Positions 1 to 34,387 of a stretch of DNA of 34,387 bases are shown in pieces. Numbering within the stretch: the stretch's first letter is position 1; each line of letters begins with the position of its first letter. Origin of the DNA: Actinomyces polynesiensis (GTDB lineage Bacteria > Actinomycetota > Actinomycetes > Actinomycetales > Actinomycetaceae); NCBI RefSeq assembly GCF_000820725.1, contig NZ_CCXH01000078.1, positions 1-34,387 on the forward strand, given 5' to 3'. The notes beneath the pieces are model-generated. The model had not been told where the DNA came from, did not search any database, and was given only the letters and a program-made list of their open reading frames with translations. The position numbers were made by a program, and so were the translations under genes.

Positions 1-1015
1 GGGTCGGCAGGGGCGTGGATCCCTCACCTGCGGAGGAGCCGCCCCGCCCCCGTCCGCGTCCCCCACGCCCACGACGCCGGTCCCCACCGGAGGTGGCGAT
101 GCGCCGGGTGAGGGCGAAGTTGACCATCCCGATGAGGATGATGATGAGGAAGAGGATCCAGGCGATGGCCGCGGCCCGCCCGAAGCTCTTCTGGGGGCCC
201 CAGCCGAGTTGGTAGAGGTACATCGTCAGGGTCAACCACTGCTTGTCCGCACCGCCGTTGCCCATGGTGTCGAACATGCGGGGTTCGTCGAAGATCTGCA
301 GACCACCGATGGTGGAGGTGATGACGACGAAGATGATGGTGGAGCGCAGCTGCGGGATGGTCACGGAGAAGAACTGGCGTGCCCGGCCCGCACCGTCCAC
401 GGTGGCGGCCTCGTAGAGCTCCTGGGGGATGGCCTGCATGGCCGCCAGCAGGATCAGGGCGTTGTAGCCGGTCCAGCGGAAGTTCACCATGTTCGCGATC
501 GCGATGTGGGAGGCGAAGGCGTTCGCGTGCCAGCCGATGGGGCTGATGCCGATCATCCCGAGCAGGGTGTTCGCCATGCCGGACTGGTCGGCGAAGACCT
601 TCGTGAAGATCATCGACACCGCCACGGGGGCGACGACGTAGGGCAGCAGGACACCCATGCGCCAGAAGGTCTTGGCCCGCAGGTTGGAGTCCAGGATCCA
701 GGCGATGAAGACCGCCACGATGATCTGGGGCACCGAGGAGAACAGGAAGATCGAGAAGGTGTTGCGCAGGGCGATCCAGAAGGTCGGCTGCTGGACCACG
801 TCGACGTAGTTCTGCATCCCGACGAATCCCTGCTCACCGCCGATGAGGTGCCACTTGTGCAGCGACACCCAGGCCGTGTAGAGGAGGGGGTAGAGCCCGG
901 TGATCGCGAAGACCACGAAGAACGGGGCGATGTAGAGGTAGGGGGACCAGCGGTACTCGGCGCGTCCCAACCTGTCCTTCCAGGTGGGCTGCACGGCAGC
1001 GGTCGTGGTGGTCAT
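1..1015 (-). CDS. CUT1 sugar ABC transporter permease, MalF-type (partial, runs off left edge)
   Basis: Inner-membrane channel subunit of a carbohydrate ABC importer, partner of the binding protein encoded just upstream. The frame is open from the ATG at 1015 to the window edge, about 338 codons with no stop. An N-terminal hydrophobic segment (YLYIAPFFVVFAITGLYPLL) begins near residue 25 and several more follow. The cytoplasmic EAA loop that contacts the ATPase reads EAATVDGAGRARQFFSVTIP, around residues 200-220. After the last membrane segment the reading frame continues into an Arg/Gly-rich tail (RRRGRGGRGRGRGG) that is not usual for MalF-type subunits and is still open at position 1. The gene lies 97 nt after the binding-protein stop, with a strong hairpin between. 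The second permease, and probably a glycosidase or regulator, would lie to the left. The family is certain; the substrate is unknown. Confidence 0.9.
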   Translation of the reverse strand, partial: MTTTTAAVQPTWKDRLGRAEYRWSPYLYIAPFFVVFAITGLYPLLYTAWVSLHKWHLIGGEQGFVGMQNYVDVVQQPTFWIALRNTFSIFLFSSVPQIIVAVFIAWILDSNLRAKTFWRMGVLLPYVVAPVAVSMIFTKVFADQSGMANTLLGMIGISPIGWHANAFASHIAIANMVNFRWTGYNALILLAAMQAIPQELYEAATVDGAGRARQFFSVTIPQLRSTIIFVVITSTIGGLQIFDEPRMFDTMGNGGADKQWLTLTMYLYQLGWGPQKSFGRAAAIAWILFLIIILIGMVNFALTRRIATSGGDRRRGRGGRGRGRGGSSAGEGSTPLPT

Positions 1016-1073
1016 GGTGTGTGGTCCTTCGGTGTCCGGTCTCCCGGTGTGGCAGTGCTGACGAGGGCGGATC

Positions 1074-1107
1074 CGGTGGGCCGGGACCTCGCGGTCCCGG
1101 CCCACCG
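1074..1107 (-). terminator. Perfect 15-bp stem-loop between binding-protein and permease genes
   Basis: Arms CGGTGGGCCGGGACC (1074-1088) and GGTCCCGGCCCACCG (1093-1107) pair perfectly around a 4-nt loop. In the minus-strand transcript the loop is GCGA, a GNRA tetraloop. The stem starts 5 nt after the binding-protein stop codon and has no U-tract. It could be a partial terminator or a 3'-end stabiliser that keeps binding-protein mRNA more abundant than permease mRNA, as is known for malE/malF-type operons. That role is inference. Confidence 0.75.
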
Positions 1108-1112
1108 TGGTC

Positions 1113-2414
1113 TCACTCGAGGCCGAGCTGGTCGAACTCGGTGAGGGCCTTGTCCCACGAGGAGGCGGCGTCATCCGTCTTGTCGACGTCGACACGCGTC
1201 ATCGCGTCCGTCACGATCGTCGTGATCGCGAAGAAGTTCGGGCCCTTGTGCGGCTGGACCGTCACTGCCTTGGCGCGCTCGGAGTAGATCTTCCCGACGG
1301 GGGCGTTGTTGAAGAACTCATTCGTGTAGTCGAGGAGCTCCGGATCGTCCAGGGCCTCCACCTGCGAGGGGAAGGTGCCCTTGGTCTTGAAGGCCTTGAT
1401 CTGCTGCTCGGGAGCGGTCAGCCACGCGGCCAACTCCTTGGCCTCCTCCGGGTGGTCGCCCTGTGCGGGCACCGTCAGGTAGGAGCCACCCCAGTTGCCG
1501 CCACCACCGGGGAAGACCGGGGCGACGTCCCAGCCGGTGACGCCGGCGGCGTTGCCCTCGATGACGCCGAGCATCCACGGAGGGCAGAGCATGGTCGCGA
1601 AGCCGTCCTTCTGGAAGGCGTTGACCCAGTCCTCGGACCACTGGGAGAGGTGGGCGGAGAGGTTGTCGTCGACGGAAGCCGTCAGGACGTCGTCGTAGAC
1701 GCCCTTGATCTCGGTGTTGTCCTTGAGCGGGATGACCGTGTTGTCGTCCTGCTCGAAGGGGTTCTTCACCTGGTTGATCATGCCCTGGTAGGTGGCCGTG
1801 GCCCCGTCGTACCAGGGGATGTCGGTCTTGGACACGAAGTCCTTGCCGACCTCGAAGTACTTGTCCCATCCACCATCGAGGAGGGAGGCGACCTCGTCGC
1901 GGTCTGTGGGCAGCCCGGCCTTCTCGAAGAGGTCGGCGCGGTAGCAGATGGCCTCGGGCCCGATGTCGGTGCCGTACCCGATGAGCTTGCCGTCGACGGT
2001 GGCAGCCTCCGTCTTCCAGTCGAGCCAGCGGCCGTTCGTCTCGTCGGAGGTCAGGTCCGTGAACTCGTCCGGGTACTGCGCGAGCTCGGGCAGCCAGTCG
2101 ACCTCGATGGCCTCGATGTCGGAGAGGCCGGAACCCGCGGCCAGGCGGGTGTTCATGTTGTCGCGGGCCTCGTTGGAGGTGGCGGCCTTCTTCTCGACGA
2201 CCTTGATGCCCGGGTGGGAGTCCATGTACTCCTGGTAGAGGTCGCCGTAGCCGAACTCGTTGAAGGTCGCGACTGTCAGGGTGATGTCGCCGCTCGCCGA
2301 GCCGGACTCGCCGCCGGACGCGCCGGACTCGCCCGAGCCCGACGAGCAGGCACCGAGCACCAGGGCGCTGACGGCTGCGACGCCGACGGTGCCCATGATC
2401 GTTCTGGTTTTCAC
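1113..2414 (-). CDS. Extracellular sugar-binding lipoprotein of a CUT1 ABC transporter
   Basis: 433-aa solute-binding protein (SBP family 1, MalE/CebE type) that captures an oligosaccharide outside the membrane and delivers it to the permeases. It has a type II signal peptide with lipobox LGAC ending at about Cys23, followed by a Ser/Gly-rich linker (residues 24-45) typical of actinobacterial lipoproteins. The rest reads as a periplasmic-binding fold with features such as EVDWLPELAQYPDEF, IGPEAICYRADLF and MLCPPWMLGVIEGNAAG. The start is GTG, chosen because AGGAG lies 5 nt upstream and the signal peptide begins directly. Two palindromic operators lie 77-121 nt upstream, so transcription is probably under a LacI-family repressor that is not in this window. 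Operator similarity to CebR sites hints at beta-glucosides, but the substrate is not shown by the sequence. Confidence 0.93.
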   Translation of the reverse strand: MKTRTIMGTVGVAAVSALVLGACSSGSGESGASGGESGSASGDITLTVATFNEFGYGDLYQEYMDSHPGIKVVEKKAATSNEARDNMNTRLAAGSGLSDIEAIEVDWLPELAQYPDEFTDLTSDETNGRWLDWKTEAATVDGKLIGYGTDIGPEAICYRADLFEKAGLPTDRDEVASLLDGGWDKYFEVGKDFVSKTDIPWYDGATATYQGMINQVKNPFEQDDNTVIPLKDNTEIKGVYDDVLTASVDDNLSAHLSQWSEDWVNAFQKDGFATMLCPPWMLGVIEGNAAGVTGWDVAPVFPGGGGNWGGSYLTVPAQGDHPEEAKELAAWLTAPEQQIKAFKTKGTFPSQVEALDDPELLDYTNEFFNNAPVGKIYSERAKAVTVQPHKGPNFFAITTIVTDAMTRVDVDKTDDAASSWDKALTEFDQLGLE

Positions 2415-2490
2415 AACTGCTCCTTCGTGTGTGGGATGGCTGGGCGGGTGCTCCGCAGCGATGCGGACCCGCTCGTCCAGAACCCGGGTC

Positions 2491-2504
2491 TGAGAGCGCT
2501 CTCA
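2491..2504. promoter_or_regulatory. LacI-family operator, perfect 14-bp palindrome
   Basis: TGAGAGCGCTCTCA is a perfect palindrome with the central CG typical of LacI/GalR operators. It differs from the Streptomyces CebR box TGGGAGCGCTCCCA only at one symmetric pair. It lies 77 nt upstream of the binding-protein start and 31 bp centre-to-centre from a second copy. Confidence 0.8.
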
Positions 2505-2522
2505 ACCTTCGCTCCACTGCGA

Positions 2523-2534
2523 GAGAGCGCTCTC
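2523..2534. promoter_or_regulatory. Second LacI-family operator, 12-bp palindrome
   Basis: GAGAGCGCTCTC repeats the inner 12 bases of the site at 2491; the outer pair is broken. The centre-to-centre distance of 31 bp is about three helical turns, so two repressor dimers could sit on the same face of the DNA. Confidence 0.75.
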
Positions 2535-2616
2535 AAATGGGTTGTCATGATGGTGTCACAAGTTGTCCGCCGTGTCACATCCGTCACGGACACGATTCGG
2601 TAACACCACCCCCGGC

Positions 2617-2731
2617 GAGGTCCGCTCTGTTCCCACCGCGAAATCCGCTCTGTTCTGACCTCGAGGTCCGCCCCGTACTGGGCCCGAGGTCCGCCCTGTT
2701 CCGGGCCCGAGGTCCGCTCCCCTCCCCTGCC
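2617..2731 (+). repeat. 23-nt direct-repeat array A (four full units plus terminal decayed unit)
   Basis: Units start at 2617, 2640, 2663, 2686 and 2709, exactly 23 nt apart. Each begins GARRTCCGC and the full ones continue into a TCTGTTC-like block; the last 7 bases vary. The fifth unit keeps only GAGGTCCGCTCC and then diverges. There are no spacers between units. The array lies in a divergent intergenic region upstream of both flanking genes. The same family occurs at 13602, 20884, 25997, 26976 and 29842. Confidence 0.85.
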
Positions 2732-2950
2732 CCGTGCCGGGTGACCACACTGTGGCCCCCGCCCGGGGGCACCCCTTCCCATCCGTCTAGCGTGGGAGGG
2801 AATCGGCGAGGCGGACCCGGCCCGGTCGGCGACCCTCCGCACGCACCTCCCGGTGCGGCGGTCCCGGCGCACGGCAGCCCACCCCGTCGGCCGCTCCCGT
2901 CCGTCCCGACGGCGGCACCCGGGCCGCCGGCACCGTCCAAGGAGGTACCC

Positions 2951-3526
2951 ATGTCCCAGTCCGACCCGGAGATCCCCGGAATCGGCAGCCTCGAGACCCT
3001 TCCTGCCCTGGAACACCTCGACCTCGTCGCTCCGCCCGTCGCCGCAGCACTCCAGGCACTGGCCGGTCATGACCCGGCCCTGGTCGACCTCGTGCGCGTG
3101 GTGCCCATCGACCCTTCCCTCGCGGACACCGAGGTCATGACCGAGACCTTCGGCATGGACCTCGCGCTCTCCTCCAACTGCATCCTCGTGGCCGGCAAGC
3201 GCGCCGGTGAGGAACGTGTCGCGGCCTGCGTGGTGCGCGCGACCACCAACGCCGACGTCAACCACGTCGTGAAGAGGACCCTCGACGTGCGCAAGGCCTC
3301 CTTCTGGCCCCAGGAGCACGCGGTGGAGGCCTCGGGCATGGAGTACGGCGGCATCACACCGGTCGGCGTGCCCGCCGAGTGGCGCCTCCTCATCGACGAG
3401 CGCGTCGCGGTGGGGTGGTCCTGCATCGGCTCGGGCCTGCGGCGTTCCAAGCTCTTCGTCACCGGCGACCTCCTGGTGGCCCTGCCCGGCGCGGAGGTGG
3501 TGGAGGGGCTGGCCGTGCCGGCCTGA
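2951..3526 (+). CDS. YbaK/EbsC-type aminoacyl-tRNA deacylase domain protein
   Basis: 191-aa cytoplasmic protein of the YbaK/ProX editing family, which hydrolyses mischarged aminoacyl-tRNA (classically Cys-tRNA-Pro) in trans. The ATG at 2951 follows GGAGGT with 4 nt spacing. Family signatures are visible: a conserved lysine in LDVRKASF (Lys115) facing the substrate pocket, the glycine-rich segment MEYGGITPVGVP (130-141), and the C-terminal GSGLRRSKLFVTGDLL. The N-terminal 50 residues or so form an extension before the domain. It is a stand-alone gene, with a divergent sugar operon upstream and a convergent hydrolase gene downstream. Which tRNA it edits cannot be told from sequence. Confidence 0.85.
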   Translation: MSQSDPEIPGIGSLETLPALEHLDLVAPPVAAALQALAGHDPALVDLVRVVPIDPSLADTEVMTETFGMDLALSSNCILVAGKRAGEERVAACVVRATTNADVNHVVKRTLDVRKASFWPQEHAVEASGMEYGGITPVGVPAEWRLLIDERVAVGWSCIGSGLRRSKLFVTGDLLVALPGAEVVEGLAVPA

Positions 3527-3531
3527 GCAGT

Positions 3532-3652
3532 CGACGGCAGACAATGTGTGGACGACCGCGCAGCCATTCTTCGAATGGATCCTCGTGACCTGCGGAAACG
3601 CGGGTGAGCCGACTGCCGGGTGACGATCGGGATCGCGCATTGTCTGTCGTCG
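3532..3652 (+). ncRNA. Candidate structured RNA, about 121 nt, closed by a 15-bp stem
   Basis: Arms CGACGGCAGACAATG (3532-3546) and CATTGTCTGTCGTCG (3638-3652) pair over 15 bp; the one non-Watson-Crick pair is G-U on the plus strand. Inside are three hairpins: CCATTC/GAATGG with loop TTC (3564-3578), a 6-bp stem capped by GAAA (3589-3604, with one U-G pair), and CGAT/ATCG (3624-3635). Both wobbles are G-U only if the plus strand is transcribed, and the GAAA cap is a GNRA loop only on that strand. A GC hairpin follows at 3651. The RNA family is unknown; a small inverted-repeat element (MITE) is the alternative. Confidence 0.4.
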
Positions 3653-3669
3653 GGCCCTCACGGGGCCCG
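3651..3669. terminator. GC-rich hairpin between convergent genes
   Basis: CGGGCCC (3651-3657) pairs with GGGCCCG (3663-3669) around a 5-nt loop. A second 7-bp hairpin, CCGGTCC/GGACCGG, follows at 3677-3697. Neither has a clear T-tract. The position between the ends of the YbaK-like gene and the hydrolase gene suits bidirectional termination. Confidence 0.5.
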
Positions 3670-3770
3670 GGATCCCCCGGTCCCTTGTGCGGACCGGTGT
3701 CGGGGTCCGCCGCCCCGACCCGTCGACAGTGGAACCCTCTCTGATCCGCCGGCCCGGTCACCGGGATCGC

Positions 3771-4541
3771 TCAGTGCTCCAGCGGGAGGAACTGCCTGAT
3801 CCAGGCGACCGACAGGTCGGAGAGCGCTCGGGGGTTCTCCCCCGCGCCGAACCTCGCTCCGCGGACCACCTCGACGCGGGACCCGTCGGGCAGGCGGGCG
3901 AAGTTCTCCTGGGTCATCTCCACGAGGCCGACCTGCTGGTCGTCCTCGTCGTGGATGATGAGGACGGGGGTCGCCAGGCCGTCGAGCACCCGGTGGGTGT
4001 CGACCATCGAGAGGTCGACGAGCGTCTGCTTGGAGATCGTGAAGTTGCGGCGCGGGCCCGGGGAGTCGTCCGGGATGGTCGTGACGCCGTGCTCCTCGAG
4101 CTCGTCGAGCTGGACGGGGGAGAAGATCTCCTCCCAGTCGAAGGAGAGCGGGCCGGTCACCGCGCCGGAGAGGATCATCGTCCGCGCCGCCCGGGGGCGT
4201 GCGAGCAGGGCCGTGACCGATCCGAAGGAGTGCCCGTGGACCAGCTGGCGCGGGAACCCCTGGTCGGCGAGCCAGCCCGAGGCGGCACGCAGGTCCTCGA
4301 CCTGGTGCTCGGAGGTGATGATGTCGTCATCGGAGTCCCCGTGGCCGGAGTAGTCGAACTCGAGCGTGGCGTAACCCGCTGCCCGGTAGACGCGGGCGAG
4401 CCGGTCGAAGTGCTCCCCGGAATGGCGGTTGGCGAGGAAGGAGTGGGAGAAGAGGACCGCGGCGTCCAGCGCGTCGACGGGGTTGATGAAGGTCCCCGCG
4501 AGCGTCAGCCCGCGGGGGGTCTGGATACGGACCTCACTCAC
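3771..4541 (-). CDS. Alpha/beta hydrolase family protein, possibly lacking the catalytic His
   Basis: 256-aa protein with no signal peptide; cytoplasmic serine-hydrolase fold. Visible features are the strand-turn FSHSFLANRHSGEHF (31-45), the oxyanion-side motif EFDYSGHGDSDDD (61-73), the nucleophile elbow GHSFGS with Ser105, and the acid-bearing strand VLIIHDEDD (193-201). The family's usual C-terminal G-x-G-H position reads GARFGAGENPRAL (228-240) with no histidine, so the triad looks incomplete. The start is GTG at 4541. It is convergent with the YbaK-like gene and divergent from the ASCH gene, so probably a single-gene unit. The substrate is unknown. Confidence 0.82.
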   Translation of the reverse strand: MSEVRIQTPRGLTLAGTFINPVDALDAAVLFSHSFLANRHSGEHFDRLARVYRAAGYATLEFDYSGHGDSDDDIITSEHQVEDLRAASGWLADQGFPRQLVHGHSFGSVTALLARPRAARTMILSGAVTGPLSFDWEEIFSPVQLDELEEHGVTTIPDDSPGPRRNFTISKQTLVDLSMVDTHRVLDGLATPVLIIHDEDDQQVGLVEMTQENFARLPDGSRVEVVRGARFGAGENPRALSDLSVAWIRQFLPLEH

Positions 4542-4760
4542 GACACCAACCTAATCGCTGCGTGCCCCCAGCGGCAGGGGGTGTCCCGGAGTGTGCACGA
4601 AGGTGAACCCCGCACGGACCTGTGCGCGGGACCCGGCCCACCCCGGGGCCACCCGGCTGCGCCGCCCCCCATCCGCCCCCGAGCGACCCGCCCGCACCTC
4701 CCGTCCGCACCGCCCGTCCACGCGCGGGACAGCGCACCCGGCGCGGTCCACAATGGGGTC

Positions 4761-5441
4761 ATGGACACCGACTCACCGGCCACACCCACCACCGGCGACC
4801 CCGCCGGCAACGACCCCGCCGCCCCCACCACAGACCCCGCCGAGGAGGAGCTGCACGAGGAGGAGGTCGCCTACTCCGATGACGCGGCACTTCCCCCCGA
4901 CGAGGGCGAGGTGGACCTGTTCTGGCAGGAGGCCAGCAAGTCCGCCGGCCTCACCCGGCTCGACGTCGTCATCGGGACCAACCCCGAGGCACTCGTCCCC
5001 CCGCCCGCCTGGCAGTTCGGGTGGACCGCGAAGCAGGCGACGGAGTTGGTCGAGCTGGTCCTCTCCGGCGCCAAGACCGCCACCGCGGGCCCCCTCTCCG
5101 ACTACGACGACGGGGTCGAGCAGCTCCCCACGATCGGCGAGCTCGGCATCGCCTGCGACGGGGCGGGCCACCCACGCGCCCTCGTGCGCACCGACGCTGT
5201 GGCCGTCGTCCCCTTCGACGAGGTCGACGAACTCCACGCCGCGGCCGAGGGTGAGGGCGACCTCTCCCTGGACTTCTGGCGCCGGGCACATGTGCGCATG
5301 CTCCCCGGCCACGAGGGCCGTGACATCGACGAGCCCTGGCCCGAGGACACACCCTGGCCCACCGACGACATGGTCCTCGAGCGGATCTCCTGCGTGCACC
5401 CACGTCCCCGCCGTTCCTTCCGCGAGGTCCTCGACGCCTGA
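4761..5441 (+). CDS. ASCH-domain protein
   Basis: 226-aa soluble protein. Residues 1-45 are acidic and rich in Pro/Thr/Asp and look disordered. From about residue 50 the sequence fits the ASCH fold (RNA-binding, related to PUA): WQFGWTAKQATELVELVLSG, then AKTATAGPL, a strand reading ELGIACDGAGHPRALVRT, VVPFDEVDELHAAAEGEGDL and the conserved LDFWRRAH. Actinobacterial members are usually annotated only as ASCH-domain proteins with suspected roles in RNA metabolism. The ATG at 4761 is the first start that gives this product; its ribosome-binding site (GGGG) is weak, so the exact start is uncertain. Confidence 0.78.
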   Translation: MDTDSPATPTTGDPAGNDPAAPTTDPAEEELHEEEVAYSDDAALPPDEGEVDLFWQEASKSAGLTRLDVVIGTNPEALVPPPAWQFGWTAKQATELVELVLSGAKTATAGPLSDYDDGVEQLPTIGELGIACDGAGHPRALVRTDAVAVVPFDEVDELHAAAEGEGDLSLDFWRRAHVRMLPGHEGRDIDEPWPEDTPWPTDDMVLERISCVHPRPRRSFREVLDA

Positions 5442-5572
5442 GCCCTCGGCGGGAGAACGCCCGGGCCGGGGGCACCGCAGGGGCCGTGGCCCCACGACGC
5501 CCGGGCGGCACCACCGCACGGCGCGCACCACCGCCCGCTAGTCTGGGCGCAACGACTTGGGAGGCAGCACAC

Positions 5573-5884
5573 ATGGGGACGAAGACCGGCATCATCCTGG
5601 GACTCGGCATCGGGTACGTCCTGGGCACCCGCGCGGGCCGCGAGCGCTACGAGTCGATCCGCTCGGCAGCGACACGGATCCGCAGCACCCCCATGGTGGC
5701 CCGTCCGCTCGACTCGCTCGGGGAGAAGGTCTCCGACGCCGTGCGCGTCCAGGGCGAGAGGGTCACCGACCGTGTCGCCGACGTCGTCAAGGAACGACTC
5801 TTCGGGGGTTCCCCCTCCCGTGGTGAGTACGTCGACGTCGAGGTCGAGGTCGAGGACCCCTGGGCCCACTCGGACACGCACTGA
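5573..5884 (+). CDS. Small YtxH-like membrane-anchored protein
   Basis: 103-aa protein. An N-terminal hydrophobic glycine-zipper segment (TGIILGLGIGYVLGTRAG, residues 4-21) is followed by RERYESI, the pattern of YtxH-domain proteins. Residues 25-75 are an amphipathic, charged helix-forming stretch, and the C-terminus is acidic (EYVDVEVEVEDPW). The ATG has GAGG 8 nt upstream. It lies between the ASCH gene and the VIT gene on the same strand, with 131 and 155 nt gaps. The function of this family is not established; stress-related envelope roles are suspected in Gram-positives. Confidence 0.75.
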   Translation: MGTKTGIILGLGIGYVLGTRAGRERYESIRSAATRIRSTPMVARPLDSLGEKVSDAVRVQGERVTDRVADVVKERLFGGSPSRGEYVDVEVEVEDPWAHSDTH

Positions 5885-6039
5885 CCCCTCGGCAGTCCTC
5901 GGGCGGTCACAGATTCGTCACATGCGGGAGCGCCCTCGTACGCCCGGGCCGCACCGTGCCGCGAGGTTGCGGCCCCCCGAAACCGTTCCTTCGGGACGGC
6001 TCGTGGACACCCCCGGGGCCCGGTGCCACGGTGGGCACC

Positions 6040-7305
6040 GTGTCCGAGAACGACGTGCCCTCCTCCGCCCCACCCGGCCCCTCCCCCGACCCGGCGGGGG
6101 CCCGCTCCCCTTCTGCCGACCCGACGAGGGCGCAGTCCCACCCCGTGGGCGACCCGACGGGGTCGCCCGGCCAGTCCCCCGCCGACCCGCCGGTCGCACT
6201 CCCCGACCCCTCCCCCGCCCAGATCAAGAAGTGGCGACACCACCTGGCCGAGGAACGGATGGAGGCGGAGACCTACCGGCGGCTCGCGGACCGACGCAGC
6301 GGCGAGGACCGCGCGGTCCTGCTCGCCCTGGCGGACGCCGAGGGCCGGCACGAGGCCCACTGGCTCAAGCTCCTGGGTCCCCACTCCGAGCCCGCCCCAC
6401 GCCCCTCGATCTCCGCACGCATCCATGCCCGTCTGGCGAGCGTCTTCGGCACCGTCTTCGTCCTGGCCATGGCGCAGCGCGCCGAGCAGCGCACGACCTA
6501 CGACCACGACTCCGACGCCACCGCGCAGATGGCCGCCGACGAGCACATCCACGGCGAGGTGATCCGCGGCCTCACCGCACGCTCCCGTCAGGCACTGGCC
6601 GGGTCCTTCCGCGCCGCGGTCTTCGGCGCCAACGACGGTCTGGTCTCCAACCTCGCGTTGATCCTCGGTGTCGCGGCCACCGGCATGACCCCCCACCTGG
6701 TGCTGGCCACCGGCGTCGCGGGACTCCTGGCGGGCGCGCTGTCGATGGCTGCGGGTGAGTGGGTGAGCATCTCCAGCCAACGCGAACTCCTGGACGCCTC
6801 CGTGCCGGACCCCCAGGCACACCGCTCCGTCCCCGCGTTGGACGTGGACGCCAATGAGCTCGCCCTGGTCTTCCGGGCCCGCGGCGAGGACGAGGCCGAG
6901 GCCCGGGCCCATGCCATCGCGGTCTTCGACCAGATCAGACAACCCCGTACCGAGCAGTCCGGGTCGATCGCGGTGCGGGCCGCCCTGGGCGACGCGGAGT
7001 CCGCCACGCACGGGGCCGGGCAGGAGATCGGCACACCGCTGCGCGCGGGCCTGAGCTCCTTCTGCTTCTTCGCCGTGGGCGCCGCGATCCCCCTGATCCC
7101 CTACGTGCTGGGACTCACCGGATACGTCGCCATCGCGGTGGCGGCCGTCATCGTCGGCCTCGCTCTGCTCGCCACCGGAGGGGTCGTGGGAGTCCTGTCG
7201 GGACAGTCACCCTGGCCACGTGCCCTGCGCCAACTGGTGATCGGCTACGGCGCGGCCTCGATCACCTATGCCCTGGGGCTGCTCTTCGACGCCACCCTGG
7301 GCTGA
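6040..7305 (+). CDS. Ferritin-like domain fused to VIT1/CCC1-type metal transporter
   Basis: 421-aa membrane protein if started at GTG 6040; GTG 6031 and further upstream starts are possible because no ribosome-binding site is clear. Residues 1-60 are Pro-rich and low complexity. Residues 62-170 look like a rubrerythrin/ferritin-like four-helix domain with spaced Glu/His ligands (EERMEAETYRRLADR, ADAEGRHEAHW, ADEHIHGEV). From about residue 187 follows the VIT family core: FRAAVFGANDGLVSNLALI, AGALSMAAGEWVSISSQREL, then C-terminal membrane helices. VIT1/CCC1 proteins move Fe2+/Mn2+ across membranes. The ferritin-like fusion resembles MbfA-type iron exporters, suggesting iron detoxification; direction and metal are inferred. 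Confidence 0.85.
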   Translation: MSENDVPSSAPPGPSPDPAGARSPSADPTRAQSHPVGDPTGSPGQSPADPPVALPDPSPAQIKKWRHHLAEERMEAETYRRLADRRSGEDRAVLLALADAEGRHEAHWLKLLGPHSEPAPRPSISARIHARLASVFGTVFVLAMAQRAEQRTTYDHDSDATAQMAADEHIHGEVIRGLTARSRQALAGSFRAAVFGANDGLVSNLALILGVAATGMTPHLVLATGVAGLLAGALSMAAGEWVSISSQRELLDASVPDPQAHRSVPALDVDANELALVFRARGEDEAEARAHAIAVFDQIRQPRTEQSGSIAVRAALGDAESATHGAGQEIGTPLRAGLSSFCFFAVGAAIPLIPYVLGLTGYVAIAVAAVIVGLALLATGGVVGVLSGQSPWPRALRQLVIGYGAASITYALGLLFDATLG

Positions 7306-7398
7306 GCAGGCCCCGCCGCCCGCGCCCGCCACGCAGTGGGCGAAGCCACGCCGGGCACCGGGGAGCCGGGATGCGGCTCCGGCCGCCCCTCGCGGACA

Positions 7399-8268
7399 AT
7401 GTCCCCCGTGCTGGAACCCCTCAACACCGCTCTCCCGGACCTCTTCCGCGTCATCGACCTCATCGGCGTGCTCCTCAACGGCGTCCTCGGGGGGAGGCTG
7501 GCACGCACCAAGCACTTCGACGCGGTGGGTTTCTCGGTGCTCGCCGTCATCTCGGCGCTGGGCGGGGGGATGGTGCGCGACGTCCTCCTGCAGGTGGGAC
7601 CCCCGGTGGCACTCACCGATCCCTGGTACCTCACCACCGCCCTGGTGGGTGCGGGGATCGCGATGCTCTGGAAGCTGGACTCCAGACCCTGGCGCATCGT
7701 CCTCGTCATCGCCGACGGCACGGTGCTGGGCTGCTGGGCGGCAACCGGGGCCCTCAAGACGCTCTCCGCAGGTTTCGGCATCATGCCGGCGCTGCTGCTG
7801 GGCATCATGACGGCGGTCGGGGGCGGCATGATCAGGGACGTGGCCGCCGGGAACGTCCCCCAGGTGTTCGGCGGCAACAACCTCTACGCCACACCCGCCC
7901 TGGTCTCCGCGGCCGTCATGGTCACCTTCTCCCAGGCGGGGCTGGACATGGTCGGCATGCTCGTCGCCACGGTCGTGGGATCCGGTTTCACCGTGGTCGC
8001 CCACCGTCGCCGCTGGCAGCTCCCGCAGAACCCCGAGTGGACGCTCTCGCTCACCTCCTCCCAGGTGCGCCAGCTCCTCGCCGATCACGGGACGGGGTGG
8101 ACCGTCCGTCGCCGCGACGTCACCCCGCGTGGCGGGCGGGCGGACAGGCGCGGCGCGAGGGGCGCAGGACACGGGAGGGACGCGGACGAGGGCGGCCCCG
8201 GCGGAGTCGGACCGGCCACCAATCCTCCCCAAGACCCCGGGCCCTTCGGGGGTCACGGACGGCCCTGA
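7399..8268 (+). CDS. TRIC/UPF0126-family membrane protein
   Basis: 289-aa polytopic protein made of two similar three-helix repeats. Each carries the family signature GGGxxRD: GGGMVRDVLL at about residues 56-65 and GGGMIRDVAAGNVP at about 140-153. Prokaryotic TRIC proteins form monovalent cation (K+) channels as trimers; some relatives (YicG type) have been linked to glycine uptake. The ATG at 7399 gives a start just before the first helix. The last 70 residues or so are an unusual charged Gly/Arg/Pro tail (from residue 215 on). The stop is followed by a hairpin at 8312-8339. Confidence 0.85.
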   Translation: MSPVLEPLNTALPDLFRVIDLIGVLLNGVLGGRLARTKHFDAVGFSVLAVISALGGGMVRDVLLQVGPPVALTDPWYLTTALVGAGIAMLWKLDSRPWRIVLVIADGTVLGCWAATGALKTLSAGFGIMPALLLGIMTAVGGGMIRDVAAGNVPQVFGGNNLYATPALVSAAVMVTFSQAGLDMVGMLVATVVGSGFTVVAHRRRWQLPQNPEWTLSLTSSQVRQLLADHGTGWTVRRRDVTPRGGRADRRGARGAGHGRDADEGGPGGVGPATNPPQDPGPFGGHGRP

Positions 8269-8282
8269 GGACAGTCGTTCGC

Positions 8283-8297
8283 GAATTGCAGCAATTC
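8283..8297. promoter_or_regulatory. Perfect 7-bp inverted repeat, candidate operator
   Basis: GAATTGCAGCAATTC is symmetric around a central A and stands out as AT-rich in a very GC-rich context. It lies between the TRIC gene and the exopolysaccharide operon, 340 nt before the synthase start. It may bind a dimeric regulator; there is no direct evidence. Confidence 0.4.
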
Positions 8298-8311
8298 ACA
8301 CACGCCTGCCC

Positions 8312-8339
8312 GGACCCGACCTCCCGGAGGCTCGGGACC
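8312..8339 (+). terminator. Hairpin after the TRIC gene
   Basis: CCCGA and CCTC (8315-8323) pair with GAGG and TCGGG (8327-8336), with loop CCG and one bulged C. The outer GG/CC pairs extend it across an A-A mismatch. It lies 43 nt after the stop at 8268. There is no T-tract, as is common in such GC-rich genomes. Confidence 0.5.
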
Positions 8340-8636
8340 AAGGTCCCAACTGCCTCTCACCTGCGCTCCTGCCACCGAAGGTCCGGACGGTGAGGCACTG
8401 CGACCCGGCGTGGCCCCGTCCGACGGGTGCCCGAGGGGCGAGATACCGCTTCCACCCACAGCGTCCACCATGCCTACCCTCGCACCAGTACCGGGAACAC
8501 CTCCAGGCGGGGAGGGCCCGGGGATGACCGATGACGGCCACGGCGGGGGCCGCGAGCCTCGGTCGTGGTGCGGAGTCGAACGATGTCGGCAGATCACTGC
8601 CCATCTCCCCTCCGAACCTCCCTGGAGGTCCCGCCG

Positions 8637-10415
8637 ATGAACACCCCACCCGACTCTCCTTCCCCCCTGCCCCCACCGGAGCGCGGGAGCACCCTCGAGG
8701 ACTTCGAGAAGCTCCTGGCCACGACCGCACGCCAGACCCCGGGCCCGGGCACCGGAACCTTTGCCCACGACCATCCCGGTGACGCCCTCGCCGCCGTCGT
8801 GGACGGGGGCGACCTCACCGGACGCCACGAGGAGACGACACGCACCCGGGGCCCCTCGCCCTCGCTCATGGCGCTCGTGCTGCTGGCCACGATGGGCGTG
8901 ATCGCATATGCGGCGTTCCTGCTCAACCCCGCCCACCGGGGGGACATGCTCCCCTACCTCCTCATCGTCGTGGCCGAGGCGGTCGTGATCCTCAACGCCC
9001 TGCTGGCGATGTGGACCATCCTGTCCTCCGGCTACGACCCGCACGACAGTTCCTTCCACCACGCCTCGAACCACCTCTTCGACCCCGAGGAGATCGTGCG
9101 GGAGGGCATCCAGGACCGGCCGGAGCTCTGGCCGATGCACCTGGGTGGGCGCCCCGTCACCGTCGAGGTGTTCATCACGACCTACGGCGAACCGGTGGAC
9201 GTCCTGAGGCGCACGGTCGTGGCCGCTCTGGCCATGAAGGGCGCCCACCGCACGTGGATCCTGGACGACGGCCGCAGCGACGAGGTGGCGGCACTCGCCC
9301 GGGAACTGGGCGCCCGGTACGTGCGCCGCCCCACCTCGAACGGCGCCAAGGCCGGCAATGTCAACTACGCCCTGACCCTGGCCAAGGGGCCCCTGTTCGC
9401 CATCCTCGACGCGGACTTCGTCCCGCGACCCGACATGCTCACCGAGATGGTCCCCTTCTTCGCGGACCGCACGGCGGCCTTCGTCCAGGGCCCCCAGGTC
9501 TACGGCAACATGGACAACGTCATCTCCCGCGGTGCGGGCTACATGCAGACCGTCTTCTACCGGTTCATCCAGACCGGTCGCAACCAGTTCAACGCCGCGT
9601 TCTGCGTCGGGACGAACGTCATCTTCCGCCGGGAGGCCGTCACCGAGATCGGGGGGATGTACACGGGTTCGAAGTCGGAGGACGTGTGGACCTCGATCCT
9701 GCTCCACGAGCGCGGGTGGCGGTCGATCTACATCGCGCGGACGGTGGCCGTGGGCGACACCCCGGACACGATCGAGTCCTACCTCAAGCAGCAGACGCGC
9801 TGGGCGACGGGCGGGTTCGAACTCCTCTTCACGCACTTCCCGTGGAGCCCCCGGCGCCGACTCACCGTCGACCAGCGCATCCAGTACGGGGTGACCTCCA
9901 CCTTCTACTTCACCGGGATCATGCCCCTGGTGCTCCTCGTCGTCCCCCCGATGCAGATCTTCCTGGACCTGGCCCCGATCGCGGCCTCCACCTCGGTGAC
10001 GACCTGGGTCATCTTCTACCTGGGCTTCTACGGGACCCAGGTGCTCGTCGCCTTCTTCTCGATGGGCTCGTTCCGCTGGGAGGTCCTCCTGCTCTCCATC
10101 GTGACCTTCCCCGCCTATGTCAAGGCCCTGTGGAGTGCTCTGACAGTGCGGGACCAGGCCTGGCAGGCGACGGGGTCGAGACGACGGGCGACCTCGCCCT
10201 TCGCCCACATCCTGCCCCAGATCATCACCGCCGCATTCCTGCTCCTCACCAGCCTGGTGGGGGCCTGGAAGCTCAGCCACACCACGGACGGGGCACTCGC
10301 CCTCGTCTGGAACGGGGTCAACACCCTGATCTTCCTCGGCTTCCTGTTCCAGGCGTCCGTCGAGGCACGTCGCATGCGTCGCGCGCGCCGCGAGGCAGCG
10401 ACCGCACGGCGCTGA
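8637..10415 (+). CDS. Processive GT2 glycosyltransferase, cellulose/beta-glucan synthase-like
   Basis: 592-aa membrane glycan synthase. Two membrane segments (about residues 75-97 and 105-128) precede the cytoplasmic GT-A domain. The D,D,D,Q(Q/R)xRW set is complete: Asp in DDGR near 210-211, the metal-binding DAD at 258-260, the base Asp in SEDVW (349) and QQTRW at 385-389. At least four membrane segments follow, after residue 415. No C-terminal PilZ domain is present, unlike BcsA. It probably polymerises UDP-glucose and extrudes the chain. ATG 8637 has GGAGG 8 nt upstream. It is followed on the same strand by a membrane-fusion-like gene and a GH81 glucanase gene, so a beta-1,3- or mixed-linkage glucan is plausible. 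Linkage and sugar cannot be read from the sequence. Confidence 0.9.
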   Translation: MNTPPDSPSPLPPPERGSTLEDFEKLLATTARQTPGPGTGTFAHDHPGDALAAVVDGGDLTGRHEETTRTRGPSPSLMALVLLATMGVIAYAAFLLNPAHRGDMLPYLLIVVAEAVVILNALLAMWTILSSGYDPHDSSFHHASNHLFDPEEIVREGIQDRPELWPMHLGGRPVTVEVFITTYGEPVDVLRRTVVAALAMKGAHRTWILDDGRSDEVAALARELGARYVRRPTSNGAKAGNVNYALTLAKGPLFAILDADFVPRPDMLTEMVPFFADRTAAFVQGPQVYGNMDNVISRGAGYMQTVFYRFIQTGRNQFNAAFCVGTNVIFRREAVTEIGGMYTGSKSEDVWTSILLHERGWRSIYIARTVAVGDTPDTIESYLKQQTRWATGGFELLFTHFPWSPRRRLTVDQRIQYGVTSTFYFTGIMPLVLLVVPPMQIFLDLAPIAASTSVTTWVIFYLGFYGTQVLVAFFSMGSFRWEVLLLSIVTFPAYVKALWSALTVRDQAWQATGSRRRATSPFAHILPQIITAAFLLLTSLVGAWKLSHTTDGALALVWNGVNTLIFLGFLFQASVEARRMRRARREAATARR

Positions 10416-10785
10416 CCCCGGGAGCCGGCGCGGTCCTGTCCGACACCGAGGGGCAGGTGGTCGGACAGGACCTCCTGCCCGCTCAGGGTCACGGCACCCC
10501 CCGACCGCCCGTCCCGGTGGCGGCGACCCCGTGGGTGGACTCCCGGTCCGCCACCCGGGCCGAGTCCCCGACCGACTCCCCGGTTGCCACCCCACCCGTC
10601 CCCGCGGTCGACTCACCGTCCGGTCCGCGGGACCCGGACCACCGGGCCGCCCGGAGCACCTTCCCCTCCCCGGTCGCCCGGGTCCTCCCGGACCCGACTC
10701 CCGGACCCGGCAGGGGAGCCCCCGCTGCCCTCCCCCCGACCTTCCCCAGTCGGCGCCGACGCGCCCTCGACGATCGGAACACACC
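10416..10785. other. 370-bp gap inside the glycan-synthase operon
   Basis: After the hairpin at 10432-10472 the gap is Pro/Ser-coding-like GC-rich sequence without a convincing gene. A frame continuous with the downstream gene is open from about 10531, but it lacks a good start signal and would push the signal anchor to the middle of the protein. No promoter could be assigned. Confidence 0.45.
10432..10472 (+). terminator. Perfect 13-bp stem-loop after the glycan synthase gene
   Basis: GGTCCTGTCCGAC (10432-10444) pairs perfectly with GTCGGACAGGACC (10460-10472) around a 15-nt loop. It starts 17 nt after the synthase stop. It lacks a T-tract; it may be a partial terminator or mRNA-processing stem that lowers expression of the next two genes relative to the synthase. 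Confidence 0.6.
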
Positions 10786-11517
10786 ATGACCTGGACAATC
10801 CGCCTCAGGCTCCTCACCGGACTCGTGCTCACCGTGGCGATGGTCCTCGGGCTCACCCTCATGCTCAACCGCCGGACCAGCCAGGCGACCTCCACCAATG
10901 CGGTGATCTCCATGGGCACCTACGACATCGGCAGCGAGTACGGCGGCACGGTCCGTGAGCTCCACGTCAAGGAGGGCCAGGTGGTGGAGGCGGGCGATCC
11001 CGTTGCCACGATCCACTCCGGCCTGCTCCAGCACGACCTGACCGCGGGCGAGGTGAGCGCCGCGACCTTCCCCGGCCAGGTGACACCCGATGGGGAACTC
11101 ACCCTGGTCGCGACCGAGCCCGGGACCGTCACCGAGGTCGGCACACGCGTGGACAGTTTCCTGCGCGCGGGATCCGTGGTGACCACGATCAACGTCGCCG
11201 GCTCCCAGTACGTCGAGGCCGAGATGGAACTGGAGGCCCGCGACTACGCCCGTCTCATCGTCGGCGCCCCGGCGACCATCACCCTCCCGGACCGCACCGA
11301 GCTCGCCGGCATGGTCGACGCCGTCTCCGTGACCTCCGAGAACGGGTGGGCCACCGCCACCGTGCGCATCGCCAGTGAGGAACTGGCCGCCACGACGAGC
11401 TCCACGCTCACTGCTCCGGGCACTCCCGTCACGGCTTCGGTGCACCTGCAGGACAACGGTGCGGTCTCCGAGGCCCTCACGACGCTGGACCTCTTCCTCC
11501 AGCGTCTGGGATCATGA
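10786..11517 (+). CDS. Membrane-fusion (HlyD/biotinyl-lipoyl-like) protein of the glycan locus
   Basis: 243-aa protein with one N-terminal signal anchor (LTGLVLTVAMVLGLTLML, about residues 10-27) and an extracytoplasmic remainder. Residues 48-80 form a half lipoyl-like hairpin (GTVRELHVKEGQVVEAGDPV), and a second half follows (PGTVTEVGTRVDSFLRAGSV, about 108-127). A beta-barrel-like region comes next (VEAEMELEARDYARLIVGAPATI split over 145-167). This is the architecture of small HlyD-like adaptors. In Sinorhizobium mixed-linkage glucan synthesis the GT2 BgsA is paired with a similar protein, BgsB. Here it likely supports polymer export. ATG 10786 is the only start directly before the anchor. 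The next gene begins 10 nt after its stop. Confidence 0.75.
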   Translation: MTWTIRLRLLTGLVLTVAMVLGLTLMLNRRTSQATSTNAVISMGTYDIGSEYGGTVRELHVKEGQVVEAGDPVATIHSGLLQHDLTAGEVSAATFPGQVTPDGELTLVATEPGTVTEVGTRVDSFLRAGSVVTTINVAGSQYVEAEMELEARDYARLIVGAPATITLPDRTELAGMVDAVSVTSENGWATATVRIASEELAATTSSTLTAPGTPVTASVHLQDNGAVSEALTTLDLFLQRLGS

Positions 11518-11527
11518 GGGGATGGCC

Positions 11528-13576
11528 ATGGACTCCCCCCGTCTCCACGCACGGCTCGCACTGGGGGCCCTCCTGGCCGTCCTGGCCCTCGGCGGTTGCC
11601 GGGACGCCGGTGCGGAGTACGCCCAGTCCGAGGAGTCCCAGAGCATGGCGGCACCACCCACCGATCTCGCCGCCCTCCCCGAGGAGTCCCTGGCCACACC
11701 TCCGGCACTGAGGCTCGCCGAGGACCTCGTCCCCCCGACGAACCGCTGGTTCTCCGGGTTGGTCTTCCCCGAGGAGGCCCAGCCGGTGTTCCCCAGCCCG
11801 CTGTCCTACACCCCCACCACGGACGGGTTCGAGGTCGGGGTCCCGGAGGTCACGGCCTCCGCCTCCACCATCATGGGTCCGGCCGCCGCGGACGTTCGGG
11901 TGGAGGCGGGTGCCGGGGACTTCCTGGTCACGCGCTACGACGACGCGAGCCTCACCCTGACCCTGCGCGGGCAGGCCGCTGACGGCTCGACGGGCGGGGA
12001 CCTCCTCGACGTCACACTCGCCGAGGGCTCCCCCGTGGTCGGACTCAGCGCCCGCGCCCACCTGGACGTCACGCTCCACGCCCAGTCCTGGGAGGAGCTC
12101 GGCGGGGACGGGCAGTGGGTGGGCAGCTCCGCCTCCGGGCGCGCCTGGGTGGTCACCGCCCCCGCAGGCGCCAGCGCCTCGGGTGGGACGCTGACGGTGC
12201 CACTGGACGCGGACGAGGGCGCCGCCCTCGTCGCCGCACCGGACGGACTGACGCCCACCGCGGGCGACGAGGTCACCGGGGCGGTACCCGTGACCTCCAC
12301 GCGCGCCACCCACTCGACGCAGGACGGGGAGGCGCGGACCACCCTCGACTACCTCACGGCCGACGGTTCCCCGACCCTGCTCACCACGGCCCCGCACCAG
12401 GGGACGTGCGGCACCGAGGTCGGGACCTACCCCTCCGTCAACGGGACTCTCCACGCGTGCTCCGGCAACTCCCTGGAGTGGACGGCACCGGTGGTGGAGG
12501 CCCTGGACCGCCTCGACCTCGGCCGGCTCACGGACGAGGAGAGGGATGAGCTCACCGACCAGGTGCGCACCGATGCGGCCACCGAGAGGGAGCTGCCGGC
12601 GGACACGTACTTCGGGGGCAAGGCCCTGCAGCGCGAGGCCTCCCTCATGCTCATCGCCGAGGAACTCGGGATGGACGCCGAGGCCGCGCAGCTGCGCACC
12701 CGGGTGGGCGACGCACTGCGGACCTGGGCGGAGGCCGAGGGGTGCTCCTCCCGGGACGAGCGCTGTTTCACCTACGACCCCGTCCAGCACCTCGTGGTGG
12801 GCAAGGCGATCGCCTTCGGCTCCGAGACCGCCAATGACGCCCACTTCCACCTGGGCTACTTCCTCAGTGCGGCCGCCATGGTGGGCGCGGGGGATCCGGA
12901 ACTGGCCCAGGAGATCGCACCCGTGATCGACGCCCTGGCCCAGACGGTGGGCGCGGGCAGCACCAGCACCTTCGCGCCACGCCTGCGGACCTTCGACGTC
13001 TACTGGTCCCACTCCTGGGCCTCCGGCTGGGCACCCTTCGCCGACGGGAACAACCAGGAGTCCGTCTCCGAGGCCGTCAACGCGTGGAACGGGCTGGCGT
13101 TGTGGGCGCGCGTGCGCGGGCAGGCTGACCTGGAGGAACGCGCGACCTGGATGCTGTCGATGGAGGCGCACGCCTCGGACGCCTACTGGACGGACTTCGA
13201 CCGGGCGGACCCCGTGTACGAGGGCTTCGACCACAAGGTCGTGTCCCTGGAGTGGGGCGGGAAGAGGGACTGGGCGACCTGGTTCTCCCCCGAGCCCTCG
13301 GCCATGCTGGGGATCCTCGTCATCCCCGCGCCCCCGGTCGCCGACTACCTGGCCGGGGACCCGGGGCGGATCCGGGAGAACCTGGAGGAGGCCCTGGCGG
13401 GGGCCGAGGACCACGACGTGATGTTCGGTGACCAGCTGCTCATGTACCGGTCCCTGGCCGGAGCGGAGGATGCGGCTGAGGCGCTGGACCTGGCACGCGC
13501 CCTGCCGGAGGAACGCATCGACGACGGGAACACCCGTTCCTACCTGCTGGCCTTCGTCATGTCGCACCTGCGCTGA
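11528..13576 (+). CDS. GH81 endo-beta-1,3-glucanase, lipoprotein
   Basis: 682-aa secreted glycoside hydrolase. It has a type II signal peptide with lipobox LGGC, so it is anchored outside the membrane. GH81 marks are TNRWFSGLVF near the N-terminus, HFHLGYFLSAAAMVGAGDP in the helical domain, and the active-site block YWSHSWASGW (about 492-501) followed by DGNNQESVSEAVNAW (about 506-520), which carries the family's paired glutamates. GH81 enzymes cut beta-1,3-glucan internally with inversion. ATG 11528 is preferred over ATG 11522 because GAGGGG lies 6 nt upstream of 11528 but abuts 11522. Its place right behind the synthase and fusion protein mirrors BcsZ-type glucanases that trim or release their own polymer; a purely degradative role is the alternative. 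Confidence 0.88.
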   Translation: MDSPRLHARLALGALLAVLALGGCRDAGAEYAQSEESQSMAAPPTDLAALPEESLATPPALRLAEDLVPPTNRWFSGLVFPEEAQPVFPSPLSYTPTTDGFEVGVPEVTASASTIMGPAAADVRVEAGAGDFLVTRYDDASLTLTLRGQAADGSTGGDLLDVTLAEGSPVVGLSARAHLDVTLHAQSWEELGGDGQWVGSSASGRAWVVTAPAGASASGGTLTVPLDADEGAALVAAPDGLTPTAGDEVTGAVPVTSTRATHSTQDGEARTTLDYLTADGSPTLLTTAPHQGTCGTEVGTYPSVNGTLHACSGNSLEWTAPVVEALDRLDLGRLTDEERDELTDQVRTDAATERELPADTYFGGKALQREASLMLIAEELGMDAEAAQLRTRVGDALRTWAEAEGCSSRDERCFTYDPVQHLVVGKAIAFGSETANDAHFHLGYFLSAAAMVGAGDPELAQEIAPVIDALAQTVGAGSTSTFAPRLRTFDVYWSHSWASGWAPFADGNNQESVSEAVNAWNGLALWARVRGQADLEERATWMLSMEAHASDAYWTDFDRADPVYEGFDHKVVSLEWGGKRDWATWFSPEPSAMLGILVIPAPPVADYLAGDPGRIRENLEEALAGAEDHDVMFGDQLLMYRSLAGAEDAAEALDLARALPEERIDDGNTRSYLLAFVMSHLR

Positions 13577-13601
13577 CCAGCCCCACCCCCCAGACCCCGC
13601 C

Positions 13602-13762
13602 GAAGTCCGCTCAGTTCTGGTGTCGAGGTCCGCTCAGTTCTGGGGTCGAAGTCCGCTCAGTTCTGGGGTCGAAGTCCGCTCAGTTCTGGGGTCGAGGTCC
13701 GCTCAGTTCGGGCCCTGAGGTCCGTCCTGATCAGGGCACGAGGTCCGCCCCCGCCCCGGGCC
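13602..13762 (+). repeat. 23-nt direct-repeat array B (five full units, two decayed)
   Basis: Units start at 13602, 13625, 13648, 13671, 13694, 13717 and 13740, exactly 23 nt apart. Units three and four are identical. The core is GARGTCCGCTCAGTTC, followed mostly by TGGGGTC. The last two units decay after GAGGTCCGTCC and GAGGTCCGCCC. The array fills the space between the convergent glucanase and phosphorylase genes, starting 25 nt after one stop and ending 21 nt before the other. It is the best-preserved copy of the family. Confidence 0.92.
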
Positions 13763-13783
13763 CGCGATCGGCCCTGAACCGGC

Positions 13784-14878
13784 TCAGGCCTGCACGCGGT
13801 CCAGTCGGGCGACGCCGATCGCGCTGTCGGCCATCCCGTAGAAGACGTAGTCCTCGCCCTCGATCCGCTCGATGGCAGTGGGGAAGACGACGTTGGAGAC
13901 GGTGCCTTCGGTCTCCTCGCCGGTCTCCGGGCTCAGCAGCGGCGCCGACGTGCGGGCGATGATCCGGGAGGGGTCGTCGGCGTCGAGGATCATGGCCCCG
14001 GCCTCGTAGCGCACCGACTGCTGGGGGGTGAAGGCGGAACCCTCGATCGCACCGGTGACGCCGTGGTGGATGAGGAGCCATCCCTCCTCCACCCGGATCG
14101 GTGCCGGCCCGGCGCCGATCTTCGACTCCTCCCAGGGGAAGGCGGGGGTGGTCACCTGGCGGTGTCCGAACACGCGGGTGAGGGCGCGCAGGTCTCGCTG
14201 CACGTCCTCCACCGCGACGTAGGAGATCCAGATCGTGGGACGCGCGTCCTCCACGCCTGCGGGCAGCGGGGGCGCGTCGTCGGGACGCACGAAGGTGAGG
14301 TCCCACATCGGGCGGTGGAGCACCGCCAGGGACGGGCGTCCGTCGGGTCCCCGCACCGGCTCGGGCAGGAAGACGACGTCCTTGTTGGGGAAGAGGTTGA
14401 GGTCAGTGTCGAGGTCGTCCTCGTACCCGAACAGGAGCGGACCCAGGCGCGTCCACGACAGGCCGTCCGCGGAGACCGCGAGGGCGGGGTGGGGACCCAG
14501 CGGGCCGAAGGCCACGTAGGTCATGACGTTGAGGCCGATCGCGGGGATCCACGTGTTGCGCGGGTCCTCCACGCCACCGTGGTGGGTGCCGTGCTCCCAC
14601 CCACGGTCGGGGGACAGCACGATCCCCTCACGGACGACGTCCACCGGGACCCCACCCTCGACGAGCACACGCGCACGTCCGATGCGCGACACGTTGCCCG
14701 CGGCGACGAGGCGGGGCAGCAGGTGCAGCTGGCCGTCCGGGGTCCACACGGTGGCGGGGTTGAGGACGCCGTCCACCTCGAGCGGGTCGCCCGAGGGCCG
14801 CATGAGCGTGCCGACCCGGGTGAGGGCGAAGGGCACTGCGGGCACGGTGGTGGTGGTGTTGGGGATGGGGGACGACAT
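13784..14878 (-). CDS. GH130 beta-mannoside phosphorylase
   Basis: 364-aa cytoplasmic enzyme of glycoside hydrolase family 130, which phosphorolyses beta-mannosides to alpha-mannose-1-phosphate plus a shortened sugar. Family motifs appear in order: GVEDPRNTWI (active-site Asp region), FPNKDVVFLPEP with LHRPMWDL, and KIGAGPAPIRVEEGWLLIHH near the centre of the C-terminal half. No signal peptide. The ATG at 14878 has AGGAG 9 nt upstream and lies 62 nt after the permease stop. It is the last gene of the manA-lacI-ABC cluster, so it acts on the imported sugar; ManA handles mannose-6-phosphate. Subfamily (mannosyl-glucose, mannobiose or mannosyl-GlcNAc) is not decided. Confidence 0.9.
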   Translation of the reverse strand: MSSPIPNTTTTVPAVPFALTRVGTLMRPSGDPLEVDGVLNPATVWTPDGQLHLLPRLVAAGNVSRIGRARVLVEGGVPVDVVREGIVLSPDRGWEHGTHHGGVEDPRNTWIPAIGLNVMTYVAFGPLGPHPALAVSADGLSWTRLGPLLFGYEDDLDTDLNLFPNKDVVFLPEPVRGPDGRPSLAVLHRPMWDLTFVRPDDAPPLPAGVEDARPTIWISYVAVEDVQRDLRALTRVFGHRQVTTPAFPWEESKIGAGPAPIRVEEGWLLIHHGVTGAIEGSAFTPQQSVRYEAGAMILDADDPSRIIARTSAPLLSPETGEETEGTVSNVVFPTAIERIEGEDYVFYGMADSAIGVARLDRVQA

Positions 14879-14940
14879 ACGTCGTTGCTCCTGTCGGTGA
14901 TGCGGGACGGGCGGGAAGGGGAGGGCGGGGATCCAGGTCC

Positions 14941-15852
14941 TCAGCCCTTGACGGCGCCGAGGACGCCGTTGACGAGGTAGCGCTGGATGAACACGTACCC
15001 CAGGACCAGGGGCGCGGCGACGATGAGGGTCGCGGCGGCCAGGAGCGGCCAGTTGTTGGAGTAGGTGCCCTTGAAGGCGAACAGGCCTGCCGAGATCGGG
15101 AACTTCGCCTGGTCGGAGAAGAGGACGGTGGCGAGGATGATCTCGTTCCAGATCCACACGGCCTGGAGGATGAACACGGTCGCGAGCGCCGGCTTCGCCA
15201 GGGGGAACACGAAGCGGAACAGGTAGGTCCAGTACCCCACGCCGTCGAGGGCGGCGGCCTCGTCGAGTTCCTTGGGGATCGAGGAGACGAACCCGCTGAA
15301 GAGCAGTGGGCCGATGCCCACGCCGACGCCGACCATGAGGATGTAGCCGATCTGCGTGTTGTACAGGTGCAGGCGCAGCAGCAGCTGGAACTGCGTCATG
15401 AGGGCGTTGGGGAGGAAGAGGACCAGCACGAAGAGGAGGTTCCAGAACTTCGCCCCGCGGATGTAACCGCGGGCCACGGGGAAGCCCATGACGAGGGCGA
15501 TCAGGGTGCCGATGCCGGCTCCGGCGACGGTGTAGAGGACCGTGTTGAAGAAGTAGGAGCCGAAGTTGCCCTTCGACCAGGCCTCCGCGAAGTTGCCCCA
15601 CTCGAAGGAGGAGGCCATGCCGACGGGATTGGAGACGAACTCCGCGGTGCTCTTGAGTGCCGTGTTGAGCAGGTAGAGCAGCGGGTAGACGAACATCACC
15701 ATCAGCAGGGCGACGAACAGGTAGGACACCCAGGGCACGTTGCGGAAGTGCCGACGCGGGGCCACCTCGCGGTGGTCGGCCCCCTGCGGCGCTCCGGTGC
15801 CGGGACGCTGCTGCGTCGCGGGGGAGGACGTGGTGTCGAGTGCGGTGGTCAC
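14941..15852 (-). CDS. CUT1 sugar ABC transporter permease, MalG-type
   Basis: 303-aa inner-membrane permease, second channel subunit of the mannoside importer. A 45-residue Pro/Ala/Thr-rich cytoplasmic head precedes the first membrane segment (SYLFVALLMVMFVYPLLYLL). The EAA loop reads ELDEAAALDGVGYWTYLFRF followed by VFPLAKPAL. The start is GTG at 15852, overlapping the previous permease stop by 4 nt (GTGA), with a purine-rich site inside the upstream gene; this is strong evidence for translational coupling. Typical length for MalG-type subunits. Confidence 0.92.
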   Translation of the reverse strand: MTTALDTTSSPATQQRPGTGAPQGADHREVAPRRHFRNVPWVSYLFVALLMVMFVYPLLYLLNTALKSTAEFVSNPVGMASSFEWGNFAEAWSKGNFGSYFFNTVLYTVAGAGIGTLIALVMGFPVARGYIRGAKFWNLLFVLVLFLPNALMTQFQLLLRLHLYNTQIGYILMVGVGVGIGPLLFSGFVSSIPKELDEAAALDGVGYWTYLFRFVFPLAKPALATVFILQAVWIWNEIILATVLFSDQAKFPISAGLFAFKGTYSNNWPLLAAATLIVAAPLVLGYVFIQRYLVNGVLGAVKG

Positions 15853-16763
15853 TTCTGTTCCCTTCTGCGCAGGTACCACAGGGTGACGAGGGTGATGACC
15901 CCGACCAGGACGAACTGGACCATGGAGATGGCCGCCGCATAGCCCTGGGACTGCGAGAGCGTGGTGCCCGAGCGACCTCCGAAGGCCTGCATGTAGACCT
16001 GCAGGGAGAGCACCTGGGTGCCCTTCTTGTCGGGACCGGTGAGGACGTAGGTCAGCTGATAGCTCTGCATCGCGTTGACGATGCCGAGGAGGACGTTGGC
16101 GGTGACGGAGGGGGCGAGCATCGGCATGGTGATCCACCGCAGGGTCTGCCAGCCGGAGGCGCCGTCGATGCCGGCGACCTCGTAGAGCTCCTGCGGGATG
16201 GCCTGGAGCCCGGAGAGGAAGATGATGACGGAGACGCCGCAGACCATCCACACCTGGACGAATATCACCAGGTAGAGGGCGATGTTCTGGTCACCGAAGA
16301 ACGCCGAGTTCTTCCCGAAGAGGCTGAGGAAGCGCTGGGCAGGGCCACCTGAGGTGTTGAACATCAGGGACCAGATCAGGGCGGTGACCGTCACGCCGAG
16401 CACGGTGGGCATGAAGACCACCGCACGGTAGAGGTTGCGTCCCCTCAGGCGCGGGTTGTTCAGGAGGATCGCGATGCCCAGGGCCAGGGTGATCTGGACG
16501 ATGGTCGACACCGAGGCGAACACCAGCGTGTTCTTCAGGGCGTTGAGGTTGTCGGCACGGTGGCCGGCCCCGAAGTAGTCAATGTAGTTCTGCAGCCCCA
16601 CCCACTTCGTCGGCAGGTAGATCGCCTGGCGCAGGTCGGTGAAGGACACGAAGAACACTGCGATCGCGGGCACGAAGGCGAAGACGGTGAGGACCGTCAG
16701 ACCTGTGCCGAAAGTGGCGCGCATGGGGGCGCGCGACGGGAATGGATAGGACTTGGTGTTCAC
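15849..16763 (-). CDS. CUT1 sugar ABC transporter permease, MalF-type
   Basis: 304-aa inner-membrane permease. First membrane segment GLTVLTVFAFVPAIAVFFVS (about residues 21-40); the EAA loop reads ELYEVAGIDGASGWQTLRWI and continues TMPMLAPSV. The last helix is followed by a short basic tail ending RRREQK. The start is ATG at 16763. It lies 75 nt after the binding-protein stop, and that gap is almost filled by a perfect 16-bp hairpin. The ATPase subunit is not encoded nearby; actinobacterial CUT1 systems often share a single MsiK/MsmK-type ATPase, so this one probably does too (inference). Confidence 0.93.
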   Translation of the reverse strand: MNTKSYPFPSRAPMRATFGTGLTVLTVFAFVPAIAVFFVSFTDLRQAIYLPTKWVGLQNYIDYFGAGHRADNLNALKNTLVFASVSTIVQITLALGIAILLNNPRLRGRNLYRAVVFMPTVLGVTVTALIWSLMFNTSGGPAQRFLSLFGKNSAFFGDQNIALYLVIFVQVWMVCGVSVIIFLSGLQAIPQELYEVAGIDGASGWQTLRWITMPMLAPSVTANVLLGIVNAMQSYQLTYVLTGPDKKGTQVLSLQVYMQAFGGRSGTTLSQSQGYAAAISMVQFVLVGVITLVTLWYLRRREQK

Positions 16764-16781
16764 GACTGTTCCTGTCGGAGG

Positions 16782-16817
16782 CGGTGTGGCCGGACGCCTG
16801 CGCGTCCGGCCACACCG
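16782..16817 (-). terminator. Perfect 16-bp stem-loop between binding-protein and permease genes
   Basis: CGGTGTGGCCGGACGC (16782-16797) pairs fully with GCGTCCGGCCACACCG (16802-16817) around a 4-nt loop, 21 nt after the binding-protein stop. It matches the arrangement at 1074-1107 in the other transporter operon although the stem sequences differ. A likely role is partial termination or protection of the upstream mRNA. Confidence 0.8.
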
Positions 16818-16838
16818 GTCGGATCGGTCAGCCGGGGC

Positions 16839-18197
16839 TCAGAAGCCCGCGGCCCACGCGGTCTGGGCTGCCGTGGCGGCCTCGGCGGCCGTGTCGGTGC
16901 CCAGCGGGGAGAGTGCCGGGTAGTTGAACGGGTACACCGCGTCGTCACCGGCCTTGTTGTTGGCGATCCAGACCTGGTCCCAAGCGGGCTGGTAGGTCTT
17001 GGTGTAGTCCGCGATCGAGTTCAGGAAGTCCGAGGAGTCGATCCCGGGCTGGGCCGGGGAGAAGCCGGCCTTGTTCACGAAGGTCGCGTAGTTGGTCGGG
17101 TCGGAGAAGAAGTCGAGCCACGCGAGGGCGGCCTCCTGGTTCTTCGAGTTCGAGGCGACCGCGAGCTGGAGCTCGATCTTGCCGTTGAGCAGGGCGTTGT
17201 CGGCCGCGTTGTCGGAGCCGGGGAAGGGGATGTAACCGTACTCGAAGGCACCGTTGACGGCGGAATCGATGGTGGGCTGGTTCCAGGTCCCGTCGGGGAG
17301 CATCGCGAAGTCACCGCGCGCGAAGGCCGCGGGCATGTCGTCGTAGCCGGCGCCGGAGAAGTTGTCCTGGGCGTTCTCGAAGACGGTCTGGGTCTTCTCG
17401 AGGATGGACTGGGTGTCCGTGTCGGTGAGGGAGACCTTCTGGGTCCACAGGCCCTCGGCCAGGGACTGCTTGGCCTCCAGGGTCGGGTAGGCGGAGGCGA
17501 CGTTGCCCAGCATGACGAGACCGGCCGGCCAGGTGTCCTTGCCGCCGATGCCGAAGGGGGTGATGTCCTTGGCCTTCAGGGTCTTGATCACGTCCTGGAG
17601 CTCGGACCAGGTGGTGGGGGCCTCCAGGCCGTTCTCCTCGAAGATCGTCTTGTTGTAGTAGACGCCGGTGGAGTAGCTCAGGCCGGTGGGGACGGCGTAC
17701 TGCTTGCCGTCGATGGCCTGCGCGTCGAGCACGGAGGACGTGTAGTTCTTCATGAAGGGCTGGTCGGTGAGGTCGACCAGGCCGCCCGCCTGCGCCATCA
17801 GCACGTCGTCGGAGGTCGAGTCGGAGGCGTACGAGGGCGCCTCGACGAAGTTCTTGACGACGAAGATGTCGACCGAGCCCGCGGAGAGCTGCGCGGACTT
17901 CGTGGCCGGGTAGGAGTCGTTGGGGACCGAGGTGACCTTCGCGTCCACGTTGGGGTACTTCTCCTTGAAGGCGGTCGTGATCGCGTTGAAGGCCTCGTCC
18001 GACGCCGAGGCGCTCGAGACGAGGATGTTCAGCGAACCCGACAGGTCCGAGGGGGCAGTGCTGGCGCCGGACTCGCCCGACGCGGAACCGGTGGACCCGC
18101 CTCCGCAGGCGGCCAGGGTGCCCACCATCGCGAGGGACGCGGCCCCGGCGACCAGGGTGCGCGAGACGCGCCCCGCGCGGGAGTTGCTGTGTTGCAT
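16839..18197 (-). CDS. Extracellular sugar-binding lipoprotein of the mannoside ABC transporter
   Basis: 452-aa binding protein (SBP family 1). The signal peptide ends in lipobox LAAC (about Cys31) and is followed by a Gly/Ser linker. The mature protein shows SBP features such as LNILVSSASASDEAFNAI, GLSYSTGVYYNKTIFEENGL, FARGDFAMLPDGTWNQP and ALAWLDFFSDPTNYATFVNK. ATG 18197 has AAGGAG 6 nt upstream. An operator-like near-palindrome lies 21-34 nt upstream of the start, so repression by the adjacent LacI protein is likely. Binding-protein specificity is inferred from the neighbouring GH130 and ManA genes: probably a beta-mannose-containing oligosaccharide. Confidence 0.92.
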   Translation of the reverse strand: MQHSNSRAGRVSRTLVAGAASLAMVGTLAACGGGSTGSASGESGASTAPSDLSGSLNILVSSASASDEAFNAITTAFKEKYPNVDAKVTSVPNDSYPATKSAQLSAGSVDIFVVKNFVEAPSYASDSTSDDVLMAQAGGLVDLTDQPFMKNYTSSVLDAQAIDGKQYAVPTGLSYSTGVYYNKTIFEENGLEAPTTWSELQDVIKTLKAKDITPFGIGGKDTWPAGLVMLGNVASAYPTLEAKQSLAEGLWTQKVSLTDTDTQSILEKTQTVFENAQDNFSGAGYDDMPAAFARGDFAMLPDGTWNQPTIDSAVNGAFEYGYIPFPGSDNAADNALLNGKIELQLAVASNSKNQEAALAWLDFFSDPTNYATFVNKAGFSPAQPGIDSSDFLNSIADYTKTYQPAWDQVWIANNKAGDDAVYPFNYPALSPLGTDTAAEAATAAQTAWAAGF

Positions 18198-18217
18198 TCT
18201 TGACTCCTTCGTCTAAG

Positions 18218-18231
18218 CCGAAGCGTTTCGG
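18218..18231. promoter_or_regulatory. Operator-like near-palindrome upstream of the binding-protein gene
   Basis: CCGAAGCGTTTCGG has five perfect outer pairs and the central CG of LacI-family sites. It matches the site at 20823-20836 (opposite strand) in 13 of 14 positions. A TACATT hexamer sits just upstream on the transcribed strand, so the site would cover the start of transcription. Confidence 0.75.
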
Positions 18232-18290
18232 TGCCCACGAATGTAGCACCGCTCGGCCCGTGGGTGCCACCCACCGAAGTTACGAATGGA

Positions 18291-19331
18291 TCACATCCTG
18301 CCAGCGGCGCGCGCCGGGGCGGTGGACTCACCCAGGACGATCTCGGCGGGAGGGATCTCGCGGTCCTCGGGGGCACCGCCGTCGATGGTCTCCAGCAGCA
18401 CCCGTGCCGCCTCGGCGGCCAGACGGCGCGGGTTCGTGCGTGCCGTGGTCAGCGTGGGGCGGATGTACGTCCCCAGGGCGATGCCGTCGTAGCCCGTCAC
18501 CGAGACGTCACCGGGCACGTCCAGCCCGAGGTCCTGGCACTCCCTGATGAACCCGACCGCCATGAGGTCGTTCGCGCACACGACCCCGGTGGGACGGTCG
18601 GGACGGGTCATGAGCTCGCGCGCGGCCTCCTGGCCGCCCCGGTAGCTGAAGTCACCCTCGATCACCCGACTGGTGTCCAGGTCGGCTGCGGCCATGGTCT
18701 CCTGCCAGGCCCGGCGCCGGGAGCGGGAGTGGACGAACTCAGGTGGCCCCGCCACGTGGGCGATGGACCGGTGCCCCTGGCCGATGAGCAACCCGGTGAG
18801 GTCCCGCATCGGGGCCACGGCGTCCTGACGCACACTCGGCAGGGGCAGGACGGTGTCGGGGTTGACCGCCACGGCGGGCATGTCGAGTTCCCGGGAGAGG
18901 GGCACCCGGGGGTCGTCGATGCGCAGCTCGTTGACGAAGACCCCGTCGACCCTGCGGTTCAGCGCGAGCATCCGGTAGCGCTCGATGGTCTCCTTCTCGC
19001 CGGTGCTCACCTGGAGCACGAGGGCGTACCCGCGCGGCGCGAGGACCTCCTCGATGCCGCCGATGAAGGCCCCGAAGAACGGGTCCGCCTCGAGGACGTC
19101 GATCTCGCGCTGCACGACGAGTCCCACGGTGAACGCGCGGTCCGAGGAGAGGCTTCGTCCCCTGAGGGAGGGCACGAAACCGAGGTCGTCGGCGACCTCG
19201 AGGATCCGCTTGCGCGTGGCGTCGGAGACGCCGGGTCGTCCGTTGAGGGCCGCCGATGCCGAGCTGATGGCCACTCCGGCCACCCGGGCGACATCGACGA
19301 TGGTCGTCCGCTTCCGCGATGAGGCTGACAT
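18291..19331 (-). CDS. LacI-family transcriptional regulator
   Basis: 346-aa repressor. The N-terminal helix-turn-helix TIVDVARVAGVAISSASAAL (about residues 10-29) is followed by the hinge region (VSDATRKRILEVADDLGF). The remaining residues are a sugar-binding core ending with GDVSVTGYDGIALGTYIRPT, the usual dimer/effector segment. ATG 19331 is preferred over GTG 19337 because AGGA lies 7 nt upstream of the ATG and abuts the GTG. It sits between manA (62-nt gap) and the binding-protein gene. Two matching operator-like sites flank it upstream of manA and of the transporter, so it is the probable local repressor. The effector is presumably the imported sugar or a breakdown product. Confidence 0.92.
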   Translation of the reverse strand: MSASSRKRTTIVDVARVAGVAISSASAALNGRPGVSDATRKRILEVADDLGFVPSLRGRSLSSDRAFTVGLVVQREIDVLEADPFFGAFIGGIEEVLAPRGYALVLQVSTGEKETIERYRMLALNRRVDGVFVNELRIDDPRVPLSRELDMPAVAVNPDTVLPLPSVRQDAVAPMRDLTGLLIGQGHRSIAHVAGPPEFVHSRSRRRAWQETMAAADLDTSRVIEGDFSYRGGQEAARELMTRPDRPTGVVCANDLMAVGFIRECQDLGLDVPGDVSVTGYDGIALGTYIRPTLTTARTNPRRLAAEAARVLLETIDGGAPEDREIPPAEIVLGESTAPARAAGRM

Positions 19332-19400
19332 GCGCACATCCTAGGTCCTGGCCCATCGGGGCCGGTCACCGGTGCAGCACCGCTGACCGGCCCCGAGGGC

Positions 19401-20645
19401 TCAGGCCACGGCCACCCGGGCAGGTGTCGCGACGACCGGGAGCACCCGGGCGCCCCGGCCGTCCGCCGCGGAGGCGACCGTCACGACGGCCACACGACCC
19501 GCGCCCTCGACCCTGACGGAGTCCTCGGCCCGGGCCAGGACGGCCCCACCCGGCACCAGCGCGCTGCGCCCGGCGGCGTCCGCGACCACCACGGCACCCT
19601 CGAGGGCGAGCAGCATGGTCACACGTCCGTCGCCACCCACCTCGACGACCCCGGGCTCGCGCACCTCGACGACCTCGAGACGGAAGTCGGGCACGGACGT
19701 CGTGAGCTCCTGGAGGCACACGCCCGGGGCGGGCCAGGAGGCCTCGAGCGGACGCACCGGGGCGGATCCGGGGTGGAAGTCCGCATTCGCCGTGAACTCC
19801 GCGACGTCGACACGCTTGGAGGTCAGCCCGGCGCGCAGGACGTTGTCGGAGCTCGACATGACCTCCAGGCCGAAGCCGTCGAGGTAGGCGTGGACGGTGC
19901 CCGCCCCCGTGGACAGTGCGTGCCCCGGGGCGACGGTCACGTGGTTGAGGAAGACGGAGACGAGGGCGCCCCGGTCCCCGGGGAACTGCCCGAGCAGGTC
20001 ACGTGCGAGGTCCAGTGCCGGGGTGCCGGGAGCGGATCCGAGGGCCTCCAGTGCCGCTGCGACCTCCGACGGGGGCAGTTCCTCGAGCAGGGTGAAGGCC
20101 TCCTCGATGGCGCGCTCCTCGGGAGCCGCGCCCAGGACGCTGCACACGCCCTCCAGACCGGGGACGAGGGCGAGGTCGGCGCGGATGTCCTCCGCGTGGC
20201 GGAACCCGGCCAGCGCCCGCAGGGGTGAGAGCGCCACGATCGCCTCGGGCTTGTGGTTGGCGTCGGAGTAGTTGCGGTGTGCTGCGTCCACGCCCGCCTC
20301 CTGCTCCCTGCGGTAGCCCGCCCGCGCCTGCTCCAGGCTCGGGTGGACCTGGATCGACAGTGCGCGGCAGGTGGCCAGCAGCTTGACCAGGAAGGGCAGG
20401 CCGGCGCCGAACCGTCCGATGGTGGACTCCCCCAGCCAGCCGGTCGGGTCGGAGGCGATCACAGCGTCGAGGGGGCGACCGGGGTCCGCGGGCGAGGCGC
20501 TGTCCGCCAGGGCAGGGTGGGAGGGGTGGGCCCCGTGCCAGACCTCCGCCCAGGGCCTGCCGTCGGGGGGTACGCCGAGGAAGTCCGGGATCGTGGTCGG
20601 GGAGCCCCAGTCGTAGTTCTGGAGCGCTCCGGTGAGGGTGAGCAT
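19401..20645 (-). CDS. manA: Mannose-6-phosphate isomerase, class I
   Basis: 414-aa zinc enzyme that interconverts mannose-6-phosphate and fructose-6-phosphate. The N-terminal signature QNYDWGSP is present. Zinc ligands fit Gln99 and His101 (SIQVHP), Glu134 (NHKPEAI) and His252 (AGTVHAYL). The catalytic arginine lies in NVLRAGLTSK (Arg271). The start at ATG 20645 is set by GAGGAA close upstream and the immediate family N-terminus. A candidate promoter and operator lie about 180-220 nt upstream. It is the first gene of the mannoside cluster: phosphorolysis gives mannose-1-phosphate, and mannose released or phosphorylated enters glycolysis through this enzyme. A phosphomannomutase is not encoded here. 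Confidence 0.93.
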   Translation of the reverse strand: MLTLTGALQNYDWGSPTTIPDFLGVPPDGRPWAEVWHGAHPSHPALADSASPADPGRPLDAVIASDPTGWLGESTIGRFGAGLPFLVKLLATCRALSIQVHPSLEQARAGYRREQEAGVDAAHRNYSDANHKPEAIVALSPLRALAGFRHAEDIRADLALVPGLEGVCSVLGAAPEERAIEEAFTLLEELPPSEVAAALEALGSAPGTPALDLARDLLGQFPGDRGALVSVFLNHVTVAPGHALSTGAGTVHAYLDGFGLEVMSSSDNVLRAGLTSKRVDVAEFTANADFHPGSAPVRPLEASWPAPGVCLQELTTSVPDFRLEVVEVREPGVVEVGGDGRVTMLLALEGAVVVADAAGRSALVPGGAVLARAEDSVRVEGAGRVAVVTVASAADGRGARVLPVVATPARVAVA

Positions 20646-20822
20646 GCGTGTTCCTCGTTCGGTGACGTGGCGCGGGTCGTCGGGGTGGACCCGGGCCGGA
20701 TCGACTGTGGTCAGGTCCCCATTGGCACACCGGGCACGGGTGCATCCGTGTCCGTCGAGGGGACGACGACGCCCCCGGGTGCACTGGCGGGCCATCGGGA
20801 CCCGCCGGTCGGAACCACTTTA

Positions 20823-20836
20823 CCGAAACGCTTCAG
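20823..20836. promoter_or_regulatory. Operator-like near-palindrome upstream of manA
   Basis: CCGAAACGCTTCAG; its reverse complement differs from the site at 18218 at a single base. It lies just downstream of a candidate minus-strand promoter, so binding would block initiation of manA transcription. Confidence 0.72.
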
Positions 20837-20839
20837 TTG

Positions 20840-20868
20840 ACTCTAGCAAAGGCCTCCCGGCCTGTACA
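20840..20868 (-). promoter_or_regulatory. Candidate manA promoter
   Basis: On the minus strand TGTACA (20868-20863) and TAGAGT (20845-20840) stand 17 nt apart, each matching 4 of 6 bases of the -35 and -10 consensus. The predicted start of transcription falls in the operator at 20823-20836. Moderate evidence only. Confidence 0.4.
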
Positions 20869-20883
20869 GCACCCCCTGAGCGC

Positions 20884-20952
20884 GAAGTCCGCTCTGTTCT
20901 CCCCGCGAGGTCCGCTCAGTTCTGCCCCCGAGGTCCGTCCCCGTCCAGTCGG
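20884..20952 (+). repeat. 23-nt direct-repeat array C (two full units plus decayed unit)
   Basis: Units start at 20884, 20907 and 20930. The first two carry GAAGTCCGCTCTGTTC and GAGGTCCGCTCAGTTC; the third keeps GAGGTCCGTCC and then diverges. The array lies in the divergent gap upstream of the SRAP gene, 16 nt beyond the candidate manA promoter. Confidence 0.85.
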
Positions 20953-20961
20953 CGAGTGCTG

Positions 20962-21009
20962 CCCGTCCGCTCCCCGGGCACCGGTCCCGTCCGCTCCCCG
21001 GGTACCGGT
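20962..21009 (+). repeat. 24-nt tandem duplication
   Basis: Two adjacent 24-nt copies (20962-20985 and 20986-21009) differ at one base. Each contains GTCCGCTCCCCGGG, which shares GTCCGCTC with the 23-nt family ending just upstream, so it may be a diverged relative. Confidence 0.7.
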
Positions 21010-21143
21010 CACGCCCGCCCGCTCCCCACGGGCAGTGTGCCCGCCACCGCCCATCCGCCTCGCCCGCGTGCCTCTCCCTCTCACCGCGCCCACCTGTCGC
21101 ACTGCGTGGGAGGATCGGGACACCCGAGATCCGGAGGTGCCCG

Positions 21144-22046
21144 ATGTGCGGCCGTTTCGCCCTCTTCGCCGATGATGACGAGCTGGTCTCCCTCTTCGAC
21201 GTGGACCTGCTCCTGGATGAGCACCGACCCTCCTTCAACGTCGCCCCCTCCCAGGTGGTCCGCGTGGTGATGGACCGACTCGTCGACGAGGACGGCCACG
21301 TCATCCGGGTGCAGGGAGGCGACCGATCCGGCGCGGCATCCACGACACAGCAGCGGGGCACCGACCGTCCCCCCGCACCGGGGGCAGCAGCGGGCGCTCC
21401 CGACGCCGAACCGACCACGACCACGCCCCCGACCACCACCCCGACCGACCCCACTCCGGCGGGCCACGCACGCGTCGAGCGCCAGCTCCGCCTCCTGAAG
21501 TGGGGTCTGGTGCCGTCCTGGGCGAGGACGCCCGAGCGCCCCATCATCAATGCGCGCGCGGAGACCCTCACGACCAAGCCGAGCTTCCGCGCGGCCGCGG
21601 CCCGGCGCCGCTGCCTCGTCCCCGCCAACGGCTACTTCGAGTGGCAGGCCCCGCCGACCGGCCACGGCCCGAAGCAGCCCTGGTTCCTCTCCGCGGGCGA
21701 GGGCGACCCCGTCATCGCCCTGGCCGGGATCTCCGAGGCCTGGCGCGTGCCCGGCACCCCCGCCAACGAGGGCGACGCCTGGCTCCTGACCTGCGCGATC
21801 ATCACCCGTTCCGCCCCTGACGCACTGGGCGAGATCCACGACCGCACCCCCGTGGTCGTCCCCCCGGACCTGTGGGACGCGTGGTTGGACCCGCGCACCA
21901 CCGACCCCGGGAGCGTCGAGGGTCTCCTGCGGGCAGTGCCCGACCCCGCCCTCGTCCCCCGCGAGGTCTCACGCGCGGTGGGCAATGTGCGCAACGACTC
22001 CCCCGAGCTCATCGAGCCTGTCGACCCGGACCGCACTCCGGCCTGA
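21144..22046 (+). CDS. SRAP-domain DNA-protein crosslink protein (YedK/HMCES family)
   Basis: 300-aa SOS-response-associated peptidase family protein, which covalently traps abasic sites in single-stranded DNA through Cys2. All landmarks are present: MCGRFALF (catalytic Cys2), FNVAPSQ, KWGLVPSW, INARAETL, RRCLVPANGYFEW (conserved Glu) and IHDRTPVVV (conserved His). Between VVRVVMDRLVDEDG and KWGLVPSW lies an insertion of about 50 residues (about 57-107) rich in Thr, Pro, Ala and Asp, making it longer than typical 220-240-aa members. The ATG is fixed because Cys2 must be exposed after Met removal. It is convergent with the PfkB kinase gene, 29 nt apart. Confidence 0.92.
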   Translation: MCGRFALFADDDELVSLFDVDLLLDEHRPSFNVAPSQVVRVVMDRLVDEDGHVIRVQGGDRSGAASTTQQRGTDRPPAPGAAAGAPDAEPTTTTPPTTTPTDPTPAGHARVERQLRLLKWGLVPSWARTPERPIINARAETLTTKPSFRAAAARRRCLVPANGYFEWQAPPTGHGPKQPWFLSAGEGDPVIALAGISEAWRVPGTPANEGDAWLLTCAIITRSAPDALGEIHDRTPVVVPPDLWDAWLDPRTTDPGSVEGLLRAVPDPALVPREVSRAVGNVRNDSPELIEPVDPDRTPA

Positions 22047-22075
22047 TCCACGGGCGGGACCCGACGGTCCTCCTC

Positions 22076-23134
22076 TCAGATCCCCTCCAGCAGCTCGGCC
22101 AGGCGCGGGTCCGAGCGCCAGGTGCGCGTCCCGAAGGTGCAGGTCGACAGGGTCGCCACGGAGGCGGCGAAGGTGATCTGCGGGGTCGGGTCCTGCGGCA
22201 CCGCGAGTTCCGCGGCATGGAGCCGGGCGAGGGCCCAGGCCAGCGCGCCGTGGAACACGTCGCCCGCACCGAGGGTGGATGCCTCCGCGACCCCGACCAC
22301 CGGGACCTCCCCCTCCGCCCCGTCCCACCACCAGCGCACAGGGTTCGCACCGTCCGTGCGCACCACCCGCGTGATGCCGAAACCGCGCAGGAAGGCGGCG
22401 GTGGCGTCCCCGTCGGCCTCGCTGAGCACGGGCGGGCGGAAGTCCGCCGACACCACGGCCACGTCCACCAGTCCGAGCAGCGGCGTGAACCAGGGCTTCC
22501 AGGAGCCGCCGTCCAGGACGCGCAGGTGCGAGGGATGCTCCTCGAGTTCCGCGAAGGGATCCTCGGATGCGCCGTCATCCCGTGTCCCCACACGCAGCGC
22601 CAGCGCGGCCAGTTCCGGGTTGTGCCCGTCGACGAGGACGACGTCGGGGTCGCCCATGTGGAGGAGGTCCTCAGCGAGCCGGGTCCGCGCGCCGACGACA
22701 TCCAGGGGGAGGCGCGCATTGGTGGAGACGACCATCCTCCCCTCCGGGTGCTCGACGATGCTGGAGAGGGCGGGTTCCAGGCCACGTGCCCGCGAGTCCG
22801 CGTCCGCGGGGAGCGGGGGCGGTCCGTCGGGGAGTTCGGTCGCATCGAGGACGTCCACCCCGGCCTTCGCCAGGTCCGCGCGCACCACATCACTCAGGGG
22901 ACCCCGTCCGACTGCGGTGAGGAGGGTTGCGACGTCGCCCTCGTCGCCCTCACTGCCGGTCCCGCGCACCCGCGCCACGCGGCACAGTGCCGAGAAGGTC
23001 ACCGCCGCGTTCGTCGCCGGCCCGCCGGCCGCCAGGAGGTGCGCCGTGGACGTGGTCTTGGTGAGCGGATCAGGTGCCGAGTCGAGGCCGTGTGCCACGT
23101 CCAGGGTGGTGAGTCCCGCGAAGAGTCCGTGCAT
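22076..23134 (-). CDS. PfkB-family carbohydrate kinase
   Basis: 352-aa ribokinase-like enzyme that phosphorylates a sugar or nucleoside with ATP. The N-terminal substrate signature AAGGPATNAAVTF (about 35-47) and the C-terminal ATP/anion-hole signature STLGAGDVFHGALAWAL, with catalytic Asp292 in GAGD, are both intact. The middle has two acidic, Gly-rich segments (residues 58-66, 105-118) that look like loop insertions. The start at ATG 23134 gives MHGLFAGLTTLDV, the standard first beta strand. It stands alone, divergent from the next gene. No residue pattern lets me choose fructose, ribose, adenosine or another substrate. Confidence 0.88.
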   Translation of the reverse strand: MHGLFAGLTTLDVAHGLDSAPDPLTKTTSTAHLLAAGGPATNAAVTFSALCRVARVRGTGSEGDEGDVATLLTAVGRGPLSDVVRADLAKAGVDVLDATELPDGPPPLPADADSRARGLEPALSSIVEHPEGRMVVSTNARLPLDVVGARTRLAEDLLHMGDPDVVLVDGHNPELAALALRVGTRDDGASEDPFAELEEHPSHLRVLDGGSWKPWFTPLLGLVDVAVVSADFRPPVLSEADGDATAAFLRGFGITRVVRTDGANPVRWWWDGAEGEVPVVGVAEASTLGAGDVFHGALAWALARLHAAELAVPQDPTPQITFAASVATLSTCTFGTRTWRSDPRLAELLEGI

Positions 23135-23425
23135 GCGCCCATTGTCCTGCCCGGCACGTCGGTCTGCTCCGGACCCGCTGCTCGACACCTCCCGGGACGG
23201 ACGGTCCGTCAGCTCCGGGAACGCCGGAAGGAGCTGCCGGACCGGGCGCGGGGGCCACCGACCGGCCGGACCGCCTCGCCGGCCTGGATGACTTCGCCGC
23301 TCCCCGGAGGGCCGATCGTCCGCCCTGATCACAGGGCCCGGGTGGCACCATGGGTCACGTACCGCAACCGCCGACGACCCCCGACGCCGGTCCGTGTGAC
23401 CTGCGGAGGGCCGAGAAGGAGCACC

Positions 23426-24775
23426 ATGGACGAGGGGCAGGGAACGCGTGACGGGCAGCAGGGGAACCGCAGCACGCCGCCCCCGCCCCCCGCTCCTGCT
23501 GATGGGACCGCGGCAGGGACCACCGCCGGTCCCGGGTCCTCGGATCCCGCGGACAGGCCGGTCGGCATCGCCGCACCCGCAGCAGCCGGAGCGGGAGGTC
23601 GTTCCTCCCAACCGGCCTGGGTACTCCCCACCATCGTGGCGCTGACCTCGGTGATCGTCATCTGCCTGCTCGTGCTGGGATGGTGGTTCCTGTCCGGGAG
23701 GGCCCAGACGGCCTCCGTCGACGTCGGCCAGCAGGGCACCCAGCCGAACGGCGGGTCCGCGCAGTCCGGCCAGGAGTCCGGGACGCAGTCACCGCCGACC
23801 CGGAGCGCCACCTCCGCACCCTCTGCTCCCGCACCCACCCTCGCAGACCTCGCCAACGCCACGATCCGCGTCCCTCCCCAGTGCGCCGCCTTCGCCCACC
23901 ACAGCCCGGGCGGGAGTGCGGACACCGTGACCTTCAGCGGCGGGGTGGCGACATCGACGGAGGACGCAGCGACCATCACCCTCGAGGACCGGGTCACCAC
24001 CACGGTCTCGGGCACCCCGGTGGCCGTCGTCTCCATGCGGTGCTTCGGGGGAGGCAACTACTCCTCGGACTCCATCGGTGTCTATGACGGCTCGCTCGAC
24101 CTGGTGGCCGGCGCAGAACCCGCAGCGGATGGGGAGGTCGGTGGGTACGTCCCCGATCTGCAGGTCCAGGACCTGGAGGCGCAGGAGCAGGACTCCACCG
24201 TCTCCTTCACCGTTCCCGCCATCGGTGTCTTCGGGGACGGGTCCTGCCACGCGTGCACGAAGAGTGCCAGCGCCGCCCTCACGTACCGACTCTCCACCGG
24301 CGCACTGACCCTGTCGGACATCGTCTACCGCACCCCGTCGGGATCCGTCCGTCCTCCGGACGTCGCAACGCTCCAGACCTTCGTCGAGGCCGTGTCCACG
24401 GGGGACGACCGGAAGGCGGCGACCTGGGCCGCCGCCGACCAGATGAAGGGACTTGACGACCACCTCGGCGGTCCCGGGAACACACAGACCCAACGGGACG
24501 CGCAGTTCCCGACCGACTCCCGGGTCGTCGGGTGCGCATTGGTGGGTCCCCTGGACGACTCGATCTCCAACACCGAGACGGTGGCAGGCAAGCCTGTGCC
24601 CGTCTTCGAGGTCGATGGGATGAGGGCCGGGGACTTCGTCTGCCCGGTCGTCTCGGAACACTCCGTCCAGGAGGTCATGGCCCCCACGCGGGACGAGTAC
24701 TCCGTGTACCTCGTGGTGCACAGCGACGACCAGGGGAACCCCTTCGTGTACTTCTTCGGTCGCGACTTCGGCTGA
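23426..24775 (+). CDS. Membrane-anchored protein of unknown function
   Basis: 449-aa protein I do not recognise. Residues 1-62 are a cytoplasmic Pro/Ala/Gly-rich stretch with PPPPPAPADG; residues 64-88 are a single membrane helix (LPTIVALTSVIVICLLVLGW). Residues 95-140 are a Ser/Thr/Gln/Pro linker. The rest is an extracytoplasmic domain, probably beta-rich, with six cysteines (PPQCAAF, SMRCFGGG, GSCHACTKS, GCALVG, FVCPV) that could form disulfides. ATG 23426 has AAGGAG 4 nt upstream. This layout is common among actinobacterial cell-surface proteins of no known role. A hairpin follows the stop. Confidence 0.78.
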   Translation: MDEGQGTRDGQQGNRSTPPPPPAPADGTAAGTTAGPGSSDPADRPVGIAAPAAAGAGGRSSQPAWVLPTIVALTSVIVICLLVLGWWFLSGRAQTASVDVGQQGTQPNGGSAQSGQESGTQSPPTRSATSAPSAPAPTLADLANATIRVPPQCAAFAHHSPGGSADTVTFSGGVATSTEDAATITLEDRVTTTVSGTPVAVVSMRCFGGGNYSSDSIGVYDGSLDLVAGAEPAADGEVGGYVPDLQVQDLEAQEQDSTVSFTVPAIGVFGDGSCHACTKSASAALTYRLSTGALTLSDIVYRTPSGSVRPPDVATLQTFVEAVSTGDDRKAATWAAADQMKGLDDHLGGPGNTQTQRDAQFPTDSRVVGCALVGPLDDSISNTETVAGKPVPVFEVDGMRAGDFVCPVVSEHSVQEVMAPTRDEYSVYLVVHSDDQGNPFVYFFGRDFG

Positions 24776-24785
24776 GCGGGTCTGC

Positions 24786-24814
24786 GGCCCCGGCCGGGGC
24801 ACACGGCCGGGGTC
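24786..24814 (+). terminator. Hairpin terminator after the membrane-anchored protein gene
   Basis: CCCCGGCC (24788-24795) pairs with GGCCGGGG (24805-24812) around a 9-nt loop, extended by one G-U and one G-C pair. It begins 10 nt after the stop at 24775. No T-tract. Confidence 0.6.
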
Positions 24815-25021
24815 TCGGCCCGGGCCTCGATGCGGGTCGGCCGGCCCGTTGCGCGCGCCCGGGCCCTGTCCACGAGGAGGACCGGCGTGCGCAGTCCGGC
24901 CCGGCGTCGGCAGGAGGGGTTCGTGCCGTCCTCGGTCCACAGCCTCCGCAGGCACCTCCGGTCATCCACCGTGGCCGCTCCCACTCCGCCTGACGCCTGC
25001 GCCCCTCGCTAAGCTGGTCCG

Positions 25022-25411
25022 GTGCCCGAACAGCCCCGTGACCCGCGCCCGGAACCCCGTCGTTCCGGTGGTGGGGGCCGCCCTCGGGGCAAGCAGACCC
25101 GCGGTGGTGCACGTGGGAGGCGAGGCGCGAAGCCGCCCTCGTCGACACCGGAGCGCCGGGAGGGACGCCCCGACCGCACCCCCGGCGCGACCCCGGGCGT
25201 GGAGGGGACGTCGACGCGCCCCCCACGTCCACGACGCCACCGCAACCCCCGCCACCAGCGCGCCCACGTCTTCCGGCCCTTCACGCCCGAGCAGCTCGCC
25301 GCGCGCGCCGCCGCGATCCCCGTGATCACCTACCCCGACCTGCCCGTCTCCGACCGCCGCCACGACATCGCCGAGGCCATCCGGGACAACCAGGTCGTCA
25401 TCGTCTCGTGA
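25022..25411 (+). CDS. hrpA: hrpA piece 1: N-terminal segment up to Walker A
   Basis: 129 codons from GTG 25022 to TGA 25409-25411. Residues 1-75 are strongly basic and low complexity (Arg/Pro/Gly). Homology begins near ITYPDLPVSDRRHDIAEAIR and ends in NQVVIVS, which in HrpA is followed directly by GETGSGKT. The stop codon falls where that first glycine codon should be. Two bases are missing, or one is extra, relative to an intact frame. Confidence 0.7.
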   Translation: MPEQPRDPRPEPRRSGGGGRPRGKQTRGGARGRRGAKPPSSTPERREGRPDRTPGATPGVEGTSTRPPRPRRHRNPRHQRAHVFRPFTPEQLAARAAAIPVITYPDLPVSDRRHDIAEAIRDNQVVIVS

Positions 25412-28400
25412 GACCGGCTCGGGGAAGACCACCCAGCTGCCGAAGATCTGCCTGCAGCTCGGCCGCGGGGTGGCCGGGATGATCGGGCACACCCAACCCC
25501 GACGCATCGCCGCGCGCGCGGTGGCGGACCGCATCGCCGAGGAACTCGGACAGAAGGTGGGCCGGGCGCCGGGCGAGGTCATCGGCTACCAGGTGCGTTT
25601 CACCGACGAGGTCGGGCCCACCACCCTCGTCAAGCTCATGACCGACGGCATCCTGTTGGCCGAGATCCAGTCCGACCCGCTCCTGCGCCGCTACGACACC
25701 CTCATCATCGACGAGGCCCACGAGCGCTCCCTCAACATCGACTTCATCCTCGGCTACATCGCGCGCCTGCTGCCGCTGCGCCCCGACCTCAAGGTCGTCA
25801 TCACCTCCGCGACCATCGACTCCACGCGCTTCGCGGCACACTTCGGGAGGTGGGAGGGGCGTCGCGGACGGTCGCGGCTGGTCGCCCCGGCTCCCGTCAT
25901 CGAGGTGTCGGGCCGCACCTACCCGGTGGAGATCCGCTACCGGCCGCTGTCGGCCGACCTGCCGCGCAACTGGTCCTCCTCCACCCCCCCTTCGGCGAAG
26001 TCCGCTCAGTTCCCACCTCGAAGTCCGTCCTCCCCTGCGGCGAGACCCGCCTCCACGGGCCGCGGCACGGACGGGGTGCCGACCGGGAGCAGGCCTGACA
26101 CCGCTGACGCCGAGTGGTCGGGAACCAACGGGGACATCGCCTCCGACGAGACCGGGACCCCGCACCCCGGCGTCCAACAGCTGGTCCTGGAGGACCCCGA
26201 CGACGACCTGCCCACCCTCGGCTACGGCCTGGGGGAGGACATCGACCAGGAGCAGGCCATCTGTGACGCCGTTGACGAGCTCTGCGCCGAGGGACCCGGC
26301 GACATCCTCGTGTTCCTGCCCGGTGAGCGCGACATCCGCGACACCCAGCAGGCCCTGGCCGACCACCTGGGCCCCCGCGCCCTGATCGACCCGAAGGCGC
26401 CCCACCGACCCGACGCCATCGAGATAGTGCCGCTGTTCGCGCGCCTGACCGCCGCCGAGCAGCACCGTGTCTTCGAGCCCCACTCCCTGCGCCGCGTCGT
26501 GCTCGCCACCAATGTCGCCGAGACCTCGCTCACCGTGCCCGGCGTCCGCTACGTCATCGACCCGGGCCTGGCCCGCATCTCCCGGTACTCGAACCGCACC
26601 AAGGTCCAGCGTCTCCCCATCGAGCCGATCTCCCAGGCCAGCGCCAACCAGAGGGCCGGGCGATCCGGGCGCGTCGCCGACGGCGTCGCGATCCGCCTCT
26701 ACTCCCAGCGCGACTACGAGTCCCGCCCCGAGTTCACCGAGCCGGAGATCCTGCGCACCTCCCTGGCCTCCGTCATCCTGCAGATGGCGGCCCTGGGTCT
26801 GGGCGCCGTGTCCGACTTCCCCTTCCTGGACCCCCCGGAGCCGCGCGCCGTGCGCGACGGCATCCAGCTCCTGGTCGAGATCGGGGCACTGGAGCCCGAT
26901 GACGCTGCGGCCCCGCCCTCGTCCGTGGGCACCGGCACCGCCACCGCCGGCCACGACCGCCGCGGGGGGAGGGACACCGGTGCACGAGGGCGGACCTCGA
27001 GCCCCGAACAGAGCGGACTTCGCCGGAGTGGGGGGCACCGGCTCACCGCCGTCGGGCGGGACCTCGCGACCCTGCCCATCGACCCGCGCCTGGGGCGCAT
27101 GCTCATCGAGGGCGACGCGAACGGCTGCGCCTCGGAGGTCCTGGTCATCGTGGCCGCCCTGTCCATCCAGGACGTCCGCGAGCGCCCCCTGGACCACCAG
27201 CAGGCCGCCGACGCCTCCCACGCCCGCTTCACGGACCCGACCTCCGACTTCATCACCTACCTCAACCTGTGGCGCTACCTCAACGTCCAGTCCCGCGACC
27301 TGTCGGGCTCGGCGTTCCGGCGCATGTGCCGCGGGGAGTTCCTCCACTACCTGCGTTTCCGCGAGTGGCGGGACGTCGTCAACCAGCTGCGCCAGATGGC
27401 ACGACCCCTCGACCTCGACATCCACCCCATCGGGGAGCCCACCCCCGCCCAGGTCGCCCACGCCGCGGCCTCCGGTGGCATCGCCGACGCGGCGGCACGG
27501 GCCGTGGTCGCCTACACGGCCTCCTCCGGCACGGTCGACGCGGACGAGGTGCACCGCGCGCTGCTCGTGGGACTGCTCTCGAACCTCGGCAACTGGGACG
27601 AGGCCAAACGGGACTACGCCGGCGCCCGAGGCACGCACTTCACGATCTGGCCGGGCTCCGGCCTGGCGCGCTCCCACCCCGCCTGGGTGATGACGGCGGA
27701 ACTGGTGGAGACCTCCAGGCTCTTCGCGCGCACCGTCGCCCGGATCCGCCCGGAGTGGATCGAACCCCTGGCCGGGCCCCTGCTGCGCCGGGTCTACTCC
27801 GAGCCGTACTGGTCGACCTCCCGCGGCGCGGCCATGGTCAAGGAGAAGGTCCTCCTCTACGGGATGACCCTGGTCGCCGACCGCCCGGTGCTCCTCGGGC
27901 GCCTCGACGTCACCTTCGGCGGGGGTCAGCGTCGCTCCTCCGTGGCGCGACCCGGGACCCTCGCCGGCGTGGCCCAGGGACTGCGCGCCCGGGGACGCGG
28001 GGAACGCGAGGTCGGGGAGTCCACCGCCCTCGCGGACGCACTCAGCGAGGCGCTGGTGGCCTTCGGCGTGGAGGGCACGGTCGGCAGCGGCAGCGGCGCG
28101 CACGAGGGCGGCCCCGCGGCAGCTTCCGGCACCACCTCGGGTTCGCCTGAGGGGGGCTCCGGCACCACCTCGGGTTCGCCTGAGGGGGGCTCCGGCACCA
28201 CCTCGGGTTCGCCTGAGGGGGGCTCCGGCACCACCTCGGGTCCCGCCGCCGCTTCCGGTGCCACGTCTGACGCCGAGCCCCCCGCAGGTGCGACCGACCC
28301 GGGACCCGTGACACCGGCCGGCCCGGACGCCGGGGAGGGACCGGAAGCGGACACCGGCCCGGAGGTCGACGCGGAATCCGCGGAGGACTCCGGCATCACC

Positions 28401-29525
28401 GCCCGCGAGCTCGCCCGCGAGATGTTCATCCGCCATGCCCTGGTGCTGGGCGAGTGGCGCGAACACCACCGCTTCATGGACCGCAACCAGGAGCTCCTCG
28501 AGGATGCCCGCGAGGCCGAACGCCGCTCCCGCACCCATGGTCTCGTGGCCGACGAGGAGGCGCGCTTCGCCTTCTTCGACGACCTGATCCCCGCCGACAT
28601 CGTCTCGGCCCGCCACTTCGACCAGTGGTGGAAGCACCAGCGCCGCGAGACCCCCGACCTGCTCACCTACACCCCGCGGATGCTCCTGCCCCGGGGGGCG
28701 GGGACGGATCCCCGCGACTTCCCCGACCACTGGCAACAGGGGGACCTCCGGCTGCCGCTGACCTACCGTTTCACCCCCGGGTCCACCCGCGACGGCGTGA
28801 CGATGACGATCCCCGTGGAGGTGCTGCCGCGGGTCGGCGAGCAGGGAACCGACTGGCTGGTTCCGGGCATGCTCGAGGACCTCTGCACGGAGATGGTGCG
28901 CGCCCTGCCCAAGGCGAAGCGACGGCTGCTGGCACCTGCACCCGAGGTGGGGACCAAGGTTGCGCAGTGGCTCACCCGCGCGCTCGCGGGGGAGACCCCG
29001 ACGGGACCCGCCGCGGGGGACGCCGGCGCGACACCCTCCGGACAGGGCGGTTCCCGGTCCGGTACAGAGTCCCGGCCGGACACCCGACGGGGCGGCGACG
29101 GGAGCGGAACGACCCCCGACCCCCGCTCGCTCGACGCGGCGTTGGGACGCCTGGCGGCCTGGACGCGTGCGAGCGGACAGAGGAACACCCCGGCCCGGGG
29201 AGCCGTGTCCGGCGCAGGGTCGGATGCCGGGTTTCCGTCCGCGGGCAGTTCCTCGCCGGGAACCGGCACGACGACGCCGGCAGCGTCTCCGGCATCCGCG
29301 CCCACGGCCGCACCCGCACCCACGGGGGGCATCCGCGTCCTCAGGGGCGTCCACGCCCGCGGCGACACCGGGCGGGACCTCCGGGGAGGGCTCCGCCCCG
29401 TCCGCGGAGTCGTGGAGGCTCCACCGCCCACCCTTCACCCAGGCCTTCGCCCGCGCCGTCTCCGAGGTGCGCGGAGTGAACCTGTCCCCCGCGGACCTCG
29501 CCCACGCCGAGGCCGGACTGCCTGA
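25410..29525 (+). CDS. hrpA: hrpA piece 2: DEAH helicase core, HA2/OB and first part of DUF3418
   Basis: Open from 25410 to 29525; the first in-frame ATG-like start is at 25470, but homology begins at ETGSGKTTQLPKICLQLGRG (25410). Helicase motifs are complete apart from the first Walker A glycine: TQPRR (Ia), IIDEAHERS (II, DEAH), ITSATID (III), DILVFLPGERDIRD (IV), NVAETSLTVPG (V) and QRAGRSGRV (VI). HA2 follows (EILRTSLASVILQMAALGLG). Insertions lie after YRPL (25960-26220), before LTAVGRDLATLP (26900-27040), and before ARELAREMFIRHALVLGEW (28080-28390). After about 29324 the encoded sequence stops matching HrpA; the matching frame is piece 3. Confidence 0.78.
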   Translation, partial: ETGSGKTTQLPKICLQLGRGVAGMIGHTQPRRIAARAVADRIAEELGQKVGRAPGEVIGYQVRFTDEVGPTTLVKLMTDGILLAEIQSDPLLRRYDTLIIDEAHERSLNIDFILGYIARLLPLRPDLKVVITSATIDSTRFAAHFGRWEGRRGRSRLVAPAPVIEVSGRTYPVEIRYRPLSADLPRNWSSSTPPSAKSAQFPPRSPSSPAARPASTGRGTDGVPTGSRPDTADAEWSGTNGDIASDETGTPHPGVQQLVLEDPDDDLPTLGYGLGEDIDQEQAICDAVDELCAEGPGDILVFLPGERDIRDTQQALADHLGPRALIDPKAPHRPDAIEIVPLFARLTAAEQHRVFEPHSLRRVVLATNVAETSLTVPGVRYVIDPGLARISRYSNRTKVQRLPIEPISQASANQRAGRSGRVADGVAIRLYSQRDYESRPEFTEPEILRTSLASVILQMAALGLGAVSDFPFLDPPEPRAVRDGIQLLVEIGALEPDDAAAPPSSVGTGTATAGHDRRGGRDTGARGRTSSPEQSGLRRSGGHRLTAVGRDLATLPIDPRLGRMLIEGDANGCASEVLVIVAALSIQDVRERPLDHQQAADASHARFTDPTSDFITYLNLWRYLNVQSRDLSGSAFRRMCRGEFLHYLRFREWRDVVNQLRQMARPLDLDIHPIGEPTPAQVAHAAASGGIADAAARAVVAYTASSGTVDADEVHRALLVGLLSNLGNWDEAKRDYAGARGTHFTIWPGSGLARSHPAWVMTAELVETSRLFARTVARIRPEWIEPLAGPLLRRVYSEPYWSTSRGAAMVKEKVLLYGMTLVADRPVLLGRLDVTFGGGQRRSSVARPGTLAGVAQGLRARGRGEREVGESTALADALSEALVAFGVEGTVGSGSGAHEGGPAAASGTTSGSPEGGSGTTSGSPEGGSGTTSGSPEGGSGTTSGPAAASGATSDAEPPAGATDPGPVTPAGPDAGEGPEADTGPEVDAESAEDSGITARELAREMFIRHALVLGEWREHHRFMDRNQELLEDAREAERRSRTHGLVADEEARFAFFDDLIPADIVSARHFDQWWKHQRRETPDLLTYTPRMLLPRGAGTDPRDFPDHWQQGDLRLPLTYRFTPGSTRDGVTMTIPVEVLPRVGEQGTDWLVPGMLEDLCTEMVRALPKAKRRLLAPAPEVGTKVAQWLTRALAGETPTGPAAGDAGATPSGQGGSRSGTESRPDTRRGGDGSGTTPDPRSLDAALGRLAAWTRASGQRNTPARGAVSGAGSDAGFPSAGSSSPGTGTTTPAASPASAPTAAPAPTGGIRVLRGVHARGDTGRDLRGGLRPVRGVVEAPPPTLHPGLRPRRLRGARSEPVPRGPRPRRGRTA
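25997..26042 (+). repeat. 23-nt repeat array D inside hrpA (one full plus one decayed unit)
   Basis: GAAGTCCGCTCAGTTC at 25997 followed by seven further bases, then a second unit at 26020 that keeps GAAGTCCGTCC and decays. Orientation is the same as the gene. It is read as PSAKSAQFPPRSPSS in the helicase loop between YRPL and the next motif, where E. coli HrpA has only a short linker. Confidence 0.8.
26976..27021 (-). repeat. 23-nt repeat array E inside hrpA (one full plus one decayed unit)
   Basis: On the minus strand a full unit GAAGTCCGCTCTGTTC occupies 27021-26999, then a decayed unit beginning GAGGTCCGCC at 26998. Antisense to hrpA. Encodes RTSSPEQSGLRRSGG in an inserted loop just before LTAVGRDLATLP. 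Confidence 0.78.
28125..28241 (+). repeat. 33-bp in-frame tandem repeat in hrpA, three perfect copies plus 18 bp
   Basis: Identical 33-nt units start at 28125, 28158 and 28191, followed by a partial copy at 28224. Each encodes an 11-residue GTTSGSPEGGS block. The unit is a multiple of three, so copy-number change keeps the frame. It lies in a low-complexity linker before the ARELAREMF segment. Confidence 0.92.
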
Positions 29526-30849
29526 GCACCTGCACATGACCTTCGTGGTCGAGGACTCCTCCGGGCGTGAACTGGGAGCGGGACCGTCCCTCGTCCAGCT
29601 GCAGCGCACCCTCGCCTCCCAGGCGGACAAGGCGGTGCGCACCGCCGTGCGCGGCGCGGTGGCGGAGGCGTTCGCGGAGGCCGCACGCCACGACGGGCGC
29701 CACGACGGGCACGGTCAGACCGGTGCTCAGGGTCACGCCCGGAAGGGTCGGCGGGGCACGGTCGGGGAGGCTGCACCCACGAGCCGCTCCGGCGCCGCGG
29801 AGGGTTCAGGGGTGCCGTCCTCGTCGACCGGTGCGGTGCCCGGGGGACCAGAGGGACGGACCTCAGGGCCGGAACAGAGCGGACCTCGAGGGGAGAACGG
29901 AGCGGACTTCGGGGCTGGAACAGAGCGGACCTCGGCGGAGCTGCACGCGGACGGCCTGGTGGAGTTCCCCCCTGTCCCCCTTCCGCGCTCGGTCGAGTCC
30001 CGCGGCACCGCAGGCATGCTCCTGCGCGGCTTCCCCGCCCTCGTGCCCCAGGGCACCGCCGACGCCCCCACTGCGGGTGTGCGCGTCATGGCCAGCCCCG
30101 CCGAGGCGGACCGCCAGCACCGCCTCGGGCTGGCCCGCCTCCTGCTGGCCCGGTTGCACCTGTCCACGACACGGGTGACGACGCGCTGGACCGGCCGGGA
30201 GGCCCTCATGCTGGCCGCCTCCCCCTATCCCGACACGACGGCACTGTTGGCCGACGCGCAGCTCGCCTCCGCGCAGTCCCTGGTCGACGAGCTCTCCGGG
30301 GACCGGGGCCCCTCCGCGGTGCGCTCCCGGGAGGCCTTCGAGATCCTGGCCGCCCGCGCCCGGGAGCTGCACGAGGACCGGGTGCACGACATCCTCGGCC
30401 ACGTGGTGCGGGCCCTGGGGGCGCTGGGGGAGGTGGAGGGCATGGTGCGCGACCACCCGGAGGCCTCCCTGCACGAGGTCGTCGCCGAGGTGCGCGGACA
30501 GTCACGGGACCTGGTCCACGCGGGCTTCCTCGCCGACACCCCGGTCTGGGCGCTCCCCCACCTCGCCCGCTACCTGCGGGCCGGGGCGGTGCGCATCGGG
30601 AAGGCCGCGCAGGGTGCCCGCGCCCTGGCGCGTGACACCCGCGACGCGGAGGTGGTGCGCGACGTCTCCGAGGAGGTCGACTCCGCGCGGGAGCGCGCCG
30701 CCGCCCGACCCTTCGAGCCCGTCGAGGCGGCGCGCCTGGAACGGGCCCGCTGGATGGTCCAGGAGCTGCGCGTGTCCCTGTTCGCCCAGCAGCTGGGGAC
30801 ACCGCAGAAGGTCTCCGCCAAGCGGATCCTCGGGATGGTGGAACAGTGA
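29326..30849 (+). CDS. hrpA: hrpA piece 3: C-terminal DUF3418 region
   Basis: Frame continuing hrpA homology after the G6 run; it has no good start of its own, though the frame stays open upstream to about 28960. It carries FTQAFARAVSEVRGVNLSP, PEHLHMTFVVEDSSGRELG, GFPALV, RLGLARLLLARLHLS and the family's C-terminal helix block ERARWMVQELRVSLFAQQLG. It contains repeat array F between residues encoded at 29842 and 29933. Its TGA overlaps the GTG of the next gene. Confidence 0.78.
   Translation, partial: GASASSGASTPAATPGGTSGEGSAPSAESWRLHRPPFTQAFARAVSEVRGVNLSPADLAHAEAGLPEHLHMTFVVEDSSGRELGAGPSLVQLQRTLASQADKAVRTAVRGAVAEAFAEAARHDGRHDGHGQTGAQGHARKGRRGTVGEAAPTSRSGAAEGSGVPSSSTGAVPGGPEGRTSGPEQSGPRGENGADFGAGTERTSAELHADGLVEFPPVPLPRSVESRGTAGMLLRGFPALVPQGTADAPTAGVRVMASPAEADRQHRLGLARLLLARLHLSTTRVTTRWTGREALMLAASPYPDTTALLADAQLASAQSLVDELSGDRGPSAVRSREAFEILAARARELHEDRVHDILGHVVRALGALGEVEGMVRDHPEASLHEVVAEVRGQSRDLVHAGFLADTPVWALPHLARYLRAGAVRIGKAAQGARALARDTRDAEVVRDVSEEVDSARERAAARPFEPVEAARLERARWMVQELRVSLFAQQLGTPQKVSAKRILGMVEQ
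29842..29933 (-). repeat. 23-nt repeat array F inside hrpA (three full plus one decayed unit)
   Basis: Reading on the minus strand, full units occupy 29933-29911, 29910-29888 and 29887-29865, then a decayed unit GAGGTCCGTCC at 29864-29842. The three full units total 69 nt (23 codons), so they keep the reading frame. The plus-strand translation is SGPEQSGPRGENGADF and onward. Confidence 0.88.
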
Positions 30850-31367
30850 GACGCGAGGACGCCCGGTCCCTGGCCCGCGCGCTCATGGACGCCCACGGGT
30901 TGCAGGAGTGGACCTTCCGGTTCGACCGTGCGCGCCGTCGGGCGGGGGCGTGCACGCACGCCACGCGCACCATCTCACTGTCGGCGCCCCTGGTGGACCT
31001 CTACGACGAGGAGGCCGTGCGGGGCGTCATCCTGCACGAGGTCGCCCATGCCCTCGTCGGGGACTCCCACCACCATGACGAGGTCTGGCGGCGTTGCGCG
31101 CGCCGCATCGGTGCCCCCGACTCGGCGAGGCTCCCGGCGTCCCTGCCCAGCCCGAGGGCTCCCTGGGTCGGGACGTGCCCGAGGTGCGGGGCCTCCCGCG
31201 AGCTCTTCTCCGCGCCGCGCCGTGTCGTCGCCTGCGGGGCGTGCTCCCGTGTGTTCGACCCGACCCTGGTTCTGGTCTGGACCAGGGACGGCGTCCCGAC
31301 GACGCCGGGGGGCTCCTACGCCCGCGAGCTGCGCCGACTGCACGGCACCCACCGCCGCGCCGGCTGA
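30846..31367 (+). CDS. SprT-like zinc metalloprotein
   Basis: 173-aa soluble protein of the SprT-like family. The gluzincin motif HEVAHALVG (about residues 63-71) and a following His-rich segment DSHHHDEVW fit the SprT pattern HExxH plus a third His. A zinc-ribbon follows (CPRCGASRELF then ACGACSRVF, about 116-138). Relatives include Spartan, which cleaves DNA-protein crosslinks; bacterial members are little studied. The GTG start overlaps the hrpA stop (GTGA), implying translational coupling. With the SRAP protein 9 kb away, the window holds two proteins of crosslink-linked families, which may be coincidence. Confidence 0.85.
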   Translation: MRREDARSLARALMDAHGLQEWTFRFDRARRRAGACTHATRTISLSAPLVDLYDEEAVRGVILHEVAHALVGDSHHHDEVWRRCARRIGAPDSARLPASLPSPRAPWVGTCPRCGASRELFSAPRRVVACGACSRVFDPTLVLVWTRDGVPTTPGGSYARELRRLHGTHRRAG

Positions 31368-31425
31368 TCCCCACCGGTCCGGATCCGGCGTGCGGAGCGG
31401 CCCGATGGGGGCGCCCCGCCCCCCA

Positions 31426-31476
31426 CACCAGAACCTCGGGTGCACCAGAACCTCAGGCGCACCAGAACCTCAGGTG
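31426..31476. repeat. Three tandem 17-nt direct repeats between convergent genes
   Basis: CACCAGAACCTCRGGYG occurs at 31426, 31443 and 31460 with exact 17-nt spacing. The last copy overlaps the stop codon of the transglutaminase gene. Read on the minus strand it contains GAGGTTCTGGTG, which resembles a shortened form of the 23-nt unit (GAGGT joined to TTCTGG), a possible but unproven relation. Confidence 0.8.
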
Positions 31477-34127
31477 TCCGGGCGTTCCTTCACACCGCTG
31501 CTCCGTTCCGACCGGTGCGGGAGGTGCCACCGCCGACTGCGACCGCCGCGGCTTCCCACCGGCCCACCCGGCAGTGCCGAGGTCGGCAGGAGGGCGGCCC
31601 TCAGGCGCCTGCCCCACCCGGAACGTCCACGCAGGTCCGCCACCGCCCCGCTGAGTGCCGCGCGCAGGCGGTCCCGGTCGACGGGCGCGCCTGCGGCTCC
31701 TCCGCCCCCGAACCGCTCGGCGACCACCGCATCCGCCAGGAACCGCGCATCGTCGGGCGCTGACAACGCCCCCTGGGAGACCAGGTGCTCCACCAGTCCC
31801 TCCGGGGTCCTCGCCCTCGCCCTCGTGCCGGACCCTGACGCCGTTCCAGACCCGACCCCGGTCCCCGACCCGACCCCGCTCCCCCGCCGGGCCTCCGCGC
31901 CCTGCCCCGGCCCGGGCTCCGACCCCGACGTCTGCGGAGGGCGACCCGCGCCGGCGGCCCCCCCACCCAGGCAACGGAGGTCGACGGCCGTGTCGTGGAA
32001 CTCCGCCCACGCCGCCCCGGCCGGGGCAGCGCCGCCGACGATCTCCCGCCGCCGGCGCATCCGGCGGACCCGCCGCGCGACGGTCGGCCCACACGCCGCC
32101 AGTACGAGGAGCACCAGGAGTCCTGCCCCCACACCCGGGACCCACGTGGGAACCCCCGTGGCAGTCCCCCCACCCGACTGGGCCTGACCTCCCTGCTGTC
32201 CCGGGACGTCCTCGCGGTCCTGCCGACCCGGGTCACGGGCCGGCGCGGACGCCTCGGGCCCCGACTGGGCATCGGCGGAGGTCGTGTCCGGGTCCTCCGA
32301 GACGGCCTCGGCCCTCATCCCTGCCCCGCCCGGTGTCGGTTCGAAGGCGATCCACCCGATCCCGTCGAAGTAGACCTCCGGCCACGCGTGCAGGGACCGG
32401 TTGTCGACCTGTGTCCACCTCCCCGACCCGGCAAGGCTCGCGTACCCCACGGCCACGCGGGTCGGGATGCCCAGGCTGCGAGCCATGACGGCGAAGGTGG
32501 TCGCGAAGTGGACGCAGTAACCCTCGCCCTGCTCGAGGAAGGCCTCCATGGTCGCGTAGGGGTCGTCCGGGTCCGACCCGGGCGTGTAGGGGGCCGCCTC
32601 GTCGTAGGTGAACGAGCCCGAACGGAACCAGTCCCGCAGGGCGGCAGCTGCGGCGTAGCGCCCCGTGGTCCCGGCCGTGACCTCGCGGGCGGTCTCGGAG
32701 ACCACCGCCGGCACGTCGTCGGGCAGGCGCGTGTACGGCTCCAGCTCGGGCACGTCCGCGCTGACGGGTTGGTCGAAGGGGCCGCCGGCCCCGGCGCCCG
32801 AGAGGAAGGAGCTGCGCACGTCGGGGGAGTCCGCGAGCGGCCACGCCCAGGCCGAGTACGCCATCCCCCTCCTGGTCAGCGCAGAGGTGGACCTGGCGGT
32901 CTGCGCGCCCTCGACCCAGTGCCACTGGGTCGGGTCCCACTCGTCACCGTCGGCGCCGGTGCCGGAGACGCCCGGCCAGCCCGGCGCACGCAGCATGTAG
33001 GTGTCCTGGGGCACCGGCAGCCAGGCGCTGACCAGACCCCGGATCTGCACGGTGACCGCGTTCATGGACCCGGCGACCGCCTCCGGGGTCAACTCCTCCG
33101 GAACGGGGTCCCCGGTCGGGGTCCGCAGGTCGAGGACGTCGGACGAGGACGGGTCCGGGGTGTCGTCCGGCCGCCACGTGCCACCCTCGAAGTCCACCAG
33201 GACGGCCAGGGGGAACCGCATGGCACTGCGGGGTGTGGCGCCCGTGTAACGGAAGGCCACGGCTCCCGCCGGTCGGACGAGGTCCTCCCCGAGGGTCACG
33301 GTGACGTCGGGCACGTTCGGGGAGATCGGGGAGACGGCGATCGCCGAGGAGTTCCACACCCGGTCCCGTGTCGCGGGGACCGCCAGCACGGCGGTGGCGC
33401 CGACCGCGAGGACCAGGACCGTCGCCGCCGGGGCCCGCCACCCCGGGGGGCTCCCTGCCCCGACCCAGAGGAGGAGGCACAGGCACACCGCAGCACCGAC
33501 GAGGAAGGACCCCTCCACCCGCTGGGACGTGACGGCCACGGGCACCAGGAGCACGAGCACCGCGGCGGTGCCGGCCAGGAGTGGGGCGCTGAGTCCCACC
33601 AGCAGGAGGGTCGACACCCACACCCCCAGCAGGCACGCGAGGACGACCACGTCGGCGAGCGGGGACCTCACCTCCATGGGCGCCACCCCCTCGGAGATCT
33701 GCAACCTGGTGGTGACCAGGGCCGCCCGCGGGTCGAGCACCCACGTGCCCAGTCGCCCCCCGAGCTGGAGCTGCACCACCAGCACGCCGGCCCCCGCTGC
33801 CAGACCTCCCAGGCACGCCCCGAGTCGCGAAGCGGGGAACGCGGTCCTCACGAGGGCGGCGACGCCGAGGACGGCAGCCGCGACGGCCAGGGAACGCAGG
33901 TACCAGTCCCCCCGCTCGAAGACGCCTCCCATTGCCCCGAAGGCGAGCGCCCACAGGGCGAACACCACGAGCGCACCGAGGAGGGACCACCACCGGGGCT
34001 CGTCCCGGTCCCACTGTCCGTGGGGTCCTGCCCGGACCCCACGGGGACCGCTCCGGTCGGCACCGGTGTCGCTCACCCCGATGGTGTCGGTCGCCATCCG
34101 TGGAGTCTTGCGGCCGTGCTCAGGCAT
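31470..34127 (-). CDS. TgpA-like transglutaminase membrane protein
   Basis: About 885 aa. The N-terminal part holds at least six membrane helices (residues about 40-270), then an extracytoplasmic region with a transglutaminase-like core: Cys538 in GEGYCVHFATTFAVMARS, His580 in SLHAWPEVYFDG and IAFEPTPGG. A Gly/Ser/Gln-rich linker leads to a last helix (WVPGVGAGLLVLLVLAA) and a cytoplasmic DUF4129-like tail (EGLVEHLVSQGALS). Such proteins usually follow MoxR ATPase and DUF58 genes. ATG 34127 overlaps the upstream stop by 8 nt; ATG 34097 (875 aa) is an alternative, and neither has a strong ribosome-binding site. The substrate is unknown. Confidence 0.85.
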   Translation of the reverse strand: MPEHGRKTPRMATDTIGVSDTGADRSGPRGVRAGPHGQWDRDEPRWWSLLGALVVFALWALAFGAMGGVFERGDWYLRSLAVAAAVLGVAALVRTAFPASRLGACLGGLAAGAGVLVVQLQLGGRLGTWVLDPRAALVTTRLQISEGVAPMEVRSPLADVVVLACLLGVWVSTLLLVGLSAPLLAGTAAVLVLLVPVAVTSQRVEGSFLVGAAVCLCLLLWVGAGSPPGWRAPAATVLVLAVGATAVLAVPATRDRVWNSSAIAVSPISPNVPDVTVTLGEDLVRPAGAVAFRYTGATPRSAMRFPLAVLVDFEGGTWRPDDTPDPSSSDVLDLRTPTGDPVPEELTPEAVAGSMNAVTVQIRGLVSAWLPVPQDTYMLRAPGWPGVSGTGADGDEWDPTQWHWVEGAQTARSTSALTRRGMAYSAWAWPLADSPDVRSSFLSGAGAGGPFDQPVSADVPELEPYTRLPDDVPAVVSETAREVTAGTTGRYAAAAALRDWFRSGSFTYDEAAPYTPGSDPDDPYATMEAFLEQGEGYCVHFATTFAVMARSLGIPTRVAVGYASLAGSGRWTQVDNRSLHAWPEVYFDGIGWIAFEPTPGGAGMRAEAVSEDPDTTSADAQSGPEASAPARDPGRQDREDVPGQQGGQAQSGGGTATGVPTWVPGVGAGLLVLLVLAACGPTVARRVRRMRRRREIVGGAAPAGAAWAEFHDTAVDLRCLGGGAAGAGRPPQTSGSEPGPGQGAEARRGSGVGSGTGVGSGTASGSGTRARARTPEGLVEHLVSQGALSAPDDARFLADAVVAERFGGGGAAGAPVDRDRLRAALSGAVADLRGRSGWGRRLRAALLPTSALPGGPVGSRGGRSRRWHLPHRSERSSGVKERPDT

Positions 34128-34387
34128 CGGTGGCACCGCCCCGCGCGGATGCGCCGTCAGTCCGTGCAGGAGTGCCGCCAGCCCGTGTGGGTGTCCCGCT
34201 GACCCGTACCGGAGTCCCACGGTCACGCAGGGGTGCACCACCGGTCCGGGCGGGGCCCCGACCGGCGCCGGGCCGCGCGGGCCCCGTCCGGCCAGGCCTG
34301 TTCCCCGGCGGCACCGCCTGCGTCCCGGTCGCCGCCGGGAGGCTGGCGAGACTCCAGCCCTCCGGCACACTCTGCTCCGCCCTCGTC
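34120..34387 (-). CDS. C-terminal fragment of an upstream gene (possibly DUF58), partial
   Basis: A frame open from the right edge to a TGA at 34120-34122. The first residues (SVPEGWSLASLPAATG) look protein-like; the last 60 or so are Pro/Gly/Arg/Thr-rich low complexity. The stop overlaps the ATG of the transglutaminase gene, as expected for an operon. DUF58 is suggested only by the common MoxR-DUF58-TgpA order; nothing in the fragment proves it. Confidence 0.4.
   Translation of the reverse strand, partial: TRAEQSVPEGWSLASLPAATGTQAVPPGNRPGRTGPARPGAGRGPARTGGAPLRDRGTPVRVSGTPTRAGGTPARTDGASARGGATDA

Follow-up and report, generated by a model that had tools for sequence, protein, structure and literature searches.

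The hrpA gene of Actinomyces polynesiensis carries three arrays of a 23-nt repeat, which raises the question of where these repeats come from and how they persist inside a protein-coding gene. In the 34,387-nt stretch of DNA analysed here (the window), the main hrpA open frame (25326–29325, + strand) encodes the DEAH helicase core, HA2, the OB fold and the first part of DUF3418, and the remainder of DUF3418 (29330–30849, + strand) follows in a different frame of this assembly. Two frame changes are present in hrpA as assembled, near 25.41 kb and 29.3 kb; the protein start, before about 25.41 kb, occupies a separate frame, and the second change sits in a low-complexity linker. A sequence-only reading had described the arrays as inserted in open frame. 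This holds locally and in a sister species (genome G014), where hrpA (locus L119) forms a single open frame of 2382 codons containing all three arrays, but not for the window as assembled, where the frame changes leave array F outside the ORF carrying arrays D and E. The 2382 codons include a duplication of ~1.1 kb, which we discounted as probably produced in assembly because its copies, alike at the protein level, flank an N. No hrpA gene was found in the assembly (88% complete) of G029, the third array-bearing species.

The repeat unit consists of a conserved 17-nt core, YGARGTCCGCTCWGTTC, and 6 variable bases. A typical copy comprises a C-rich lead-in, a variable number of head-to-tail 23-nt units and a terminal half unit, the last of which (at least 8 of 10 letters) was present in 71 of 96 arrays. 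By eye, the inverted symmetry of the core is limited to GAG/CTC, and the unit is not a palindrome, as originally stated. The core matched the window at 18 places, compared with a mean of 0.58 and a maximum of 3 in the shuffled window. One match was a lone site at 17886 with 2 mismatches, and the other 17 fell in six arrays. Arrays A (2616–2730), B (13601–13748) and C (20883–20940) lie on the + strand: A is intergenic with five units (two with 3 mismatches); B has five good units plus decayed ones and starts 24 nt past the stop codon of a GH81-type gene (11522–13576); C is intergenic, with two units and a half unit. Within hrpA, array D (25996–26030, + strand) has one 23-nt unit and a terminal half unit in linker D, array E (26988–27022, − strand) has one unit and a half unit antisense to the gene in linker E, and array F (29854–29934, − strand) has three units and a half unit, also antisense, in a DUF3418 linker. 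The excess of matches confirms that D, E and F are real repeat copies in both orientations, and F has the three full units first ascribed to it. No known RNA family was detected in the window at the gathering score.

The same repeat occurs in about 200 copies in the window's genome (G000). Core sites with at most 2 mismatches numbered 213 in G000, 422 in G014 and 15 in G029, against 1, 2 and 2 in the reversed-pattern controls; other genomes of the genus had 0 to 8 each, resembling their own controls. Tandem pairs numbered 205, 429 and 7 in the three genomes, and were absent from the remaining 32 of the 35 genus genomes, from all controls and from 395 further genomes in a sample of the order without G014 and G029. 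No match to the repeat was found among the viral contigs, phages and plasmids searched. Sequence for G000 comprised the window and 52 stretches around listed sites, in which 173 sites had no more than 2 mismatches (a count made with a slightly different pattern from that giving 213, at least one site, on contig 258, being outside the fetched stretches). Neighbouring G000 sites less than 60 nt apart were spaced by exactly 23 nt in 122 of 126 cases. These data indicate a dispersed, clade-specific repeat family confined to a small group of actinobacteria; our search of the literature, with most subscription journals outside its reach, found no report on it. The two frame breaks in hrpA and the 309 contigs of the G000 assembly might suggest chance similarity in compositionally biased linkers or an assembly artefact. 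This reading, to which we give practically no credence, is refuted by the excess of matches (18 against 0.58 expected), the 23-nt spacing and the arrays that the independent genome G014 carries at matching places in hrpA.

With genes called by our own codon-usage script, as distinct from a standard gene finder, the family proved to be mostly intergenic: 73 of 77 arrays examined in G000, and 54 of 59 in the biased G014 sample (hrpA and the first-listed + strand sites), lay outside called genes. The usual site is just past a stop codon, with the 5′ end of the array toward the gene. Among the 73 intergenic G000 arrays, 50 had a stop codon no more than 45 nt from the 5′ end and 3 had one that close to the 3′ end; the corresponding numbers for the 54 G014 arrays, from the same biased sample, were 28 and 2. 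Of the four G000 arrays inside called genes, three are those of hrpA. Placement just after stop codons is thus the rule, and coding copies are the exception. Arrays facing outward from gene starts were also seen (19 of 73 in G000 and 19 of 54 in the G014 sample), which would not be expected from a role restricted to 3′ ends, except in the case of antisense transcription. When arrays were less than 600 nt apart they were convergent in 21 of 22 cases, and transposase genes lay within some of the G014 pairs.

The arrays in hrpA occupy linkers that extend beyond them. Linker D spans about 25947–26241 and linker E about 26907–27030. When aligned with a solved HrpA (PDB 9ggr), which we take to be that of E. 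coli, query residues 193–287 faced 6 residues and residues 511–549 faced none; D and E are therefore absent from that protein, and the earlier statement that the inserts are missing from E. coli HrpA was upheld for these two linkers, the ones that the query covered. Among 20 same-genus relatives, nearly all carry linkers of unrelated sequence and length, and in one (L128) linker D is missing and two or three residues stand at E. Array edges and linker edges do not match; the arrays fill only part of the linkers. The proposal that the inserts are the arrays was contradicted by the very outcome named beforehand as refuting it, orthologues carrying the inserts with unrelated sequence, although the further suspicion that the repeats would then be chance was not borne out. 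From these comparisons, the linkers are old and the arrays younger additions that did not create them. In an AlphaFold2 model, linkers D and E (model residues 181–278 and 501–541) had block pLDDT values of 28–41 and no secondary structure, which hints that they may be floppy, in a poor model (mean 66.1) where conserved residues 1–70 and much of 388–450 also fell below about 50.

Frame is kept in hrpA. Arrays occupy the same three positions in G000 and G014, whose aligned DNA is 88.8% identical, and all length differences between the loops of the two genes are multiples of three, in agreement with the expected frame maintenance. In linker E the differences are 51, 3 and 69 nt, the last equal to 3 units, and array E has one unit in G000 and four in G014. 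Array D is unchanged in length, with a decayed extra half unit after it in G014. The F arrays align without gaps, with flanking gaps of 6, 30 and 21 nt; their equal length is evident only from the alignment, since cores with at most 3 mismatches number 3 in G000 and 5 in G014. At 18 of 23 other orthologous arrays the difference in unit count was not a multiple of three, where counts of cores with at most 3 mismatches may let decay mimic loss. An A at position W13 in the antisense orientation, which gives TGA in one frame, occurred in none of 14 antisense hrpA units and in 128 of 365 noncoding units; this avoidance is suggestive only, the units being non-independent within arrays and between species, and 2 of the 14 coming from the probable G014 duplication. 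We also considered whether the unit is designed to stay open whatever the frame. In 76 noncoding arrays of at least 3 units, the three sense frames were open in 64, 31 and 45 and the antisense frames in 44, 52 and 49, with means of 61% (shuffles 65%) and 64% (shuffles 54%); this idea was not supported.

Retention of the same three positions at 88.8% DNA identity might also mean that HrpA is under selection for the encoded peptides, in which every three units specify a repeat of 23 residues. We consider this very improbable: the linkers are hypervariable among relatives, D is decayed, the unit number of E is 1 in one species and 4 in the other, and untranslated copies conserve the DNA core as well; the predicted lack of structure in linkers D and E points weakly the same way. 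Most likely the arrays do nothing for HrpA beyond lengthening its linkers.

Coding copies were also found in miaA and dapF. In G014, a 2-unit array lies in open frame in miaA, upstream of the conserved ATP-binding motif. The in-frame placement assumes an upstream ATG: our script places the gene start past the array, at a GTG within the conserved ATP-binding strand, and we judged this start to be wrong because relatives conserve residues ahead of it. The G000 miaA is an empty sister site; none of 19 other same-genus loci read carries the array, and no clean target-site duplication was visible by eye. In G000, the dapF tail carries an in-frame array that differs by 2 units between species, and frame is therefore not kept at this C-terminus.

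In orthologous arrays of the two species, fixed core positions were identical in 594 of 614 cases (97%), a value possibly inflated where non-orthologous units were aligned, compared with 102 of 132 for two-letter core positions and 176 of 256 (69%) for the spacer. The core thus looks to be under constraint while the spacers drift. The first 80 nt after the stop codon had a folding energy of −25.0 kcal/mol with an array (n = 41) and −37.8 kcal/mol without (n = 87), and over 69 G000 arrays the RNA had less structure than its mononucleotide shuffles, with a mean z of +1.0. G000 arrays contained C at 0.40 and G at 0.27, and 302 array-less 3′ regions C and G at 0.38 each. Criteria for rut sites were taken from PMC6407284 and PMC4167861. 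Under a 78-nt rule in the style of RhoTermPredict, with a C/G threshold of 1.3 of our own choosing, 26 of 41 array-bearing and 38 of 87 array-less 3′ regions scored on the sense strand, a weak separation (p 0.058); on the antisense strand the numbers were 3 of 41 and 31 of 87, a clear strand asymmetry. A simple rule for hairpin terminators was non-discriminating, with none in the 41 or the 87 regions.

Where the repeat sits, which way it faces, its excess of C over G and its weakly structured RNA together suggest that it would act on RNA, or on RNA polymerase leaving the gene. We favour, with moderate confidence, the explanation that D, E and F are gene-end repeats, probably RNA or transcription sites, that landed in older hrpA linkers tolerant of extra residues, where only frame-keeping versions would survive and so persist. 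More tentatively, the repeat might be a termination or insulation site, of the Rho type or dependent on another factor, in which case translation would mask it inside hrpA. The conserved 17-nt core exceeds what Rho is known to need. A stronger version, that the repeat is a selected, modular factor-dependent terminator at dozens of gene ends, which in frame in hrpA and miaA could serve as a conditional intragenic terminator silent under ribosomes, one element being a terminator outside genes and a disordered linker inside, seems to us a long shot on these sequence comparisons. Conservation of the 17-nt core at fixed positions and the 23-nt spacing in 122 of 126 neighbours would also suit DNA sites for a sequence-specific binding protein (roadblock, nucleoid or segregation) rather than RNA sites; we regard this as unlikely, since the way arrays are placed and oriented around stop codons, the excess of C over G on one strand and the weakly structured RNA all point to the transcript.

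The repeat could instead be a selfish element, akin to REP/REPIN or a MITE but lacking the palindrome and moved by some enzyme, with stop-codon placement reflecting target choice and purging, and hrpA having tolerated three insertions. The wide difference in copy number between close species (7, 205 and 429 tandem pairs), the miaA coding insertion in G014 with no array in G000, and the defined ends with a half unit and convergent pairing would all fit. This reading is nevertheless doubtful. Dead copies would not be expected to have diverged so much less in the core than in the spacers since the two species separated; viral contigs, phages and plasmids had no match; the array pairs share no inner sequence; and a clean target-site duplication was absent at the few sites viewed by eye. 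RAYT/REP membership was rejected, since PF01797, which matched 5 of 14 known genomes as a control, had no match in 34 genomes (G000 and G014 included, G029 outside the set), and no Y1/RAYT transposase was thus found there. A MITE with terminal inverted repeats and a shared core was likewise rejected: the convergent pairs had no common core and miaA no clean duplication, and among the 18 of 21 pairs with more than 25 nt of inner sequence the longest between-site matches covered 48 nt (79%) and 42 nt (83%), the rest being mostly 12–24 nt. The selfish-element reading has common ground with the favoured explanation in its passenger part, that of gene-end repeats in older linkers.

Several known systems resemble this family in part. 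Like REP/BIME/REPIN elements, it has hundreds of short, mostly intergenic copies, often in opposite-facing pairs, whose number varies between relatives; unlike them, it is non-palindromic, lacks the GTAG tag and is arranged head-to-tail with a terminal half unit. A connection between REPs and Rho-dependent termination has been described (PMC2817692), and ISPpu9 is described as sitting in REPs (PMC8450116), a situation similar to the transposase genes in some G014 array pairs. Rickettsia palindromic elements, according to PMC10969869, are repeats found in frame inside protein-coding genes. The early comparison with them is fair for the coding insertions, most clearly miaA, along with hrpA D, E and F in G014 and the dapF tail in G000, but such copies are an exceptional minority here; Rickettsia elements are palindromic, about 150 bp long and encode a conserved peptide, whereas the present unit is 23 nt, cycles in frame over three units and is rarely coding. 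Mycobacterial interspersed repetitive units and bacterial VNTRs form tandem arrays at numerous loci, with unit numbers that vary by strain or species. Our family shares these multi-locus arrays and differing unit numbers, but has a conserved core with free spacer and an orientation tied to neighbouring stop codons. It resembles rut sites, though only weakly by the 78-nt rule, in that its RNA past the stop codon has more C than G and little structure, three units amounting to 69 nt; it differs in having a fixed core and in multiplying, whereas rut sites are not known to share a fixed sequence or to spread as repeats.

As a whole, this repeat family can be traced through three related species, from 7 to more than 400 tandem pairs. 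Its core persists as the spacers drift, its typical place is after stop codons, and some copies have spilled over into coding sequence, where the reading frame filters them. If the termination reading is true, the family would show how a genome can rewire its 3′ ends by copying one element, and how intergenic repeats turn into protein linkers.

In the 23-nt repeat unit, six free bases come after a 17-nt core, YGARGTCCGCTCWGTTC; the window contains 18 core matches with up to three mismatches, against 0.58 expected. Three head-to-tail arrays lie in hrpA, namely D (25996–26030, forward strand), E (26988–27022, reverse strand) and F (29854–29934, reverse strand), each with a 12-nt half unit in addition to its full unit or units. 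In 71 of 96 arrays the inner end was a half unit, matched at 8 or more letters out of 10. A C-rich stretch preceded the first unit; C made up 62% of the first 10 nt past the stop codon where an array was present (n = 47) and 41% where it was not (n = 150). Further short tandem repeats, with units of 24, 17, 21 and 26 nt and lacking the 23-nt core, occur at 20962–21018, 31426–31476 and 34154–34292.

The hrpA product is a DEAH-box helicase with HA2, OB and DUF3418 domains and is near solved HrpA. In the assembly of A. polynesiensis, hrpA is not a single ORF: the region from approximately 25.41 to 29.3 kb shares one frame, the remainder of DUF3418 lies in a different frame, and the start of the protein in yet another. 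Since 5 of 55 proteins of the sister species (G014) were split over two frames in well-covered counterparts among the fetched A. polynesiensis stretches, versus 2 of 55 in the reverse direction, assembly error is a fair, unproven guess for these breaks. In G014, hrpA forms one frame of 2382 codons containing D, E and F; part of this length comes from a roughly 1.1-kb repeat next to an N. The sequence-only reading that the arrays lie in open frame holds for G014, and only locally for A. polynesiensis as assembled. The direct duplication of about 1.1 kb (L119, about 7367–9635) has its copy boundary at array E and is probably an artefact of scaffold overlap; a true unequal crossover at array E is less favoured. 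A distinct tandem repeat of 33 nt, in frame and in 3.5 perfect copies (window 28125–28241), occupies another hrpA linker, past the OB-fold region and ahead of DUF3418; it is missing from the G014 protein.

The two genomes showed 88.8% identity across 123,554 aligned bases. Array D was unchanged between them, array E had four units in G014 versus one in A. polynesiensis (+69 nt), and array F aligned without gaps. Core counts alone gave three units versus five in G014 for array F, and the alignment shows that A. polynesiensis carries decayed units there with no reduction in base number. The remaining gaps in the hrpA loops measured 51, 3, 6, 30 and 21 nt, so that every loop difference was a multiple of three, whereas the unit difference was not a multiple of three in 18 of 23 other orthologous arrays (two of the 18 had no G014 counterpart and one was the dapF tail) and was such a multiple in the other five. 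The proposed maintenance of frame at the hrpA arrays was thereby borne out, and the reading frame appears to filter array changes in this gene.

The arrays had also been read as insertions in hrpA loops. Alignment with G014 and 20 same-genus relatives did not support that they created the linkers, the variable segments housing them: linkers D, E and F were present in nearly all relatives with unrelated sequence and very different lengths; one relative (L128) lacked linker D and had two or three residues at E. Tandem-array matches were found in only 3 of 35 genomes of the genus group (205 in A. polynesiensis, 429 in G014 and 7 in a third species, G029), all reversed-pattern controls gave 0, and none was found in the other 395 genomes of an order-wide sample that excluded G014 and G029. 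These comparisons indicate that the linkers are old and the arrays young. An AlphaFold2 model of HrpA built with 33 relatives weakly suggests that linkers D and E are structureless (block pLDDT 28–41); the model is poor (mean 66.1), with parts of the conserved core equally low.

Other coding copies were observed. A 2-unit array lies in open frame in miaA of G014, with two ATG codons ahead of it and the ATP-binding motif after it; it is absent from A. polynesiensis, and no array-like stretch was seen in the 19 other same-genus loci read (L246, one of the 20 compared, failed to match the motif used). We judge that G014 miaA begins at the upstream ATG, ahead of the array; our gene caller placed the start past it. 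In A. polynesiensis, dapF runs into an array and ends at a TGA from its half unit.

All three matched sites in G029 were orthologous to A. polynesiensis array sites (L259/L143, L255/L171 and L261/L164), so some arrays are older than the split of these species; the arrays at L259 and L255 are shorter in G029, and unit numbers have changed since. At L256 of G029, a variant unit with CCGGTCAGTTC in its core and irregular spacing of 88 and 45 nt suggests that a diverged subfamily may exist. In G014, three array pairs (L224, L215 and L228) have their arms separated by transposase-like genes, which look like IS256, IS110 and IS481/IS3 types; the A. polynesiensis counterparts of these pairs hold only short intergenic DNA. 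One insertion showed an 8-bp overlap of its flanks at an array half unit.

Forty-four A. polynesiensis units with at most one mismatch were aligned to G014, a choice that leaves the G014 letters unconditioned. Identity was 594/614 at fixed core positions, 102/132 at the three two-letter core positions and 176/256 (69%) at spacer positions, a pattern that suggests constraint on the core. Pairing of non-orthologous units could have raised the core figure; the spacer identity suggests that most pairs are orthologous.

Placement was analyzed in 52 stretches around A. polynesiensis sites plus the window, and in 29 G014 stretches. Only 4 of 77 A. polynesiensis arrays (three in hrpA, one in dapF) and 5 of 59 in G014 lay within called genes, the latter being four in hrpA, one of which belongs to the probable duplication, and a single site with one mismatch in L218. 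Of the intergenic arrays, 50/73 (A. polynesiensis) and 28/54 (G014) had a stop codon no more than 45 nt away on the 5′ side, versus 3/73 and 2/54 on the 3′ side (binomial p = 6e-12 and 9e-7, respectively). In each set, 19 arrays faced outward from a gene start (median approximately 100 nt), and array pairs less than 600 nt apart were convergent in 21 of 22 cases. At L151 (5541–5603) and its G014 counterpart in L220, the first unit immediately follows coding sequence at the end of a small-methyltransferase gene and lacks the C-rich lead-in, possibly a unit merged with native sequence.

In copy number, location and the orientation of its pairs the family is like REP/BIME elements, and REPs have been linked to Rho-dependent termination (PMC2817692). 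It differs in two defining tests, as the unit is not a palindrome, in agreement with the sequence-only reading, and RAYT was not found in 34 genomes searched, A. polynesiensis and G014 among them. Membership was rejected. The suggested likeness to Rickettsia palindromic elements, as a review describes them, extends to coding copies and fails for size, palindrome and frequency in genes. Within limited literature coverage, no relevant paper on the repeat letters or on such repeats in Actinomyces or Schaalia was found, and we file the family among dispersed bacterial repeats as a new variant.

In 69 A. polynesiensis arrays, sense RNA formed less structure than mononucleotide shuffles did (mean z +1.0). 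The folding energy of the first 80 nt past the stop codon was −25.0 kcal/mol in array-bearing cases (n = 41) and −37.8 in array-less ones (n = 87; p = 4e-11). The A. polynesiensis arrays contained more C (0.40) than G (0.27), and YC dinucleotides reached 0.29 per nt on the sense strand against 0.11 on the antisense strand. Weak structure, C over G and YC richness are traits of Rho loading sites according to PMC4167861 and PMC6407284. A RhoTermPredict-style window rule, written by us with our own threshold, separated array-bearing from array-less 3′ regions weakly (26/41 versus 38/87, p = 0.058); strand asymmetry was strong, the antisense being positive in 3/41 and 31/87, respectively. The rival readings, that the arrays act in DNA binding or are purely selfish, are partly compatible with each other and with termination or insulation. 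Our leading guess, a tentative one held at less than even odds, is that the arrays would serve termination or insulation at gene ends.
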